In this document: in pieces, positions 1 through 64,000 of the stretch | Layout: every line of letters starts with the position of its first letter | Numbering within the stretch: position 1 is the stretch's first letter | Assembly: GCF_000014145.1 (NCBI RefSeq) | Contig: NC_008255.1 | Span: 3,736,001 to 3,800,000 of the forward strand | Direction of reading: 5' to 3' | Origin: Cytophaga hutchinsonii ATCC 33406 | GTDB taxonomy: Bacteria > Bacteroidota > Bacteroidia > Cytophagales > Cytophagaceae | Length of the DNA stretch: 64,000 nt | The notes under the pieces: model-generated | The model's database searches: none | What the model was told of the DNA's origin: nothing | What the model saw: only the letters and a program-made list of their open reading frames with translations | Made by a program: the position numbers and the translations under genes

Positions 1-1575
1 TCTGTCGTCGCTGTATAACCACTTAACAATTTCTCTTGCTTCGTTTATGCTGGTAATTCCTTTTGCAGCGCCATCAACATTTGCCTGCTCATATTTAGCA
101 ACACCTGCTGTGTATTTTTTAATTTCTGTTCTGAATGTACCCGTATCTTTTACTGAAGCAGCAAATGCGTCAGCGTTTCTGTAAATAGAGTCAACGGTAT
201 TGTCAAACGCTTCAACATTTTTCTGAACCGATGCAATCAAAAACTTACGGCCTGTTTTTGCAACATCTACACGGATAATATGGTATCCGAATTGTGTCTC
301 AACAATATTTGGTAACAAACCTGGCTTAGAAGCGCCAAAGATTGCATTTTCGAACGGTTTAACCATCTGGCCTTTGCCGAACCATCCAAGATCACCGCCA
401 TTTGCAGCCGTACCATCACCGCCGTACTGAGCGGCCATTTTTTCAAAGCTTGCGCCGTTTTGAATTTCTGCTAAGATCTGCTGTGCCTGTTTTTTGGCTT
501 CCGCTTTTTTCTCTGCAGGGTCTGTTTCGTTTGTACGGAATAAAATGTGACTGGCTTTAGCCATTACATTTGTATCACTTTCAATTTTCAATATTTTAGT
601 TAGTGAATATCCTGTACCATAGGAGAACGGTCCGTAAACGCTATCAATCTGTAATGAATTTACACGTGCTGCAAGTGCTGGAGGCAGTTGATTTAACTGA
701 ACATAGCTAGGATCAGCCGGTGCATCTGAATTTGAACGGATAAACGCAGAATCGTTTTTAGCTAACACAAACTCATCTTTTAATTCCGCTAAATCTTTTT
801 TAACATAAGAACTGTCAACGCCTGTAGGCACGTTGTTGAATACTGCAAATTCAATCGATCTGCCTGCTTCAACTTCAAATTCATTTTTATGTGCTTTTAA
901 ATAATCTTCAAGCATTGCATCTGTAACCGTAATCGTTGTGTCATTGATTGAAAAATAAGGCACATATACATATTCAGCTTCTGCTTTATCATTTAACGCA
1001 TGGTAATAACGTTTTGCTTCTGCTTTTGTAACATACTCCGATTTTTTAATGATCGTTTCGTATTTGCTGCGCATTCTCTCGTTATATACGTATTCTTTTA
1101 ATGCTCTCCAGCGGCCTTTAATGCTTGCACGCTCTTCTTCTGACTGGATTTGGTCAGAATCTAAATATTTTAAAAATTGTTTCAATTGTTCTGCTGAACC
1201 GAACTGTTGTTTTACAACATCAGACATGTGTTCACCTTCTAACAAATCAACTTTTTCACCTTCAGAAATTTCGATTCCTGCTTTTTCGTAAACAACTTTA
1301 TTAACCCGTTCAAACACTAATTGTGTCCACGCAAGATCATCCATATTGGCATTGTTTCCGTTGCCGCCATATAATGCTTCTGCTTTTGTTATTTCTTTCT
1401 GGAATTCTTCAACAGTAATGTTACTGCCATCGATTTCACCTACTTTGTTATTAAAACTAGAGAAAAAAGAATTTTTTGATGTAAAAGCATCCCCTAAAAG
1501 GAATAATAATAAACCTGCTACAATAGTACCTACTACCAGGCCGGATCTTTGATTGATTTTATTGAAAATACCCAT
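1..1575 (-). CDS. ppiD: PpiD/SurA-like periplasmic peptidyl-prolyl isomerase (3' end outside window)
   Basis: Membrane-anchored periplasmic chaperone expected to assist folding of exported and outer-membrane proteins. The frame opens at the ATG at 1575 and runs off the window start, so 525 codons are visible and the C-terminus is missing. Residues about 12-31 form one membrane segment after a short basic N-terminus (MGIFNKINQRSG). A SurA-type helical region follows, then a parvulin domain at about 335-435 with HILFR, GGDLGWFGKGQMVKPF and FGYHIIRV. It is the last visible gene of the coaX-barrel-lptC run. Family assignment is firm; PpiD rather than SurA is chosen for the anchor. Confidence 0.9.
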   Translation of the reverse strand, partial: MGIFNKINQRSGLVVGTIVAGLLLFLLGDAFTSKNSFFSSFNNKVGEIDGSNITVEEFQKEITKAEALYGGNGNNANMDDLAWTQLVFERVNKVVYEKAGIEISEGEKVDLLEGEHMSDVVKQQFGSAEQLKQFLKYLDSDQIQSEEERASIKGRWRALKEYVYNERMRSKYETIIKKSEYVTKAEAKRYYHALNDKAEAEYVYVPYFSINDTTITVTDAMLEDYLKAHKNEFEVEAGRSIEFAVFNNVPTGVDSSYVKKDLAELKDEFVLAKNDSAFIRSNSDAPADPSYVQLNQLPPALAARVNSLQIDSVYGPFSYGTGYSLTKILKIESDTNVMAKASHILFRTNETDPAEKKAEAKKQAQQILAEIQNGASFEKMAAQYGGDGTAANGGDLGWFGKGQMVKPFENAIFGASKPGLLPNIVETQFGYHIIRVDVAKTGRKFLIASVQKNVEAFDNTVDSIYRNADAFAASVKDTGTFRTEIKKYTAGVAKYEQANVDGAAKGITSINEAREIVKWLYSDDR

Positions 1576-1654
1576 TTTTATACGTTTCTAAAGAATTGCA
1601 AAATAACGACAAACCTCCGTAAAAACAAAAGTCTTGTACCGTTTTGAAAATTAA

Positions 1655-1894
1655 TTATTTGTGTTTTTGTTTAAAATGCTTTTCAGGCTTAGAATCCCCT
1701 TTGTCTTTCAAGTTATTATCTTCTTTGGATTCATTCATTTTGCGGTATGTAAAACCTAAAAAAAACATGAATGTTAACATATAAAAGACATAACTGGCGG
1801 CAAATCCATTGGTCATATTCTGATGAATGGAAATCATCAGCAAACCTACCATGGAATAAAAAAGAACTACGGTAAAGGTACTTTTACTTTTCAT
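1655..1894 (-). CDS. Small two-span membrane protein of unknown function
   Basis: I do not recognise a family. The 79-residue protein has two hydrophobic segments (about residues 7-25 and 32-50) and a highly charged Lys/Asp/Glu-rich tail ending KHFKQKHK, predicting an inner-membrane protein with the tail in the cytoplasm. It begins 12 bases after the lptC stop and precedes the ppiD-like gene on the same strand, so it is probably cotranscribed in this envelope-biogenesis run. The tight spacing and protein-like composition support a real gene. Confidence 0.7.
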   Translation of the reverse strand: MKSKSTFTVVLFYSMVGLLMISIHQNMTNGFAASYVFYMLTFMFFLGFTYRKMNESKEDNNLKDKGDSKPEKHFKQKHK

Positions 1895-1906
1895 CAGGTT
1901 TGTGTG

Positions 1907-2431
1907 TTATTTAACTGAAACAATACCGACTGGTTTGCGGATGGTATAGGAGGAAAAATCCTGGTTCGCATCCATCCCCACTCCTTCAATTGTTTCGGTT
2001 GCTGTTTTTATAAATAATTGCTTTTCGGTATATATTTTTTTGGTTACAGGCGACCAGAAGAGTTCTTCTGTAGTAAGTTTTTTGCCTTCTTCCTTATTGT
2101 CAACCACTACTTTCCCGGAGATTTTATACAGGTTCTGTTCTTTATAAAAAATCGCATAATTAGAAGTGAGTATTGCTTTGGGTGTTTCTTTATTTTCAAA
2201 AAATTCCACATAAATACCTTCCGGAAATTCTCTGTCGTTTGACTGCAGCAGCAACTGAACAGGTGCTTCCAGCTTCATCTTCATCTTTCCCGAATCACTG
2301 TATATGGTTTGAATGTTGTCGGAAATCATCATAGGGCCAGTGTAGGGCTCTACATATTTTGCCTGTTCAACATCTGCCTGGCAACTGTATAGCAAAAAGA
2401 TGCATGCTGAAAATAGTACCAGTCTCAACAT
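1907..2431 (-). CDS. lptC: LptC-like LPS export lipoprotein
   Basis: Periplasmic component of the lipopolysaccharide transport bridge, which passes LPS from the LptBFG exporter toward the outer membrane. The 174-residue protein has a lipoprotein signal with lipobox LLYSC (Cys17), whereas proteobacterial LptC keeps a membrane anchor. The rest is one beta-rich LptC/OstA-like domain with typical phrases (SGKMKMKLEAP, SNYAIFYKEQNLYKISGKV). The start ATG shares a base with the upstream TAA stop (TAATG), implying translational coupling with the barrel gene. Function is inferred from the family and the envelope-gene context. Confidence 0.85.
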   Translation of the reverse strand: MLRLVLFSACIFLLYSCQADVEQAKYVEPYTGPMMISDNIQTIYSDSGKMKMKLEAPVQLLLQSNDREFPEGIYVEFFENKETPKAILTSNYAIFYKEQNLYKISGKVVVDNKEEGKKLTTEELFWSPVTKKIYTEKQLFIKTATETIEGVGMDANQDFSSYTIRKPVGIVSVK

Positions 2432-3834
2432 TATTGAATACGTCTTTTATGAAACCATTTATCGTAAATTGTCATACTTAAATGCAATCTGTAATACATT
2501 TCTGAAACCTGGTCAGAAGAAAATGTAGAACGCTGTCCGACAACGAAAGCTACATTTAATTTAGGCAAAAGCGGTTTGTCTTTTGTACGGAAACCAACCG
2601 GTATGGAAGCTCCGATTGAAGCGGAATAGTCATACAATCTGCTTCCGGCAACAACGATAGGTGTTTGTGAATAGCAAAAACCTGCACGATACGTTTTTAA
2701 TCTGTGCATGCGGTATCCTTTTGATTTATCTTTATATACACTTTGCGGTGTCCATTCTCCGCCTATTGAAATGCTGTAAGAAGCGCTGCTCAACGAATCG
2801 TTTTTGAATTTGTTCTTATCAAAATTTGACCAGTTTGTATAAGCTATATCTCCGGCAAGTGTCCAGTTTCCGGCTTTTTCAAAACTTGTTCCGATACGGT
2901 AGGTTGTTGGTATGTACGCATGGCTGGTAGACTTCGACAACGTAGAATCAAGTGTCAGCTGGTTTTTTGGATTACGGATAATTAACGCGCGGGATTCTGT
3001 TCCTTTAATATCCGGGAACACTTCAAGTGCCCCGCTAAACTTAAAACTGATTGGTTCAGGTATTTTTTTAATGCTTAATCTGCGGCCTGTAGAATCTCTG
3101 TAAAAAACAGTATCACCGATGGTTAATTGCCTGTTATAAATAAAACCTGGTTTGAAAGAAAGTCCGCTGTAATTTGTTTTTCTCTTTGTACCGATCTCAT
3201 TTTCTTTATCGGGATTTGACGCATCTGTTATCAGTTGTGAAGAAGCTTCCTGTGTAATGTTTCCAAAATTATAACTTGCTGTAACGCCCAATGACAGGTC
3301 TTTTGTAATACCGATCCCGTTCATCCACTGAAACTGATAAATACCACCATCGCCAACGTATTTATAAATGGCGGAATAGTTATTGGGATCATTAGGTACC
3401 GAACTTGTATAACTGTATTTATTCTGTACGGTTGTCATGGGAGCCAGCATCAAACCCATGGTATATACTTTTGAAACGGGAAATGTAAAAGCCAGGTGGT
3501 TGATGTTTGCACCGTTTGAATTGGATGAAATACCTCCGCCTGTAACCGTTTTGTATTGTATGGTAAAACCTACATCAAATTTTACCAGGGAATCGGAATA
3601 CTTGCCTTTAAAATTAGCCAAACCCGCAGGGTTAAGGAAATTGATGTATTCCTTACTTGTCAGGGAAGAACCGGCATATCCCATTCCCATATTCCGGATG
3701 GTTCCTCTCTGGTTCATTATATCCCCAAGCCCGACTCTTGAATAAGGAGAATTTCCCAGCCCTTGAGCGAATGATAAAATTGAAATAAAAAAAGATATTG
3801 CAAGAAGGGCTAGCCTTTTATAGACATTAAACAT
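2431..3834 (-). CDS. Putative outer-membrane beta-barrel protein
   Basis: A 467-residue protein with a signal peptide (cleavage near residue 23, SFAQ) and an N-terminal segment GLGNSPYSRVGLGD followed by NMGMGYAG and LNPAGLANF, the pattern of FadL/OMPP1-like and PorV-like Bacteroidota barrels. Alternating beta strands fill the remainder. It lies between coaX and lptC, overlapping coaX by 8 bases and sharing TAATG with lptC. A role in outer-membrane biogenesis or transport is inferred from position only; substrate and partner cannot be read from the sequence. Confidence 0.75.
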   Translation of the reverse strand: MFNVYKRLALLAISFFISILSFAQGLGNSPYSRVGLGDIMNQRGTIRNMGMGYAGSSLTSKEYINFLNPAGLANFKGKYSDSLVKFDVGFTIQYKTVTGGGISSNSNGANINHLAFTFPVSKVYTMGLMLAPMTTVQNKYSYTSSVPNDPNNYSAIYKYVGDGGIYQFQWMNGIGITKDLSLGVTASYNFGNITQEASSQLITDASNPDKENEIGTKRKTNYSGLSFKPGFIYNRQLTIGDTVFYRDSTGRRLSIKKIPEPISFKFSGALEVFPDIKGTESRALIIRNPKNQLTLDSTLSKSTSHAYIPTTYRIGTSFEKAGNWTLAGDIAYTNWSNFDKNKFKNDSLSSASYSISIGGEWTPQSVYKDKSKGYRMHRLKTYRAGFCYSQTPIVVAGSRLYDYSASIGASIPVGFRTKDKPLLPKLNVAFVVGQRSTFSSDQVSEMYYRLHLSMTIYDKWFHKRRIQ

Positions 3835-4534
3835 TATAATTCAGTATTCGATTTAAACCAATTAAATTCAACTCCGCTATTACAAAGATGGGTTCTTTTA
3901 GCCTCTTTTCAAAAAGAGAAGCATTGCCGCCGGTTAATAATACGTTAATAGGCGTATATTTATTTTGATAGGCTTCAATAAAACCTTCTATTTCAAATTG
4001 AATTCCATTCAAAACGCCGCTCATGATTGAACCTGAAGTTGATTTTCCGGTCAATGGAGGCTCTTTTTCAGCTTTTACCAACGGCAATTTTTCTGTAAAG
4101 TGTGCCAGTGCTTTAAAACGCATTTCTACACCCGGACTTATGCTTCCGCCTTCAAAAACAGCCTTTGTGTTTATAAACCCATGCGTGAGGCACGTTCCCA
4201 GATCAAAAAACAGATTGTTGCAGCCCGGGAATAATGTTGCAGCACCAACAGCGGCGGCGATCCGGTCTGTTCCTAAGGTGTGCGGCGTTTCATAATCAAT
4301 ATCAATCGGCAAGCGTGTGTGTTTATTTAAAAAATGAACCTGCGTAACTGTCTCAAGAGCAGAAAAATCTGTTTGATTGCGTACACTTGAAATGAATACA
4401 TGAACCGGTTTTTCGGCTTGTACCGCCTGCAGTACATCGTGTAACCGGCTGTAAGTCTTTGTCCATTGCAATTTCCCGCCCGAAAATGCACCTATCTTGA
4501 TATAATTGTTCCCAACATCTATTACAATATTCAT
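3827..4534 (-). CDS. coaX: Type III pantothenate kinase
   Basis: Catalyses ATP-dependent phosphorylation of pantothenate, the first committed step of coenzyme A synthesis, in the cytoplasm. The 235-residue protein has the ASKHA-fold motifs of the type III enzyme: a phosphate-binding DVGNNYIKIG at residues 6-15, GTDRIAAAVGA near 107 and DLGTCLTHGFI near 126, followed by GGSISPG. The length is near the family norm (about 240-260). It is the first gene of the minus-strand run into the barrel, lptC and ppiD genes and is divergent from anmK. Confidence 0.95.
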   Translation of the reverse strand: MNIVIDVGNNYIKIGAFSGGKLQWTKTYSRLHDVLQAVQAEKPVHVFISSVRNQTDFSALETVTQVHFLNKHTRLPIDIDYETPHTLGTDRIAAAVGAATLFPGCNNLFFDLGTCLTHGFINTKAVFEGGSISPGVEMRFKALAHFTEKLPLVKAEKEPPLTGKSTSGSIMSGVLNGIQFEIEGFIEAYQNKYTPINVLLTGGNASLFEKRLKEPIFVIAELNLIGLNRILNYNV

Positions 4535-4666
4535 GTTGTCTGATTTTACTTTGCCAAATATAACCAGTTCCAGTCTTGTTTATTAAAAATTTTCCAAGGC
4601 TATTCTGTTACCGGTTATTCTGCTTTCCTCGTATCTTGGAGCAATAAATCCACGTATGGCTTACAA

Positions 4667-5782
4667 ATGACTTCAAATATGATACATAAAAAACATACCG
4701 TTGCAGGTTTAATGTCGGGCACCTCTCTGGATGGTTTAGACATAGCTGTATGCACGTTTGAATATAAAAATGACAGATGGGTATATACGACTGTAGCGTC
4801 CACCACGATTGATTACAGTGCCGGTTTTAAACAGGAGCTTAATCAGGCTATGCGTTTACCGGGAGAGGAACTGATTTTACTAGACCGTTCTTTCGGTGCT
4901 TTTCAGGGAGAAGAAGTAAAAGCTTTTTTGCATGCCCAAGGGCTGCAGGTTGATTTGGTTGCAGCACATGGGCACACCATTTTTCATAATCCTGCGAAAG
5001 GGTATACGCTGCAGATCGGCAGCGGTGCCAGCTTATATGCTGCATGCGGAATTCCGGTTGTGTGTGATTTCAGATCGGTTGACGTGGCATACGGCGGACA
5101 AGGTGCTCCCCTGGTACCGTTAGGGGATGAACTGTTATTTTCCGCATACAGCGGCTGTCTCAATTTAGGGGGGATTGCTAATATTGGTTATATGCATTCG
5201 GGCATGAATGTAGCCTTTGACATTTGTGCGGTGAATATTGTGCTTAATGCACTGTCACTAAAAGAAGGCAAAGTATATGATGACGGCGGCAGAATCGCAG
5301 AGAGCGGATCTTTAATACCGGCACTGCTTGAAAAACTTGAAGCCCTTCCTTTTTATTCTGAAACCGGCCCAAAATCTCTGGGCCGCGAATGGGTAGATGC
5401 CGTTATTTTTCCTCTGTTAGAAAACTATTCGTCCCATTCAAACAAAGACATGATGCATACGTTTGTTGTGCATTGCGGGCAACAGATTGCTAAGGCACTT
5501 CAGGGCTTGCCTGTTAAAAATAATACCCGGAATCTGCTGATAACGGGAGGAGGTGCGTTCAATACGTTTCTGGTGGAACAGATCCGTTTACATGCAGGCA
5601 GTCAGATAGAAATTGTAGTGCCTGACACAACTACCATTCAGTATAAAGAAGCGATCATTTTTGCATTCCTGGGGTTATTACGTATGTATGACATACCAAA
5701 TGCAAAAAGCACCGTTACCGGTGCTTCTGTAAATACGATTGGCGGTGCAGTTTATGGAAGCCTTAATGACTTCTTTTCTTAA
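4667..5782 (+). CDS. anmK: Anhydro-N-acetylmuramic acid kinase
   Basis: Converts 1,6-anhydro-N-acetylmuramic acid to MurNAc-6-phosphate during cell-wall recycling. The 371-residue length matches the family. The N-terminal nucleotide-binding motif GLMSGTSLDGLD is at about 14-25; other marks are LNLGGIANIGY, AFDICAVNIVLN and ITGGGAFN near residue 290. ATG 4667 is used; a second in-frame ATG four codons later is possible. Its 3' end overlaps the convergent plsY by 20 bases, so the two genes share coding DNA at their ends. Confidence 0.95.
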   Translation: MTSNMIHKKHTVAGLMSGTSLDGLDIAVCTFEYKNDRWVYTTVASTTIDYSAGFKQELNQAMRLPGEELILLDRSFGAFQGEEVKAFLHAQGLQVDLVAAHGHTIFHNPAKGYTLQIGSGASLYAACGIPVVCDFRSVDVAYGGQGAPLVPLGDELLFSAYSGCLNLGGIANIGYMHSGMNVAFDICAVNIVLNALSLKEGKVYDDGGRIAESGSLIPALLEKLEALPFYSETGPKSLGREWVDAVIFPLLENYSSHSNKDMMHTFVVHCGQQIAKALQGLPVKNNTRNLLITGGGAFNTFLVEQIRLHAGSQIEIVVPDTTTIQYKEAIIFAFLGLLRMYDIPNAKSTVTGASVNTIGGAVYGSLNDFFS

Positions 5783-6413
5783 TCAAATACGTTTTGTTTT
5801 CTTCTCCCAAAAACAATCGCTTGATATTTTTTTTATGTGTCAATACAACCATTAAGAAAATAGCAAATCCAAAAACGATGATGATTGGGGTTTCTGTATG
5901 AAATCTTGGTATAAAGATAATCATCAGCGGGAACGCCAGTGTAGAGATCATGGAGCCGAGTGATACATATTTTGAGGTGATCAGAACAATTAAAAACACA
6001 CCCAGACAAACAAGTGCTGCTTCAAATTGTATGCTGCATACCATCCCAAGCAGCGTAGCAATGCCCTTACCGCCTTTAAAGCGTTCAAATACCGGGAAGA
6101 TGTGGCCCGCTACTGCAGAAAGACCATAGATCAGTTTATAAACATCAAGCTGAGATTTGTCTATAATATCAAAGTAAACTAAAAAAACAGCTAAGCTTGT
6201 TGCCAGCCAGCCTTTGAAAATATCGATCAGCATTACAATTGTTCCGGCCTTTTTTCCCAGAACACGGAATGTATTTGTTGCACCTGCATTTCCACTTCCG
6301 CACGTTCTTATATCAACATTATGATAATGCCGGCCATACCATATTGCGGTAATAAAGGAGCCCATTAAATAAGCTACTAAGGCACCTAAAATGATATATA
6401 AAATGTCTGCCAT
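5763..6413 (-). CDS. plsY: Acyl-phosphate:glycerol-3-phosphate acyltransferase
   Basis: Inner-membrane enzyme that transfers an acyl chain from acyl-phosphate to glycerol-3-phosphate, giving lysophosphatidic acid, the first step of phospholipid synthesis. The 216-residue polytopic protein has the conserved PlsY loops: GSFITAIWYGR, SGNAGATNTFRVLGKKAG, GHIFPVFERFKGGKGIATLLG, and a basic C-terminus. The sequence THKKNIKRL near the end is also typical. A TATCTTTG box lies 75 bases upstream on the same strand. It converges on anmK with a 20-base overlap. Confidence 0.95.
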   Translation of the reverse strand: MADILYIILGALVAYLMGSFITAIWYGRHYHNVDIRTCGSGNAGATNTFRVLGKKAGTIVMLIDIFKGWLATSLAVFLVYFDIIDKSQLDVYKLIYGLSAVAGHIFPVFERFKGGKGIATLLGMVCSIQFEAALVCLGVFLIVLITSKYVSLGSMISTLAFPLMIIFIPRFHTETPIIIVFGFAIFLMVVLTHKKNIKRLFLGEENKTYLIKKRSH

Positions 6414-6487
6414 ATTTTAATTGTACGAAATGAATTTGTGTATCGTTTCATTAATTCTAACTATCGAATTAACGTGCATTTTATGCG

Positions 6488-6495
6488 CAAAGATA
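6488..6495 (-). promoter_or_regulatory. Candidate -7 promoter box for plsY
   Basis: Minus-strand TATCTTTG exactly fits the Bacteroidota -7 element TAnnTTTG. The nearest TTTG upstream is 25 bases away (CAAA at 6521-6524 on the plus strand), slightly beyond the usual 17-23, so the -33 element is uncertain. It would give plsY a leader of about 70 bases. Confidence 0.5.
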
Positions 6496-6559
6496 CGCTT
6501 AAATTCATTCAATGAATAACCAAATTCGAATTTTACCTCGAATTTAACAAGGGATAAAT

Positions 6560-9500
6560 CTATTTAAACAGATTTTTGAGCTGTTCCTGATCGCGTTGTT
6601 TTTGCTGCTGCTCTTCAATCGTTGATTTATTGTTTGCTTTATTTTTTTCTTCCTGTTGCTGTTCGTAATTCGTATCCTGTTCCTTTAGTTTGTACTTATC
6701 CGGATTGCTTGGATCGTCCTGATATTGCTCCGGATTGGTATTCTGAATACGTTCATTTGTATTATTGGTATCGTTTAATTCCAGTTGTTTTTTACGCTGT
6801 TCTACGGAAACTGAGTCTGTAGCGAGTGTATCTGAGGTATCAAATAAATCTTCTGAAGCCGGTTCCTGATAGTCATCTTCCATTACACCGTAGTGCTCTT
6901 GGAAATTATTTTTAAACTGGTTCACTTCCATTGCTTCGGCTTGTACCATAAAGAACTTGGAACGGTCTGCCATTTCACCTTTCGATTTTTTAACGATCTC
7001 AGCTGTTACATCCGAGCTTGATGAAGCAAGCGCCAAACGGTTTTGATCGTATTTAATAAAATACCAGTTTCCATAAGAAGGTTCCAGATAGATGGTTATA
7101 ATATCCCCTGCAATAGCCTTCTTCACTTCAATGTATCCTTTTACAGATTTATTAATGTCTGATTTCAAAATGTTTGAAAGTTCAACCGGTCCTACACTAT
7201 AAAATGTTTTGTATTCCGGAGACCAGTTCATTTTAACATTAGAAAAAATAATTGCTTTTTGAAAATCAGAACTTAATGCAGAAATGGATTTTTGTCCGGC
7301 AGCACGTTTTGATTTGTATGCTTCAACACCACTGTTGTCAATGAATTCAGCGAGTTTTTGAAACAGAATATCATCATTTTTATTTTCTTTCGTCATGGCG
7401 TCAAAAGAGAATCCATCTGTATCCTGAGTCGTCGGAATCGAAAGCGTTGACAAGTTTGATCCCATTACAACCAATGGCGTAATGTTTCCTTTAAATGCAA
7501 AACCTAAGAGGTAATCAAATGTATAGAAGTCTTCTATCAGTGAAGCTTTACCATTACCGCTTACAAATGCTTTAACACTTGGGTCCGGGCGCAGCATATT
7601 AAATTTACCGCCGAACTTAATATTCGATGTATTGTCATTATATGATAAATAATTGCCTTTATACGACTTACCATTCAGCTTATCGGCAGTACCTACATTG
7701 AATTCAAGCGAATCGGGATTGTACTTTAAGATACCTGTAACAGGAAGGAAATCGAGATCTTCTTCGTGAATTTTTTCAGATATAAAGTTCGGGTATAATT
7801 GATTTGATTTGTTATCAAAAGAAAGTGATGTTACCAACGCTTTGCCTCTTTCTGATACCGCATTATTCAAATCGAGAGATACGGTATTGGATGTACCGGC
7901 ATTTACATATTTCAGCCACGAAGAATAACTCAGCTGGCCTTTTAGTGCAAGTTTAATGTATCCTTCAAACGCCAAGAATTTCTCCGGTGATTTCATGGTA
8001 ATATTTCCTTTATATAAAATCTTATCTCCCACAAAAAGAGAATCTGACTCCTGTACCTGTGCAATACCGGTAGTAAAGCCACCTGCTTTCTTTTTATCGG
8101 CAAGTGTATACTGGAAATTACTGAACAGAATCTGTAACGTATCCGCACCAAGGTTTACATACCGGTACAATGCTTCTCCGTTAAAGTTCTTTCTTCCAAG
8201 AATGTCAATATTTCCATCATACAAATGGTGGTAATTGGTCAGTGTATCAAAATCCAATATGGCATTGTTTAATGTTTCCATTACAGCATTCTCGTGGATT
8301 ACTACATGTTTTTTATCAGGCGTAATCTTACCATCATTTACAACGATATATGGAACGCCGTATATGCTTAATGTTAATGAATCAATAATATACTCTGCTC
8401 TTGAAGCATTAAATACAAGTGAATCCTGATCCTTTCTTGTTGAATAAAAATAAGACTGGGCAATATTAGACGAATCGGTTGCTGCCAGGTATATTCTCTT
8501 TTTGTCTACATCCCAGGTACCTTTACCGATACTGGTTTTATATTGTGCATAGGGGAATTCTGTACTGGCAAAACCTTCTTTCTCCGGACCAAATGTTGCC
8601 ATACCTTTTGCAATATTGTATTCAACTTTTGCCTGTGTAGATTTTAATGCCGGTTTTTCCGGGTTATCTGACTTGATTCTGAAAATAGCATCGTTAGCCT
8701 GTAAATTTTTATCCTCGAAATGGAATTTTTCAGATTCAATTTCAGCATCATCTGTAGATAATACCCCTCTGCCGAACATACCGTTATGGGTTAAGGCAAG
8801 TGTACCTACATGCGTTGCAGTAGTGTCATAAATCCGGAATGGTTTGTCGATTGATGACATATACATTGTATCAACCTTTGGTTTCCAGAGTAAACGATAG
8901 GCTTCAATTTCTACATCCGGCATAGTAACCGACGACGCAAGCAATGGATTGGTACCGGGCGTTGTGATCATTTTTGTACCAACTGTTAACGTAGAATCTT
9001 TAAAGAATACAAAGTCCGGCGATGTAAGTGTTGTATTTAAATATTTTATTTCACCATTACCTCTCAAGCCCTGGTTATCCAGTTTAAGCATGTTGTTATA
9101 CGTGGCATCACCGCCGTACATTTTATACCCTTCAACGGGTGTAGGGTGTGTAAAGCCCAGAGAGTAATCCGGCATTACAACCAATCGTTCTTCAAACGTG
9201 GGGAATACACCACCGGATTCGAAAGAACCATCAAACCCGATCACACTTGGGTCATCATTACTTAAACTGTCAACCGTAAACGGAGGTATTTTAAATTGAA
9301 AGGTTGTATCATATGCTCCGCCGGCAATATCTTTTTTATCAAAAAATACAGATGCCCCCGTTGATGCGTGGAATATTGGATACTCCGGATGGCGCTTGCG
9401 GGCAGATTTGTTATGCGGCTTATTGATGTATAAGATCCCGGAAGAATATCGCAATTCGTTACCCAATACTTTTGCTTTACCTGATTTCTTTGAATCAACA

Positions 9501-11548
9501 GTATCTATTTCAGATACGGCTAATTTAATCGCATCAATATTTGTAAGCACCACATAGAAGCTGTCATAATTGAATGCAAAATCGGTACCGATGAACTGGA
9601 AGTTTGACGTGTTGATCTTTCCGTTGAATTTAAAATCCCGGTTGGCTAAAATTTCAATTGTATTGCTATCCGGTTCAAAATTTACAGAAAGTGAATCACT
9701 GATGTATACACGCTTAACACCATGTACCGTCAATGTTTTTGTTGTCAGATCCAATTCAGCATTTGCACCGGAAGGATTGATCGATACAAAGTTTATGTTG
9801 TCATAATCTTTTTTATCTCTTCTGGAAAGCACATAGTGACGTGCTTTGTCTTTAACAACAATCATCCCGCTTTTGGTGTTGTAATCAATAAATCCGAGTT
9901 TCATCAATTGCACCATGGCACCACGTAATGTTGTTTCAGAAATTTTTGATGATTCTGCCAGATCCAGCACAGTAAACTGGCTGCTTTGGATTTTTTCTGT
10001 ATAGCCCATGATCAGCTGTAACGGATGGAATTGATACAAGCCTTTCAAACGCGCATATTTAGCCAGCTCATAGAACTCCTGCGATTCAAACAAGGCAGGA
10101 ACTTCTGTACGTCCGTTCACGATATTAAAATCAATTTTATCTGTATTCAAATCCCAGGTTAAGGCATCCGCTGTAATTTCAATTTTATGATACGAATCCA
10201 GGAAGGGAGCCATTCTGTATCCATTTGTTTTTGTTAACCGCAAAAAGCTTTTGTTTTTATTGTATTTAAAAACAGTGCCCGGGTGGAAAATAGAATCTTT
10301 GCCCTGATAAATGACCAGTTTGGTATAATCCGCGGAAATCAATGAATCACCTAATTGAAAGCGATTTGAAATTGCTTTGATTTTTACTTCATTATCTTTC
10401 AAGATTTTCACTTCTGCAAACCCTTCGTCTAATGATGAACTATAAATCTTTTTACCAGACATTGAAAATCCGCCGTGGTATTGAATGTTCGCATCCAGGC
10501 CTTTTACAGGAATATTGCTGTAGAAAGATTTGAACCGCGGATAGTTTTTATCGGCGTAGCTTTTTGCTTTTACGCTGTTGTATTCAAACACCCCGATCGG
10601 AATTGAATCTGTTTGAGATGGGTAATGTAAACGCGCACCTTCAGAGGTGATTTTATATGTTTTTATAGGAAAATTATACCCGCCAAGTTCGCAATACACT
10701 TCCGGCAAGCCCACGCTTGACCAATCAAAGGTACCGCCTTCACCAACAAACAAGTTGTTTTGTAATAATATTGACCCGGAAGTATTTTTTATCTGTACGG
10801 TATCTACCGGTGTTGTTAAAATAAGTGTTGCTCCTGTAATAGTTAGTACAGATCCAACAATGGCGGGCTGCTCAGGCGGTGTATAGCCTGCATCCAGTAA
10901 TTGCGATTCATTTGCGGCAGGCTCTTCCTCCAGTGTACTCCAGGTATCTTCATTCTGATCAAAATTGTCCCAATCTTCGAAATGGTCTTCTGTAGCTGTA
11001 TCGGCAGGAATTTCATCCGGCATCATTGGTTCGGGAGCCGCTGCGATCATATGAAAGGCAAACGACCCGCCCTGCATGGCTAAGGTATTATAAGAAGATT
11101 GATACAGTAATCCCTCATTTGTAATCAGACGTGTTGTTCTAAAAAACGATTCCATTTGAGGGCTCAGTAACGTCTCAATAAATTTACTGGTAATGAGTAA
11201 AAAGGTATCCAGCTGTGCGCCGCCCATACCCTTAGATTTCATGGCTGCCATGGTAAGATAAAAGTCTCTGAAATGCGGATTGGCACGGAGCTTTTTACTT
11301 TTTACCAATTTCTGAGAAAGTTCTACAACTGCCTTTTGTTGTGCAGCACTAAATTGCCCCCATGCACCACCTAAAGCAGCACCCGCTTCAATACATTCCT
11401 GATTTTTAGTCACATCCATCATGGCAGTTACCTCTGCGGGGTAAGCTGCAGGATCACCTGAAAATTTCTGTTGCGCAAACACGGAAATGTTTGTAAGCAC
11501 ACCAATAAAAAAAAGAATGGTATATTTTTGGATTTTCTGCATGTTCAA
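6560..11548 (-). CDS. Very large exported protein of unknown function (1662 aa)
   Basis: I do not recognise a family. A signal peptide ends near residue 26 (SVFAQQ). Residues about 170-225 are rich in Asp, Glu and Pro. Most of the protein is beta-rich, with recurring strand-turn phrases such as LNTTLTSPDFVFFKDSTL that suggest a long repetitive solenoid or barrel-like fold. Residues about 520-577 (LDLAESSKISETTLRGAMVQ, then LGFIDYN) resemble a winged helix, unexpected in an exported protein. The last 90 residues are a Gln/Asn/Lys/Glu-rich, low-complexity tail. It follows prmA after 37 bases and is probably cotranscribed with it. An envelope or cell-surface role is inferred only from the signal peptide. 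Confidence 0.85.
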   Translation of the reverse strand: MNMQKIQKYTILFFIGVLTNISVFAQQKFSGDPAAYPAEVTAMMDVTKNQECIEAGAALGGAWGQFSAAQQKAVVELSQKLVKSKKLRANPHFRDFYLTMAAMKSKGMGGAQLDTFLLITSKFIETLLSPQMESFFRTTRLITNEGLLYQSSYNTLAMQGGSFAFHMIAAAPEPMMPDEIPADTATEDHFEDWDNFDQNEDTWSTLEEEPAANESQLLDAGYTPPEQPAIVGSVLTITGATLILTTPVDTVQIKNTSGSILLQNNLFVGEGGTFDWSSVGLPEVYCELGGYNFPIKTYKITSEGARLHYPSQTDSIPIGVFEYNSVKAKSYADKNYPRFKSFYSNIPVKGLDANIQYHGGFSMSGKKIYSSSLDEGFAEVKILKDNEVKIKAISNRFQLGDSLISADYTKLVIYQGKDSIFHPGTVFKYNKNKSFLRLTKTNGYRMAPFLDSYHKIEITADALTWDLNTDKIDFNIVNGRTEVPALFESQEFYELAKYARLKGLYQFHPLQLIMGYTEKIQSSQFTVLDLAESSKISETTLRGAMVQLMKLGFIDYNTKSGMIVVKDKARHYVLSRRDKKDYDNINFVSINPSGANAELDLTTKTLTVHGVKRVYISDSLSVNFEPDSNTIEILANRDFKFNGKINTSNFQFIGTDFAFNYDSFYVVLTNIDAIKLAVSEIDTVDSKKSGKAKVLGNELRYSSGILYINKPHNKSARKRHPEYPIFHASTGASVFFDKKDIAGGAYDTTFQFKIPPFTVDSLSNDDPSVIGFDGSFESGGVFPTFEERLVVMPDYSLGFTHPTPVEGYKMYGGDATYNNMLKLDNQGLRGNGEIKYLNTTLTSPDFVFFKDSTLTVGTKMITTPGTNPLLASSVTMPDVEIEAYRLLWKPKVDTMYMSSIDKPFRIYDTTATHVGTLALTHNGMFGRGVLSTDDAEIESEKFHFEDKNLQANDAIFRIKSDNPEKPALKSTQAKVEYNIAKGMATFGPEKEGFASTEFPYAQYKTSIGKGTWDVDKKRIYLAATDSSNIAQSYFYSTRKDQDSLVFNASRAEYIIDSLTLSIYGVPYIVVNDGKITPDKKHVVIHENAVMETLNNAILDFDTLTNYHHLYDGNIDILGRKNFNGEALYRYVNLGADTLQILFSNFQYTLADKKKAGGFTTGIAQVQESDSLFVGDKILYKGNITMKSPEKFLAFEGYIKLALKGQLSYSSWLKYVNAGTSNTVSLDLNNAVSERGKALVTSLSFDNKSNQLYPNFISEKIHEEDLDFLPVTGILKYNPDSLEFNVGTADKLNGKSYKGNYLSYNDNTSNIKFGGKFNMLRPDPSVKAFVSGNGKASLIEDFYTFDYLLGFAFKGNITPLVVMGSNLSTLSIPTTQDTDGFSFDAMTKENKNDDILFQKLAEFIDNSGVEAYKSKRAAGQKSISALSSDFQKAIIFSNVKMNWSPEYKTFYSVGPVELSNILKSDINKSVKGYIEVKKAIAGDIITIYLEPSYGNWYFIKYDQNRLALASSSSDVTAEIVKKSKGEMADRSKFFMVQAEAMEVNQFKNNFQEHYGVMEDDYQEPASEDLFDTSDTLATDSVSVEQRKKQLELNDTNNTNERIQNTNPEQYQDDPSNPDKYKLKEQDTNYEQQQEEKNKANNKSTIEEQQQKQRDQEQLKNLFK

Positions 11549-11585
11549 AATCTAAGTAAATACGGTTAACTGTTTTTGAGCCGTT

Positions 11586-12416
11586 TTATTTTTTTATTAA
11601 TTTCATGGATACCCAGCGATCTTTCACTTTGAAGCTTTCTTTTTTAAAACCTGCATCTTCTGCTCGTGTTAAAATGTCTGTAATATCTTCTTCATAAAAC
11701 CCACTCAGAAAAAGCAATCCATTGGGAAGAAGACGCTTATTATATTCATCCATTTCAGCTAACAATACATTTTTATTAATATTTGCAAGCAAAATATCTA
11801 CCTGAATAGCTGCGGAAATGATTTCTGTAATTGTTCCTTGTCCTGTTTGAATCCTATCACATCCGTTCAAATTACAATTTTCAATCAAATTTTCAAAAGC
11901 CCAGTCTTCAATATCGAACGCATATATTTTCTTAGCTCCTTTCTTTTGAGCCAGAATGCTTAAAATACCTGTTCCACAGCCTGCATCGATCATTATTTTA
12001 TCCTGAAGGTCGGTTTCCAATTCATATTCAAGCATTAAAGAAGTTGTTGCATGGTGGCCCGTTCCGAAAGACATCTTCGGGTTTATCACAACTTCATACT
12101 GAAATTCAGGTCTTTCAGCATGAAACGACGCACGTACATAACACTGATTAGCAATAACCAACGGATCAAAGTTCTTTTCCCATTCTTCATTCCAGTTGAT
12201 GTTTGGCATTTCAGCAAACGTATATGTATACGCAGGGTTTACTTCATGCAGTACTTCTTTCAGGTCAGCTTCTGAAAAAGCACTTTTTTCAACATATGCT
12301 TCCAGCATGTTTGCATGTTCCGCAAAAGAATCAAACCCAATGGCTAATAACTCAGCCATTATGCGTTCCTGCTCGTTTTCCTCAACGGTAATATCAACTT
12401 TAATGTATTGGTCCAT
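11586..12416 (-). CDS. prmA: Ribosomal protein L11 methyltransferase
   Basis: Cytoplasmic SAM-dependent enzyme that trimethylates ribosomal protein L11. Class I methyltransferase motif I is clear (DAGCGTGILSILAQKKGA), followed by YAFDIEDWAFENLIEN and the NPPY-equivalent ILLANINKNVL; NPKMSFGTGHHATT before the SAM fold is diagnostic. I start at the ATG at 12416 (MDQYIKVDITV, 276 residues) rather than an in-frame TTG three codons earlier, since the protein family begins near this point. A factor-independent terminator ends just 10 bases upstream, an odd position that may make expression depend on readthrough. Confidence 0.93.
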   Translation of the reverse strand: MDQYIKVDITVEENEQERIMAELLAIGFDSFAEHANMLEAYVEKSAFSEADLKEVLHEVNPAYTYTFAEMPNINWNEEWEKNFDPLVIANQCYVRASFHAERPEFQYEVVINPKMSFGTGHHATTSLMLEYELETDLQDKIMIDAGCGTGILSILAQKKGAKKIYAFDIEDWAFENLIENCNLNGCDRIQTGQGTITEIISAAIQVDILLANINKNVLLAEMDEYNKRLLPNGLLFLSGFYEEDITDILTRAEDAGFKKESFKVKDRWVSMKLIKK

Positions 12417-12425
12417 AAGAAACAA

Positions 12426-12446
12426 AACCCCGATAGAATCGGGGTT
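12426..12446 (-). terminator. Factor-independent terminator abutting the prmA start
   Basis: On the minus strand AACCCCGAT-TCT-ATCGGGGTT forms a perfect 9-bp stem with a 3-base loop, followed by TTTTGTTTCTT and then the prmA ATG. It would end tpiA transcripts. Because no room remains for a promoter between it and prmA, it may act as an attenuator rather than a full stop. Confidence 0.8.
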
Positions 12447-12511
12447 GTATATTATATTTTATTAATAATTTAATGTACGCAAGCTAATCTGGCACCAGCC
12501 TTCTTCACCAT

Positions 12512-12557
12512 GGTCTGTGGCACACAGATCATCATTCCGTTCTGTGTGCCACAGACC
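12512..12557. repeat. REP-like interspersed palindrome, copy 1
   Basis: Perfect 17-bp inverted repeat: left arm GGTCTGTGGCACACAGA (12512-12528), right arm TCTGTGTGCCACAGACC (12541-12557), with a 12-base spacer. Each arm is itself nearly palindromic, so cruciform or alternative small hairpins are possible. It lies in the tpiA-prmA gap. Two more copies occur between trpG and trpD, which marks it as an interspersed repeat family. Confidence 0.9.
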
Positions 12558-12583
12558 GGGGATCCGCACTACCAAGCAAGTGA

Positions 12584-13339
12584 TTAGTATGACTTAGCGA
12601 TATCAATAAAGTCACGTGACTTTAACGATGCACCGCCGATCAACCCCCCGTCAATATCTTTGCAAGCCAACAGGCCTTTTGCATTGTCCGGTTTCATGCT
12701 GCCACCATATAAAATGCTGATCTCATCTGCTACTGCAGCACCATATTTAGATGCCAGGTGCTCACGGATCTTCGCGTGCATTTCCTGTGCCTGCTCGTCA
12801 GAAGCTGTAACGCCTGTTCCGATTGCCCAGATTGGTTCGTATGCAATAACTACTTTTTTGAAATCTTCCGGTGATAAATGGAATAAGCTTTCTGTTAACT
12901 GAGCATTTACAAAATTGATGTGGATACCTGCTTCTCTTTGTGCAAGTGTTTCTCCGCAGCAGAATAATGGCGTTAAACCATTTGCCAGGGAAATAGTTAC
13001 TTTATCAGCCAATTGCTGATTTGTTTCACCAAAATATTCTCTTCTTTCGCTGTGTCCGATGATTACATACTTTACACCTACAGACTTCAACATCGGAGCT
13101 GAAATCTCACCTGTAAATGCACCGGATTCTTTTTGATATACGTTTTGCGCGCCGATAGCTACTTTATCGTTGATTACTTTTGAAACAGCAGCCAATGAGA
13201 TATAAGGAATACACATTACAAGATTTACATCTGCAGGAACTTCATCCTTTGCCATATTTGCCACTTCAGAAGCTAATGACAAGCCTTCTTCAAGTGTTTT
13301 GTTCATTTTCCAATTTCCTGCAATTACTTTCTTTCTCAT
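12584..13339 (-). CDS. tpiA: Triosephosphate isomerase
   Basis: Interconverts dihydroxyacetone phosphate and glyceraldehyde-3-phosphate in glycolysis. The 251-residue length is standard. Catalytic and binding motifs are intact: GNWKMNKT at residues 7-14 (Lys11 region), IIGHSERREYFGETN with the electrophilic His near 97, AYEPIWAIGTG with the catalytic Glu near 168, and phosphate-binding YGGSMKPDNA. A consensus Bacteroidota promoter lies upstream at 13401-13429. Downstream are a REP-like palindrome and a terminator before prmA. Confidence 0.98.
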   Translation of the reverse strand: MRKKVIAGNWKMNKTLEEGLSLASEVANMAKDEVPADVNLVMCIPYISLAAVSKVINDKVAIGAQNVYQKESGAFTGEISAPMLKSVGVKYVIIGHSERREYFGETNQQLADKVTISLANGLTPLFCCGETLAQREAGIHINFVNAQLTESLFHLSPEDFKKVVIAYEPIWAIGTGVTASDEQAQEMHAKIREHLASKYGAAVADEISILYGGSMKPDNAKGLLACKDIDGGLIGGASLKSRDFIDIAKSY

Positions 13340-13400
13340 AATCGATGTTTTATACTTATTTTATGTGTTTTGAATCGGGGTCTCGTTTCCAACTATCAGC

Positions 13401-13429
13401 CAAATATAATAAGAATTGGTGAAAGCAAA
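13401..13429 (-). promoter_or_regulatory. Candidate promoter of tpiA
   Basis: On the minus strand TTTG (13426-13429) is followed after 17 bases by TATATTTG (13401-13408), matching the Bacteroidota consensus TTTG-N17..23-TAnnTTTG. This predicts a tpiA leader of about 55-60 bases. Confidence 0.7.
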
Positions 13430-13445
13430 ACGTGTTACCATTCAC

Positions 13446-13463
13446 GACGCAATAAATTGCGTC
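13446..13463. repeat. Short perfect palindrome GACGCAAT-AA-ATTGCGTC
   Basis: Two 8-bp arms separated by AA, sitting upstream of the tpiA promoter in the divergent region. It could be a short extragenic palindromic repeat or an operator. There is no second copy in the intergenic sequence read here. Confidence 0.5.
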
Positions 13464-13685
13464 TCAACCAATGCGATGAAACAATCAACGGTTATCATTT
13501 TTTCTTGAATTAGTTCAATAACAGGCTTGTAGACAAACTTATTATAAACAACACTAATTTAATCTTTCATATACCATCTTTTTCCTTTAAATTTGCTCAA
13601 TTTGACTGTGTAAAAGAAGGTGTACTTTCCTCTTTTGGCTTCAAATTCTGATTCATCGAACCATTGAAAAATAATAAATAATCCC

Positions 13686-16499
13686 ATGCCTAAGGATACA
13701 AGTATCAAACACATTTTGATTATCGGTAGCGGTCCAATTGTAATCGGACAAGCTTGCGAATTTGATTATGCTGGCTCACAAGCTGCACGTTCTCTTCGTG
13801 AAGAAGGAATTGAAGTTACCCTGATCAACTCGAATCCGGCTACAATTATGACTGATAAAGTTGTAGCGGACAATGTGTATTTATTGCCATTAGAGAAAAA
13901 ATCAATCATTAAGATCCTTGAAAATCACAAAATCGATGCGGTATTGCCAACGATGGGGGGCCAGACTGCCTTGAACCTTGCGATGGAATGTGATAAAGCC
14001 GGTGTCTGGAAAAAATTTGGTGTCCGTATGATCGGTGTTGATATTAACGCGATTGAGACTACAGAAGACCGTGAGAAATTCCGTTTGAAAATGATTGAGA
14101 TTGGTGTTGGAGTTTGTAAAGGCGCAACAGCAACATCTTTCTTACAGGGAAAAGAAATCGCTCAGGAAATCGGTTTTCCACTGGTAATCCGTCCTTCCTT
14201 CACCCTTGGCGGTACAGGCGGCGGTTTCGTGCACACGGCAGATAAATTTGATGAAGCGTTAACAAAAGGTCTTCACGCTTCGCCAACGCATGAGGTATTG
14301 GTTGAGCAAAGTATCTTAGGCTGGAAAGAATACGAATTGGAGATCTTACGTGATAGTATCGGTAACATGATCATCATCTGTTCGATCGAGAACTTTGACC
14401 CGATGGGTATTCATACCGGTGACTCTATTACTGTAGCGCCTGCTATGACGCTGCCGGATACCATCTATCAGGAAATGCGTGATCAATCCATCAAAATGAT
14501 GAAAGCGATCGGTAATTTCGCGGGTGGCTGTAACGTACAGTTCTCCGTTTGCCCGGATACAGATCATATCATTGGTATTGAGATTAACCCGCGTGTATCA
14601 CGTTCTTCTGCACTTGCTTCAAAAGCTACGGGTTACCCGATTGCAAAGATCTCTGCGAAACTTGCGATTGGTTATAACTTAGATGAATTAAAAAACCAGA
14701 TCACTAAAACAACAAGTGCCTTCTTCGAACCGGCATTGGATTATGTGATCGTAAAAGTTCCGCGCTGGAACTTCGATAAATTTAAAGGTGCTGACCGTAC
14801 CCTTGGTTTACAAATGAAATCTGTTGGTGAAACAATGGGTATCGGCCGTAACTTCCAGGAAGCATTACAGAAAGCATGTCAGTCATTAGAAATTAAACGT
14901 AACGGTTTAGGTGCTGACGGTAAAGAATTAACAAACCAGGATCAGATCCTGGACAGTCTGGCGAACCCAAGCTGGAACCGTTTGTTCCATATTTATGATG
15001 CTTTCAAATTAGGGGTTCAGTTCAAGACCATTCAGAAGCTGACAAAAATTGATCCGTGGTTCTTAACACAGATTGAAGAGCTTGTGCTTCTTGAGAAAGA
15101 AATTCAGAAAACAACGATCCAGAACATCAGCAGAGAAATGCTGAAAACAGCTAAGCAAAAAGGATACGCTGACCGCCAGATCGCGCACCTGCTCCGTTGT
15201 ATGGAAAGTGAAGTATTTTCAAAACGTCATGAATTCGGAATCAAGCGTATTTACAAAATCGTTGATACCTGTTCTGCTGAATTTGAAGCAAAAACGCCTT
15301 ATTACTATTCTACGTTTGAAGGTGAGAACGAATCCATTCCTTCAGATAAAAAGAAAATTATTGTATTAGGTTCAGGCCCGAACCGTATCGGACAAGGGAT
15401 CGAGTTTGACTACTCGTGTGTACACGGTGTATTGGCAGCGAAAGAATGCGGTTATGAAACGATCATGATCAACTGCAACCCTGAAACGGTTTCTACAGAT
15501 TTTGATATTGCTGACAAGTTATATTTCGAACCTGTATTCTGGGAACATATCTACGAAATCATTCTTCTTGAAAAACCGGTTGGCGTTATTGTTCAGCTTG
15601 GCGGACAAACAGCGCTTAAACTTGCCGAGAAATTAGAACGATATGGCATCAAAATTATCGGTACTGATTTCCAGTCACTGGATTTAGCTGAAGATCGCGG
15701 CCGTTTCTCTTCTTTATTAAAAGAGATCAACATCCCTTATCCGGAATTTGGTGTCATTGAGAACGCAGACGAAGCTGTTGCGATCAGTAAAAAATTAAAC
15801 TTCCCGTTATTGGTTCGTCCTTCGTATGTATTGGGCGGACAGAGCATGAAGATTGTGATCAACGAACAGGAGCTGGAACAACACGTGGTGAACTTATTGA
15901 AAGATCATCCGGGTAATCAGGTTCTTGTGGATCATTTCCTTGAAAATGCAATTGAAGCGGAAGCAGATGCCATCTGCGACGGCGAGAATGTACACATCAT
16001 CGGTATCATGGAACACATAGAGCCGGCAGGTATTCACTCCGGTGATTCGCACTCTGTATTGCCTCCGTTTGATTTAAGTGATGACGTGATCAGACAGATT
16101 GAAGAGCATACGAAGAAAATTGCTATAGCACTAAAAACAGTGGGCCTGATCAACATTCAGTTTGCGATCAAAAACGAAATCGTTTACATCATTGAAGCCA
16201 ACCCAAGAGCTTCCCGTACGGTGCCGTTCATCTGTAAGGCATACGATGAGCCTTATGTAAATTATGCTACCAAGGTGATGCTGGGTGAAAACAAAGTAAC
16301 CGACTTTACCTTCAACCCGAAGAAAAACGGTTATGCGATCAAAATTCCTGTATTCTCTTTCAATAAATTCCCGAATGTAAACAAGGAACTTGGACCTGAA
16401 ATGAAATCAACGGGAGAAGCCATCTTATTCATCGACGATCTGCACGACGATGCATTCGTGAAATTATATTCTGAAAGAAATCTTTATTTGAGCCGATAG
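13686..16499 (+). CDS. carB: Carbamoyl-phosphate synthase large subunit lacking the allosteric domain
   Basis: Makes carbamoyl phosphate from ammonia, bicarbonate and two ATP, for pyrimidine and arginine synthesis. Two homologous ATP-grasp halves are visible: the first opens with IIGSGPIVIGQACEFDYAGSQ, the second near residue 555 with VLGSGPNRIGQGIEFDYSCV. Metal and ATP residues sit in GIEINPRVSRSSALASKATG and IIEANPRASRTVPFICKA. At 937 residues it ends where the E. coli protein (about 1073) enters its C-terminal MGS-like domain, which binds UMP and ornithine. The stop follows a complete synthetase domain, so this looks like natural absence rather than frameshift. carA is not adjacent. Confidence 0.97.
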   Translation: MPKDTSIKHILIIGSGPIVIGQACEFDYAGSQAARSLREEGIEVTLINSNPATIMTDKVVADNVYLLPLEKKSIIKILENHKIDAVLPTMGGQTALNLAMECDKAGVWKKFGVRMIGVDINAIETTEDREKFRLKMIEIGVGVCKGATATSFLQGKEIAQEIGFPLVIRPSFTLGGTGGGFVHTADKFDEALTKGLHASPTHEVLVEQSILGWKEYELEILRDSIGNMIIICSIENFDPMGIHTGDSITVAPAMTLPDTIYQEMRDQSIKMMKAIGNFAGGCNVQFSVCPDTDHIIGIEINPRVSRSSALASKATGYPIAKISAKLAIGYNLDELKNQITKTTSAFFEPALDYVIVKVPRWNFDKFKGADRTLGLQMKSVGETMGIGRNFQEALQKACQSLEIKRNGLGADGKELTNQDQILDSLANPSWNRLFHIYDAFKLGVQFKTIQKLTKIDPWFLTQIEELVLLEKEIQKTTIQNISREMLKTAKQKGYADRQIAHLLRCMESEVFSKRHEFGIKRIYKIVDTCSAEFEAKTPYYYSTFEGENESIPSDKKKIIVLGSGPNRIGQGIEFDYSCVHGVLAAKECGYETIMINCNPETVSTDFDIADKLYFEPVFWEHIYEIILLEKPVGVIVQLGGQTALKLAEKLERYGIKIIGTDFQSLDLAEDRGRFSSLLKEINIPYPEFGVIENADEAVAISKKLNFPLLVRPSYVLGGQSMKIVINEQELEQHVVNLLKDHPGNQVLVDHFLENAIEAEADAICDGENVHIIGIMEHIEPAGIHSGDSHSVLPPFDLSDDVIRQIEEHTKKIAIALKTVGLINIQFAIKNEIVYIIEANPRASRTVPFICKAYDEPYVNYATKVMLGENKVTDFTFNPKKNGYAIKIPVFSFNKFPNVNKELGPEMKSTGEAILFIDDLHDDAFVKLYSERNLYLSR

Positions 16500-16509
16500 G
16501 TATAGTAAT

Positions 16510-16658
16510 ACGTTTTAAGTAATAAGTTTTAGGATTAGCACTTTGAACTTATTGCTTAAAACGTTAAATTATAATAAGAATCCAGTTTTAAGAGGGATGT
16601 CGATTACAATATTTTTTTTATTCCAACGTCTTAAAACATAGAACTTATTACTTAGAAC
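16510..16658. repeat. Inverted and direct repeat cluster between carB and the next gene
   Basis: ACGTTTTAAGTAATAAGTT (16510-16528) and AACTTATTGCTTAAAACGT (16546-16564) form a 19-bp inverted repeat with one mismatch and a 17-base spacer. A degenerate further copy, GAACTTATTACTTAGAAC, lies at 16641-16658 just before the next gene. It may act as a hairpin terminator for carB or be an interspersed element; no clear T tract follows. Confidence 0.6.
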
Positions 16659-16664
16659 ATCATT

Positions 16665-16916
16665 ATGAAATTCTTATTCTGGACGATTGTTATATTTTTC
16701 GTATTACGTTGGTTACTAAAGCCTTTTCTAAAGGTTATGGTAATTAAAAGTGCGCAGAAAATGGCTGAAAATATGCAGCAGCAATACAGTCAGCAACAGC
16801 AGCCAAGATATCCGGAAGGTTCTATTCATGTAGACCATATTCCAGATCAGAAAACTTCAAAAAAAATCAACAACAGCCCTAAAGACGATTATATTGATTT
16901 TGAAGAGGTTAAATAA
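16665..16916 (+). CDS. DUF4834-like small membrane protein
   Basis: An 83-residue protein with one N-terminal membrane segment (about residues 3-19, FLFWTIVIFFVLRWLL), then a Gln-rich amphipathic stretch (NMQQQYSQQQQPRY) and an acidic C-terminal motif DDYIDFEEVK. This layout, with a closing YIDFEE, resembles the Bacteroidota DUF4834 family; assignment is by recall. It lies on the same strand between carB and accD. Function unknown; probably an inner-membrane protein with a cytoplasmic tail. Confidence 0.7.
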   Translation: MKFLFWTIVIFFVLRWLLKPFLKVMVIKSAQKMAENMQQQYSQQQQPRYPEGSIHVDHIPDQKTSKKINNSPKDDYIDFEEVK

Positions 16917-16986
16917 TCAAAAAATATTTTATTTTTAGCTGATTTACAACATATTACATTTACTGAATCTGTAAAAAACTTACACA

Positions 16987-17021
16987 TTTGGCATCCTGAA
17001 TTTATTTTTTTGTTATCTTTG
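16987..17021 (+). promoter_or_regulatory. Candidate promoter of accD
   Basis: TTTG at 16987-16990 and TATCTTTG at 17014-17021 are separated by 23 bases, the upper limit of the Bacteroidota spacing. The -7 box is a perfect TAnnTTTG. It predicts an accD leader of about 65 bases. Confidence 0.6.
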
Positions 17022-17090
17022 TTATCCTTAAACTCTAGCAGAAATATAGAGAATAGGGGTGTTTAAATTGAACTTAAATAAAGAACATAG

Positions 17091-17939
17091 ATGTCTTGGT
17101 TTAAAAGAACTGAAAAAGGTATCACTACCCCTACTGAAGAGAAAAGAGAAGTACCGGATGGTTTATGGTATCAGTGTCCTGAATGTAAAAAAGTAGTACA
17201 TACAAGAGAGCACGAAGAACATGCCTGGACATGTATTGAGTGTAATTACCACGCAAGAGTAGGCTCAAAAGAATATTTCGAATTGTTTTTTGATAACAAT
17301 GAATTTACAGAATTAGATGCTGGTTTGAGTTCTTCTGATCCGTTAAAATTCATCGATAGTCAACCGTACCCAAAACGTATCAAAGCTGCTCAGGCTAAAA
17401 CCGGCTTAACAGATGCAGTGCGTACAGCGCACGGTAAAGTAAGCGGTAAAGAAGTTGTAATCAGCTGTATGGACTTTACCTTCATTGGCGGTTCTATGGG
17501 TTCTGTAGTGGGTGAAAAAATCTCCAGAGGTATTGATGCAGCCCGGGCTAAAAAAGTGCCCTTTATCATGATCTGTAAATCAGGTGGCGCACGTATGATG
17601 GAAGCTGGTTTCTCCTTGATGCAAATGGCTAAAACATCTGCCAAACTTGCATTACTTGCCGAAGAAGGTCTTCCGTACATTTCTATTTTAACAGATCCAA
17701 CAACAGGCGGTGTTACTGCATCGTATGCAATGTTAGGGGACATCAATATTGCTGAGCCGGGAGCCTTGATTGGTTTTGCCGGACCAAGGGTTGTTAGGGA
17801 AACGATCGGTAAAGATTTGCCGGCAGGTTTCCAGACATCTGAATTTTTACTGGAACATGGTTTCCTTGATTTCATCGTTGACAGAAAAGAAATGAAGAAA
17901 CAGGTTTCTGATTTCTTACGAATGGTTGAGAAAAAGTAA
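17091..17939 (+). CDS. accD: Acetyl-CoA carboxylase carboxyltransferase subunit beta
   Basis: Transfers the carboxyl group from carboxybiotin to acetyl-CoA with AccA, making malonyl-CoA for fatty-acid synthesis. The 282-residue protein has the N-terminal zinc ribbon (Cys29, Cys32, Cys48, Cys51) of bacterial AccD, then the crotonase-like carboxyltransferase domain with [34 protein letters not shown] and [16 protein letters not shown]. accA is not in the window. An IS3-family element sits 22 bases after its stop, separating it from the bidirectional terminator at 19282-19321. Confidence 0.97.
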
Positions 17940-17995
17940 TACTTCTTTAATTAATGTTGAATCGTCCTGAAATAGGTTGACAGATTTTAATACTA

Positions 17996-18025
17996 ATCCC
18001 AGTTATCAAAAGTAACTGGGATTTT
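17996..18025 (+). terminator. Terminator inside the left end of the IS element
   Basis: ATCCCAGTTA (17996-18005) and TAACTGGGAT (18013-18022) form a perfect 10-bp stem with a 7-base loop, followed by a T-rich tract on the plus strand. It would stop transcripts from accD entering the element and so shield the transposase genes from antisense readthrough. Confidence 0.8.
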
Positions 18026-18028
18026 TGT

Positions 18029-18784
18029 TTAATGCACCATTTCTGGCGTTTTCATTTTTAATGATAAATGAGGTCTTACGTTATTATATAATTGTATTGC
18101 TTGCTCAGTAAGCTCTTTTGCTACTTGTCTGGTTATTATTTTTTGACCTAATCCAAATTCTTCTTTGAGCGTTCTATTCATCCTTTCAGCTAACGCATTT
18201 TCATAAGGGTCAGATTGTTCGGTCATACTTATGCTTACTCCATTGCTATTTGACAATGCTACATATTCTTTACTGCAATACTGAAGCCCTCTGTCAGAAT
18301 GATGAATCAATTTTGAATCAGGATACTTTCTATTTTTCAATCCCATTTCAAACGCTTTTATCATGGATTCTGTATCCATAGAGTCTGCTATAGAGTAGCC
18401 CATTATTTTTCTGCTGTAGGCATCAGTGACCATATTTAAATAGCAGTTTCCTTCATCTGTTTTTATGTATGTGATGTCACTAACCCATACCTGCTCAGGT
18501 CTATGTATGATGAGCCCTTTCACTATATTGGGATATTTCCTGAGCCAATGCTTAGACATCGTTGTTTGAATATATCTGCGCCTGGGCTTAATAAGCATAT
18601 CATAAAACCTTAATATTGAGAAGAGTTTATCCCGGCCAACTTTGAGTTCTGCCTGATCAATAAACGGCTTTATAATATGGTAAGTCTTTTTTCCTCCTAA
18701 TCTAGGAAGCTGCTTTCTTTGTGTATCTACCAGTTGTTTGATAGCCTTTCTTCTGTCAATGAGTATCAACTCCTGCTTGAGCAT
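18029..18784 (-). CDS. IS3-family transposase OrfB (DDE integrase-like)
   Basis: Catalytic part of the transposase. The DDE triad is in VSDITYIKTDEGN, HHSDRGLQY and ALAERMNRTLKEEF, the last including the IS3-type Glu; the C-terminus YNNVRPHLSLKMKTP is typical. The first ATG is at 18784, but the same frame is open upstream into the end of orfA, encoding helix-turn-helix residues ITVKGIASTLGYSRQYLYK. The frame is -1 relative to orfA, so the natural product is probably an OrfAB fusion made by programmed -1 frameshifting near an A-rich stretch, as in other IS3 elements. Confidence 0.93.
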   Translation of the reverse strand: MLKQELILIDRRKAIKQLVDTQRKQLPRLGGKKTYHIIKPFIDQAELKVGRDKLFSILRFYDMLIKPRRRYIQTTMSKHWLRKYPNIVKGLIIHRPEQVWVSDITYIKTDEGNCYLNMVTDAYSRKIMGYSIADSMDTESMIKAFEMGLKNRKYPDSKLIHHSDRGLQYCSKEYVALSNSNGVSISMTEQSDPYENALAERMNRTLKEEFGLGQKIITRQVAKELTEQAIQLYNNVRPHLSLKMKTPEMVH

Positions 18785-18831
18785 TTTGTATAAATACTGA
18801 CGACTATAACCTAACGTTGAAGCTATACCTT

Positions 18832-19233
18832 TTACTGTGATAAATCTTCTTTGTTCCCCTTCTCTTTGAAAGCGGCTTCTGAGAGGGGCAAATACTTTTT
18901 TCTGATTTCTGTATCAAACAGCTCATCTGCTATGTCAATAGCGGCATTGAGAATTTCTTTCTCGGCTTCCAGGCGTTTTAGTTTACGCTCCAGTTCTTTG
19001 ATTTGCTTATTGGGGGCCTTCTTTTTCATCTGGTCAGATTCTTTCCAATCCAATCTACCATGTTTTCGTAACCAAGTCAATACGGTACTTCTTCCCTGGA
19101 TACCATATTTCAATTGTGCCTGCTTGTAGGTTAAGTCCCCTTTTTCTACTTCATCTACTAATTGTAGTTTAAAGGCTAAACTGTAATCTTTTTGAGTCCG
19201 CTTTACATAAACTCTTTTTCCTGTCTTTTCCAT
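18832..19233 (-). CDS. IS3-family transposase OrfA (HTH, leucine zipper)
   Basis: The 133-residue DNA-binding subunit. Residues about 12-60 form a helix-turn-helix (FKLQLVDEVEKGDLTYKQAQ, then TVLTWLRKHG), and residues about 70-105 a heptad-rich coiled coil (IKELERKLKRLEAEKEIL). It overlaps the -1 frame of orfB, and together they make the transposase; alone, OrfA usually acts as a repressor or regulator. Its start is 17 bases inside the right inverted repeat. Confidence 0.92.
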   Translation of the reverse strand: MEKTGKRVYVKRTQKDYSLAFKLQLVDEVEKGDLTYKQAQLKYGIQGRSTVLTWLRKHGRLDWKESDQMKKKAPNKQIKELERKLKRLEAEKEILNAAIDIADELFDTEIRKKYLPLSEAAFKEKGNKEDLSQ

Positions 19234-19281
19234 AAGTTTGACTATTTTGTGTCAACTTATTTCAGGACGATACATGTTCTT

Positions 19282-19321
19282 AAATAGAAAAGCCCCCGCT
19301 GATGCAGGGGCTTTTCTATTT
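19282..19321. terminator. Bidirectional terminator between the IS element and a T9SS cargo gene
   Basis: AAATAGAAAAGCCCC (19282-19296) and GGGGCTTTTCTATTT (19307-19321) form a perfect 15-bp stem with a 10-base loop and A/T tracts on both sides. It fits as the shared end of accD (plus strand, before IS insertion) and the convergent secreted-protein gene (minus strand). Confidence 0.9.
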
Positions 19322-19371
19322 AATTTTATTCATGTAGTGTACTGGTGTACGAATGCCGTACGTATCATCAA

Positions 19372-20946
19372 TTACTCTTTGATGATACGTACGGATTCTT
19401 TTCCGTTAATTAAAAGCATATACATACCAGGATTTAAAGCGTGTGCTTGTACACGTAATGTATTTGAATCCTGTTGCCAGTTTGCATCTACTTCACTGCC
19501 AACTGCAGAAATTATTTTTACATTTGATACAGGTTGTTGAAACTCTATAGAAACATATTCCTTGCACGGATTCGGATAAGCATTTACTCTCGGAACAGTC
19601 ACATCGCGTGTGGATGCAGCAACAGAACTACCTTCCAATTTCCAGAGCTGATATTCCGGACCATATGAATGATCAACTTCATTATATCCGGGAGCAATAT
19701 CACTCGCAGAGAAAAATAAAATATTCCAACAGACAGCAAGACCTGTATTACTGTTAAATGAACCGCAAGTCCCGGCACAAATGTCCGTTACCCGGGTAGT
19801 TGAGCTTGCTGTATTCTCAGTCTTCCATAGTTCATAACCATGATCTGCATCACTGGCAACAAAATAAACACTGCCATCAAATTTTATAAAACCATATGCA
19901 TAATTAGGATTTTGAACGCCTGCTATATTTTGTACGGTATTATTTAGCCCGTCTGAAAAACATAAGCCGCTCCCCGTAAAGTATACGTTCCCATCAATTG
20001 ATTTTAAATTCTCAGGGTTATAATACCTTGCTCCCATATTTAATTCACTTGTTCCATTTAAAGTACCGTCCGTAACCCAAACAGATTTACCAGTACCTTT
20101 ATTAGCTACAAAATAAAGTTTGCCATTTGAAGAAGTAAACCAAGGTCTTAAATTATGGTTCTCTTCTTCAAATGAACTTAAGGTTCCGGGATTGATATCT
20201 TTTAATAAAGCTGTATTCGCATCAGTACCATCTGTTGACCAAAGCTCAAACCCGATATCAGCAGACGCATTTATAAAAATAAGTTTGTTGTTTACTACAT
20301 CTGCTGTTACATATGCACCTATTATTAAAGTTGAAGTTGCATTGTCAGATAAAAATTTTATTGTAGACGAAGTGCCATCTGTTACTCCTAATTGACCGTA
20401 ATAATAATAAATTAATTTATCCTGCAGGGCTTTCAGAAATATGATTGGACGTACAGAAGGTGTTTCATTTTCATCTGCAGGAACAGTTAAAAGCAGTTGT
20501 ACACTATTCAATGTTCCATCTGTGTAATAAATTGAATTCCCATTTGTAAAATATATTTTGTTATTAAATATTGCAATATTAGTAGCGTACAGGTTTTGTA
20601 TACCTGTAAGCGATACAGTACCTTGCAGCGTTCCATCTGTAATCCAAAGAGTGGATATGTAATCTTTTCTACCACAAAAAACTACTTTATCACCAAAAAC
20701 AGTAAAATTACTTACCTCACTAAATTCATCTAATAACAGAGCTCTATTTTCATTGCCTGTAACAGCATACACATTTTGCATTTCTATAGAAGATGCTAAA
20801 TAAATAATTTTATTATTAATTGAAGCAATGTTTCGAATCTGATATCCGTTGCTATTATATCCTGAATGTTTCCATACCTGTTGCTGTGCTGTTGAACTAA
20901 TCATTACACCGAATGAACAAAATAGTAACCATAATAATTTTTTCAT
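19372..20946 (-). CDS. Secreted protein with TDGT repeats and a T9SS type A sorting domain
   Basis: A 524-residue exported protein. The signal peptide ends near residue 20 (SSTAQQ). The body consists of beta-propeller-like repeats with phrases LWITDGT, YYTDGT, LGVTDGT, ELWSTDGT and VWVTDGT, common in Bacteroidota secreted proteins of unknown substrate. The last 75 residues, from VNAYPNPCKEYVSIEF to GMYMLLINGKESVRIIKE, match the T9SS type A C-terminal signal, so it is probably exported across the outer membrane and released or anchored at the surface. Substrate or partner unknown. The porZ gene lies in the same window. Confidence 0.88.
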   Translation of the reverse strand: MKKLLWLLFCSFGVMISSTAQQQVWKHSGYNSNGYQIRNIASINNKIIYLASSIEMQNVYAVTGNENRALLLDEFSEVSNFTVFGDKVVFCGRKDYISTLWITDGTLQGTVSLTGIQNLYATNIAIFNNKIYFTNGNSIYYTDGTLNSVQLLLTVPADENETPSVRPIIFLKALQDKLIYYYYGQLGVTDGTSSTIKFLSDNATSTLIIGAYVTADVVNNKLIFINASADIGFELWSTDGTDANTALLKDINPGTLSSFEEENHNLRPWFTSSNGKLYFVANKGTGKSVWVTDGTLNGTSELNMGARYYNPENLKSIDGNVYFTGSGLCFSDGLNNTVQNIAGVQNPNYAYGFIKFDGSVYFVASDADHGYELWKTENTASSTTRVTDICAGTCGSFNSNTGLAVCWNILFFSASDIAPGYNEVDHSYGPEYQLWKLEGSSVAASTRDVTVPRVNAYPNPCKEYVSIEFQQPVSNVKIISAVGSEVDANWQQDSNTLRVQAHALNPGMYMLLINGKESVRIIKE

Positions 20947-21012
20947 AATCTTAATTGCTGCTAATTGTATTAATAGGCCAAATATAAATCAATAAAAATC
21001 GCAATCATAAAA

Positions 21013-21042
21013 AGACCTGTGAGTTCAAAATCTCACAGGTCT
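21013..21042 (-). terminator. Terminator of the fumarase gene
   Basis: AGACCTGTGAG (21013-21023) and CTCACAGGTCT (21032-21042) make a perfect 11-bp stem with an 8-base loop. On the minus strand it is followed by TTTTTATG, so it terminates transcripts of the fumarase gene ending at 21059. Confidence 0.88.
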
Positions 21043-21058
21043 GATAAATTTATATAAT

Positions 21059-22663
21059 TTACAGATTCGCGAAGAAGTCATTTCCCTTATCATCGCAAAT
21101 AATGAAAGCCGGAAAATCAACGACTTCAATCTTACGTACGGCTTCCATACCCAACTCTTCGAAGTCAACTACTTCAACCGATTTAATATTTTCTTTTGCT
21201 AATATCGCTGCTGGTCCGCCGATAGAGCCCAGATAGAACCCACCGAATTCTTTGCATGCATCTGTTACTGCTTTAGAACGGTTTCCTTTTGCAAGCATGA
21301 TCATGGAGCCGCCCTGGCTCTGGAATAAATTCACATAGGAATCCATACGGCCGGCTGTTGTCGGACCAAAGCTTCCGGATGGCATACCTTCCGGTGTTTT
21401 CGCCGGGCCGGCATAATATACCGGATGATTTTTGAAATACTCCGGCATTGGTTTTCCTGCATCAAGCAATTCTTTGATCTTCGCGTGTGCAATATCACGC
21501 GCAACGATTAATGTGCCTTTTAATTTCAAACGGGTTTTAATCGGATACTGAGAAAGCAGTTTCAATACATCTGCCATCGGCTGATTCAGATCAACTTCTA
21601 CAGCCTTTTCCAGATGTGGCGCCTGTGCCGGTAAAAATTTCTCCGGATTGGTCTCCAATGCTTCGATGAAAATACCTTCTTCCGTAATTTTTGCTTTGAT
21701 GTTTCGATCAGCAGAACAGCTTACACCAATACCAACCGGACAAGACGCCGCGTGACGTGGTAAACGGATCACTTTTACATCGTGTGTAAAATATTTACCG
21801 CCAAACTGCGCACCGATCAAACTCTCCTGGCAGATCAATTGTACTTTCTCTTCCCATTCAAGATCACGGAATGCCTGTCCGCCCATGTTACCTTCTGTTG
21901 GAAGTTCATCGTAATAACCTGCTGATGCCAATTTAACAGCTTTCAGGTTCGCTTCGGCCGATGTACCGCCAATCACTAATGCCAGGTGATATGGAGGGCA
22001 GGCAGACGTACCCAGGTCTTTGATTTTATTTTTAACAAACTCGGCTAAACTGTTTTCATTCAGTAACGCTTTCGTTTGCTGATACAAATATGTTTTGTTT
22101 GCAGAGCCTCCGCCCTTTGCCATAAACAAAAACTTATATTCGTTTCCCTGTTCGGCATAAATGTCAATCTGAGCAGGCAGGTTTGTGCCGGAATTTTTTT
22201 CTTCGAACATCGTGATCGGCACTACCTGAGAGTAACGCAGATTTTTTTCCTGATATGTATTGTAAATTCCTTTTGACAAAGCTTCTTCATCATTAGCACC
22301 TGTCCAAACGTTTTCACCTTTTTTCCCCATTACAATGGCAGTACCTGTATCCTGGCAGGAAGGGAGCTTACCTTCACCGGCAGTAGATGCATTCTGCAAT
22401 AAGGTATATGCTACGAAACGATCGTTATCCGTTGCTTCCGGATCTTTAATAATTTTTGCAAGTTTTTCTAAATGCGAGGAGCGCAGATAAAATGATACAT
22501 CAGCCAATGCTTTCTCCGCCACTAATTCCAGTGCTTTGGGATCAATTTTAAGAATTTTACGGCCATCAACTTCAATGGTTGAAACATAATCCGTACTGAT
22601 CAATTTATACGGCGTAGGGTCTTTCTTTAGAGGAAACGCTTTTTGATAATTAAATTCAGGCAT
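21059..22663 (-). CDS. Class I (iron-sulfur) fumarate hydratase
   Basis: Interconverts fumarate and malate in the TCA cycle, with an oxygen-sensitive [4Fe-4S] cluster. The 534-residue single-chain form matches class I fumarases of the FumA/FumB type. Candidate cluster cysteines are in [11 protein letters not shown] (about 104), TSACPPYH (about 223) and [17 protein letters not shown] (about 308). The C-terminal beta-like domain has [17 protein letters not shown]. It has its own terminator at 21013-21042. No class II fumC was seen in the window. Confidence 0.95.
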
Positions 22664-22763
22664 GGTAGTATTTAATCTAATGTTGAATGGGGATTTCTAT
22701 TTGTGCCGTCTGGCATTTTTTTATACGTGTGAATACGCGATTGGTATGTTTAATTTTTATATT

Positions 22764-23921
22764 TTATTTGACCAGCTTTTCCAGATAATGGAAATCAATA
22801 TGAAATTCTTTTTTGATACCTTCAATTTTGGATTGCAGGGTCCGGTCTTCAATTATATTTTCCGCTTTGGCTCCTACAAGCATTACATTCTTGCGGGTAT
22901 GTTCGTTTGAAATAAATTCAAACACCTTTGTATGATAGCTGTGCTGCTCCAGGATCAACGCACGGATGGTGTCCGTTACCATTTCAAACTGACGTTCTTT
23001 AAATATTCCAAACTTCAGCAAAGGGCTTTCCTGTTCAATTCCTTTTACCTGCTGGCGAATCTGCTTATGGCAGCAGGGAGCACACACAATCAGTTTTGCA
23101 TCCGACACAATGCCTTTGTAAATAGCATCATCGGTAGCCGTATCGCAGGCATGCAAAGCAATTAATATGTCGATCTGCTTCTCTGTATATTTTTGAATAG
23201 GCTTGCAGATAAATGAGAGTTTGCTGAAACCACATGTTGAAGCAATGTCATTACAATACGTAACCAACTCTTCGCGCAGCTCAATACCTGTTACCCGTAC
23301 GTTCAATCCTTTATCATGAACGAGGTAATCATAAAGCGCAAAGGTTAAGTATCCTTTACCGGAACCCATATCTACGATGTGCACCTCTTCAGGCAACTTT
23401 ACCGATTCAATCAGGTCTTCTATAATCTCTAAATATTTATTTATCTGGCGGTATTTATCGGCCATCTTCGGAATCAATATGCCGTTGGCATCTGTAATAC
23501 CCAAATGCATTAAATATGCCTGATCTCCGGATGCACGTTTGACTTTCTGGCGGTCGTGCGAAACATGCTGTGACGCGGAAAAAGTGGGCTTGCTTTTTTG
23601 CACCGTTATCTTTCCCTTTTTAGAGCGTAAGAATGAAAAATCCTTTTCGGTCGTAAATAATACTGCATTCCGAAATGTATGGGTTAAGCATTTTTCAATT
23701 TCGCGGATTCCTGCTTCGATTGTATGGTTTTTTACCTGATCGTTTGTTTTATACCGATAGGTGATGGATAAATTACCCACCTGTTTGATTTCAATATACC
23801 GCACATAAAGTGTCTGCAGACTTTCCTGTTTGCTGACAGGGTTACTCACTGTCATTTTTACAAACGTATGATCAGACAAACTACGGGCTAGTTCATGCAT
23901 CAATTCCTGTACCTCGTTCAT
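22764..23921 (-). CDS. SAM-dependent methyltransferase, Methyltransf_32-like
   Basis: A 385-residue cytoplasmic protein. The C-terminal half is a class I methyltransferase: motif I VDMGSGKGYLTFALYDYL near residue 205, then VTGIELREELV, LIALHACDTATD and the metal-like CAPCCHKQIRQQ. The N-terminal half is a separate domain ending in HDRQKVKR and YLMHLGIT, which commonly precede this fold in the family. Target unknown; RNA or protein are possible. TATCTTTG ends 4 bases before its ATG, so the mRNA may have almost no leader. Confidence 0.82.
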   Translation of the reverse strand: MNEVQELMHELARSLSDHTFVKMTVSNPVSKQESLQTLYVRYIEIKQVGNLSITYRYKTNDQVKNHTIEAGIREIEKCLTHTFRNAVLFTTEKDFSFLRSKKGKITVQKSKPTFSASQHVSHDRQKVKRASGDQAYLMHLGITDANGILIPKMADKYRQINKYLEIIEDLIESVKLPEEVHIVDMGSGKGYLTFALYDYLVHDKGLNVRVTGIELREELVTYCNDIASTCGFSKLSFICKPIQKYTEKQIDILIALHACDTATDDAIYKGIVSDAKLIVCAPCCHKQIRQQVKGIEQESPLLKFGIFKERQFEMVTDTIRALILEQHSYHTKVFEFISNEHTRKNVMLVGAKAENIIEDRTLQSKIEGIKKEFHIDFHYLEKLVK

Positions 23922-23925
23922 AGTA

Positions 23926-23933
23926 CAAAGATA
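23926..23933 (-). promoter_or_regulatory. Candidate -7 box immediately before a methyltransferase start
   Basis: Minus-strand TATCTTTG fits TAnnTTTG exactly; only TACT separates it from the ATG at 23921. Transcription would start at or within a few bases of the start codon. No good -33 TTG is seen upstream, so confidence is limited. Confidence 0.5.
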
Positions 23934-24033
23934 CGCATTAGTATCCGGACGGTAAAGCGTGTTCAGGGGCTTAACATATTAGCGCCCTGTTATTAGTTAA
24001 AAAATAGTACAGACTAAATGAAAGGGCAATAAA

Positions 24034-24061
24034 AAAGCCCGAAGCATCAGCTCCGGGCTTT
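24034..24061 (-). terminator. Terminator of the histone-like gene
   Basis: AAAGCCCGAAGC (24034-24045) and GCTCCGGGCTTT (24050-24061) pair with one mismatch around a 4-base loop. On the minus strand a T-rich tract (TTTTTTATTG) follows, correctly placed 20 bases after the histone-like stop. Confidence 0.85.
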
Positions 24062-24081
24062 CAATTCTTGTAAGAAACGAA

Positions 24082-24348
24082 TTACTTAGCAGCTTTTTTA
24101 GCTACTGCTTTCTTAACAGCTTTTTTAGCTACTTTTTTAGCTGCTGGTTTTTTAGCCGCTGCTTTTTTAGCTACTTTCTTAGCTGCAGGTTTTTTAACTG
24201 CTGCTTTCTTAGCTACTTTTTTAGCTGCTGGTTTTTTAACTGCTGCTTTTTTAGCTACTTTTTTAACTGCTGCTTTTTTCACAGCTGGTTTCTTAGCTGC
24301 TACTTTTTTCGCAACTGGTTTCTTAGCGGAAGCTTTTGCTTTTGCCAT
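24082..24348 (-). CDS. Histone H1-like lysine/alanine repeat protein
   Basis: An 88-residue, extremely basic protein made almost only of Lys, Ala, Val and Pro after MAKAKASAKK. A 14-residue unit, VAKKAAVKKPAAKK with small variants, recurs three times in tandem, giving 42-bp DNA repeats. Such proteins resemble the C-terminal tail of histone H1 and bacterial H1-like proteins that bind and compact DNA; this is a family-level inference. It has its own terminator and an unusually strong Shine-Dalgarno site. Repeat number may vary between strains. Confidence 0.85.
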   Translation of the reverse strand: MAKAKASAKKPVAKKVAAKKPAVKKAAVKKVAKKAAVKKPAAKKVAKKAAVKKPAAKKVAKKAAAKKPAAKKVAKKAVKKAVAKKAAK

Positions 24349-24356
24349 GATGTAAT

Positions 24357-24362
24357 CCTCCT
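24357..24362 (-). promoter_or_regulatory. Perfect Shine-Dalgarno site of the histone-like gene
   Basis: Minus-strand AGGAGG lies 8 bases before the ATG, within AAAAAAGGAGGATTACATC. A canonical Shine-Dalgarno at ideal spacing is rare in Bacteroidota, where the 16S anti-Shine-Dalgarno tail is generally sequestered, and it is not seen at most other starts here. Confidence 0.85.
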
Positions 24363-24607
24363 TTTTTGTAATTAAATAAATCCTATATAAAAAATACTCG
24401 ACTAAAAGTTAATTCAATACTATATAAATTATTTTAAACTTCCAAATACCAAACAACCAACCAACTACGTTTTCAATTGCTTTAACGGTGGATAATTCAA
24501 AAGGTTATATCTGCCCGAAGATTTTTTTATTGATAATATTTTTTTATAGAAATAGTATCAAACGCCTGTATCCCTTTATTCATGCCATTTTCAGAGATAA
24601 CAAAAAA

Positions 24608-24636
24608 GGTCACACAGAAAAATATCCTGTATGACC
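24608..24636 (-). terminator. Terminator of lysA
   Basis: GGTCACACAG (24608-24617) and CTGTATGACC (24627-24636) pair with one G-U in the minus-strand RNA; TTTTTTG follows on the minus strand. It lies about 70 bases beyond the lysA stop. The plus strand also has a T tract nearby, so it may work in both directions. Confidence 0.75.
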
Positions 24637-24707
24637 CAATCCTTTTTTTTATTTTTTCCAGGGAAAACGTACCCGAAAAAAAATTTTATTTTTTTCGAAA
24701 AAATTTT

Positions 24708-25940
24708 CTACAATTCTACATCGATCTGATTTTTTAACAAATCTTCCATCGTTTCGCGTTTACGAATCAACTGATGTTTGCCTTTATGAACAAGAACTTC
24801 GGCAGGTCTGAAACGTGAGTTGTAATTTGAACTCATGCTGAATCCATATGCACCTGCATTTTTTAAACCAATGATATCACCGGCTTTTGTTTCTTCAATA
24901 AATAAATCCGAACCGAATGTATCCGTCTCGCAAATGTATCCTACCACGGTATACATTTTTTTATCGCCATCCGGGTTGCTCACATTCACAATGTCATGGT
25001 GAGAGCCATACATCATTGGTCTGATCAGGTGATTCAGTCCGGAGTTAACACCAATGAAATTACAGGCAGGCGTTTCCTTAATCACCGTACACGTAACCAG
25101 CAGCATGCCCGATTCACTTACTAAAAACTTTCCCGGTTCAAACCAGATGTCTAATTTTTTACCATAGTTTAAACAGAATGCATTAAACGAGTCTGTCATT
25201 TTTTTACCAAGCTCTTCAATGTCGGTTACGTAATCACCTTCTTTGTATGAAACTTTAAAGCCGCTTCCGAAATCCAGAAACGTAAGTTTATCAAACTGCA
25301 TGGCTACGGAATAAACAACTTCAGCTGCGCGGACAAATGCATCGGCACTTTTGAAATCCGATCCGCTGTGTACGTGTACCCCGTTTACAAGGATTTCATA
25401 TTCGTCTACTACTTCATAGATCTCATTCACCTGTTCAATGGAGATTCCAAATTTAGAACCTTTGTGACCGGTCATGATTTTAACATTTCCTCCGGCATCA
25501 ATATGCGGATTGATGCGTACACAGCATGGAACGCTGCTCCCATAAACTTGGCCGAATTGTTTCAAGAACGGAATGTTGTCAATGTTTATCTGAACACCAT
25601 ACCCTACTGCTTCTTCAATTTCTGAAAAATCAACACAGTTTGGCGTGAACATAATGTCCTTTTTATCAAAACCAGCCTTTAGCGCCAGTTGCAGCTCCTG
25701 AATGGAAACAACATCTACTCCTGCACCGGCACCTTTTAATAATTTTAAAATGGCCTGATTGGTTAATGCTTTCGCTGCATATTTAATGCGCACATTCACG
25801 CCTGAAAAAGCATCGTGTAACCGTTTATATTGAGAAAGTATTTTTTCACTGTTATAAACATACAATGGCGTGCCATATTCGGTTGCTAATTCAGTCAGGG
25901 AAACTCCTTGAAATTCGTACGTGCGGTTTGTTACTTGCAT
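24708..25940 (-). CDS. lysA: Diaminopimelate decarboxylase
   Basis: PLP enzyme that decarboxylates meso-diaminopimelate to lysine, the last step of lysine synthesis. The 410-residue protein has the alanine-racemase-type barrel with the PLP lysine in IKYAAKALTN (about residue 53), HVHSGSDFK, the phosphate-binding DFGSGFKVSY, EPGKFLVSESG, and the second-subunit cysteine motif CETDTFGSD. Length is normal. A perfect -7 box TATATTTG lies at 25967-25974 on the same strand, and a terminator follows the gene. Confidence 0.96.
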   Translation of the reverse strand: MQVTNRTYEFQGVSLTELATEYGTPLYVYNSEKILSQYKRLHDAFSGVNVRIKYAAKALTNQAILKLLKGAGAGVDVVSIQELQLALKAGFDKKDIMFTPNCVDFSEIEEAVGYGVQINIDNIPFLKQFGQVYGSSVPCCVRINPHIDAGGNVKIMTGHKGSKFGISIEQVNEIYEVVDEYEILVNGVHVHSGSDFKSADAFVRAAEVVYSVAMQFDKLTFLDFGSGFKVSYKEGDYVTDIEELGKKMTDSFNAFCLNYGKKLDIWFEPGKFLVSESGMLLVTCTVIKETPACNFIGVNSGLNHLIRPMMYGSHHDIVNVSNPDGDKKMYTVVGYICETDTFGSDLFIEETKAGDIIGLKNAGAYGFSMSSNYNSRFRPAEVLVHKGKHQLIRKRETMEDLLKNQIDVEL

Positions 25941-25966
25941 ACAGGGTAATAATTACTTATGAAATA

Positions 25967-25974
25967 CAAATATA
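25967..25974 (-). promoter_or_regulatory. Candidate -7 box of lysA
   Basis: Minus-strand TATATTTG is a perfect TAnnTTTG, 26 bases before the lysA ATG. No TTG is found at a suitable distance upstream, so the -33 element is unsupported. Confidence 0.45.
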
Positions 25975-26304
25975 CTAAGTGTAAATCGTATTGTTCACCC
26001 TTGTTTCTTTTTTGATAGTTTTTTTGAAGCCTTGGCCTGCCATGCGTTCGATGTGCTTATTTTGCTAACGTGAAGGAAGGTCTCCTTGTGGTCTCTTTCT
26101 GGTCTCTCCCTGGGGTACTTCGGTGATCCTGCTGTTTTTAAGTAAAAATGGCACTTGATTGGTATCAGATAGTAAAGATTGCGAGTGTTTATTAAAGTCA
26201 GATGCATTATTGGTTATAAAAGCCGGGAATGAACGTATACATGCAGATCTTTAAAAGAAATACAGAAGCGTATCTATGTATAAGCTAATTTTTTGGTGGT
26301 GCCA

Positions 26305-26335
26305 TTTGGAAATTGAAAATTCCCCCATATCTTTG
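26305..26335 (+). promoter_or_regulatory. Promoter of the trp operon
   Basis: TTTG (26305-26308), 19-base spacer, TATCTTTG (26328-26335): a perfect Bacteroidota promoter. Only five bases separate the -7 box from the leader-peptide ATG at 26341, predicting a transcript that starts at or very near that ATG. Confidence 0.85.
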
Positions 26336-26340
26336 TAACC

Positions 26341-26388
26341 ATGAAAACAATTACAGGAACTAAACAATTGTGGTGGTGCGTGAACTAA
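26341..26388 (+). CDS. trpL: trp operon leader peptide
   Basis: A 15-codon frame encoding MKTITGTKQLWWCVN then TAA. Two adjacent TGG codons (26371-26376) are the hallmark of a tryptophan attenuation leader. It lies between a consensus promoter and a strong terminator, 108 bases before trpE. Ribosome stalling at the Trp codons under tryptophan starvation should alter folding of the downstream RNA and allow transcription into trpE. Too short to be found by length, but the context leaves little doubt. Confidence 0.92.
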   Translation: MKTITGTKQLWWCVN

Positions 26389-26433
26389 TCAGTTCGTGAA
26401 CATGCTGCTGTGTCCTGTTTGAAAATATATCAA

Positions 26434-26467
26434 AAAAGAGGCTTGCTGTTCACGGCAAGCCTCTTTT
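26434..26467 (+). terminator. trp attenuator terminator
   Basis: AAAAGAGGCTTGC (26434-26446) and GCAAGCCTCTTTT (26455-26467) form a perfect 13-bp stem followed by ATTTTATT. The 8-base loop TGTTCACG (26447-26454) is exactly complementary to CGTGAACA at 26395-26402, just after the leader peptide; CGTGAAC also occurs at 26379-26385 overlapping its last codons. These alternatives could form the antiterminator, though the pairing mainly involves the loop. Confidence 0.88.
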
Positions 26468-26496
26468 ATTTTATTAGGATTTAGGAAATTTCAATT

Positions 26497-27912
26497 ATGA
26501 AAACATATACATTAAAGCTTACCTATAAAAAAATACTTGCCGATACTACTACACCGGTAAGCATGTATTTAAAATTGCGCGACAAGTTTCCGCAAACCAT
26601 GCTGCTGGAAAGTTCCGATTACCATGGCAACCAGGATATTTATTCCTATATCTGCTGCAATCCCATTGCAGGGATAAAAATTGACAAAGGATATTTTACA
26701 GAATATTATCCGGATGGCACATTGAATAATCTGGATATTGAAGAAACAAACGTTCCTGAACAGATTACCAAATTTGTAAAACGATTTAAGGTAGATGAAA
26801 AGAAGTTTCCATTTACCAGCAGCGGAATTTTCGGTTACACGGCATACGACGCCGTTCGTTATTTCGAGGATATTAAAATCAAAACGTTTGAAACCGATTA
26901 CCGCAAAATACCCGATCTGCAATACCACATCTACCGCTTTATATTAGTATTCAACCATTTTAACAATGAATTAACCATTGTTGAAAATTACCCGGAAGGC
27001 GTTGAATACACGGACAACAGCTCCATCGAACAGATTGAATCTTATTTAAACAGCCGTAATTTCGCTTCATACGAATTCCGTCTGGCAGATCGGGAAGAGT
27101 CGAATTTTACGGATGAAGAATTTTTAAAAGTATTACAAAAAGGTAAAGATCATTGCAGAAGAGGCGATGTGTTCCAGATCGTACTTTCGCGCAGATTCTC
27201 CAGACAATATATCGGCGATGATTTTAACGTGTACAGAAGTTTGCGTTCAATAAATCCTTCCCCGTATTTATTTTATTTCGATTACGGCAGTTTCCGTTTA
27301 TTCGGGTCTTCTCCTGAGGCGCAGATTGTGGTAAAAGAAGATAAAGCAAGCATCTACCCGATCGCCGGTACATTCAGACGCACAGGAGACGACATAAAAG
27401 ATTATGATCTTGCCATGCAGTTGTTAAACGATCCGAAAGAAAATTCGGAACACATCATGCTGGTAGATCTGGCACGGAATGACCTGAGCAGACATTGCCA
27501 CGATGTGGAAGTTGAAACATTAAAAGAAGTTCAATACTATTCGCACGTTATTCACCTGGTTTCAAAAGTAACAGGCAAGATGGATAATAAAGATGCATTC
27601 ATGAATATTGTTGGTGATACCTTCCCGGCAGGTACCTTATCAGGCGCCCCAAAACATAATGCCATGCAGATCATTGACCGCAATGAACACGGCAACCGTG
27701 GTTTCTATGGCGGTGCAATCGGTTTCATCGGTTTCAATGGTGAATTCAATCACGCCATTATGATCCGGACCATTATGAGTAAAGACAATATTTTATTCTA
27801 CCAGGCGGGTGCCGGTGTTGTAGACTTATCAGACATTAACAGTGAACTGCAGGAAGTAAACAACAAGCTGGCCGCTCTTAAAAAAGCCATTGAAATGGCT
27901 GAAAAAATTTAA
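26497..27912 (+). CDS. trpE: Anthranilate synthase component I
   Basis: Converts chorismate to anthranilate using ammonia from TrpG, the first step of tryptophan synthesis. The 471-residue protein retains the N-terminal LLES feedback motif (MLLESSDYHG, near 35), suggesting inhibition by tryptophan. The chorismate-binding core is intact: RRGDVFQIVLSRRF, PIAGTFRRTG, DLARNDL, FPAGTLSGAPK and FYGGAIGFIG. It is the first structural gene after the attenuator; the trpG start follows its stop after 12 bases. Confidence 0.97.
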   Translation: MKTYTLKLTYKKILADTTTPVSMYLKLRDKFPQTMLLESSDYHGNQDIYSYICCNPIAGIKIDKGYFTEYYPDGTLNNLDIEETNVPEQITKFVKRFKVDEKKFPFTSSGIFGYTAYDAVRYFEDIKIKTFETDYRKIPDLQYHIYRFILVFNHFNNELTIVENYPEGVEYTDNSSIEQIESYLNSRNFASYEFRLADREESNFTDEEFLKVLQKGKDHCRRGDVFQIVLSRRFSRQYIGDDFNVYRSLRSINPSPYLFYFDYGSFRLFGSSPEAQIVVKEDKASIYPIAGTFRRTGDDIKDYDLAMQLLNDPKENSEHIMLVDLARNDLSRHCHDVEVETLKEVQYYSHVIHLVSKVTGKMDNKDAFMNIVGDTFPAGTLSGAPKHNAMQIIDRNEHGNRGFYGGAIGFIGFNGEFNHAIMIRTIMSKDNILFYQAGAGVVDLSDINSELQEVNNKLAALKKAIEMAEKI

Positions 27913-27924
27913 ACAGGAAGTATT

Positions 27925-28503
27925 ATGAATAAAAATATATCGATACTGGTTTTAGACAACTACGATTCGTTTACCTATAACCTGGTACATATTATAAAAG
28001 CATTGGGGTATACCAATCTTGAAGTACACAGAAACGATAAGATAACACTGGACGAAATTCAGCGCTTTGATAAAATCCTGTTATCTCCCGGACCGGGTAT
28101 TCCGTCAGAAGCAGGTATTCTGCAGGATGTGATCCGTACGTATGCCGGCAAAAAAAGTATTTTCGGTGTATGCCTCGGTCACCAGGCTATTGGTGAGGTA
28201 TTTGGTGGTACATTAACCAATCTTGAAAAAGTATATCACGGTATTGCTTCCAAAACACAGATTCTGAATAAAGGTGTTTTATTTGAAGGATTGCCGGAAG
28301 AAATTACAACAGGCAGATATCATTCCTGGGTAGTGGATACAAAAAATTTCCCGGACGTGCTTGAAATCACGGCAACCGATGAACAGGGAAAAATCATGGC
28401 ATTAAAACACAAAACGCTTGATCTGGTTGGCGTGCAGTTTCATCCGGAATCTATCTTAACAGAGTTCGGGAAGAAGATGGTACAGAACTGGCTGGAAGCC
28501 TAG
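27925..28503 (+). CDS. trpG: Anthranilate synthase component II (glutamine amidotransferase)
   Basis: Hydrolyses glutamine and passes ammonia to TrpE. The 192-residue class I amidotransferase has an oxyanion-hole motif LLSPGPGIPSEAG, nucleophile Cys in FGVCLGHQAIGE (about residue 83), and the His-Glu pair in VQFHPESI. The start LVLDNYDSFTYNLVH is typical. It is a separate gene, not fused to trpE or trpD. Two REP-like palindromes lie in the 239 bases between it and trpD. Confidence 0.97.
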   Translation: MNKNISILVLDNYDSFTYNLVHIIKALGYTNLEVHRNDKITLDEIQRFDKILLSPGPGIPSEAGILQDVIRTYAGKKSIFGVCLGHQAIGEVFGGTLTNLEKVYHGIASKTQILNKGVLFEGLPEEITTGRYHSWVVDTKNFPDVLEITATDEQGKIMALKHKTLDLVGVQFHPESILTEFGKKMVQNWLEA

Positions 28504-28550
28504 GGCCAAATAACAAATTCCAAAAGACAAATAACAAACAGCTTTACCAT

Positions 28551-28608
28551 GGTCTGTGACACACAGACCATTTCAAAAAATCAAATTTCGTTCTGTGTGC
28601 CACAGACC
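28551..28608. repeat. REP-like interspersed palindrome, copy 2
   Basis: Left arm GGTCTGTGACACACAGA (28551-28567) and right arm TCTGTGTGCCACAGACC (28592-28608) pair with one mismatch around a 24-base spacer. The left arm also forms its own hairpin GGTCTGTG-ACA-CACAGACC. It is the same element as at 12512-12557, here inside the trp operon. Confidence 0.9.
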
Positions 28609-28643
28609 GGGGAACGAGGACTAAAAGGCTGAAAGCCCCATCA

Positions 28644-28702
28644 CCGTGGTCTGTGACACACAGACCACTTCTCACTTCCGTTCTGTGTGCCACAGACCAC
28701 GG
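28644..28702. repeat. REP-like interspersed palindrome, copy 3
   Basis: The longest copy: 21-bp arms at 28644-28664 and 28682-28702 (CCGTGGTCTGTG.../...CACAGACCACGG) with one mismatch and a 17-base spacer. It lies 36 bases after copy 2 in the same orientation and 40 bases before trpD. The pair could form strong RNA structure between trpG and trpD. Confidence 0.9.
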
Positions 28703-28742
28703 AGCAAAAGAATAAATACGAGATCAATTTATTGATACAAAT

Positions 28743-29729
28743 ATGAAAGATTTATTACAACAACTGACCAGTCACTACCGCTTAACGAAAGAAGAAGCGA
28801 AAGAGGCTATGTTGGCTATTGGAAACGGAAAAATAAATGCCGCTCAGGTTGCAGCTTTTATTTCTGTATATATGATGCGCAGTATCACGGTTGCTGAATT
28901 ACAGGGCTTCCGCGAAGCGTTGCTGGAAATGTGTCTGGATGCTGATCTTTCTGAATACGATCCGATTGATATTGTTGGTACCGGAGGAGATGGAAAAGAT
29001 ACCTTTAATATCTCTACGTTGTCTTGTTTTGTAGTAGCCGGTGCAGGTATTAAAGTAGCCAAACACGGGAACTACGCCGTATCTTCTAGCTGCGGCTCTT
29101 CCAATGTAGTGGAATACTTAGGATACAAATTTTCGAACAGCAAAGATGTATTGCGTAAACAGATTGAAGAAGCAAACTTCTGCATGCTGCATGCACCGCT
29201 GTTCCACCCTGCGTTGAAAAATGTTGCTCCGGTACGGAAAGAACTGGGTATGCGTACCATTTATAATATGCTCGGGCCACTGGTGAATCCTGCTCTACCG
29301 ACATATCATTTATTAGGTACATTTAATATGGATCTGGCACGTTTGTACGGATACATTCACCAAAGCTTAAACAGTAAATTTGCTATTGTACATGCGCTGG
29401 ACGGTTACGATGAAATTTCATTAACGGGAGGTTTCAAAGTTATTTCCAATCAGCTTGACCGCGTACTTGAGCCGGATGATATGGGACTGCATACGTATAA
29501 AGCAGCAGAGTTATCGGGTGGTAAAACGGTTGAAGATGCAGCAAAAATATTCATTGAAGTATTGGAAAATAAATCAACACGTGCACAGAAAGAAGTGGTA
29601 CTGGCAAATGCCGGCTTAGCCATTTCCATCGCCAAACCCGATATTTCCTTATTCGACGCCATCGCAACAGCCCGCGAATCGTTAGAGAGCGGACAGGCAT
29701 ACGAATGTTTTAAAAAAGCAGTTAAGTAA
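28743..29729 (+). CDS. trpD: Anthranilate phosphoribosyltransferase
   Basis: Transfers phosphoribose from PRPP to anthranilate, the second tryptophan step. The 328-residue protein has the family PRPP loop DIVGTGGDGKDTFNISTLS near residue 80, KHGNYAVSSSCGSSNVVEYL, and NVAPVRKELGMRTIYNMLGPL. Length is normal. It follows the palindromic region and is 4 bases before trpC. Confidence 0.97.
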   Translation: MKDLLQQLTSHYRLTKEEAKEAMLAIGNGKINAAQVAAFISVYMMRSITVAELQGFREALLEMCLDADLSEYDPIDIVGTGGDGKDTFNISTLSCFVVAGAGIKVAKHGNYAVSSSCGSSNVVEYLGYKFSNSKDVLRKQIEEANFCMLHAPLFHPALKNVAPVRKELGMRTIYNMLGPLVNPALPTYHLLGTFNMDLARLYGYIHQSLNSKFAIVHALDGYDEISLTGGFKVISNQLDRVLEPDDMGLHTYKAAELSGGKTVEDAAKIFIEVLENKSTRAQKEVVLANAGLAISIAKPDISLFDAIATARESLESGQAYECFKKAVK

Positions 29730-29733
29730 GATC

Positions 29734-30519
29734 ATGAATATCCTGGATAAAATAATTGAACATAAGTGGACAGAAATAGCTGACAGAAAAGCAGCGGTTC
29801 CCGTTGAAGAACTTCGCAGGTCTTCTTTATATAACCGACCTACCCTTTCGTTCAAAAAATATTTAAGTAATCCGGCATTGAGCGGTGTTATTGCTGAACA
29901 TAAACGGCAATCACCTTCAAAAGGCGTAATCAATGCGAACGTTGATCTGAAACAAGTTGTTACAGGTTATCAGGCTGCAGGTGCAAGCGCTTGTTCGGTT
30001 TTAACAGATACAAAATTCTTTGGCGGAACAACCGAAGATTTATTACAGGCACGTGCACTGATACAGATTCCTATTTTACGCAAAGACTTCATGGTAGATG
30101 AATACCAGATTGAAGAAGCGCGTGCCATGGGAGCGGATGTTATTCTATTAATCTCTGCCTGCTTAACACCGCAGCGGATTAAAGAATTGTCGGAATATGC
30201 ACACAAACTTGACTTAGAAGTGTTGCTTGAAGTACACAATGCGGAAGAGCTTGAAGGAAATTTAATTGACACGGTTGATGTTATTGGTGTAAATAACCGG
30301 AACTTAAAGACATTTGACGTAAGCATTCAGACATCCATTGATGTGGCCAAACACATTCCGGAGCGTTACATCAAAGTTTCCGAAAGCGGTATCGACGATC
30401 CGAAAACAATTATTGAATTGAAAAAACACGGCTACACGGGCTTTCTGATTGGTGAATCATTTATGAAAACCAATGATCCCGGAGCGGCGCTGAAAAAATT
30501 AGTAGCGGAGTCCAAGTAA
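29734..30519 (+). CDS. trpC: Indole-3-glycerol phosphate synthase
   Basis: Closes the indole ring by decarboxylation of the CdRP intermediate. The 261-residue TIM barrel has the catalytic lysine regions AEHKRQSPSKGVI (about residue 50) and LRKDFMVDEYQI, then LLEVHNAEEL, GVNNRNLKTFDV and SESGIDDPKTI. It is monofunctional; trpF is a separate gene 34 bases downstream. The start is 4 bases after the trpD stop, indicating coupling. Confidence 0.97.
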   Translation: MNILDKIIEHKWTEIADRKAAVPVEELRRSSLYNRPTLSFKKYLSNPALSGVIAEHKRQSPSKGVINANVDLKQVVTGYQAAGASACSVLTDTKFFGGTTEDLLQARALIQIPILRKDFMVDEYQIEEARAMGADVILLISACLTPQRIKELSEYAHKLDLEVLLEVHNAEELEGNLIDTVDVIGVNNRNLKTFDVSIQTSIDVAKHIPERYIKVSESGIDDPKTIIELKKHGYTGFLIGESFMKTNDPGAALKKLVAESK

Positions 30520-30553
30520 AAAAACCTATGAGGTTTTTCTAAATAAAGTAACG

Positions 30554-31198
30554 ATGAAACTGAAAGTTTGTGGTATGAAGTATCCCGATAATGTAAGCGC
30601 AGCGACAGCACTGGCGCCGGATTACATGGGTTTTATTTTCTACAAACCATCCAAAAGATATTGTGGCGAAACACTTACACCAGCATTTGTAAAAGGATTA
30701 CCTGCTTCTATTATAACAACAGGTGTTTTTGTAAATGAATCGTTGGAAAAAGTTCTCCGCATTTGTGCATCGTACGGATTCAAAGCTGTTCAGCTACATG
30801 GCCACGAAACACCGGATTTCTGTTTAAGCTGTAAAGAAGCTGGTCTGGAAGTCATTAAAGTTTTTCATGTTGGCGAAGAAATGGATTGGTCAATCTTAGA
30901 ACCGTATAAAAAGGCCACAGACTATTTCCTGTTCGATACTAAAACACCTGAATATGGTGGTAGCGGTAACCGCTTCAACTGGGAATTGCTGAAACAATAT
31001 GACAATGAAATTCCGCTGTTTTTAAGCGGCGGTGTGGATGAAACGATTTTAGAAGAATTGGATATACTTAAGAACGTTAACATCTATGCGCTGGATATTA
31101 ACAGCCGCTTTGAGTCAGAGCCGGGCTTGAAAGATGTAGCCCGGATTAAAAAATTTAAGTCAGCATTAATTTCTGCTTCCGATGGATACCATTCTTAA
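30554..31198 (+). CDS. trpF: Phosphoribosylanthranilate isomerase
   Basis: Catalyses the Amadori rearrangement of phosphoribosylanthranilate. The 214-residue TIM barrel shows the catalytic Cys motif KVCGMKYPDNV at residues 4-14, MGFIFYKPSKRYCG, VQLHGHE, FLFDTKTPEYGGSGNRFNW with the catalytic Asp, and LSGGVDET. Its 3' end overlaps the start of the next gene by 17 bases, so that non-tryptophan gene is translationally linked to it. Confidence 0.96.
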   Translation: MKLKVCGMKYPDNVSAATALAPDYMGFIFYKPSKRYCGETLTPAFVKGLPASIITTGVFVNESLEKVLRICASYGFKAVQLHGHETPDFCLSCKEAGLEVIKVFHVGEEMDWSILEPYKKATDYFLFDTKTPEYGGSGNRFNWELLKQYDNEIPLFLSGGVDETILEELDILKNVNIYALDINSRFESEPGLKDVARIKKFKSALISASDGYHS

Positions 31199-31877
31199 AT
31201 CTTCATTCGAATTAAAAAGTGTTGTTCCCTGGGGCAGGACACTGGAAGAATATCAAACATTTTTTCAGTTAACAGAAGAAGATTTACATAAAAATATTCT
31301 AAGTATAGGTGACGGTCCGGCAAGTTTTAATAGTGAAATGCATCAAAAAGGAAACCGTGTGCTTTCATTGGATCCAATTTATGCCTTTTCTACTGAACAG
31401 CTTCTGGATCGTATCCAGGAAACCCGCACAGAAGTAATGATGCAGGTAAGAAACAATGCAGAAAAATTTGTCTGGACAACAATAAAAAATCCGGATGAGT
31501 TAGAACGAATCCGGTTACAGGCTATGTCTGCATTTATTAAAGACTTTGCAGCCGGTAACGCTGAGAATAGATATGTAGCGCATGAAATGCCTACGGCCAT
31601 TGATTGCCCAGATAATAGCTTTGATCTTGGATTAAGTTCACATTTTCTGATTCTGTATTCAACATTAGGTTTGGACTTTCATATTCAATCAATAACTGAA
31701 ATGCTCAGACTTTGCAAAGAAGTACGGATATTTCCGCTGTTAAATCTGAATGCTGAAAAATCAGACGTTTTGGACGAAATTGTTGAACACTTCAGCAAAG
31801 ACTACACTGTAGAAATTAAGGAAGTAGCTTACGAGTTTCAGAAAAACGGAAATCAATTGCTTTCAATTAAAAAATAA
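31182..31877 (+). CDS. SAM-methyltransferase-like protein inside the trp operon
   Basis: A 231-residue protein beginning MDTILKSSFELKSVVPWGRT. A degenerate methyltransferase fold is suggested by ILSIGDGPASFN (motif I position), LSLDPIYAFS (acidic residue after strand 2) and AIDCPDNSFDLGLSSHFLIL (motif IV-like), with a C-terminal strand ending LLSIKK. It resembles proteins annotated as SAM-dependent methyltransferases with an unknown target. It overlaps trpF by 17 bases and is followed by trpB 163 bases on, so it is probably cotranscribed. It has no recognised role in tryptophan synthesis. Confidence 0.75.
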   Translation: MDTILKSSFELKSVVPWGRTLEEYQTFFQLTEEDLHKNILSIGDGPASFNSEMHQKGNRVLSLDPIYAFSTEQLLDRIQETRTEVMMQVRNNAEKFVWTTIKNPDELERIRLQAMSAFIKDFAAGNAENRYVAHEMPTAIDCPDNSFDLGLSSHFLILYSTLGLDFHIQSITEMLRLCKEVRIFPLLNLNAEKSDVLDEIVEHFSKDYTVEIKEVAYEFQKNGNQLLSIKK

Positions 31878-31990
31878 TATATTATGGATTGCTTTTTATT
31901 TCATCGTATAACAACCCGCTCAGAATTCGTACATGAACGATGGCGCAGCATATAATAGCAATCTTAATTATCATAATAATATAACCACAT

Positions 31991-32024
31991 GCTTTAGGCT
32001 CCGCCGCGGCGGAAAGCCTTAAGC
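31991..32024. repeat. GC-rich hairpin before trpB
   Basis: An imperfect hairpin built around CCGCC-GC-GGCGG, with flanking GCTT/AAGC and AGGCT/AGCCT arms. It sits 17 bases before the trpB ATG with no T tract after it, so it is not an obvious terminator. Could be a REP-like remnant or an RNA structure affecting trpB translation. Confidence 0.5.
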
Positions 32025-32040
32025 TTTAAGCATACACAAA

Positions 32041-33237
32041 ATGAACTATAACGTAGATAAAAAAGGATACTATGGAAATTTCGGTGGAGCGTTTATTCCC
32101 GAAATGCTGTATCCCAATGTTGAAGAACTTCGTGAAAATTATTTAAAGATTATCAACGATGAATCTTTTCAAAAGGAATATCAAGACCTCCTTAAAAATT
32201 ATGTAGGCAGACCTACTCCTTTGTATTTGGCAAAACGCTTATCTGAAAAATATAACGCTACCATTTATTTAAAGCGTGAAGATCTGTGTCACACAGGTGC
32301 ACACAAGATCAACAATACGATCGGCCAGATCCTGATCGCAAAGCGTATGGGTAAAACCCGTATTATTGCTGAAACAGGTGCCGGCCAGCACGGTGTTGCA
32401 ACGGCTACAGCCTGTGCATTAATGGGCATGCCGTGTGTGGTGCATATGGGCGCTGTTGACATGGACAGACAAAAACCAAATGTTGAGCGCATGCGCATGT
32501 TAGGTGCTGAAGTTATACCTGCTATGACCGGTAGCCGCACGCTGAAAGATGCGACAAACGAAGCGTTACGCGATTGGATCAATAACCCGGTTGATACATT
32601 CTATATCATTGGTTCTGTTGTGGGGCCGCACCCATATCCGGATATGGTTGCCCGCTTACAGGCAGTAATCAGCGAAGAGATTATTGATCAGCTGCAGGAA
32701 ACAACCGGTAATCCTGATCCTACACATGTGATTGCATGCGTTGGCGGCGGCAGTAATGCAGCCGGTTCGTTTTATCATTTCCTTGATCGCCCGAATGTAG
32801 AATTGATTGCTGTTGAAGCTGCAGGTGAAGGTGTATATTCCGGTTATTCTGCCGCAACTACGTTCTTAGGTAAACCAGGTGTGTTGCACGGCAGCAAAAC
32901 CTTGCTGATGCAGACAGAAGATGGTCAGGTTGTAGAACCACATTCTATTTCTGCAGGCCTGGATTATCCGGGCATCGGGCCCATGCATGCCAACTTATTT
33001 GAAACCGGCCGTGCAAAATTCTTTAGCATAACAGATAAAGAAGCGTTCCAGGCCGCATTCATGCTGGCTCGTACAGAAGGCATCATTCCTGCTTTGGAAT
33101 CAGCGCATGCAGTGGCCGCCCTTGAAAATATTGCATTGAAAAAATCTGATGTGGTAGTTGTCAATTTATCCGGCCGCGGCGATAAAGATATGATGACATA
33201 CATTACAAGAAAAGAAGAATTCTTAACAAACAACTAA
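32041..33237 (+). CDS. trpB: Tryptophan synthase beta chain
   Basis: Condenses indole with serine using PLP. The 398-residue protein has the PLP-lysine motif [17 protein letters not shown] (Lys near 87), [30 protein letters not shown], and [14 protein letters not shown]. Length is typical of TrpB1. Together with trpA, whose start is one base after its stop, it forms the usual beta-alpha pair at the end of the operon. Confidence 0.98.
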
Positions 33238-33238
33238 T

Positions 33239-34036
33239 ATGGAGACAACAACAAAGGTTTCAAACAGATTAACAGCGTTGTTTCAAAATAAAAGCAACAA
33301 CTTACTGAACATATATTTTACAGCGGGTTACCCAACGTTACACGATACGGTAACTGTTTTGAAAGCCTTGGAGAAAGCGGGCGTTGACATGGTTGAAATA
33401 GGTATGCCTTATTCCGATCCGGTTGCCGACGGACCGGTAATTCAACAAAGCAGCCTGGACGCAATTAATAATGGAATGACCATTAAAACCTTGCTGCAGC
33501 AATTAAAAGATATTCGTAAAGAAGTTACCATTCCGATTTTATTAATGGGTTATTTCAATACGGTTATGCAGTACGGCGTCGAGAAATTCATGAAAGAGAT
33601 CAGCGAAATTGGCATAGATGGTGTTATTCTTCCTGACTTACCATTGGATGAATACATTGAGCACTATCAATCCATTTGTGAGTCGAATAACATTTCAAAC
33701 GTTTCATTGATCACACCGAATACTTCTGACGAACGGCTGCTTGTAATTGATAACATCACACAAGGTTTCATTTACATGGTTTCTACAAACAGCACTACCG
33801 GAAACGATGCTAAAAAAACAGAAGATAATCACGACGCTTATTTCAGCCGAATTAAAAACATGGGGTTAAAAAGCCCGCGTATGATTGGCTTCAATATCAA
33901 AGACCATAAAACATTCACCGATGCCTGCACGTATGCAAATGGCGCAATTATCGGATCGGCCTTTGTACGCCTGCTTGCTCAAAGCAAACATCTTGAACGA
34001 GATATTCTAACTTTTGTATCAGAAATTCGAAAATAA
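33239..34036 (+). CDS. trpA: Tryptophan synthase alpha chain
   Basis: Cleaves indole-3-glycerol phosphate to indole and glyceraldehyde-3-phosphate and channels indole to TrpB. The 265-residue TIM barrel has the catalytic Glu/Asp motifs MVEIGMPYSDPVADGPVIQ and GVILPDLPLDEY. The phosphate-binding region is less standard: the usual GVTG segment reads STNSTTGNDA, then GFNIKDHKT. It is the last gene of the trp operon and is followed by a strong terminator at 34036-34070. Confidence 0.97.
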   Translation: METTTKVSNRLTALFQNKSNNLLNIYFTAGYPTLHDTVTVLKALEKAGVDMVEIGMPYSDPVADGPVIQQSSLDAINNGMTIKTLLQQLKDIRKEVTIPILLMGYFNTVMQYGVEKFMKEISEIGIDGVILPDLPLDEYIEHYQSICESNNISNVSLITPNTSDERLLVIDNITQGFIYMVSTNSTTGNDAKKTEDNHDAYFSRIKNMGLKSPRMIGFNIKDHKTFTDACTYANGAIIGSAFVRLLAQSKHLERDILTFVSEIRK

Positions 34037-34070
34037 AAAGAAGCCCTAACGATGTGTTAGGGCTTCTTTT
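34036..34070 (+). terminator. Terminator of the trp operon
   Basis: AAAAGAAGCCCTAAC (34036-34050) and GTTAGGGCTTCTTTT (34056-34070) form a perfect 15-bp stem with a 5-base loop, followed by TTGTT. It starts right at the trpA stop. Confidence 0.92.
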
Positions 34071-34131
34071 TTGTTATAACTCACAGAGATACAAATTGTT
34101 GAATAATAATTTTTGATATATTTTTTTAACA

Positions 34132-34166
34132 TTTGTTAACTCAATAGAAATAACCTCGTACCTTTG
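34132..34166 (+). promoter_or_regulatory. Candidate promoter of a secreted lipocalin-like gene
   Basis: TTTG at 34132-34135 and TACCTTTG at 34159-34166 are 23 bases apart, fitting the phylum consensus at the long end. Predicted leader about 27 bases. Confidence 0.6.
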
Positions 34167-34199
34167 TCCTGGTAACGTTAGACAACCCTTTTTATATCT

Positions 34200-34670
34200 A
34201 TGAAAACTAAATGTATACTAACACTTTTTTTAGTAGTTTCATTAACTACACTTACCTTCGCAACTGATTCAACATCCATCTATGGTTCCTGGAAATTACA
34301 GTCCTACCACATCTACACCAACAGCAAAGGGATGGATACGACGTACTTTACCACCGGCCATATCGATTTTAATTCCAATCACACCTATTCAACCAATCAT
34401 CTGCAAATGTGTTTTATGGAAGGAAATAATTTTTATTGTCCGCCGAATACACAGGGTGATTGGGACTTTACAAGCAAAAATGTACTAAAGCTCACCTACG
34501 CAGACAGGCAGCTTATCTGCGACGGACAATGCCCTGATATTATGTCACGCCATGGTGTATATGTAAAGGCGCTCAATAAAGGTACTATGATTCTGCGCAC
34601 AGAGTATTATAATGGCCCGCGTAAACATCGTTTAGTAATTGATGCATATTTGGTAAGAAAGATTGAGTAG
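34200..34670 (+). CDS. Exported lipocalin-like protein
   Basis: A 156-residue protein with a signal peptide (cleavage after TFA, residue 21) and a beta-rich body beginning IYGSWKLQSYHIYT, with GHIDFNSNHTYST and QGDWDFTSKNVLKLTY. GSWKL at the mature start and the alternating strands resemble lipocalin-like or DUF-type small beta barrels of Bacteroidota; ligand unknown. Four cysteines in the mature part could form disulfides. It has its own promoter and lies after the trp terminator. Confidence 0.65.
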   Translation: MKTKCILTLFLVVSLTTLTFATDSTSIYGSWKLQSYHIYTNSKGMDTTYFTTGHIDFNSNHTYSTNHLQMCFMEGNNFYCPPNTQGDWDFTSKNVLKLTYADRQLICDGQCPDIMSRHGVYVKALNKGTMILRTEYYNGPRKHRLVIDAYLVRKIE

Positions 34671-34727
34671 TAGCATTTTTTTTATAACTTTAATGAGAGG
34701 TGATTTATAATCATTAAAGTTTCAGCT

Positions 34728-35237
34728 ATGATCGTTATCGATTTATTTATAACGGAAAAATGTATTCGTGATTCTGATGGCCCTAATTATGACCTGGATG
34801 ATGCCAAAGTAGAAGACTGGATTTTTACCATTACTTCAACGATTGGTGCCTATGGCAGTAAAAAAGATTTTTCTATCCTTATCCACGTTCCAAAATCGCT
34901 TACTGAACTTGATGTAGCAAGCATCTCCGCTAAACTTCGTGAATTTCACCACATTCATACGATTGAACTGAAAAGTGAGCTTATGGTAATGAAAACGCAA
35001 TCCCTGGACGCCCTAAGCAAAGGTGTGCCTATTATGATTGCTGCACTGAGCCTCAACTTTGTGATCGAAAAAGATCATAATTATTTCGAATTCATTCTGA
35101 AAGAATCCTTATACATATTCGGCTGGGTAAGCATGTGGAAACCCATTGAATTATTGCTATACGATCGCTGGCCACTCAACCGCAAACTTAAATCGTATGA
35201 CAAAATGTTAACACTACCGATTTCAATCATTTCATAA
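34728..35237 (+). CDS. Conserved-looking protein of unknown function
   Basis: A 169-residue cytoplasmic protein without signal peptide. The C-terminal part, ESLYIFGWVSMWKPIELLLY followed by DRWPLNRKLKSYDKML, resembles a motif seen in several unnamed bacterial proteins (GW.AMW.P.E..LYDWWP), often near a membrane-apposed helix. The N-terminal half is mixed alpha/beta. I cannot assign a function. It begins 57 bases after the previous gene and 24 bases before a lipoprotein gene, suggesting cotranscription. Confidence 0.65.
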   Translation: MIVIDLFITEKCIRDSDGPNYDLDDAKVEDWIFTITSTIGAYGSKKDFSILIHVPKSLTELDVASISAKLREFHHIHTIELKSELMVMKTQSLDALSKGVPIMIAALSLNFVIEKDHNYFEFILKESLYIFGWVSMWKPIELLLYDRWPLNRKLKSYDKMLTLPISIIS

Positions 35238-35261
35238 ATTTCATTCTTAAACCATACAACC

Positions 35262-36080
35262 ATGAAAAAAAGTTTTATAAGCCTTGCTCTTATTGCAGCT
35301 TTATTTGCCTGCGAAAATCCGAAAGAAAGCCCTACAGAAAAAGGTGCCGATTCATCTGATGTGATCCTTAACGATTCCACATCTTTAGGGGAGGTTAAAG
35401 AAATTGAACTTGTTCCGCTAAAGGATTCTCCTGAATTTTCAGATGCTATTTTAGAATTAAATGCACCTGAAGATGGCTCTGTTCAAAAGTCGAACAAAGT
35501 AACATTCAACTATGAAATAAAAAATTATCAATTAGCTAAACCTACGGTTGAAGGCTCTTGCGCGATCAGCTGTGCGAACTCAGATAAAGGACAGCATATT
35601 CACTTAATATTAAACAATGCACCTTATTTAGCTAAATACGAACCATCATTCACGGATAGCTTACCGGATGGGAATTACATTGCGTTATCTTTTCTTTCCC
35701 GTTCATACCACGAAAGCTTAAAGCATTTTGGCGCTTCTGATGTAAGACAGTTTACGGTTGGTAAAGTAGCAAAAGAAAAAATTGACCTTTCAAAGCCGAT
35801 GCTTTTTTACAGCAGACCTAAAGGAGAGTACAAAGGAAAAGATACTGAAAATGTATTATTGGATTTCTTCCTTACAAATACCGTTTTATCTGAAAAAGGT
35901 AATAAAGTACGTGCTACCATCAATGGTAAAACATTCCTTATTACAGACTGGAGAGGTTATATTCTTAAAGGGTTACCAATGGGTGAGTCAACAATCAAGT
36001 TAGAATTGCTTGATGCCTCAGAAAATCCGATCCCGGGTAAATACAATGTTGTTGAGCGTACCATTACGCTTACTAAATAA
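35262..36080 (+). CDS. Lipoprotein of unknown function
   Basis: A 272-residue lipoprotein: signal peptide with lipobox LFAC (Cys17), then a Pro/Glu/Asp-rich linker. The body seems to hold two related beta domains: the first with ILELNAPEDGS, GQHIHLILNNAPY and LPDGNYIALSF; the second with LLDFFLTNTVL, KVRATINGKTFLI and LPMGESTIKLELLD. The pattern of loss, ligand-like His-Ile-His and repeated beta fold suggests an outer-membrane or periplasmic binding protein, but no family name is certain. It converges on recO 10 bases away. Confidence 0.7.
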   Translation: MKKSFISLALIAALFACENPKESPTEKGADSSDVILNDSTSLGEVKEIELVPLKDSPEFSDAILELNAPEDGSVQKSNKVTFNYEIKNYQLAKPTVEGSCAISCANSDKGQHIHLILNNAPYLAKYEPSFTDSLPDGNYIALSFLSRSYHESLKHFGASDVRQFTVGKVAKEKIDLSKPMLFYSRPKGEYKGKDTENVLLDFFLTNTVLSEKGNKVRATINGKTFLITDWRGYILKGLPMGESTIKLELLDASENPIPGKYNVVERTITLTK

Positions 36081-36090
36081 TTCAGGTGTC

Positions 36091-36765
36091 TTATTCGAGC
36101 ACTTCACGCAACACACCGATGGAGTGCATATCACCAAAAGATTCTATTTGATTTTTATAAAAAGCAATCACTATATCCAAAGCCTCTCTTCGATGAACAT
36201 TTGTTGAAGAGAAGCTTTCGAAATAGGTATACTTCATACAATTTTCCAGGTACGTAATAATTTCAGCAGACGGTTTATACAAACTGTTTTCCCAAACACT
36301 TTTTGTTTCCTGCGGGAAAAATCCCAGATAAAAAGAGTAGCGCAGCATAAACGAAACGTGAAAATTCAATACGTTTTTTTCAATCTTATCTAATGCATGA
36401 AGGGAATGAAATAAAAAATCAAACAATTCCTGATTATCGGATTCTTCTTTTAATGTTTTTAACAGCAGTTCAGATAAAAAAATGGAGATGCTCGTTTTAT
36501 GTATGTCAAATGGAATTGAAAAATAGGGCTCAGCACAACGCATTTCTGAGATACGCTGTAAGCCATGATTGTTCTTATGATATACAACCATGTCTAATAA
36601 TGTTAAAGGCTGAAAAAGCGCAATTTTATTTTTTGCTTTTGCACTCCGCACGCTATTTATGATATAGGATTGCAGCCCGAATGCTTCTGTATATACTTTA
36701 GCGATAATAGACGTATCACTGTATTTAATATAATTTAAAACAATACCTTTTGTTTTATGAAGCAT
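36091..36765 (-). CDS. recO: DNA repair protein RecO
   Basis: Mediator that loads RecA with RecR and anneals DNA in the RecFOR recombination pathway. The 224-residue protein has the N-terminal OB fold beginning MLHKTKGIVLNYIKYSDTS, LFQPLTLLDMVVYH and LLLKTLKEE in the helical C-terminal part; the length is close to the usual 230-250. Its ATG shares one base with the porZ stop (TAATG), so it is translated from the porZ transcript. Confidence 0.92.
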   Translation of the reverse strand: MLHKTKGIVLNYIKYSDTSIIAKVYTEAFGLQSYIINSVRSAKAKNKIALFQPLTLLDMVVYHKNNHGLQRISEMRCAEPYFSIPFDIHKTSISIFLSELLLKTLKEESDNQELFDFLFHSLHALDKIEKNVLNFHVSFMLRYSFYLGFFPQETKSVWENSLYKPSAEIITYLENCMKYTYFESFSSTNVHRREALDIVIAFYKNQIESFGDMHSIGVLREVLE

Positions 36766-39035
36766 TATTGAACAATTGCTATTTTACCAACAAATTTTTC
36801 TTCCCCTTTATCGGTTGTGGCAAACACTAAATACATTCCTGTCTCTGCTTTAATGCCGGCATAATTAATCATGTTCCAGGTTGCAGTACCGCCATTCGAT
36901 TTTGCTTCGTAAAATAGTTTTCCCTGCATATCTGTAATTTTAACCATCACATTATCCTTTAGCCCTTCAATGGTTATTACACCGCTATACCCGGGGCGCA
37001 CCGGATTAGGGAAGATTTTAGCTTCACTGAAATCTTTGTTGCTTTCCGTAGCATCTGATCTGTATGAAATAATTCCTTTATCTGTAGCAATAAATACCTC
37101 ACCTGTGATCGCATGAATATCAATAGAAACAATATTGTTCGAATACAACGGGCTGTTATTAATTGTATAAAAGGCAAGTGCTTCTGTAAAATTATCATTG
37201 AATAACCACAAGCCTTCCGTTGTACCAACCCATTTACGGTTACCGCCATCTGATTTAATGCACGTAACATTTTTATCAAACAATACCCCAAACCCATTAT
37301 AAATAGGCGCAGAAAAAGATCCGGAAAAGGCTCTTGACGGATCATAAAATGCGGAAAGTCCCTGCTCACTTCCAACCCACACTACACCTTTCTGGTCAAT
37401 ATCTATACAGTTAATCCGATTACTTGGTAAGTTGCCTTGTGTGGAAGAGGTTGTAAAATAGCGCACCTGATTATTTTTTTCATTAAAGACAATCACGCCT
37501 TTATCCATTCCATTGGTTCCATAGCGCATCCATTTATTGCCAACCGAATCAATTTTTACTTGAAGTAAATACCTGCTTTCATTTTTAGACGTATTTAATG
37601 TGTAACTGGACCATACACCTTTTTTAGTCCGTGCGTACAAACTAGGCTGAAAAACCGGCGTGCCATAGGTTGCAAACCATACCGTGCCTTTAGAATCTAC
37701 ATCAATTCCCGTTACATTCATTGTTTTCATTGGGGTGTCTGTTGTATCGTGTCTGACAAAGGTATTAGGTTGCTGAAAACTGACATAACCATATCCAAAG
37801 GTGCCTACATACAAGGTATCATCAAAGGAATTGTAACTGGAAGTAAGGTTATCTCCAATGCCTGGCGGATAATTACTGTTGTACTGATCGTAACTTCTCC
37901 ATTTATCCTGCGCCTGAAACTCATAAAATCCATCCGGTCTGTATTGAGGAAAGTATACACTATTGTACCCTCCGCTATTTGCGATGATGGTATTTTTATA
38001 ATAATATAAATTGAACGTTGTAGTACTGGAAGGGCCGTTTAATTGAAAATACGAATAGGTATCACCTCCATTTTTACCGACTAATCCTTCGTTTACATCT
38101 GCCAGCCACAAATTTCCTTTACGATCATATATAGCTTCGCGTAAATTTTTAAATGAGTTTGTAGTAAAGACTTTTGTGTAGGTTGTAGGATTATCAATGG
38201 TATACAGATTGTTGTTGGCACAGACCAAAAGCTGGTTGTTTGATTTAATCAGGTTCCAGCAAGTGGATGTTGCATCCAGTGTCAATCCGATATTTTGCCA
38301 GGAACTTCCGTTCAACACAAAAACACCAATAGTAGAAACGCCTGCATAAATCCTTCCATTTAGTTCACCTACGGAACGTGACAGACTGGTAGAAATATTC
38401 GTGTATACTTTCCAGTTAACAAAATCCATTAAATTAATTCCCGGCTTATTGTAAGAGGCACTCATGATACCGTATTGTGTAGCCAGGAACACCGAGTCCT
38501 GAGTTGCATTGAGCACACAGGCATATACGATATTCGGCAATGCATTTATTCTTAAATTCATCCACGATTCTACAACTTCATTCCTAACCAGGTCAATCAC
38601 TGTAACGCCGTAGTCGCAGCAAACAAACGCTCTTGTTTTATATATGGTAATGTTGTTTATTTTTTTAGAGCCAACAATACTTGACCGGTAGATTACATCA
38701 AAATTTTCAAGCCGTCCGTTTTTAATGATATCTATATTTCCGCTGGTATAACCAATGAGTCCTGTATTCGTTTCTTCATTAAACCGGATAACCGAAATCT
38801 CATGTTCCGAAAGCCCGTCAATTTTTGACAGTGGTTCCATGGAATTTTCGGAAAGATCAAATGTAAAACTGCTTTTTGCTGAAGAGACATACAGCTTATT
38901 ATTTGCGTATGCGATGGTTGAAGCAGATTTTGAAGGCAAATGCGTTCGCCATACACCAATTGGGATATTTGAATTTGTCTGAGCAATACTACCCAATACG
39001 ATTATAAAAAGTGATAATGTAGCGAAAAGGCGCAT
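36765..39035 (-). CDS. porZ: PorZ, type IX secretion system surface protein
   Basis: Component of the T9SS attachment complex that, in Porphyromonas, delivers anionic LPS to secreted cargo. The 756-residue protein has a signal peptide ending near residue 18 and an N-terminal phrase IPIGVWRTHLPSKSASTIAY with LSKIDGLSEHEISVIRFNEE. Two beta-propeller domains follow, with repeats of the GTVWFATYGTPVF and GVVWVGSEQGLSAFYD type. The C-terminal about 80 residues (AKIFPNPVRPGYSGVITIEG to GMYLVFATTDKG) form a T9SS-type CTD, as PorZ has. It is coupled to recO, the usual neighbour in the phylum. Confidence 0.9.
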   Translation of the reverse strand: MRLFATLSLFIIVLGSIAQTNSNIPIGVWRTHLPSKSASTIAYANNKLYVSSAKSSFTFDLSENSMEPLSKIDGLSEHEISVIRFNEETNTGLIGYTSGNIDIIKNGRLENFDVIYRSSIVGSKKINNITIYKTRAFVCCDYGVTVIDLVRNEVVESWMNLRINALPNIVYACVLNATQDSVFLATQYGIMSASYNKPGINLMDFVNWKVYTNISTSLSRSVGELNGRIYAGVSTIGVFVLNGSSWQNIGLTLDATSTCWNLIKSNNQLLVCANNNLYTIDNPTTYTKVFTTNSFKNLREAIYDRKGNLWLADVNEGLVGKNGGDTYSYFQLNGPSSTTTFNLYYYKNTIIANSGGYNSVYFPQYRPDGFYEFQAQDKWRSYDQYNSNYPPGIGDNLTSSYNSFDDTLYVGTFGYGYVSFQQPNTFVRHDTTDTPMKTMNVTGIDVDSKGTVWFATYGTPVFQPSLYARTKKGVWSSYTLNTSKNESRYLLQVKIDSVGNKWMRYGTNGMDKGVIVFNEKNNQVRYFTTSSTQGNLPSNRINCIDIDQKGVVWVGSEQGLSAFYDPSRAFSGSFSAPIYNGFGVLFDKNVTCIKSDGGNRKWVGTTEGLWLFNDNFTEALAFYTINNSPLYSNNIVSIDIHAITGEVFIATDKGIISYRSDATESNKDFSEAKIFPNPVRPGYSGVITIEGLKDNVMVKITDMQGKLFYEAKSNGGTATWNMINYAGIKAETGMYLVFATTDKGEEKFVGKIAIVQ

Positions 39036-39124
39036 ACGAAGTTAATTTTAGACCTTTATTTAAAACGAATTTACAATTACTTTATGGTATTTGAATCAAA
39101 ATTATTTCTGTTAGAGTAAATTAT

Positions 39125-39154
39125 ACTTAAATAATTTCGTTAACTTATTTAAGT
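39125..39154. promoter_or_regulatory. Inverted repeat between divergent porZ and an unknown gene
   Basis: ACTTAAATAA (39125-39134) and TTATTTAAGT (39145-39154) form a perfect 10-bp inverted repeat with a 10-base spacer in the divergent region, about one helical turn apart. This geometry suits a dimeric regulator, but no factor can be named. Confidence 0.45.
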
Positions 39155-39183
39155 GACTTTTTTTCAAAATTGAATCTTCTAAT

Positions 39184-39191
39184 GTAACTTT
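39184..39191 (+). promoter_or_regulatory. Candidate -7 box upstream of an unknown gene
   Basis: TAACTTTG matches TAnnTTTG and lies 25 bases before the ATG at 39217. No TTG is found at the usual distance upstream. Confidence 0.45.
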
Positions 39192-39216
39192 GATAAACTT
39201 AACCGAATATACCGAT

Positions 39217-40293
39217 ATGAGCCAACTTCAATTAGATAAACCTACGATACAATCTTACGGAGTTGCCCTTTCTGAGAAACTAACAACTGATTTTTTTTCA
39301 TCAAAAGACGTTATTAAAGGGGAAGAAATTGTTCGGTTTACAGATATCGAACAGTTGAATTTTTTCATTTTAATGAATTTGTTTGACCGCTGGAAAGAGG
39401 AGATAAACAGACTTAAAAGCCCTTATTTTAATTACGAAGAAGAAGAAGTTTCCCTTGCATTAAAATCATTTGTCAATAAAGTTTCCAGACATATTGCTGT
39501 ACGCAAAGAGTTTTTCAAACCGCTTGTACAAAAAGCAATTGTTGATACACTTACCTATTTAATCAGCCCTGTAGAATTCATTGAACAGGAATTTGGCAAA
39601 ATCGATCAGCTTTCAAAATCGGATCTGGCAGATAAACAAAAGTTCTTTAAATTATATAAAGATACCATTACGCTTTGGTTTGAAAAGATAGAACAGTCTT
39701 CCAAAGAATTTTTTTCTGCCAAAGAAATTATTGACTTATACAAAGCTTCAGCACCGCGTCAGCATACCGTTCAATATTCAGATCCGGTTGTAGACAAATT
39801 CAATCAGTTATTAAAATTGAACATTGCTGTTGCAGCTTCGCAACAAGCGAATGTTGACCGGTTATATAAAATAACGCCTGCAGAAACTGCTTCCGTCAAC
39901 GAAACGCCGCTTCCTGCTGGCTCTGAACAGCCAGTAACTAAAATTCCGGAAAACAGGATCAGTCAGCAGTTTTCTAAGCCCGCCTTAACGCTTAACGAAG
40001 AATTAAGACAAGGATCTACTGTAGGTACTTCTATTGCCGAGCGATTAAGTAAAAGTAAAATTGAAGACATTAAATCGTCGATTCCATTAAACCTGAAATT
40101 TTTATTTATTAATGTTTTATTTGACGGTAAGGTTATTGAGTACAATGAAGCATTGGCGCATATTGAAGAATGCTCTGATTTTGAAACGGCTCAGCAGGTA
40201 TTAATCGAAAAATACAGCAAGAAAAATAAATGGGATATGCATACGGAAGAAAAAAATGAATTCTTCCAGATCATAGAACGGAAGTTCTATTAA
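39217..40293 (+). CDS. Unknown helical cytoplasmic protein
   Basis: I do not recognise it. Start ATG 39217 (MSQLQLDKPTIQSYGVALS) is preferred over an in-frame TTG at 39190 that overlaps the likely promoter; this gives 358 residues. The protein lacks a signal peptide, is largely helical, and has two halves: residues about 20-190 (many Phe/Lys/Glu, LNFFILMNLFDRWKEEINRL) and a C-terminal region (KSSIPLNLKFLFINVLFDG) after a low-complexity linker. It is divergent from porZ and followed by a terminator. Confidence 0.65.
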   Translation: MSQLQLDKPTIQSYGVALSEKLTTDFFSSKDVIKGEEIVRFTDIEQLNFFILMNLFDRWKEEINRLKSPYFNYEEEEVSLALKSFVNKVSRHIAVRKEFFKPLVQKAIVDTLTYLISPVEFIEQEFGKIDQLSKSDLADKQKFFKLYKDTITLWFEKIEQSSKEFFSAKEIIDLYKASAPRQHTVQYSDPVVDKFNQLLKLNIAVAASQQANVDRLYKITPAETASVNETPLPAGSEQPVTKIPENRISQQFSKPALTLNEELRQGSTVGTSIAERLSKSKIEDIKSSIPLNLKFLFINVLFDGKVIEYNEALAHIEECSDFETAQQVLIEKYSKKNKWDMHTEEKNEFFQIIERKFY

Positions 40294-40316
40294 TCCTGAA
40301 CGCTTCTAAAAAAAAC

Positions 40317-40344
40317 AAAACCCGGACCAATTGATCCGGGTTTT
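40317..40344. terminator. Terminator between the unknown gene and rodA
   Basis: AAAACCCGGA (40317-40326) and TCCGGGTTTT (40335-40344) form a perfect 10-bp stem with an 8-base loop and T tract on the plus strand; A residues on the other side let it serve the convergent rodA operon too. Confidence 0.88.
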
Positions 40345-40370
40345 GTTTTTATGTGTGTGCTGATTATTTT

Positions 40371-41675
40371 TTAATGGCCCGCCAATACCTGACCTCTATG
40401 TGAATCAAGCTTCAGAAAAACAAACAGTAATATTGTAAACGACCAAAGTGAAGAGCCCCCGTAACTAAAGAAAGGAAGCGGTATCCCGATAACAGGGAAT
40501 AAACCGATGGTCATACCAATATTCACCATAAAGTGGAACAGGATAATACTTGCTACGCTGTACCCATATATTCTGGAAAAACTATCCTTTTGGCGTTCCG
40601 CTAAAAAGACAAGCCGCATCATAAAGAGCACATACAGTATAATCAGAATGGTACTGCCAAACCAGCCGTGCTCTTCACCTATTGTACAGAAAATAAAATC
40701 TGTGCTTTGTTCCGGCACGAAGTCAAATTTGGTTTGTGTTCCTTCCAGGAAGCCTTTTCCAAAAAAATCACCTGAGCCGATGGCTATCTTTGATTGGTGT
40801 ACGTGGTAACCCACATCACGAATGTCAAGTTCGGTATCAAACAATACCATGATCCGGTTTCGCTGGTGTTCCTGAAGTATTTCAAAAAAGATTTTATGTA
40901 CGCCAAAAACAAAGCCCACACTCATAGCAAATATCAGTAAGATTATGCTTAACCGGTTCAGCAATTGTTTGCGGGTCATTCTTAACCGGTTGATCAGGAA
41001 ATACGCAATGATCAATCCGAATAAAATTCCCAGACCGATTAAAATTGGTTTAACGCCTACAGCCAGTGTCAGCACAAACAACAATGTAACAAAAACGCCG
41101 ATCAATAAAAGCGTACCCGGCAACCCTTCCCGGTACATAACCAAAATAAATGCGGAGAATACCAACATACCTCCGGTTTCATTTTGTAATAGAATTAATG
41201 CACATGGAATACCTAATAGTATAGCTGCTTTCAGCATGGTATCCAGGCGTTGAATGTTTGTATTTATATTTCCCAGAAAACGGGCCAACGCTAATGCCGT
41301 TGTGAATTTTGCAAATTCTGCGGGCTGTACCCGTACAATTCCCAAATCAAGCCAGGAGCGCGATCCGTTCACTTCTGTACCGATGAAAATGGTTGCAAGA
41401 AGAATAAGCATGGACAATACATAAAAAATATACGAGAAGGTAGAATAGAATTTATAATCAATAACCAATATAGCTACAATCAGCAGGAATGCCCCGCCGA
41501 TCCACATAAGCTGCTTGCCGGAGTTGATCGAAAAATCAAAGATATTGCTTACCGCTTCCGGGTCGTATACAACGGCATAAATATTCAGCCATCCTAAGAA
41601 TACAAACAGGATGTAGAACCCAACGGCTATCCAGTCGAGGTTATTGGTGATATTTATTTTATCGTCGGAGCGCAT
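40371..41675 (-). CDS. rodA: Rod-shape-determining peptidoglycan polymerase RodA
   Basis: SEDS-family glycosyltransferase that polymerises lipid II into glycan strands during cylindrical growth, with PBP2. The 434-residue integral membrane protein has ten or so membrane segments and the SEDS motifs NGSRSWLDLGIVRVQPAEFAKF, FVPEQSTDFIFCTIGEE and GIPLPFFSYGGSSLW. It is the last gene of the mreB-mreC-mreD-mrdA-rodA operon, and its ATG shares one base with the mrdA stop (TAATG). Confidence 0.96.
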   Translation of the reverse strand: MRSDDKINITNNLDWIAVGFYILFVFLGWLNIYAVVYDPEAVSNIFDFSINSGKQLMWIGGAFLLIVAILVIDYKFYSTFSYIFYVLSMLILLATIFIGTEVNGSRSWLDLGIVRVQPAEFAKFTTALALARFLGNINTNIQRLDTMLKAAILLGIPCALILLQNETGGMLVFSAFILVMYREGLPGTLLLIGVFVTLLFVLTLAVGVKPILIGLGILFGLIIAYFLINRLRMTRKQLLNRLSIILLIFAMSVGFVFGVHKIFFEILQEHQRNRIMVLFDTELDIRDVGYHVHQSKIAIGSGDFFGKGFLEGTQTKFDFVPEQSTDFIFCTIGEEHGWFGSTILIILYVLFMMRLVFLAERQKDSFSRIYGYSVASIILFHFMVNIGMTIGLFPVIGIPLPFFSYGGSSLWSFTILLFVFLKLDSHRGQVLAGH

Positions 41676-43513
41676 TAAGGTTTTACTTTAACTTTATGCA
41701 ATAAATTTTTATTCAGAATCATATCTTCCAGAGGTTTTCTGGTGATTGTATCCTTTAAGTATTTTTCAATCATTAAATGAGCGATCGGTGCTGCTGTCAT
41801 GGCACCAAAGCCGGCATTTTCAACATAGACAGCAATGGCAATTTTAGGTTCCTTTTTAGGAGCAAATGCAATGTATACAGAGTGGTCATCACCATGCGGG
41901 TTTTCAGCCGTACCGGTTTTTCCGCAAATATCAATATCCTTTATTTTTAGCCAATACGCCGTACCGCCCAAAACTACCTGCTCCATACCATCAATAATGG
42001 GTTCAAAATATTTCGGTTCAACAGACGTTACATGTTTGTTTTTATATTCTTCTAATATGTGACCATCCTTACCTATGGATTTGATAAAGTGCGGAGTTAT
42101 GTACCAGCCTTTATTAGCAATCAATGCAGCAAGGTTGGCCATCTGAATCGGCACAACATTTATTTCTCCCTGACCGATACTTAATGAATAAATGGTTGAA
42201 AATTTCCAGTGCAGATCACCATAGATTTTATCGTAGTATGCATTACTCGGAATGTTTCCGCTTTTTGAACTTGGAAGATCCACCAGCATTTTTTGTCCGA
42301 AACCTAAGGTCAGCATATTGTGGCGCCACTCATCAAAATTGATTTCGGTGTCTTTAAACTTATTCGGATTTTTATCCTGGCTGATCATTTTTTTGTAGAC
42401 CATATAAAAATATGGGTTACACGACCATTGTATAGCCCCTCTCAAGTCCTGCGGAGACGGGTGGTTGTGGCAATTCACCAATGTTTTATCACACGGGAAA
42501 CGACTCTTGTCTGTGATCACACCTTCCTGCAAAGCTACTGCAGCCTGCGCCAGTTTAAAGATTGAACCCGGCGGATACATGGCCATAAGCGGCCTGTTGA
42601 ATAATGGCTTATAGGGATCTTTTTCTAATTCTTTATAATTCGCGGAATATTTTCTTCCCGTTAATAAATTAGGATCATAGGTAGGCGAAGAAATAAACGC
42701 TAATATTTCCCCTGTCTGCGGTTCAATAGCCACTACACAGCCAATTTTATTTTGCAGTAATTTTTCGCCGTACTGCTGCAGATCAATATCAAACGTAGAA
42801 ATTAAATTTTCCCCGGGTGCTGAAATCGTATCGAATACGCCGCCTCTGTATTTTCCTTTCAATACACCATGTACATCTTTCATGATATATTTTACGCCTC
42901 GTTTACCTCGCAGTTCTTTTTCGTAATACAATTCTAAACCGCTTTGCCCGATGTAATCTCCTTGCTTGTAATATCCATCGCTTTGCTTTTCCAATGCTTT
43001 CGGACCAATTTCACCTATATAGCCCAAGGCGTTTGCTGCCGAAGCATACGAATACGAACGTACGGTACGTGCCTGTGTATACAGGCCCGGATAATCATTC
43101 ATGTAATCCTGAATGTGTGCGAAATCTTCTAAGGATAATTGTTTAAAAAGTGTTTGCGGTTTGTTTCTGCTGTACCCGATATTTTTTTTCGGATTTTTAA
43201 TATCAACCATCAGCTTTTTAAACTCCTCAGGAGTTATACCAAAACGGTTGCAGAATAAAACAGTATCAGTTAATTTAAACTCTTTTGTAACAACGGTAAT
43301 ATCAAATACTGGTGTATTGAATACCAGCAAATCTCCATTGCGGTCATATATCAAACCACGGTAGGGATAATCCACTACCTTTTCGATTGCATTTATTTCA
43401 GCCTCGATTTTATAAGACGAATCTAATACCTGAAGGAAAAACAGACGGATTACATAAATCAATCCGATTGCAACCATGATTGCCTGAACAACCAATTTTC
43501 TTTCCTGCAGCAT
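41675..43513 (-). CDS. mrdA: Penicillin-binding protein 2
   Basis: Transpeptidase that cross-links peptidoglycan in the elongasome with RodA. The 612-residue protein has a membrane anchor at about 8-28, a pedestal region with GLIYDRNGDLLVFN, and the transpeptidase domain with the SxxK serine in MYPPGSIFKLAQAA (about residue 316), SxN in QWSCNPYFY and KTGTAENPHG. It lies between mreD and rodA. Confidence 0.96.
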   Translation of the reverse strand: MLQERKLVVQAIMVAIGLIYVIRLFFLQVLDSSYKIEAEINAIEKVVDYPYRGLIYDRNGDLLVFNTPVFDITVVTKEFKLTDTVLFCNRFGITPEEFKKLMVDIKNPKKNIGYSRNKPQTLFKQLSLEDFAHIQDYMNDYPGLYTQARTVRSYSYASAANALGYIGEIGPKALEKQSDGYYKQGDYIGQSGLELYYEKELRGKRGVKYIMKDVHGVLKGKYRGGVFDTISAPGENLISTFDIDLQQYGEKLLQNKIGCVVAIEPQTGEILAFISSPTYDPNLLTGRKYSANYKELEKDPYKPLFNRPLMAMYPPGSIFKLAQAAVALQEGVITDKSRFPCDKTLVNCHNHPSPQDLRGAIQWSCNPYFYMVYKKMISQDKNPNKFKDTEINFDEWRHNMLTLGFGQKMLVDLPSSKSGNIPSNAYYDKIYGDLHWKFSTIYSLSIGQGEINVVPIQMANLAALIANKGWYITPHFIKSIGKDGHILEEYKNKHVTSVEPKYFEPIIDGMEQVVLGGTAYWLKIKDIDICGKTGTAENPHGDDHSVYIAFAPKKEPKIAIAVYVENAGFGAMTAAPIAHLMIEKYLKDTITRKPLEDMILNKNLLHKVKVKP

Positions 43514-43518
43514 AAACG

Positions 43519-44040
43519 TTACCGGGAGTTGTGTCTATACAAAAATAAAAACTGATACAATATCACCGCAATAAGCGTAAGCATGGTGGTAGAGATAATT
43601 TTCAAAAAGGTAACACCAAAATGTGTTGAGCCTAATGATTCAATTAAAAAAACAACCGTTGTGTGAATGAGTATTAATATAAATGCATAGATGGCATGCC
43701 ACTGAATACCCATGTTGAAAATATTAACCGATTCAAACGAATCATAGCCGCCTTGCGGGCTCAATAGCCTTACAACAGACGGACGCACATACATGATCAG
43801 CAATGCGGCTGACGTATGTACACCTGGCGTGTTAAAGAAAATATCTATTGCAAAGGTATAGGCAAATGTAATAAACAGCAATGCCAGTCTGGGCAGATAA
43901 AAAGGCAATTGAATGATGAAACCTATATAAATAAAACAGGCTGCAACATCCCATAGGGCCGTTGTTCTGAATACCAATACCTGCAGCAAGTATATTAAAA
44001 GTGCCTGAACGAATTGCTTTATTATATCCGTTACATTCAT
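43519..44040 (-). CDS. mreD: Rod shape-determining protein MreD
   Basis: Small integral membrane protein of the elongasome. The 173 residues hold five or six hydrophobic segments (LLIYLLQVLVF, LLFITFAYTFAIDIFF, AFILILIHTTVVFLI and others) and few charges, as in other MreD. The assignment rests on membrane topology and order: mreC overlaps its start by ATGA, and mrdA follows 5 bases after its stop. Confidence 0.88.
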   Translation of the reverse strand: MNVTDIIKQFVQALLIYLLQVLVFRTTALWDVAACFIYIGFIIQLPFYLPRLALLFITFAYTFAIDIFFNTPGVHTSAALLIMYVRPSVVRLLSPQGGYDSFESVNIFNMGIQWHAIYAFILILIHTTVVFLIESLGSTHFGVTFLKIISTTMLTLIAVILYQFLFLYRHNSR

Positions 44041-44876
44041 TGTTTCATATCTTTTACGAATGGAGCTTCCAGGCTATCCTTTTCCTGTTTCAATGAATTG
44101 TTTATAATGAAAACATAATCCATTGCGGTGAAATCTGTTGCGAGCTTCACATCGATTGTCCAGTAAGCCCCGCCTTCTTCAACAACATTTTGTATAACAC
44201 CTACCAACAAACCTTCCGGGAACAAGCTTTCTTTATATCCGGAGGTCACTACGGTGTCTCCTATTTTAATTTTATGGTGGCGGCCAACATTGGTGAAGCG
44301 TACATTGTTGGGATTTTTACCGCCCCATTCAATGATCCCGTCAGCCTTTGTATTTTTAATCCGGGCAGAAACAGACCACTTGGTATTGAGGATAGAAATT
44401 GCTGTAGAGAAATTTTCTGAACAGGCTTTTATTTGTCCCGCTATGCCATTTGGCGAGATGACACCCATACCGATAGCGACTCCATCGTGTGTACCTTTAT
44501 CCAGTGTGAAGAAATTATTTGCGTAGATGGTATTATTATTAATAACGCGTGCTACAGATACGTTAAACTGTTTCACTTTTAAGATCGGAACGGATGTGTC
44601 AGCGTTTATTTTATTTTTCTGCAGTTCAATAAATAATTGGTTTTTCAGCTCGGCATTCTGCTTTGCTAAATCTTCATTGATCTGCGTCAGATTAAAATAT
44701 CCTGTAACCGCTTTATCCATTTCAAGTGTTTTACCAACTACATTTTTAGATGTGCTGAAATAAGCGGCGCCCTGATATGGATTATAACGTACAATACATC
44801 CTAAACAAAAGAGTTCCAGGCATACAAATACCAGGAACACTCTTAAGTTAATAATAAATTGGAGTAAGCGATACAT
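44037..44876 (-). CDS. mreC: Rod shape-determining protein MreC
   Basis: Bitopic scaffold of the elongasome that activates PBP2-RodA. The 279-residue protein has one N-terminal membrane segment (about 8-29), a coiled coil (about 63-90, TQINEDLAKQNAELKNQLF) and the double beta-barrel domain with NNTIYANNFFTLDKGTHDG, GMGVISPNGIAGQI and GDTVVTSGYKESLFPEGLLVG. It follows mreB by 15 bases and overlaps mreD by ATGA. Confidence 0.94.
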   Translation of the reverse strand: MYRLLQFIINLRVFLVFVCLELFCLGCIVRYNPYQGAAYFSTSKNVVGKTLEMDKAVTGYFNLTQINEDLAKQNAELKNQLFIELQKNKINADTSVPILKVKQFNVSVARVINNNTIYANNFFTLDKGTHDGVAIGMGVISPNGIAGQIKACSENFSTAISILNTKWSVSARIKNTKADGIIEWGGKNPNNVRFTNVGRHHKIKIGDTVVTSGYKESLFPEGLLVGVIQNVVEEGGAYWTIDVKLATDFTAMDYVFIINNSLKQEKDSLEAPFVKDMKQ

Positions 44877-44891
44877 CTGAGATTACTAAGA

Positions 44892-45920
44892 TCAAATCAT
44901 CAATACGGCACGGTATCTCTTCACGTCTTTTACAGCAATGCCTGTACCTTTAACTACTGCACGCAACGGATCTTCTGCAACGTGGATCGGTAGTTTTGTT
45001 TTCATTGCCAAACGTTTATCAAGGCCTCTCAATAATGCACCACCACCCGTTAAGTGGATACCATTATCATAAATATCTGCAGACAATTCCGGCGGCGCAA
45101 TTTCAAGTGCTTTAAGAACTGCTTCTTCAATTTTAGAAACCGATTTATCTAATGCGAATGCGATTTCAGAATACGATACTTTAATAACTTTCGGAATACC
45201 TGTCATCAAATCACGACCGCGGATTTCAAAATCTTCCGGGGGATTATCCAATTCAGTTAATGCGGATCCAACTTCGATTTTCAAACGTTCTGCTGAACGT
45301 TCACCGATCAATAAGTTGTGCTGACGGCGCATGTAATCAAGAATATCTTTGCTGAACACGTCACCCGCTACACGGATCGACTGCTCGCAAACGATACCCG
45401 ATAATGCGATAACGGCGATCTCAGTTGTACCACCACCGATATCAACGATCATAGAACCGATCGGTTGTTCAATATCAATACCTAAACCAATAGCTGCTGC
45501 GATTGGCTCGTAAATCATGTATACTTCTTTTGCTCCGGCGTGTTCAGCGGAGTCACGTACAGCTCTTTTTTCAACTTCCGTAATACCGGAAGGAATACAG
45601 ATTGCCATGCGGTATGATGTTGGTGCTAAAAAGCTTTTACCTTTATCAATCAATTTGATCAGTCCACGGATCATTTCTTCTGCTGCGTGGAAATCGGCAA
45701 TTACCCCATCTTTAAGCGGACGGATGGTTTTTATATTCTCATGCGTTTTTTCATGCATCTGCATGGCTTCACGACCGATGGCTTTTACTTTACCGGTAAC
45801 TTTATCCAATGCAATGATTGAAGGCTCATCAACAACAATTTTATCTTTGTAAATGATTAATGTATTGGCTGTACCTAAGTCAATTGCAATATCACTCGTG
45901 AAAAAATCAAACATTCCCAT
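44892..45920 (-). CDS. mreB: Rod shape-determining actin homologue MreB
   Basis: Actin-like ATPase that forms membrane-bound filaments guiding lateral cell-wall synthesis. The 342-residue protein has phosphate 1 IDLGTANTLIIY, connect 1/phosphate 2 VDIGGGTTEIAVIAL and adenosine motif GGGALLRG. Start ATG 45920 is preceded by an AGGAG on the same strand. A palindrome lies about 50 bases upstream. It leads the mre-mrd operon after purH. Confidence 0.97.
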   Translation of the reverse strand: MGMFDFFTSDIAIDLGTANTLIIYKDKIVVDEPSIIALDKVTGKVKAIGREAMQMHEKTHENIKTIRPLKDGVIADFHAAEEMIRGLIKLIDKGKSFLAPTSYRMAICIPSGITEVEKRAVRDSAEHAGAKEVYMIYEPIAAAIGLGIDIEQPIGSMIVDIGGGTTEIAVIALSGIVCEQSIRVAGDVFSKDILDYMRRQHNLLIGERSAERLKIEVGSALTELDNPPEDFEIRGRDLMTGIPKVIKVSYSEIAFALDKSVSKIEEAVLKALEIAPPELSADIYDNGIHLTGGGALLRGLDKRLAMKTKLPIHVAEDPLRAVVKGTGIAVKDVKRYRAVLMI

Positions 45921-45971
45921 ATCTGTATCTCCTAAATTTCTTGAACTTTAATTCTTTAAATTACAAATTTT

Positions 45972-45992
45972 ATTTATATCTCCGATATAAAT
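45972..45992. promoter_or_regulatory. Palindrome upstream of mreB
   Basis: ATTTATATC-TCC-GATATAAAT is a perfect 9-bp inverted repeat with a 3-base centre in the purH-mreB gap. It resembles an operator for a dimeric regulator of the rod-shape operon; no factor can be named from sequence. Confidence 0.45.
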
Positions 45993-46029
45993 CAATGATT
46001 TATTCGAAAACCTCAATTTCAATATTTTT

Positions 46030-47550
46030 TTAATGTTTGAAATGACGGAAGCCGGTACAAACCATAGCCATATTATTTTTATTGCAATAATCAATTGACT
46101 CCTGGTCTTTGATTGAACCGCCAGGTTGTATTACGGCAGTTATGCCGGCAAGGTTTGCCAGTTCCACACAGTCGGGAAACGGGAAGAAAGCATCCGATGC
46201 CATCACGGCACCTTTCAGACTAAACCCGAAAGCCTTAGCCTTTTCAACCGCCTGGTTAAGCGCATCAACACGGGACGTCTGACCGACACCGCTTGAGATC
46301 ATATGATCTTCCGTAGCGAAAATAATGGCGTTTGATTTAGTATGTTTTACCAGTTTGTTTGCAAACAGCATCGCTCTCTTTTCAGCATCTGTCGGCTGGC
46401 GGTTTGTAACCGTTTTGAAATCTTCCAGGGTTTCTGTTTTCGAATCTGCATCCTGTTCGATTACCCCATTCAGCAATGTTTTAAATTGTTTTTTGGCAAA
46501 TGTAACCGGTTTGCGCAGCAACAGAATTCTGTTTTTCTTTTCTTTCAAAAGATCCAATGCGTCCTGATCGTATTCGGTAGCAATCAACACTTCAAAAAAC
46601 AGCTTGTGTAATTCTTCCGCGGTAGCTTTATCAACCTTTGTATTTGTAATGATCACTCCGCCAAATGCAGAGATCGGATCAGACGCCAATGCCTTTAGGT
46701 ATGCGTCTTTACCGGTTTTAGCCGTTGCAATACCACAGGCATTGTTGTGCTTAAGTATCGCGTATGTTGTATCTGTAAATTCATCGATCAAGCCTACCGC
46801 AGCATCTACGTCCAATAAATTGTTGTACGATAATTCCTTACCGTTCAATTTATTAAACATGGCATTCAGATCGCCGTGGAACGTACCTGCCTGATGCGGA
46901 TTTTCGCCATAACGTAATGTTTGAGAAGAGCGGATGCTGTGTTTGAAACCTGTAATATCATCACCGGCAAACCAACGGTAGATTGCGGTATCGTAATGAG
47001 ACGTAATGTCGAATGCTTCACCTGCAAATCTGAAACGGTCTTCGATATCTGTAGCGCCGCCTTTTGCATCCAGGATAGATTCCAATACACGATACTGTTC
47101 TTTGGAAGCAAGGATCACAACATCTTTATGATTTTTAGCAGCTGCACGGATCAATGAAACCCCGCCAATATCAATTTTTTCAATGATGGCCTGTTTTTCG
47201 GCTCCCGATGCAACCGTTTCTTCAAACGGGTACAGGTCAACAATTACCAGATCAATTTCAGGTATGTTGTATTGAGCAATTTCAGATTGATCGCTTGTGT
47301 TTTCACGACGGTTTAAGATGCCGCCGAAGACATTCGGGTGAAGTGTTTTTACTCTTCCGCCTAAGATAGATGGGTAGCCGGTAAGGTCTTCAACAGGAAC
47401 AACAGGAACATTCAACCCTTCAATAAAGCTTTGCGTACCGCCTGTAGAATATATAGTCACTCCATTTGCATGAAGTTTTTTCACTAATGAATCAAGATTG
47501 TCTTTATAGAAAACAGATATTAATGCAGATTTGATCTTCTTGCTTGCCAT
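46030..47550 (-). CDS. purH: Bifunctional AICAR transformylase / IMP cyclohydrolase
   Basis: Catalyses the last two steps of IMP synthesis. The 506-residue protein has the N-terminal MGS-like cyclohydrolase domain with YSTGGTQSFIEG and GGRVKTLHPNVFGGIL, then the transformylase domain with LRYGENPHQAG, LKHNNACGIATA, SDAFFPFPDCVELA and PGGSIKDQESIDYCN, and the usual C-terminal FRHFKH. It follows purN on the same strand by 15 bases. Confidence 0.97.
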   Translation of the reverse strand: MASKKIKSALISVFYKDNLDSLVKKLHANGVTIYSTGGTQSFIEGLNVPVVPVEDLTGYPSILGGRVKTLHPNVFGGILNRRENTSDQSEIAQYNIPEIDLVIVDLYPFEETVASGAEKQAIIEKIDIGGVSLIRAAAKNHKDVVILASKEQYRVLESILDAKGGATDIEDRFRFAGEAFDITSHYDTAIYRWFAGDDITGFKHSIRSSQTLRYGENPHQAGTFHGDLNAMFNKLNGKELSYNNLLDVDAAVGLIDEFTDTTYAILKHNNACGIATAKTGKDAYLKALASDPISAFGGVIITNTKVDKATAEELHKLFFEVLIATEYDQDALDLLKEKKNRILLLRKPVTFAKKQFKTLLNGVIEQDADSKTETLEDFKTVTNRQPTDAEKRAMLFANKLVKHTKSNAIIFATEDHMISSGVGQTSRVDALNQAVEKAKAFGFSLKGAVMASDAFFPFPDCVELANLAGITAVIQPGGSIKDQESIDYCNKNNMAMVCTGFRHFKH

Positions 47551-47565
47551 GATCGAATATGAAAT

Positions 47566-48153
47566 TTATAGGGACTTATTTATTTGTTCTTCAATTACCA
47601 AAGGGAAATGTTTGTGCTCCAGTTCGTGTATTTTTTCTGCTACGGACTCCGGTGTATCGTGCGATAATACATCAAAGGCTGCCTGAAATACAACTTCACC
47701 TTTATCGTATTCCTCGTTTACTTTATGAATGGTGATTCCGGTCTGTTTGGCTTTCGTTTCAATAACCGCCTTATGTACATGCATACCGTACATACCTTTG
47801 CCACCAAAAGCAGGTAATAAGGCAGGGTGTATATTTAAAATACTATTTGGAAATGCCTGGATAAGGCTTTTTGGAACCAGCCATAAAAAACCGGCCAGTA
47901 TTACCCAGGAAATACCTGCTGCTTTAAGTTCATCCACAATGATGGTTGAATCTTTAAACTCTGCTTTTGTAAATACACGGGTAGGTATAGACGCTGCTTT
48001 TGCTCGTGTAAGCGCGTAAGCATCAGGGTTGTTGGATAAAAGCAGGGCAACTTCAACGCCTTCCTTTTCTTTGAAATAATCAAAGATCCGCTGCGCATTT
48101 GTGCCTGAACCAGATGCGAATATTGCTACTTTAATGGGTTTGGAAACCTGCAT
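47566..48153 (-). CDS. purN: Phosphoribosylglycinamide formyltransferase
   Basis: Transfers formyl from 10-formyl-THF to GAR in purine synthesis. The 195-residue protein has the phosphate loop IFASGSGTNAQRIF, LAGFLWLVPKSLIQAF, and the catalytic region ILNIHPALLPAFGGKGMYG with His in GMHVHKAVIETKAKQTG. The length is standard. A -7 box TATATTTG lies 17 bases upstream of the ATG. It begins the purN-purH pair. Confidence 0.94.
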   Translation of the reverse strand: MQVSKPIKVAIFASGSGTNAQRIFDYFKEKEGVEVALLLSNNPDAYALTRAKAASIPTRVFTKAEFKDSTIIVDELKAAGISWVILAGFLWLVPKSLIQAFPNSILNIHPALLPAFGGKGMYGMHVHKAVIETKAKQTGITIHKVNEEYDKGEVVFQAAFDVLSHDTPESVAEKIHELEHKHFPLVIEEQINKSL

Positions 48154-48170
48154 GAAACGTAATTAAGTCG

Positions 48171-48178
48171 CAAATATA
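48171..48178 (-). promoter_or_regulatory. Candidate -7 box of purN
   Basis: Minus-strand TATATTTG fits TAnnTTTG and ends 17 bases before the purN ATG. No convincing TTG is visible upstream. Confidence 0.45.
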
Positions 48179-48261
48179 GTGAATTTTACCATGTTAGACG
48201 TTACATGTTGAAAATGATAAAATGCCTGTTTGGTTTGGAAAAAAGTACCGAAAACGTGTTT

Positions 48262-49137
48262 TCAGAGCAAAACCATGCTGATAACGCCTGCCACCATGAT
48301 CCATTTGCATAAAAAACTGAGCTGTAAAAATTGTGCGCTCGTATCGGCTTTTGAAAGCTTTATAAGCAGCCAGATAAATAAGGGTGCCGGAAAAATCAAA
48401 AAATACAGTTGCGTATTTAGTTGTGCCTGAATTAAAATGATGCTGATGATACCGATAAATAAGAGGCTGATCAGATAAATAACATTTTTTGTTTTGCGGA
48501 TGCCCCATATAATCGGCAGTGTTTTACAGCCGAATTCTTCATCCCCTTTTATATCTTCCATGTCTTTGATTATTTCCCGTACAAGAGAAATAAAGAAAGC
48601 GAACAGCGCATAGAGTAACAGCGTTTGTTTTGCTGTTCCATATAAAAATACAGGCATATATACCGAAAGCCCCGTTAATACGGAGATCAGCAGATTGCCG
48701 ATGAGTGCGGTTCGTTTGAGTTCATTTGCATAAAGCCACATGAGTATTGTTGTAGCAACGATTATGGCAAAGATTTTCCAGCCTAAAAAAATTGCCAGAA
48801 AACAGGCAAGCGTATTCAGTATAAAATGAGAAACGAGAGCAACTCTTCTGTGCAGTACTTTGCCGATAACCACACGCTTGGGCTTGTTTATGAGATCAAT
48901 TTTTACGTCGTAATAATCATTGATGATATACCCTGCCGCGGCAACAAATACAGTACATACCACGAGCAGAAAAAACTTCCAGTCGGTTGATATTTCATAA
49001 AAAGACGGGGTGCCGTTACCAATAATAAAATACCGGCACATGTATTGTGTAAATGCCAGGATAATAAGATTAAGGCTTCGTGTAAGCTTTAAAAAAGCAA
49101 ACAGGGATTTCTTAATATGTATTTTATTAACCGGCAT
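48262..49137 (-). CDS. UbiA-type prenyltransferase (geranylgeranylglycerol-phosphate synthase-like)
   Basis: Integral membrane enzyme that transfers a polyprenyl group to a lipid or quinone precursor. The 291-residue protein has about eight membrane segments and both UbiA Asp-rich motifs: NDYYDVKIDLINKPKR (residues about 68-83) and KDMEDIKGDEEFGCKTLP (about 192-209). The first motif and the KPKRVVIGK extension are typical of the Bacteroidota group annotated as digeranylgeranylglyceryl-phosphate synthase-like. Substrate is not determinable from sequence. It begins 6 bases after kdsC. Confidence 0.85.
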   Translation of the reverse strand: MPVNKIHIKKSLFAFLKLTRSLNLIILAFTQYMCRYFIIGNGTPSFYEISTDWKFFLLVVCTVFVAAAGYIINDYYDVKIDLINKPKRVVIGKVLHRRVALVSHFILNTLACFLAIFLGWKIFAIIVATTILMWLYANELKRTALIGNLLISVLTGLSVYMPVFLYGTAKQTLLLYALFAFFISLVREIIKDMEDIKGDEEFGCKTLPIIWGIRKTKNVIYLISLLFIGIISIILIQAQLNTQLYFLIFPAPLFIWLLIKLSKADTSAQFLQLSFLCKWIMVAGVISMVLL

Positions 49138-49143
49138 ATGTGC

Positions 49144-49644
49144 TTACCAATTTTGAGGATGCCATTTACCCTGCGCGCGCATTACTTTTTCGATCACGTC
49201 GCGTACTGCACCCTGGCCTCCATTGTTCGGAGAAACATATTTGCAGATGGGTTTGATGTCGATGGATGCATCTGCCGGGCAGGTTGGAAAACCTACCAGT
49301 TTCAGCATTTTGTAATCCGGAATATCATCGCCCATATATAAAATGGTTGACGGGTCAACATGTTTTGTTTGTGTATATTCATTAAACAATGTGAGCTTAT
49401 CTTTCACTCCAAGGAATACATCTGTAATACCCAGAAATTTAAGACGTTTACGGACACTTTCCTGTTCACCGCCACTAATGATCACGATGTGATAACCGGC
49501 AGCCAGTGCTTTTTCAATGGCATAACCATCTTTTACAAAAAATCGGCGAACCTGCTCACCAGATTCATATGCAATTACACAACCATCTGTTAATACACCA
49601 TCCACATCGAAAATGAATGTTGTTATATCTGAAAACTCTGCCAT
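49144..49644 (-). CDS. KdsC-type HAD phosphatase
   Basis: Probably 3-deoxy-D-manno-octulosonate 8-phosphate phosphatase, making KDO for lipopolysaccharide. The 166-residue cap-less HAD protein has motif I FDVDGVLTDG (residues 12-21), IISGGEQESVRKRLKFLG, FLGVKDKL and GDDIPDYKMLKLVGFPTCP. Length and the IPDYKM motif IV match KdsC. A generic HAD hydrolase role is the alternative. It sits between a DUF2520 gene and the prenyltransferase gene. Confidence 0.88.
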   Translation of the reverse strand: MAEFSDITTFIFDVDGVLTDGCVIAYESGEQVRRFFVKDGYAIEKALAAGYHIVIISGGEQESVRKRLKFLGITDVFLGVKDKLTLFNEYTQTKHVDPSTILYMGDDIPDYKMLKLVGFPTCPADASIDIKPICKYVSPNNGGQGAVRDVIEKVMRAQGKWHPQNW

Positions 49645-49652
49645 AAGAACTA

Positions 49653-50432
49653 TTATTCCGATTCTAAATTACCTGTTTTATCTATGCTTTCGCTTATGTT
49701 GCGATAAATATTTTGAAGCAATGCATCTTCCTTTAATAAAGAAAGATGTTTCTCCATTGTTAATACATCCTTTCTGACCGCCGGTCCAGTCTGAACCTCA
49801 ACCGGATGTTTTGTAAATGCTTTCTGTATCGTGGCTTCAACCAATGGCTGAAGAATGTGATAGTCAATTGATTTTTGCTGCAAAATTGTTGCTGCCTTAC
49901 CCAGCAGGTGGTTTGCGAAGTTACTTGTAAGTACTGCCGCCAGATGGATGTATTTTCGCTGTTCGGTATCCGTTTCAAAATATGGTGCATGCAATAATGC
50001 TGCGGCCTGCTCCAGTACTTGAATGGCTGCTTCTGAACCGGCTTCAATCAGTATTGGTGTATTGTTCCAGCGGACATTACTAGTCCGGCTGAATGTTTGC
50101 AGGGGATAAAATACCCCTACATTCTGATGAAAGCCTGTGTTTTGCAGGATTTGCGTACCTGATGTATGTGCCACAAGTGTTTCACGTGCATAGGAATACT
50201 GCTCAAACACAGCATTCAATACATCATCTTTAACGCTGATGAGTATAAGGTCTGCGTTGATGGAAGTTAAATCGTGGGTGGAGAGAATCGTAAGTGCAGG
50301 AAATTCACGTTTAAGTACATCTAACGCTGCCTTATTGCGTGCGTGTACAAACAGCGTTACATCTGCTGCCGTGTAAAAAGCCTGTATTAAATGGTATGCA
50401 ACATTTCCTGAGCCAATAACAACAATTCTCAT
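49653..50432 (-). CDS. Rossmann-like and DUF2520 domain protein
   Basis: A 259-residue cytoplasmic protein with an N-terminal NAD(P)-binding fold (IVIGSGNVAYHLIQAFYTAA, residues 3-22) and a helical C-terminal domain with YIHLAAVLTSNFANHLLGKA and TIQKAFTKHPVEVQTGPAVR, the DUF2520 signature. It resembles beta-hydroxyacid and pyrroline-5-carboxylate reductase-type enzymes, but the substrate is unknown. In this phylum it commonly precedes kdsC as here; the spacing is 8 bases. Confidence 0.88.
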   Translation of the reverse strand: MRIVVIGSGNVAYHLIQAFYTAADVTLFVHARNKAALDVLKREFPALTILSTHDLTSINADLILISVKDDVLNAVFEQYSYARETLVAHTSGTQILQNTGFHQNVGVFYPLQTFSRTSNVRWNNTPILIEAGSEAAIQVLEQAAALLHAPYFETDTEQRKYIHLAAVLTSNFANHLLGKAATILQQKSIDYHILQPLVEATIQKAFTKHPVEVQTGPAVRKDVLTMEKHLSLLKEDALLQNIYRNISESIDKTGNLESE

Positions 50433-50600
50433 GGTGTAAAAATACTCAAATCAATGTAAAGGCAAAGAGAATTTTTAGCTTAAGTCGCTTAACGCAGCAG
50501 TTAACATACGGCTGGTCATGTTAACCGCAAGACACATAATGTATTTTCGTAACTACCCAAAGATTGCAGTTGATTTCCGATCGTTACAGATTAAAATAAA

Positions 50601-50630
50601 AAAGAGAGGCACGGGTTAGCGCCTCTCTTT
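50601..50630 (-). terminator. Terminator of amt
   Basis: AAAGAGAGGC (50601-50610) and GCCTCTCTTT (50621-50630) form a perfect 10-bp stem with a 10-base loop; on the minus strand TTTTTATTTT follows. It lies 30 bases after the amt stop. Confidence 0.88.
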
Positions 50631-50659
50631 CTGTTCGTTTTATCAGAATAAGATGATTT

Positions 50660-51988
50660 TTATTTTTTAACTAAATCAGCAATTACGAATTTTTCATCGT
50701 GCTGCGTTGTATCTAAACCTAATTCTTCTTCTTCAGCAGTTACTCGTAACGGAGAGATTTTATCTGTTATGAATAATAAGATGTAAGAACCAATTAGAGA
50801 ATATGCAACTACAATCACTAACGCTAATAAGTGTTTTAAGATCAATGTAGTTGAACCGTCGATAAATAAACCTTGCTCAGCAACTGCAGCATTTACAGCA
50901 GTACTCGCGAATAAACCTGTCATGATCATACCAGTCATACCACCTACACCATGGCAAGGGAATACATCCAGTGTATCATCAGCAATTGATGTTTTAGCAA
51001 GCAATACGATTGCTGCAGCAGAGATCATACTGGCAACAGAACCGATGAATAACGCCTGAGAAACAGTTACGAAACCAGCAGCAGGTGTAATAGCAACCAA
51101 ACCAACTACGGCACCGATGGAGAAGCCCATTGCAGATGGTTTTTTACCACGAGCAGCTTCAACAAATAACCAGGCAATACCTGCAGCACCTGCAGCAACG
51201 TTTGTAGCAGCAAAAGCAGAAGCAGCCAATGGATTAGCAGCAGCAGCAGAACCTGCGTTGAAACCGAACCAACCGAACCAAAGTAAACCAGTACCTAATA
51301 AGATATAAGGAACGTTGATTGCAGTCGGGTGATTTTTATCTTTTCTTTTACCTAAGTAGATCGCACCTGCTAATGCAGCACAACCAGCAGACATGTGCAC
51401 TACGGTACCACCTGCAAAGTCAAGAACTCCCATTTTATATAAGAATCCATCCGCATGCCAAGTCCAGTGAGCAATTGGTGTGTAGATGAATAAGCAGAAT
51501 AAGATCATGAAAATGATGTATGAAGTAAAGCGGATTCTTTCAGAGAATGAACCTGTGAAAAGTGCTGGCGTGATTACCGCAAATTTCAATTGAAAGAATG
51601 CAAACAATACGAAAGGAATTGTTCCGAATGGAGCATGTTCTAATACGCCGTTAAACATGAAGTATGTTCTTGGATCACCTACAAAACCACCGAAACTGTC
51701 TCCGAATGCCATACTGAAACCAATTACAACCCAAAGGATACTGATAATCCCCATGGCAACAAAACTCTGAAGCATGGTTGAGATTACGTTTTTAGGGTTC
51801 ACCATACCGCCGTAGAAGAATGCCAGACCCGGAGTCATAAGCAATACAAAGGCTGCTGATGTGAGTAGCCAGGCAATATCACCTGAATCTAACCCTTCGG
51901 TTATGGTTTCTTTAGGCAGTCCTGGATTTAATAATGCTAGTACGCAAACTACTAGAAGTACAATAAGTGGGGCGAATTTTTTTAACAT
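50660..51988 (-). CDS. amt: Ammonium transporter
   Basis: Polytopic inner-membrane channel for ammonium uptake. The 442-residue protein has the Amt pore marks: TPGLAFFYGGMVNPKNV near residue 55, VLDFAGGTVVHMSAG with the structural Asp and the first pore His near 200, LWFGWFGFNAGSA, and PCHGVGGMTGMI with the second pore His. An N-terminal signal-like segment precedes the first membrane helix. The C-terminal tail (VTAEEEELGLD) is present, but no glnK gene is adjacent, unlike the usual amt-glnK pair. Confidence 0.95.
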   Translation of the reverse strand: MLKKFAPLIVLLVVCVLALLNPGLPKETITEGLDSGDIAWLLTSAAFVLLMTPGLAFFYGGMVNPKNVISTMLQSFVAMGIISILWVVIGFSMAFGDSFGGFVGDPRTYFMFNGVLEHAPFGTIPFVLFAFFQLKFAVITPALFTGSFSERIRFTSYIIFMILFCLFIYTPIAHWTWHADGFLYKMGVLDFAGGTVVHMSAGCAALAGAIYLGKRKDKNHPTAINVPYILLGTGLLWFGWFGFNAGSAAAANPLAASAFAATNVAAGAAGIAWLFVEAARGKKPSAMGFSIGAVVGLVAITPAAGFVTVSQALFIGSVASMISAAAIVLLAKTSIADDTLDVFPCHGVGGMTGMIMTGLFASTAVNAAVAEQGLFIDGSTTLILKHLLALVIVVAYSLIGSYILLFITDKISPLRVTAEEEELGLDTTQHDEKFVIADLVKK

Positions 51989-52441
51989 AATTCAAAAGGG
52001 TTAGTTTTAGAATATTTTACTGTATAATCGACTTGTTCGTTAATTATACCTCAAAACTAACCCCATTTTATTTAAAAACAATACATTTTTAAAAAAATGA
52101 GTTCAAAATGTAAGCTATTTATTAAAAATATATAAAAAAATGCTTTATCGGGGGTTAAATTAAAACTTAATAAAATACAATTTGAAATGAATTGCCTGTA
52201 TCCTGCTTTATTAAGGCGGTATGCGTTGTGAAAAAGTGCCGGACCAACTAATGGAAGAAATGTATAATTATATATCTGTAAAACAGACTTATACAAAAAA
52301 TGAAGCTTTTTAAGATTTTAGTGCTTTTGAAGTGAGCCGTAAGAAAAAAATCGGACGTTATGTATGATAAAAGATATATAATTAAGCCTGCAAGGATTAA
52401 CCTAGAGGCTTAATTAACATGGATTTTGCATTGAAATAAAA
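51989..52441. other. AT-rich intergenic region between amt and xseB
   Basis: 453 bases, very AT-rich. A 74-codon minus-strand frame (52072-52296) is hydrophobic, lacks recognisable content and a good start, and is not accepted. A perfect hairpin at 52379-52416 probably ends xseAB; the remainder should contain the amt promoter, but no clean TAnnTTTG box is visible. Confidence 0.55.
52379..52416 (-). terminator. Probable terminator of xseAB
   Basis: TAATTAAGCCT (52379-52389) and AGGCTTAATTA (52406-52416) form a perfect 11-bp stem with a 16-base loop, 26 bases after xseB. It is followed by ATATAT rather than a pure T tract, so efficiency is uncertain. Confidence 0.6.
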
Positions 52442-52627
52442 TTACTGCAGCACATCCCGCACATCGCCTTCTATCGTGCGCAGTTTTGTTTCGCAATATT
52501 TGATCAGTTCATTCGCCTGCATTACTTTTTCAGTAAGTGTATCCAGCATGATCGAATCATCTTCTATCTGCTCAACAATTTCTTCCAGCTTTAAAAGTGC
52601 TTCGGTATACGTTAAATTACTTTCCAT
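52442..52627 (-). CDS. xseB: Exodeoxyribonuclease VII small subunit
   Basis: Small helical subunit of exonuclease VII, which degrades single-stranded DNA. From ATG 52627 it has 61 residues: LTYTEALLKLEEIVEQIED, then TEKVMQANELIKYCETKL, the normal two-helix XseB. The reading frame continues upstream for 25 codons, but those overlap xseA coding DNA and are not part of the family, so I use the internal ATG. It overlaps the xseA end by 11 bases. Confidence 0.92.
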   Translation of the reverse strand: MESNLTYTEALLKLEEIVEQIEDDSIMLDTLTEKVMQANELIKYCETKLRTIEGDVRDVLQ

Positions 52628-53780
52628 TTTTTTTCTTTTTTGTAACCGTTGATTGAACGGTCTCCTTATCAAATTGAATCTGGATCTCTGTGCCCACGTC
52701 AATAGCAGACGGATCTGTTATGATGACATTATCCTGTTTTACAATGGCAAAACCTTTTTTTAATATTGTAAGCGGGTTCGATGCTTTTACAAATCGTTTT
52801 ATTTCCTTGAGATTATTTTTCGCGTTTGTAAATAATCCATCAACGGTATGTACCATGCGTTCCTTCAATATCAGCACGGTTTGTTCAAACTGAAAATTCC
52901 GCTGAATAATAACATTGGCAACTTTAGTTGGTGTCTTTTCCTGCCGCGCCATTAAATCTGCAATGCTTGTATTCCGGTCATGCCCGATACCGGTTAAGAT
53001 AGGGACGGGAAAGGAAGCGATCCGTTGTGCAAGATCGTATGCATCAAATGCTTTAAGGTCGAGCTGAGAGCCGCCGCCGCGAACAATCGCAACAACATCG
53101 TATTTTTCCTTTTGCGCTTCAATCAGCAACAGTTTGCCGATAATGAATTCATGTGCCTTATCTCCCTGAATCTGCGTTACAAATTCATCCACATGAAACG
53201 CATAGCCATATGGGTTATTTCCCAATTCCTGCCTGAAGTCGCGCTGCCCGTCAGACTCCGGCGCGGTGATCAATGCAATGCGCTGCACTACTGCCGGCAG
53301 CGGAAGTGATTTATTAAATGTATAATACTGTTCACCAACCAGCCTTACGTAATCCGGATTTTCTTTTACCAATCGGTCCAGTGTTTCCTGCCGTTCTGCC
53401 TCTAACTTACCTAATGTATAGGCATAATCAATTTCAACGATTTCAAGTTTTAGCCCCCAGCGTTTGTGAAAGGTTACTTTCACTCTGCAGGTAATTTCTA
53501 ACCCGTCTTTAAAAAGCTGTTTGGTTTCTTTTTCAAATTTTTCAATGTAGGCATAACCGGGTGTCCAGAATACCGCACCGATTTCTGCCGTAACATTCTT
53601 GCCTTCTTTTTCGATGAGCTTTAAATAACACCAGCGTTTGTCGGGCTTTTTATTTACGTCGCTTATTTCAGTTGTAATCCAAAACGTGTCGCCATAAAAG
53701 GTAGCAGCAAGGCAATCTTCTATCTCTGAAATAAATTCGGAGAGCCGAATGCTGGGTATGGATTTGTTTATAAGTTTCAT
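52617..53780 (-). CDS. xseA: Exodeoxyribonuclease VII large subunit
   Basis: Catalytic subunit of exonuclease VII. Start ATG 53780 (MKLINKSIPSIRLSEF, 387 residues) is preferred over an in-frame GTG three codons earlier. The N-terminal OB fold (about 10-105) precedes the nuclease core with ITAPESDGQRDFRQEL, VRGGGSQLDLKAFDAYDLA and GIGHDRNTSIADLMARQEKT. E. coli XseA is about 455 residues; here the coiled-coil middle is shorter, as in many Bacteroidota. It is coupled to xseB. Confidence 0.95.
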   Translation of the reverse strand: MKLINKSIPSIRLSEFISEIEDCLAATFYGDTFWITTEISDVNKKPDKRWCYLKLIEKEGKNVTAEIGAVFWTPGYAYIEKFEKETKQLFKDGLEITCRVKVTFHKRWGLKLEIVEIDYAYTLGKLEAERQETLDRLVKENPDYVRLVGEQYYTFNKSLPLPAVVQRIALITAPESDGQRDFRQELGNNPYGYAFHVDEFVTQIQGDKAHEFIIGKLLLIEAQKEKYDVVAIVRGGGSQLDLKAFDAYDLAQRIASFPVPILTGIGHDRNTSIADLMARQEKTPTKVANVIIQRNFQFEQTVLILKERMVHTVDGLFTNAKNNLKEIKRFVKASNPLTILKKGFAIVKQDNVIITDPSAIDVGTEIQIQFDKETVQSTVTKKKKNGK

Positions 53781-54162
53781 TTGTAACACCTGACTGGTTG
53801 GCAGCTTACGCGAATAAACTACAGATCTATTTTAAATTAATTTGTGTAACCGTGCATGACCATGGCTTACTTACATTCGACCCAAAACATGCCATGGGTC
53901 GGTACGTTTAAGTGGTAGCACTTTTTGTAAGATCACAACTAATCGTTTCACTTAAACTACCAACCACTATGCAGAAATATTTACCGCAAGAAACACTATC
54001 AGATTTATTGGCCTACTGGCTCTAGTATACCGCAGTGGAACTACTGTTTCCTATTCGGTAGTCTTTGACTGCATTTCATTCAATTAACAATGTAATCAAA
54101 AACTACGGAATGACAGATACCTCGGCCGCCGCGGACTGAAGACTGATGCCAGAAAAGCGCGA
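53781..54162. other. Gene-poor, structured intergenic region with an 18-codon orphan frame
   Basis: 382 bases with no accepted gene. Seen here: GTTTAAGTG/CACTTAAAC inverted arms around 53907-53956, CGACCC/GGGTCG around 53880-53901, and a short frame ATG 53969 to TAG 54025 reading MQKYLPQETLSDLLAYWL with codon usage that looks coding. It may be the 5' remnant of a broken gene or mobile element. No complete transposase or repeat ends were found. Confidence 0.45.
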
Positions 54163-54540
54163 TTAATCTTTCTCTCCTTCTACGATCCACCATTGGTTAC
54201 CGAACGGATCTTCAAAACCTGCTGTGTAGCCGTATTCTTTTTTATCCGGAGGCATTAAATTTATTGAACCTTTTGCAAGTGCTTTTTCATACACCGCATT
54301 TACTTCCAGCAAATAAATATACATGCCGGCAGGTTTTTCTTTCCAGCTGTCTCCCGCCTGTGCAAACATAATCACGGCATCAAAAATTTTTATTTCGCCG
54401 TGCATGATGCTGCCGTCTTCTGCGGGAACAATCATCTGTTCCGTTGCACCAAAAACTTCTTTCGCAAATGTTAAAAATCCTTTCGAATCTTTTAAAATAA
54501 GATACGGCATGACGGGCAGATATTCGGATGGTATTTTCAT
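54163..54540 (-). CDS. VOC-family (glyoxalase/PhnB-like) protein
   Basis: A 125-residue cytoplasmic beta-alpha-beta-beta-beta protein of the vicinal oxygen chelate superfamily. YLPVMPYLILKDSKGFLTFA, GSIMHGEIKIFDAVIMFA, GMYIYLLEVNAVYEKALAKG and a final GYTAGFEDPFGNQWWIV match the PhnB-like subgroup, whose C-terminal DPFGN-W is characteristic. Metal and substrate are unknown. It lies alone between the xse region and the Lrp-type regulator. Confidence 0.87.
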   Translation of the reverse strand: MKIPSEYLPVMPYLILKDSKGFLTFAKEVFGATEQMIVPAEDGSIMHGEIKIFDAVIMFAQAGDSWKEKPAGMYIYLLEVNAVYEKALAKGSINLMPPDKKEYGYTAGFEDPFGNQWWIVEGEKD

Positions 54541-54677
54541 AGCTTAGATTTTTAGGTTTACATAAATATACGTATTCCCTAATTTTAAACGTAACAAACG
54601 ACAAAGTAAAACGCAACACTTCTCACGTGCAAGACTGATTGAGTTGTTACTATTCTTCAGGTTACTTTTGGTTGTTA

Positions 54678-55139
54678 CTATATCGGTATTGCTGTTGAAT
54701 GCTTAATCTCGCCAATCACAAAAATACTATGCGCGCTTCCAATATTTTTTATGGAACCCAACCCATTCATGACAAAATTCTGATAGTGCGGCATGTCTTC
54801 TACCAGAATCTTTAACATAAAATCGTATTCGCCGGAGATATTATAGCACTCTACAATTTCCGGTAAGGCAATAATTTCTTCCACAAATTTTTTACCGATA
54901 TCTTTGGTATGCTGCTTCAGCGATACGTTACAGAATACCGTTAAGCCGCGTTTCAATTTCTGATTGTCGAGTATGGCAATATACTTTTTAATATAGCCTT
55001 CGCGCTCTAACCGTTTTACACGCTCGTAAATAGGTGTTGTGGTTAAATGCAGCTGATGCGCCAGTTCTTTTGTTGTAATGTGCGCGTTTTCCTGAAGGGC
55101 ACGCAGTATGTCTAAATCAATTTCGTCTAAGTGCTGCAT
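54678..55139 (-). CDS. Lrp/AsnC-family transcriptional regulator
   Basis: A 153-residue DNA-binding protein. An N-terminal winged helix (LDEIDLDILRALQENAHITT, LAHQLHLTTTPIYERVKRL) is followed by a RAM ligand-binding domain with GYIKKYIAILDNQKLKRGL and VECYNISGEYDFMLKI. Members bind amino acids and control amino-acid genes. It is divergent from metE across 164 bases containing palindromes, so it is a good candidate regulator of metE; the effector is unknown. Confidence 0.92.
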   Translation of the reverse strand: MQHLDEIDLDILRALQENAHITTKELAHQLHLTTTPIYERVKRLEREGYIKKYIAILDNQKLKRGLTVFCNVSLKQHTKDIGKKFVEEIIALPEIVECYNISGEYDFMLKILVEDMPHYQNFVMNGLGSIKNIGSAHSIFVIGEIKHSTAIPI

Positions 55140-55211
55140 AAGATGTTTTTTCTGAATACTGTACTTTAATGTATGTATTTTAGAGTATTTTTCTTAATAA
55201 ATAATCAAATC

Positions 55212-55271
55212 AGTAACTTTTACTTACTTTTTTGAAATATTGTGGTTTATAAATCCACATATATACTTTTG
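55212..55271 (+). promoter_or_regulatory. metE promoter with overlapping palindrome
   Basis: TTG (55240-55242) and TACTTTTG (55264-55271) are 21 bases apart, fitting TTG-N17..23-TAnnTTTG; predicted leader about 30 bases. TGTGG-N9-CCACA (55241-55259) lies within the spacer and AGTAA-CTT-TTACT (55212-55224) just upstream, plausible sites for the divergent Lrp-type regulator. Confidence 0.65.
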
Positions 55272-55303
55272 CATAGAATTATATTCTAAATATAGATAAT
55301 TTT

Positions 55304-57631
55304 ATGATAGCACACAATTTAGGTTACCCGCGTATCGGTGATAACCGCGAACTTAAAAAAGCATGCGAACAATACTGGTCGGGTGCCATTACACAGCAGA
55401 AGCTGCAGGACGTTGCGAAAGCAATCCGTACCAACAACTGGCTTACACAAAAAGATGCCGGCCTTGATCTGATTCCCTGCAACGATTTTTCTTTCTACGA
55501 TCAGGTACTGGATATGTCTTTTATGCTTGGCCTGATACCGGAACGTTTTTCTTCGTTATTACAAAAAAAAGATCTTACCGAGCTGGATATTTATTTTGCT
55601 ATGGCACGCGGATACCAGAAAGACGGCTATGATATCACTGCTATGGAAATGACAAAGTGGTTTGATACCAATTACCATTACATCGTACCCGAGTTTCGAA
55701 AGGATCAGAAATTTTCACCCATTTCTGAAAAAGCGATCCGTGAATACACCGAAGCAAAAGTTGTTATAGGAAAAGCTGCAAAGCCGGTATTATTAGGCCC
55801 TGTAAGTTATCTGCTTGCCGGAAAAGAAAAAGAAGCCGGCTTCAACCGCATTGAATTAATTGAAAATTTATTACCTGTGTATACAAAGCTTCTTGCTACG
55901 CTGCAGCAGAACGGTGCAGAATGGATTCAGCTGGATGAACCCTTCTTAGTGATGGATCTTACTGTGCAGGAACGCAAAACATACGAAACAACCTATACCG
56001 CGTTACGCAATTTATTCCCGTCTTTAAAATTTATTGTTGCTACGTATTTTGAATGCACAGGAACCAATATTGATATAGCTGCCAAACTTCCGGTAGATGC
56101 CTTACACCTGGATCTGGTTCGTTGTCCGTCTCAGTTAAGCGATATTCTTACACCGGCTTTCATTTCATCAAACACCATGCTTTCACTTGGTGTTGTTGAT
56201 GGCCGCAATGTATGGAAAAATGATTTCTCAACATCAAGTACATTCATTACCAAAGCTATTGCTGCATTGGGTAAAGAGCGCGTAATGATTGCCCCTTCCT
56301 GCTCACTGCTGCACGTACCGTGCGACCTGGACAATGAAAAAAATGGAAATGTATTAACGCCGGAAATTAAAAACTGGATGGCATTTGCCAAACAGAAACT
56401 GCATGAAGTTGCTGCACTGAAAAAACTGAATCGTGCGCCGATGCAATCGGAAGAGTTACGGTTACTGAAAGCAAATACAGAATCGATTGAAAATAGAGCC
56501 AAATCTAAACTCATTCATAAACAACATGTAAAGGCACGAGTGAAAGCAGTACAGCCGTCAGACTCACAACGTAAGAGTTTATTTAAATCCCGTCAGCAGA
56601 TTCAGGAAAAAGCCTTGCAGCTACCCTTAATGCCGACAACAACAATCGGTTCTTTTCCGCAGACAGATGAAGTACGTGCAAACCGCGCTAAATATAAAAA
56701 AGGCGATATCACATTAGCTCAATACGAAGACTTTGTAAAAACCGAAATGACAAAGGCAATTGAGTGGCAGGAAAAAATTGGCATTGATGTATTGGTGCAT
56801 GGTGAGTTTGAGCGCAACGACATGGTTGAATATTTTGGTGAACAATTAAAAGGATATGTATTCTCTGAAAACGGCTGGGTACAAAGCTATGGTTCGCGTT
56901 GTGTAAAACCGCCTATTATTTATGGCGACATTGAACGTACAGAACCAATGACCGTTGCCTGGACAACACTTGCCCAATCGCTTACAAAAAAATACATGAA
57001 AGGCATGCTTACCGGTCCGGTAACAATTTTACAATGGTCGTTTGTACGCGATGACCAGCCACGCAGAGATACCTGTATGCAGATTGCTTTTGCTATCCGC
57101 GATGAAGTTGTAGATCTGGAAGCCGCCGGCATTAAGATTATACAGATCGATGAACCTGCGATCCGTGAAGGGTTGCCGTTGCGGAGAGAGAATTGGGAAA
57201 CATATTTAAACTGGGCGGTAGAATGTTTCCGTATTTCCGCATCGGGTGTGAAAGATGAAACACAGATTCATACACATATGTGTTATTCAGAATTCAATGA
57301 TATCATAAAAAATATTGCTGCCATGGATGCGGATGTGATTACGATTGAAACATCCCGTTCACAAATGGAATTACTCGACGCCTTTGTGGACTTCAATTAT
57401 CCGAATGAGATCGGGCCCGGTGTATACGACATCCACAGCCCGCGGATACCAACAACCGATGAAATGGCAGACCTGTTAAACAAAGCCATGCATGTGCTTC
57501 CGGTACGCAACATCTGGGTAAATCCTGATTGCGGATTAAAAACACGCAGATGGCCTGAAACAGAAGCAGCATTGATTAACATGGTAGCTGCCGCTCAAAA
57601 GATCCGTAAAGAGATCACGACGGTAGTTTAA
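55304..57631 (+). CDS. metE: Cobalamin-independent methionine synthase
   Basis: Transfers methyl from 5-methyltetrahydropteroyl-tri-glutamate to homocysteine. The 775-residue protein has two related barrels: the N-terminal one starts NLGYPRIGDNRELKKACEQY, the C-terminal catalytic one starts LPLMPTTTIGSFPQTDEVRA near 445. Zinc ligands are in IHTHMCYSEFNDI and WVNPDCGLKTRRW, and the Asp in IQIDEPAIREGLP. Length is standard. It is divergent from an Lrp-type gene and ends in a strong terminator. Confidence 0.97.
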   Translation: MIAHNLGYPRIGDNRELKKACEQYWSGAITQQKLQDVAKAIRTNNWLTQKDAGLDLIPCNDFSFYDQVLDMSFMLGLIPERFSSLLQKKDLTELDIYFAMARGYQKDGYDITAMEMTKWFDTNYHYIVPEFRKDQKFSPISEKAIREYTEAKVVIGKAAKPVLLGPVSYLLAGKEKEAGFNRIELIENLLPVYTKLLATLQQNGAEWIQLDEPFLVMDLTVQERKTYETTYTALRNLFPSLKFIVATYFECTGTNIDIAAKLPVDALHLDLVRCPSQLSDILTPAFISSNTMLSLGVVDGRNVWKNDFSTSSTFITKAIAALGKERVMIAPSCSLLHVPCDLDNEKNGNVLTPEIKNWMAFAKQKLHEVAALKKLNRAPMQSEELRLLKANTESIENRAKSKLIHKQHVKARVKAVQPSDSQRKSLFKSRQQIQEKALQLPLMPTTTIGSFPQTDEVRANRAKYKKGDITLAQYEDFVKTEMTKAIEWQEKIGIDVLVHGEFERNDMVEYFGEQLKGYVFSENGWVQSYGSRCVKPPIIYGDIERTEPMTVAWTTLAQSLTKKYMKGMLTGPVTILQWSFVRDDQPRRDTCMQIAFAIRDEVVDLEAAGIKIIQIDEPAIREGLPLRRENWETYLNWAVECFRISASGVKDETQIHTHMCYSEFNDIIKNIAAMDADVITIETSRSQMELLDAFVDFNYPNEIGPGVYDIHSPRIPTTDEMADLLNKAMHVLPVRNIWVNPDCGLKTRRWPETEAALINMVAAAQKIRKEITTVV

Positions 57632-57635
57632 AATA

Positions 57636-57669
57636 AAATACCGTTCCGACAGTCACCGGAACGGTATTT
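57636..57669 (+). terminator. Terminator of metE
   Basis: AAATACCGTTCCG (57636-57648) and CGGAACGGTATTT (57657-57669) form a perfect 13-bp stem with an 8-base loop, followed by TTTATTTT. Confidence 0.9.
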
Positions 57670-57692
57670 TTATTTTACTATCAACAATGTTT

Positions 57693-57836
57693 TCATCCGC
57701 GGATTACGCGTAATAAAACGGCAATGATTGCAATCACCAATAAAATATGAATGATACCGCCCTGATTGTAACCGAACAATCCGATCAGCCAGGCAATAAC
57801 CAAGATCACAGCAATTAAATAAAGCAAGTTTCCCAT
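57693..57836 (-). CDS. Small hydrophobic membrane protein, Lmo0937-like
   Basis: A 47-residue frame from ATG 57836 to TGA 57693. MGNLLYLIAVILVIAWLIG, then FGYNQGGIIHILLVIAIIAV, then LLRVIRG. The layout of two membrane helices joined by a G-Y/F-G-G-I/HLL turn matches the widespread Lmo0937 (DUF5670-like) family of tiny stress-associated membrane proteins. Function unknown. Its coding appearance and conserved layout outweigh its short length. Confidence 0.85.
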   Translation of the reverse strand: MGNLLYLIAVILVIAWLIGLFGYNQGGIIHILLVIAIIAVLLRVIRG

Positions 57837-57941
57837 ATATACGTTTGTTTAAAATTAATAGAATTTAAAAACTATTTGATATAAAACATGTCTGTGGCAA
57901 TTGTTGATTGGCACAGTTTAAGTTTCCAACAGATTTACAGC

Positions 57942-58787
57942 TTACTTTCTTTTATACGTATACATACCTAATGGATCCTGCCGCAATACCTTTGTCAATG
58001 CAATATACATGGCAGGCTGGTTTGCATAAAAATGTCCCGGCCGTTCGAAAAAATATTCTACAGCAACTGCAAAATATTCATTCCGATCTACTTCACTATA
58101 TTCCTTGTATTTTGATTTGCCGCTTGCTATATATTTTTCAGCTTCGTTTTTATATAACTGCATCAAATCATAATACCGGTTGAATCGAAACATTTTAGAT
58201 GAAAGGTTATTTAACTGATGTTCCAGTGTAAAAGCCATAGCTAAAATTTTCAAACCCGGATTATACCCATCGTGAAAAGAATCAAAACCAGCACGAAAAT
58301 CATCCCAGGGAATTTCAACTTCTTTTGCCTTATGCATATGCTGAAGCGATTCCAGCTCGTTGTTTGAAATATGTATGGCATCAAAATGTGACAAGTAATA
58401 TGCTTCCAGGTGGAACATGATCAATGTTGCAGCAGCTGCAATCATTACTTTCATTTCTTCTGTTATTTCAATGGAATCTTCTGAAGTGAATTTTTTATTC
58501 ACTAAAAAATGATGCACACGTTTTCTGAATGCTCTTTGATCATCCTTTGATAAGCGGTTATAATAATAAAACCGTTCTTCAAGAATGGCGCATCTGGAAC
58601 TGCTTAAGGGCAATAAATACCGGAATATTTTCGATAAATGAATTTCGTAAATAATACACTGATTGATTATGATGGCTGAAACAATTACGATAACCGTTCC
58701 GATAAACCACCACGGGCTTGTTTTCTGATCCGGCGCCACACCCGGATATTGCTGCTGTTGTAAAAGAATTTGTAAGAGTATTAACAT
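57942..58787 (-). CDS. MtfA-like protein lacking the zinc-binding His-Glu pair
   Basis: A 281-residue protein of the MtfA (M90 peptidase) type, with an N-terminal membrane segment (about 27-46) after a Gln-rich start. Retained family marks: LLPLSSSRCAILEERFYYYN, WDDFRAGFDSFHDGYNPG and RNEYFAVAVEYFFERPGHFY. In MtfA a HExxH motif precedes the last; here the aligned segment reads MAFTLEHQLNN, with the first His and catalytic Glu missing and only the second His kept. It overlaps the preceding Gre-like gene by 7 bases. Probably catalytically inactive or altered. Confidence 0.8.
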   Translation of the reverse strand: MLILLQILLQQQQYPGVAPDQKTSPWWFIGTVIVIVSAIIINQCIIYEIHLSKIFRYLLPLSSSRCAILEERFYYYNRLSKDDQRAFRKRVHHFLVNKKFTSEDSIEITEEMKVMIAAAATLIMFHLEAYYLSHFDAIHISNNELESLQHMHKAKEVEIPWDDFRAGFDSFHDGYNPGLKILAMAFTLEHQLNNLSSKMFRFNRYYDLMQLYKNEAEKYIASGKSKYKEYSEVDRNEYFAVAVEYFFERPGHFYANQPAMYIALTKVLRQDPLGMYTYKRK

Positions 58788-59233
58788 ATGGATTGGATTG
58801 CATAAACAGTATTATTCCAGCTTACCGTATCGCCGGTTTTTTTCCCCATAAATAATTTACCTATCGGCGAATCCGGTGCAATGATAAAATACTGCTTATC
58901 CTGGAACGTAATTAAACCGATACTGATCGAGATATAAAAAATTCCTTTAGATGTTGTTACCAGAGAACCTGGAATAATTATTTCAGAGATCCGGTCCGTA
59001 ACAATTGCCTGCATCATACCCTCTAGTTTTTCTGCTTCTGAAAGTTGTTTGGTATTTTTTTCTATTTCAAGCTGCGCCATGGCCCTGCCTGTTTCGTATT
59101 TATCACCGGCACTGCTTTTTGTTTCTTCGTTTGCAGACGATTGCGTTTTTTTTATTTCTGTTTTAAGGCGTGTAATACGCTCTAATACATAATCGTTGCA
59201 GTAGGTATATAAATCGTTTTTAAGAGTAATCAT
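58781..59233 (-). CDS. GreA/GreB-family protein
   Basis: A 150-residue cytoplasmic protein. Residues about 15-70 form a coiled coil with an acidic tip region (SSANEETKSSAGDKYETGRAM), then a C-terminal GreA/GreB-type domain with GSLVTTSKGIFYISISIG and IAPDSPIGKLFMGKKTGDTV. The SAGDKYETGRAMAQLE pattern is typical of the Bacteroidota branch, which may bind RNA polymerase like Gre factors; this is an inference. It overlaps the MtfA-like gene by 7 bases, so they are cotranscribed. Confidence 0.85.
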   Translation of the reverse strand: MITLKNDLYTYCNDYVLERITRLKTEIKKTQSSANEETKSSAGDKYETGRAMAQLEIEKNTKQLSEAEKLEGMMQAIVTDRISEIIIPGSLVTTSKGIFYISISIGLITFQDKQYFIIAPDSPIGKLFMGKKTGDTVSWNNTVYAIQSIC

Positions 59234-59404
59234 TTATATTTAAAATCTATGAACAAAAGCATCACAGGAACGTTTTGTAAACCAATGTGGTTATTTATAC
59301 GTAAAAATAGCATAAATAGCTTCTGATTAAGAAATTCTATTTAATTATACTTTTTAACTTAAATTTTATAACAATTAACCGGTTAAAAATTTGTTACTTT
59401 GAAT

Positions 59405-59800
59405 ATGAAAAAATTCATTTCCATACTATGTATTCTATTGCTGCTGATTGCTACAAGCAACCTGGCGGTAAATATACATTTTTGCGGAGGTGCCGTTTCT
59501 TCTATTGATTTTTTTGGAAAAAGTACTGGTTGCGGATCTTGCGAAACAAAAGGTTCTTCGATTAATGCTGAATCCTGCTGTAAAAATATAGCAGCAATCA
59601 TTCATACAGACGACACTACAACTTCTGGTTTTTCTTTTCAGACAGCACAGCAATCTGCTATTGCACTCCCGGTTACATTTACCTATACATCTCAGATCTC
59701 TTATGCTTCTGAAATTTTAACAGGATCTGTTACCTGTAATGCACCTCCTCACCTTTCTGCACAGCCTTATTATATATTGTACAGAAGCCTGATCATTTGA
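59405..59800 (+). CDS. HYC_CC_PP-like exported protein
   Basis: A 131-residue protein starting at ATG 59405 (an in-frame TTG six bases earlier is part of a promoter-like TTACTTTG). Signal-like residues 1-24 are followed by NIHFCGG, a CGSC pair, ESCCKNI and CNAPPHLSAQPYY, matching the Bacteroidota HYC_CC_PP layout (H-x-C, CC, PP). The cysteines suggest metal binding. It opens a cluster of copper/heavy-metal genes. The nearly leaderless -7-like box and missing spacer make expression unusual. Confidence 0.75.
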   Translation: MKKFISILCILLLLIATSNLAVNIHFCGGAVSSIDFFGKSTGCGSCETKGSSINAESCCKNIAAIIHTDDTTTSGFSFQTAQQSAIALPVTFTYTSQISYASEILTGSVTCNAPPHLSAQPYYILYRSLII

Positions 59801-60046
59801 TTGTTATTTTTACTTGTGCAAACCATTCCCGGCTGCACTCAAATTCCTATTCTGACACACTGTTAAACGATAATGCGCCGATCAATTATTATTGATCTGT
59901 ATGAGCATTGTAACAATCTATTACTGTACACTAGAGTCTTCGTGAAGATTTTAATGTATTGTAACGATATTAATCGAATAAAACAGCAACAGAATAAATA
60001 TACATCTCTCTTAAAAAAATTATCAATTACTAAACATCTATAAATC

Positions 60047-60511
60047 ATGAAAACGATTATTTTCTCAATAGTATTTGTATGTGCAGGCTTTATACAGACT
60101 GCATTTGCAACAAAAAATCACTATGAAACGGCTACTTTTAAAGTAAGCGGTATGTGTGAAATGTGCAAGAACAGAATTGAAACTGCTCTTAAAGCAAACA
60201 CAGCCGTGCAAAGCGCCACCTGGGATGCAGACACAAAAGTAGTAACAGTAGTATATAATCCGCATGCTGCTACGGTTGACCAATTGCAACAGCTTGTTGC
60301 AGATGCAGGGCATGATACAGAAAAAATAAAAGCGACAGACGCTGCTTATAAAGCATTGCCAAAATGCTGCCAGTTTAACAATGCTGATAAAAATTGCTGC
60401 GCGAAAAAATGCTGTAAAAAGAAAGCATGTGTAAAAGATTGCTGCACAGCTGAATGTACTACAGATAAAGCCTGCACAAAAGATTGCTGCCAGGCTGCAT
60501 GCTGCAAGTAA
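60047..60511 (+). CDS. Exported HMA-domain protein with a metallothionein-like tail
   Basis: A 154-residue protein. Signal peptide 1-21; residues 28-98 form a heavy-metal-associated domain with the metal pair Cys37 and Cys40 in KVSGMCEMCKNRIETAL. The tail from about 105 has 15 cysteines in 50 residues, many as CC pairs with Lys (CCAKKCCKKKAC, CVKDCCTAEC), resembling metallothionein. It probably captures copper or related metals in the periplasm. A hairpin terminator-like stem follows at 60524-60555. Confidence 0.85.
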   Translation: MKTIIFSIVFVCAGFIQTAFATKNHYETATFKVSGMCEMCKNRIETALKANTAVQSATWDADTKVVTVVYNPHAATVDQLQQLVADAGHDTEKIKATDAAYKALPKCCQFNNADKNCCAKKCCKKKACVKDCCTAECTTDKACTKDCCQAACCK

Positions 60512-60523
60512 GCATTAATTCTT

Positions 60524-60555
60524 ATTCGTCGGGCCTGTATACTGGCCTGACGAAT
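60524..60555 (+). terminator. Hairpin after the Cys-rich HMA gene
   Basis: ATTCGTCGGGCC (60524-60535) and GGCCTGACGAAT (60544-60555) pair with one mismatch around an 8-base loop, followed by ATTATTTAA. It is a probable but weak terminator because the T tract is interrupted. Confidence 0.65.
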
Positions 60556-60579
60556 ATTATTTAACTAAATTGAACAATC

Positions 60580-61152
60580 ATGAATAAAGAAATTCTGCAC
60601 ATTAAAAATATGGTCTGCCCGCGATGTATTGCATCGGTAGAAGATATTCTGCATGAATTAAATTATTCTGTTGAGCAGGTTCTACTGGGCGAAGCTGTAT
60701 TAAATGAAACCTTATCGGTCAATCAGCTTGCTGTATTAAAAGACAAATTATTAAAGCAGGGATTTGAATTACTTGAAGATAAAAAAGACAAAATAGTTGA
60801 AGCAGTTAAAACGCACGTCATTCAGCTGGTAAAAAATCCGGACAAGCATTCTTCCACAAAATTATCTACCTATTTATCTAAAGAACTTGGCTATGATTAT
60901 TCTCACATCAGTTCACTTTTTACAGCCAGTCAGCACATCACGATTGAAAAATATGTGATTCTTCAGAAAATAGAATACGTAAAAGAATTACTTTCTTACA
61001 ATGAGTTAACTGTTTCAGAAATTTCCGATACATTAAATTACAGCAGTGTTGCAGCACTTTCTGCCCAGTTTAAAAGTATTACCGGAATTACACCTTCTAA
61101 ATTTAAATCAAGTGATCAGGCAAGAAAATCACTGGATAATTTAATTCCATGA
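60580..61152 (+). CDS. AraC-family regulator with an HMA-like N-terminal domain
   Basis: A 190-residue protein fusing an HMA-like domain (residues about 3-70, with Cys13 and Cys16 in IKNMVCPRCIASVEDIL) to an AraC-type double helix-turn-helix (KLSTYLSKELGYDYSHISSL, then ELTVSEISDTLNYSSVAALS and FKSITGITPSKFK). The N-terminal CxxC suggests direct sensing of a metal ion; the position among metal-resistance genes supports control of this locus. Such fusions occur in Bacteroidota next to copper exporters. Start and stop are clear. Confidence 0.88.
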   Translation: MNKEILHIKNMVCPRCIASVEDILHELNYSVEQVLLGEAVLNETLSVNQLAVLKDKLLKQGFELLEDKKDKIVEAVKTHVIQLVKNPDKHSSTKLSTYLSKELGYDYSHISSLFTASQHITIEKYVILQKIEYVKELLSYNELTVSEISDTLNYSSVAALSAQFKSITGITPSKFKSSDQARKSLDNLIP

Positions 61153-61234
61153 TTATATAAAGCTTTTCTGAATTTTTGTAACACATTTTTATCATTCATC
61201 CATATATTTATCCCTCAATCAAACAACAAGCACT

Positions 61235-61447
61235 ATGAAAACATTACATTTCAAAACAGATGTTAACTGTTCAAGTTGCATTGCAACTGTAAGTCCGGAG
61301 CTGGAGTTTAAAGATAAAATTCAGGATTGGAGTATTGATATCACAAACCCGGATAATATTTTAACCATTACGACTGATTACACTGAAGCTGAAGTTAAAG
61401 AAATCCTGGAAAAAGTAGGTCACAAAGCCGAACCTGTGCCTGCATAA
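61235..61447 (+). CDS. HMA-domain metallochaperone
   Basis: A 70-residue free heavy-metal-associated domain with no signal peptide. The metal-binding pair is Cys12 and Cys15 in KTDVNCSSCIATVSPEL, followed by the usual beta-alpha-beta layout (IQDWSIDI, ILTITTDYTEAEVKEIL). It probably passes copper to the P-type ATPase whose gene starts 157 bases downstream. The acidic surface suits a cytoplasmic copper chaperone. Assignment to copper rather than another soft metal is inferred from context. Confidence 0.87.
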   Translation: MKTLHFKTDVNCSSCIATVSPELEFKDKIQDWSIDITNPDNILTITTDYTEAEVKEILEKVGHKAEPVPA

Positions 61448-61604
61448 ATTCTTGTTTAAAACATACACTATTTGTCCATTTCCTTTTAAACAAATAGATT
61501 TTATTCTTATGAACCGACCACAATATGTTTTCGAAAGGAAGAAATATTGTGTATTCAATTCATAATCCCTTCTAACCCCTATTACTCTATTATATTACTA
61601 ATAC

Positions 61605-64000
61605 ATGACACATACATACAGTGTAACAGGCATGTCTTGTTCTGGTTGTAAAGCCAGGGTAGAAAAGGCATTGAGCAGCTTACCTGAAGTAACTGCCGTA
61701 ATAGCTGATGTTCAAAAAGCAGAAGCAGTAATAGAAATGTCTGCGCACATTCCACTGGAAAAATTACAGGAAACATTAAACAGCGCCGGCCTTCATTATA
61801 CACTAGCAGTACGTGAGTCAGTCAGCAACAATCATGCGCATACACATGTACCAAAAATTCCTGTAAAACCTGGCAATGGAATTTACTATTGCCCGATGCA
61901 TTGTGAAGGCGATAAAACATACGACAAACCCGGGGATTGTCCGGTATGCGGTATGGATCTGGTTGAACAGCCGCGCTTGGTTTCGCAGCAGCAGTACACC
62001 TGTTCTATGCATCCCGGCGTAATAAAAGATGCCCCTGGTTCTTGCCCTGTCTGCGGCATGGATCTGATTCCGCTGGCACCAGATGAAAGCACAGAAGATA
62101 AAGCATATAAGGATCTTGCTCAGAAAATGAAAATAGCGCTTGTGTTTACAGTGCCGGTTTTTATTATCTCTATGAGTGATATGTTTCATAACAACCCATT
62201 GTCAAACGTGTTAAGTTCACAGCAATGCAACTGGATACAATTTATTTTAACACTGCCCGTGGTTTTTTATACCGGCTGGGTATTTTTTGTACGTGCCTGG
62301 AAATCTTTTATTACATGGAATTTAAATATGTTCAGCCTGATTGGCATTGGCACAGGTGTTGCGTTTTTATTCAGCATTACGGGATTGCTCTTACCGGATA
62401 CTTTTCCGGATGCATTTAAAACAGCCCATGGAACGGTACATTTATATTTTGAATCCGTTGCAGTTATTTTAACACTGGTATTACTGGGTCAGCTCCTCGA
62501 AGCCCGTGCCCACAGCCAGACAAGCGGTGCTATCAAACAGCTGCTGAAGATGACTCCATCAGAAGCGATCCTGATTCAGAATGGCACAGACAAAGTTGTT
62601 TCTATCAACAACATTGCTGTTGGTAATTTATTGCGTGTTAAGCCTGGCGATAAAATTCCGGTTGACGGCATAATCAAAGAAGGCAACAGTACCATTGATG
62701 AATCCATGATTACCGGCGAGCCTATTCCGGTTGATAAGCAGCAAGGGGATGCCGTACGTGCCGGTACCATCAATGGAAAAAAATCTTTTGTGATGGAAGC
62801 ACAGAAAGTCGGCGCTGATACGTTGCTCTCCCAAATCATTCAAATGGTTCAGACAGCAAGCCGTTCACGTGCACCTATTCAGAAACTAGCCGATGTAATT
62901 GCAACGTATTTTGTACCAACAGTTATTCTGATTGCCGTAAGTACCTTTGTACTCTGGGCCATATGGGGGCCTGAGCCTGCTTATGTATATGGATTTTTAA
63001 ATGCTGTTGCAGTACTCATCATTGCGTGCCCCTGTGCGTTGGGTTTAGCAACGCCCATGTCTGTTATGGTGGGCATAGGCAAAGGTGCACAGGCAGGTAT
63101 ATTAATTAAAAATGCAGAAGCTTTGGAATTGATGAACAAAGTGAATGTTCTTATTACCGATAAAACAGGAACGATCACCGAAGGAAAACCTTCTGTTTAT
63201 AAACTCATTGTTACGCCTGGAAATGAAGAGCATGAACTGCTCCAAAAAATTGCTTCTTTAAATCAATACAGCGAACACCCGTTGGCAGCCGCAATAATGG
63301 AGTATGCGAAGGCAAAAAATATTTCTCTGTATGATGTACATGATTTTGAATCACTCACAGGAAAAGGTGTTGCAGGAACGGTTGACTGAAAAAAAATTAT
63401 ACTGGGAAATACAACCTTGCTGGAGCAGGTACAGGCAGTTGTTCCCGACGCATTATCTGTGCAAGCTGTCGAAGAACAGAAATCCGGCAAGACTGTTTCG
63501 TACATAGCTGTTGATGCACAGGTATTGGGGTGCGTAGTCATTTCAGATGCAATAAAAGCAACCAGCAAACAGGCCATTGCCGATTTACGTGCCAATGGTA
63601 TTGAGGTAATCATGCTTACGGGAGACAATAAAAATACAGCCCAAGCAGTTGCCGGCGAATTACAGCTGACGGATTTTAAAGCAGAATGTTTACCGGAAGA
63701 TAAATTGAACCGGATAAAAGAATTACAGGCCAAAGGGAAAATTGTTGCTATGGCCGGAGATGGCATTAATGATTCGCCTGCGCTGGCTCAGGCAAACGTT
63801 GGTATTGCAATGGGCACAGGTACAGATGTTGCAATCGAAAGTGCTGCGATCACATTGGTAAAAGGTGATCTGCACGGAATTTTAAAAGCAAAAAAATTAA
63901 GTCATGCTGTTATGAAAAATATTAAACAGAATTTATTCTTTGCATTTATATACAATACCCTTGGTATTCCGGTTGCTGCCGGGATATTATTTCCTGCTTT
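61605..64000 (+). pseudogene. copA: CopA-type copper P-type ATPase interrupted by an in-frame TGA (3' end outside window)
   Basis: ATP-driven exporter of copper or another soft metal. From ATG 61605 the protein has an HMA domain (Cys12/Cys15, GMSCSGCKARV), two short Cys/His domains (YYCPMHCEGDKT and YTCSMHPGVIKD, each ending CPVCGMDL), membrane segments, the actuator TGEPIPVDK, the CPC ion motif IACPCALGLATP and phosphorylation site DKTGTITEG. TGA at 63387-63389 (codon 595) stops it within VAGTVD. In the same frame KKIILGNTT, LTGDN and AGDGINDSPAL follow, so the rest of the protein is intact. The stop falls where CopA proteins have Gly (GGA to TGA). A recent nonsense mutation or base error explains it best. 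The C-terminus lies beyond the window. Confidence 0.9.

Follow-up and report, generated by a model that had tools for sequence, protein, structure and literature searches.

The tryptophan operon of Cytophaga hutchinsonii ATCC 33406 is preceded by a Bacteroid-trp attenuator that probably controls trpEGDCFBA by a ribosome-mediated mechanism, with an RNA that would start only 0–1 nt before the ATG of its leader peptide and hence with near-leaderless initiation. All coordinates refer to the window, i.e., the whole stretch of 64,000 nt that was analysed, and the features of the attenuator and of the operon lie on its + strand. The attenuator itself was already known, as the Rfam model RF01692 (Bacteroid-trp) matches positions 26321–26447 over the full model (1–131) with 67.9 bits and thus above the gathering score of 49, and it is located, as expected for this family, upstream of tryptophan genes in a genome of the Bacteroidota.

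The promoter lies directly in front of the leader peptide. The −7 element TATCTTTG (26328–26335) agrees with TAnnTTTG at 6/6 positions, follows the −33 element TTTG (26305–26308), which is of the Bacteroidota promoter type and invariant across four aligned relatives, at a spacing of 19 nt, and is separated from the leader ATG at 26341 by 5 nt, TAACC. It is the sole 6/6 match on the + strand within 25950–26500; such matches occur at a background of 0.57 per kb and strand, and the probability that one falls by chance 3–10 nt before a given ATG is approximately 0.005. A generic sigma-70 scan was set aside, since Bacteroidota promoters are outside its scope. In Flavobacterium johnsoniae, the −7 box is followed by the transcription start after 4 or 5 nt at 241 of 434 candidate promoters (PMC6847099). 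Applied to the window, this spacing predicts a start at 26340–26341, that is at C26340 or at the A of the ATG, and the 5′ UTR of the trp transcript would accordingly measure 1 or 0 nt.

The leader peptide MKTITGTKQLWWCVN is encoded at 26341–26388, as defined by the sequence and the alignment with relatives, and its ORF ends with the stop codon TAA at 26386–26388. ATG 26341 is the only plausible start in its frame, because an in-frame stop codon is present at 26314–26316 and no in-frame ATG, GTG or TTG other than ATG 26341 follows it. The presumptive control codons, TGG TGG at 26371–26376, are codons 11–12 of the peptide. While two Cytophaga congeners contain three Trp codons (WWW), the window leader contains two, and its codon 10 reads TTG where the congeners have TGG. 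A sequence-only reading of this DNA had reported a −7 box five bases before the ATG as well as two Trp codons, both of which were located here, and had suggested that the transcript probably starts at the leader start codon; the latter proposal is strengthened by a spacing that is common to dozens of divergent relatives. A further short ORF, MYKLIFWWCHLEIENSPISL (26276–26338, starting at ATG 26276), also contains two Trp codons and overlaps the leader promoter; it was evaluated as a possible second leader but discarded, since it is not conserved in the congeners.

Downstream of the attenuator the trp operon, trpEGDCF-BA, is intact. The first structural gene, trpE (26497–27912; PF04715 and PF00425, best NCBIfam match TIGR00564), begins 29 nt past the terminator and is followed at 27925–34036 by trpG, trpD, trpC, trpF, the ORF 31182–31877, trpB and trpA, as assigned from the ORF listing and profile matches. 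The ORF 31182–31877 encodes 231 amino acids between trpF and trpB and overlaps trpF by 17 bases; searches against Pfam and NCBIfam returned no match for it, and inspection by eye suggests a resemblance to a SAM-dependent methyltransferase. Elsewhere in the window, on the − strand at 24082–24348, a Lys/Ala repeat protein of 88 amino acids is encoded that is weakly similar to histone H1-like DNA-binding proteins (21.5 bits at a cut-off of 80). TrpE of the window is 95–97% identical to TrpE of Cytophaga aurantiaca and of an uncultured Cytophaga, and comparison with two congeners delimits the conserved unit. The promoter block 26305–26340 shows 97–100% identity, the leader ORF 92–94%, the spacer 98% and the terminator 94–100%, while the flanks reach only 35–38% upstream of 26305 and 48–55% after the terminator. 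The conserved unit therefore starts at the −33 TTTG.

The leader RNA contains the elements of a ribosome-mediated attenuator, namely a short ORF with adjacent Trp codons beside a hairpin, a terminator and a competing antiterminator. It folds at −41.4 kcal/mol compared to −26.7 for shuffled sequences (z −4.38). The 1:2 or anti-antiterminator hairpin (26353–26418), identified by folding and corresponding to the consensus hairpin of RF01692, is closed at its base by ACAGGA (26353–26358) and UCCUGU (26413–26418), carries the apex CGUGAACU/AGUUCGUG at 26379–26398 and has the Trp codons paired. Trp codons are paired downstream in 102 of 124 leaders. Region 2, CGUGAACA (26395–26402), is complementary to region 3, UGUUCACG (26447–26454), which forms the loop of the terminator and its flanks. 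The intrinsic terminator 3:4 with its T-rich tail spans 26434–26467 and has a stability of −23.0 kcal/mol when folded alone. The sequence-only reading had proposed attenuation by the ribosome, a terminator of 13 bp and a loop complementary to a segment behind the leader. The terminator was recovered, although slightly longer, with 15 pairs counting one G-U; the complementarity was confirmed as CGTGAACA (26395–26402) pairing with TGTTCACG (26447–26454); and the proposed mechanism agrees with the Rfam match, the downstream trp operon, the conserved leaders with Trp codons and the competing structures, as far as sequence can tell.

Folding of partial transcripts supports how the switch could operate. 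In the absence of a ribosome, hairpin 1:2 (−17.4 kcal/mol) forms ahead of the synthesis of region 3. A ribosome positioned on the first Trp codon was represented by RNA that is free from 26386 and extends to 26456; its most stable structure is the antiterminator CGUGAACA/UGUUCACG (−20.0 kcal/mol). A ribosome positioned on the stop codon leaves the RNA free only from 26401; here the antiterminator disappears (−8.3 kcal/mol) and the terminator forms next. Since the antiterminator (−16 to −20) is less stable than the terminator (−23.0), antitermination must act kinetically. In the window leader alone the antiterminator duplex ranks only at about the best 5% of shuffles; in 59 of the 124 leaders, however, pairing of the region behind the Trp codons with the terminator 5′ arm and loop ranks among the best 5% of shuffles, where approximately 6 would be expected. 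According to the proposed mechanism, RNA polymerase would start 0–1 nt upstream of the leader ATG, so that the ribosome would have to use a 5′-terminal or almost 5′-terminal AUG, without the A-rich Kozak-like upstream bases usual in Bacteroidota. With ample charged tRNA-Trp the ribosome would reach the stop codon and cover region 2, allowing terminator 3:4 to form. When Trp-tRNA is scarce, it would stall on UGG UGG and open hairpin 1:2, and the freed CGUGAACA would pair with UGUUCACG, which would prevent terminator formation and let transcription proceed into the trp genes.

The short distance between −7 box and ATG is shared by many trp leaders of the phylum. Leaders were collected from Bacteroidota genomes as short ORFs containing W.?W followed by a terminator, and after removal of loci more than 70% alike upstream and of four clearly spurious ones, 120 non-redundant trp leaders were obtained, 70 of which possess a perfect 6/6 TAnnTTTG box. 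The distance from box to ATG in these 70 is bimodal, with 44 leaders at 3–10 nt, 2 at 11–15 nt, 22 at 16–26 nt and 2 at longer distances. The 44 leaders of the short class compare with 1.1 expected under a first-order Markov null, and scanning 657 ORFs of at least 150 amino acids from the window and the collected loci for the same box placed only 5 of 58 at 3–10 nt (Fisher p = 1e-10, uncorrected for kinship). The excess of short spacings behind the predicted leaderless start is thus far over both chance and ordinary genes. Where several in-frame ATGs were present, the script took the one nearest a good box, which favours short distances but concerns few leaders (e.g., L007/L048); the window leader has a single ATG. 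For the leaders of the short class, the transcript start would be predicted 0–6 nt before the ATG. The two classes also differ in base composition: in the 16–26 nt class A is present in 82% at −2 and in 50–68% at other positions up to −14, while in the 3–10 nt class the share of A is 39% (−1) and 27% (−2), with C or G common at −4 and −5. The long class fits the Kozak-like A-rich start of the phylum, and the short class fits a start without upstream contacts. On a TrpE tree, short and long spacing require at least 13 changes; this can be taken only as a hint of repeated switching, because the tree was built quickly from one gene, some of its labels are uncertain and a few loci seemingly do not have trpE after the leader.

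The short class is not special to trp, since it is also observed for leaders of pheA and hisG. Short spacings at pheA are 5 nt for MVRGLMLFAFYYFYQP and variants and 4 nt for MFSAIHPYFFFYHGSAR; those at hisG are 7 nt for MNNQFHNHHHASYPKG and MKLHINIHHHHTINLG, 8 nt for MKIQSHNHHHSLAQASR and 9 nt for MNTIVLNMHHHHFCA. The remaining phe and his leaders show 15–21 nt or no good box. No convincing leader was found at the thr and ilv operons of relatives, and the Cytophaga genome of the window has no leader at hisG or pheA by the criteria used. Overall, we consider it somewhat probable that Bacteroidota attenuators of trp, phe and his often start the message 0–6 nt before the leader AUG as a separate start mode, and that lineages switched repeatedly between this mode and a 5′ UTR of 12–20 nt rich in A, with few intermediates.

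Several relatives present trp leaders in unusual contexts. In eight loci (L060, L062, L083, L089, L093, L097, L099, and L101) and in other Spirosomataceae-type loci, the leader upstream of trpE is situated directly behind tRNA-Pro(CGG); in the eight, its ATG lies 12–18 nt past the tRNA 3′ end with no −7 box between. Here a tRNA promoter appears to have taken over the trp operon, and processing of the tRNA would free the 5′ end of the trp leader. L076, L084, L087, and L091 contain a seemingly decayed or cut tRNA after a TAnnTTTG promoter. In L056, L061, L072, L073, L075, and L081 the leader is preceded by a small Lys-rich gene (MGRGDKKSKKGKRT...), whose stop codon lies 3–18 nt before the leader ATG and which has weak Pfam matches, below cut-off, to S31e/Thx ribosomal proteins; given this distance, translation of the leader may be coupled to that of the gene. 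L043 and L101 are titled Bifidobacterium breve and Flavobacterium sp. SUN052, and their trp loci are Cytophagales-like; these assemblies are probably mislabelled or contaminated.

Such arrangements bear on the reading that the attenuator is the same but that its functional transcript is driven from an upstream promoter, leaving the leader peptide with an ordinary 5′ UTR. Some relatives indeed have no box near the leader, which instead stands behind another transcribed gene, either tRNA-Pro in Spirosomataceae or, in the Ohtaekwangia group, a small basic gene that resembles a ribosomal protein gene. For the window we regard this as unlikely, since no further 6/6 box is present in 25950–26328, the sequence upstream of 26305 is unconserved in the genus and the upstream gene lysA points away.

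A slightly more doubtful alternative accepts the start at 26340–26341 but supposes that leaderless initiation is weak, with ribosomes that seldom load, mainly constitutive termination and a modest, slow relief. It would be in line with the ability of hairpin 1:2 (−17.4 kcal/mol) to form without a ribosome before region 3, and with the missing A-rich upstream sequence of the phylum in the short-spacing class. However, even distant relatives retain the leader frame, the Trp codons and the spacing, as would be expected of a leader that is regularly translated, and the near-leaderless ilvBNC attenuator of Corynebacterium glutamicum works (PMC11857589). That the short spacing is functionless, a product of chance or shared ancestry, appears highly improbable. 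The relatives share descent and the spacing classes are clustered on the tree, but the 44 short spacings against 1.1 expected persist once loci more than 70% alike upstream are removed, the tree with its few unsure labels demands at least 13 short/long changes with intermediates nearly absent, and the short class recurs among Phe and His leaders.

With the trp attenuator of Escherichia coli, the window leader has in common two adjacent Trp codons and the 1:2, 2:3 and 3:4 pairings. The E. coli trpL is preceded by an untranslated leader with a Shine-Dalgarno site, unlike the start predicted for the window. The Bacteroid-trp family RF01692 was described in 2010 by Weinberg et al. (PMC2864571) and shares with the window the leader peptide with Trp codons, the same 1:2 hairpin, the terminator 5′ arm and the location upstream of Bacteroidota trp genes; the Rfam model, however, counts 20 nt before the AUG as RNA, which in the window hold the −7 box and would be promoter DNA. 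The main text of that description (PMC2864571), as far as searched, does not distinguish short from long starts, and the Bacteroid-trp element before the trp operon of Flavobacterium psychrophilum has been interpreted as an E. coli-type Trp leader (PMC6414381). Leaderless attenuation is not a new principle, because it is known in Sinorhizobium, Corynebacterium, and Streptomyces. The trpL/rnTrpL of Sinorhizobium meliloti is likewise a trp attenuator RNA that starts with the leader-peptide ATG (PMC7298713), but it belongs to an alphaproteobacterium with another promoter type. In C. glutamicum, the ilvBNC attenuator is transcribed from the nucleotide that precedes the leader ATG, and mutation of this ATG lowers expression by 80% (PMC11857589); in Streptomyces lividans, the leu, met and thr leaders are of the leaderless type, as are 17% of its mRNAs (PMC8079986). 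Transcription of these attenuators begins with the leader start codon or 1 nt upstream of it, but they are from Actinobacteria, where leaderless mRNAs are common, and mostly serve other amino acids. In mapped Bacteroidota genomes the leaderless share is low, with 3.7% of 5′ UTRs below 10 nt in Bacteroides thetaiotaomicron (PMC7366714), 5.5% in F. psychrophilum (PMC9723704) and 87% of leaders longer than 10 nt in F. johnsoniae (PMC6847099), which counts against a near-leaderless start of the window attenuator. In the literature consulted, which included few subscription papers, we found neither a report on leaderless attenuators in Bacteroidota nor a transcription-start map of Cytophaga. As far as checked, the near-leaderless start mode appears to be common and undescribed for attenuators of this phylum and would extend the known design.

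The Bacteroidota lack Shine-Dalgarno sites, use Kozak-like upstream bases and contain few leaderless mRNAs in mapped genomes. If attenuator leaders of this phylum are often leaderless or nearly so, they would provide a natural, regulated set for testing how ribosomes start on 5′-terminal AUGs, and they would allow to ask why the coupling of translation to transcription favours a leaderless start. It would also follow that the Rfam model RF01692 counts promoter DNA as RNA in many of its members.
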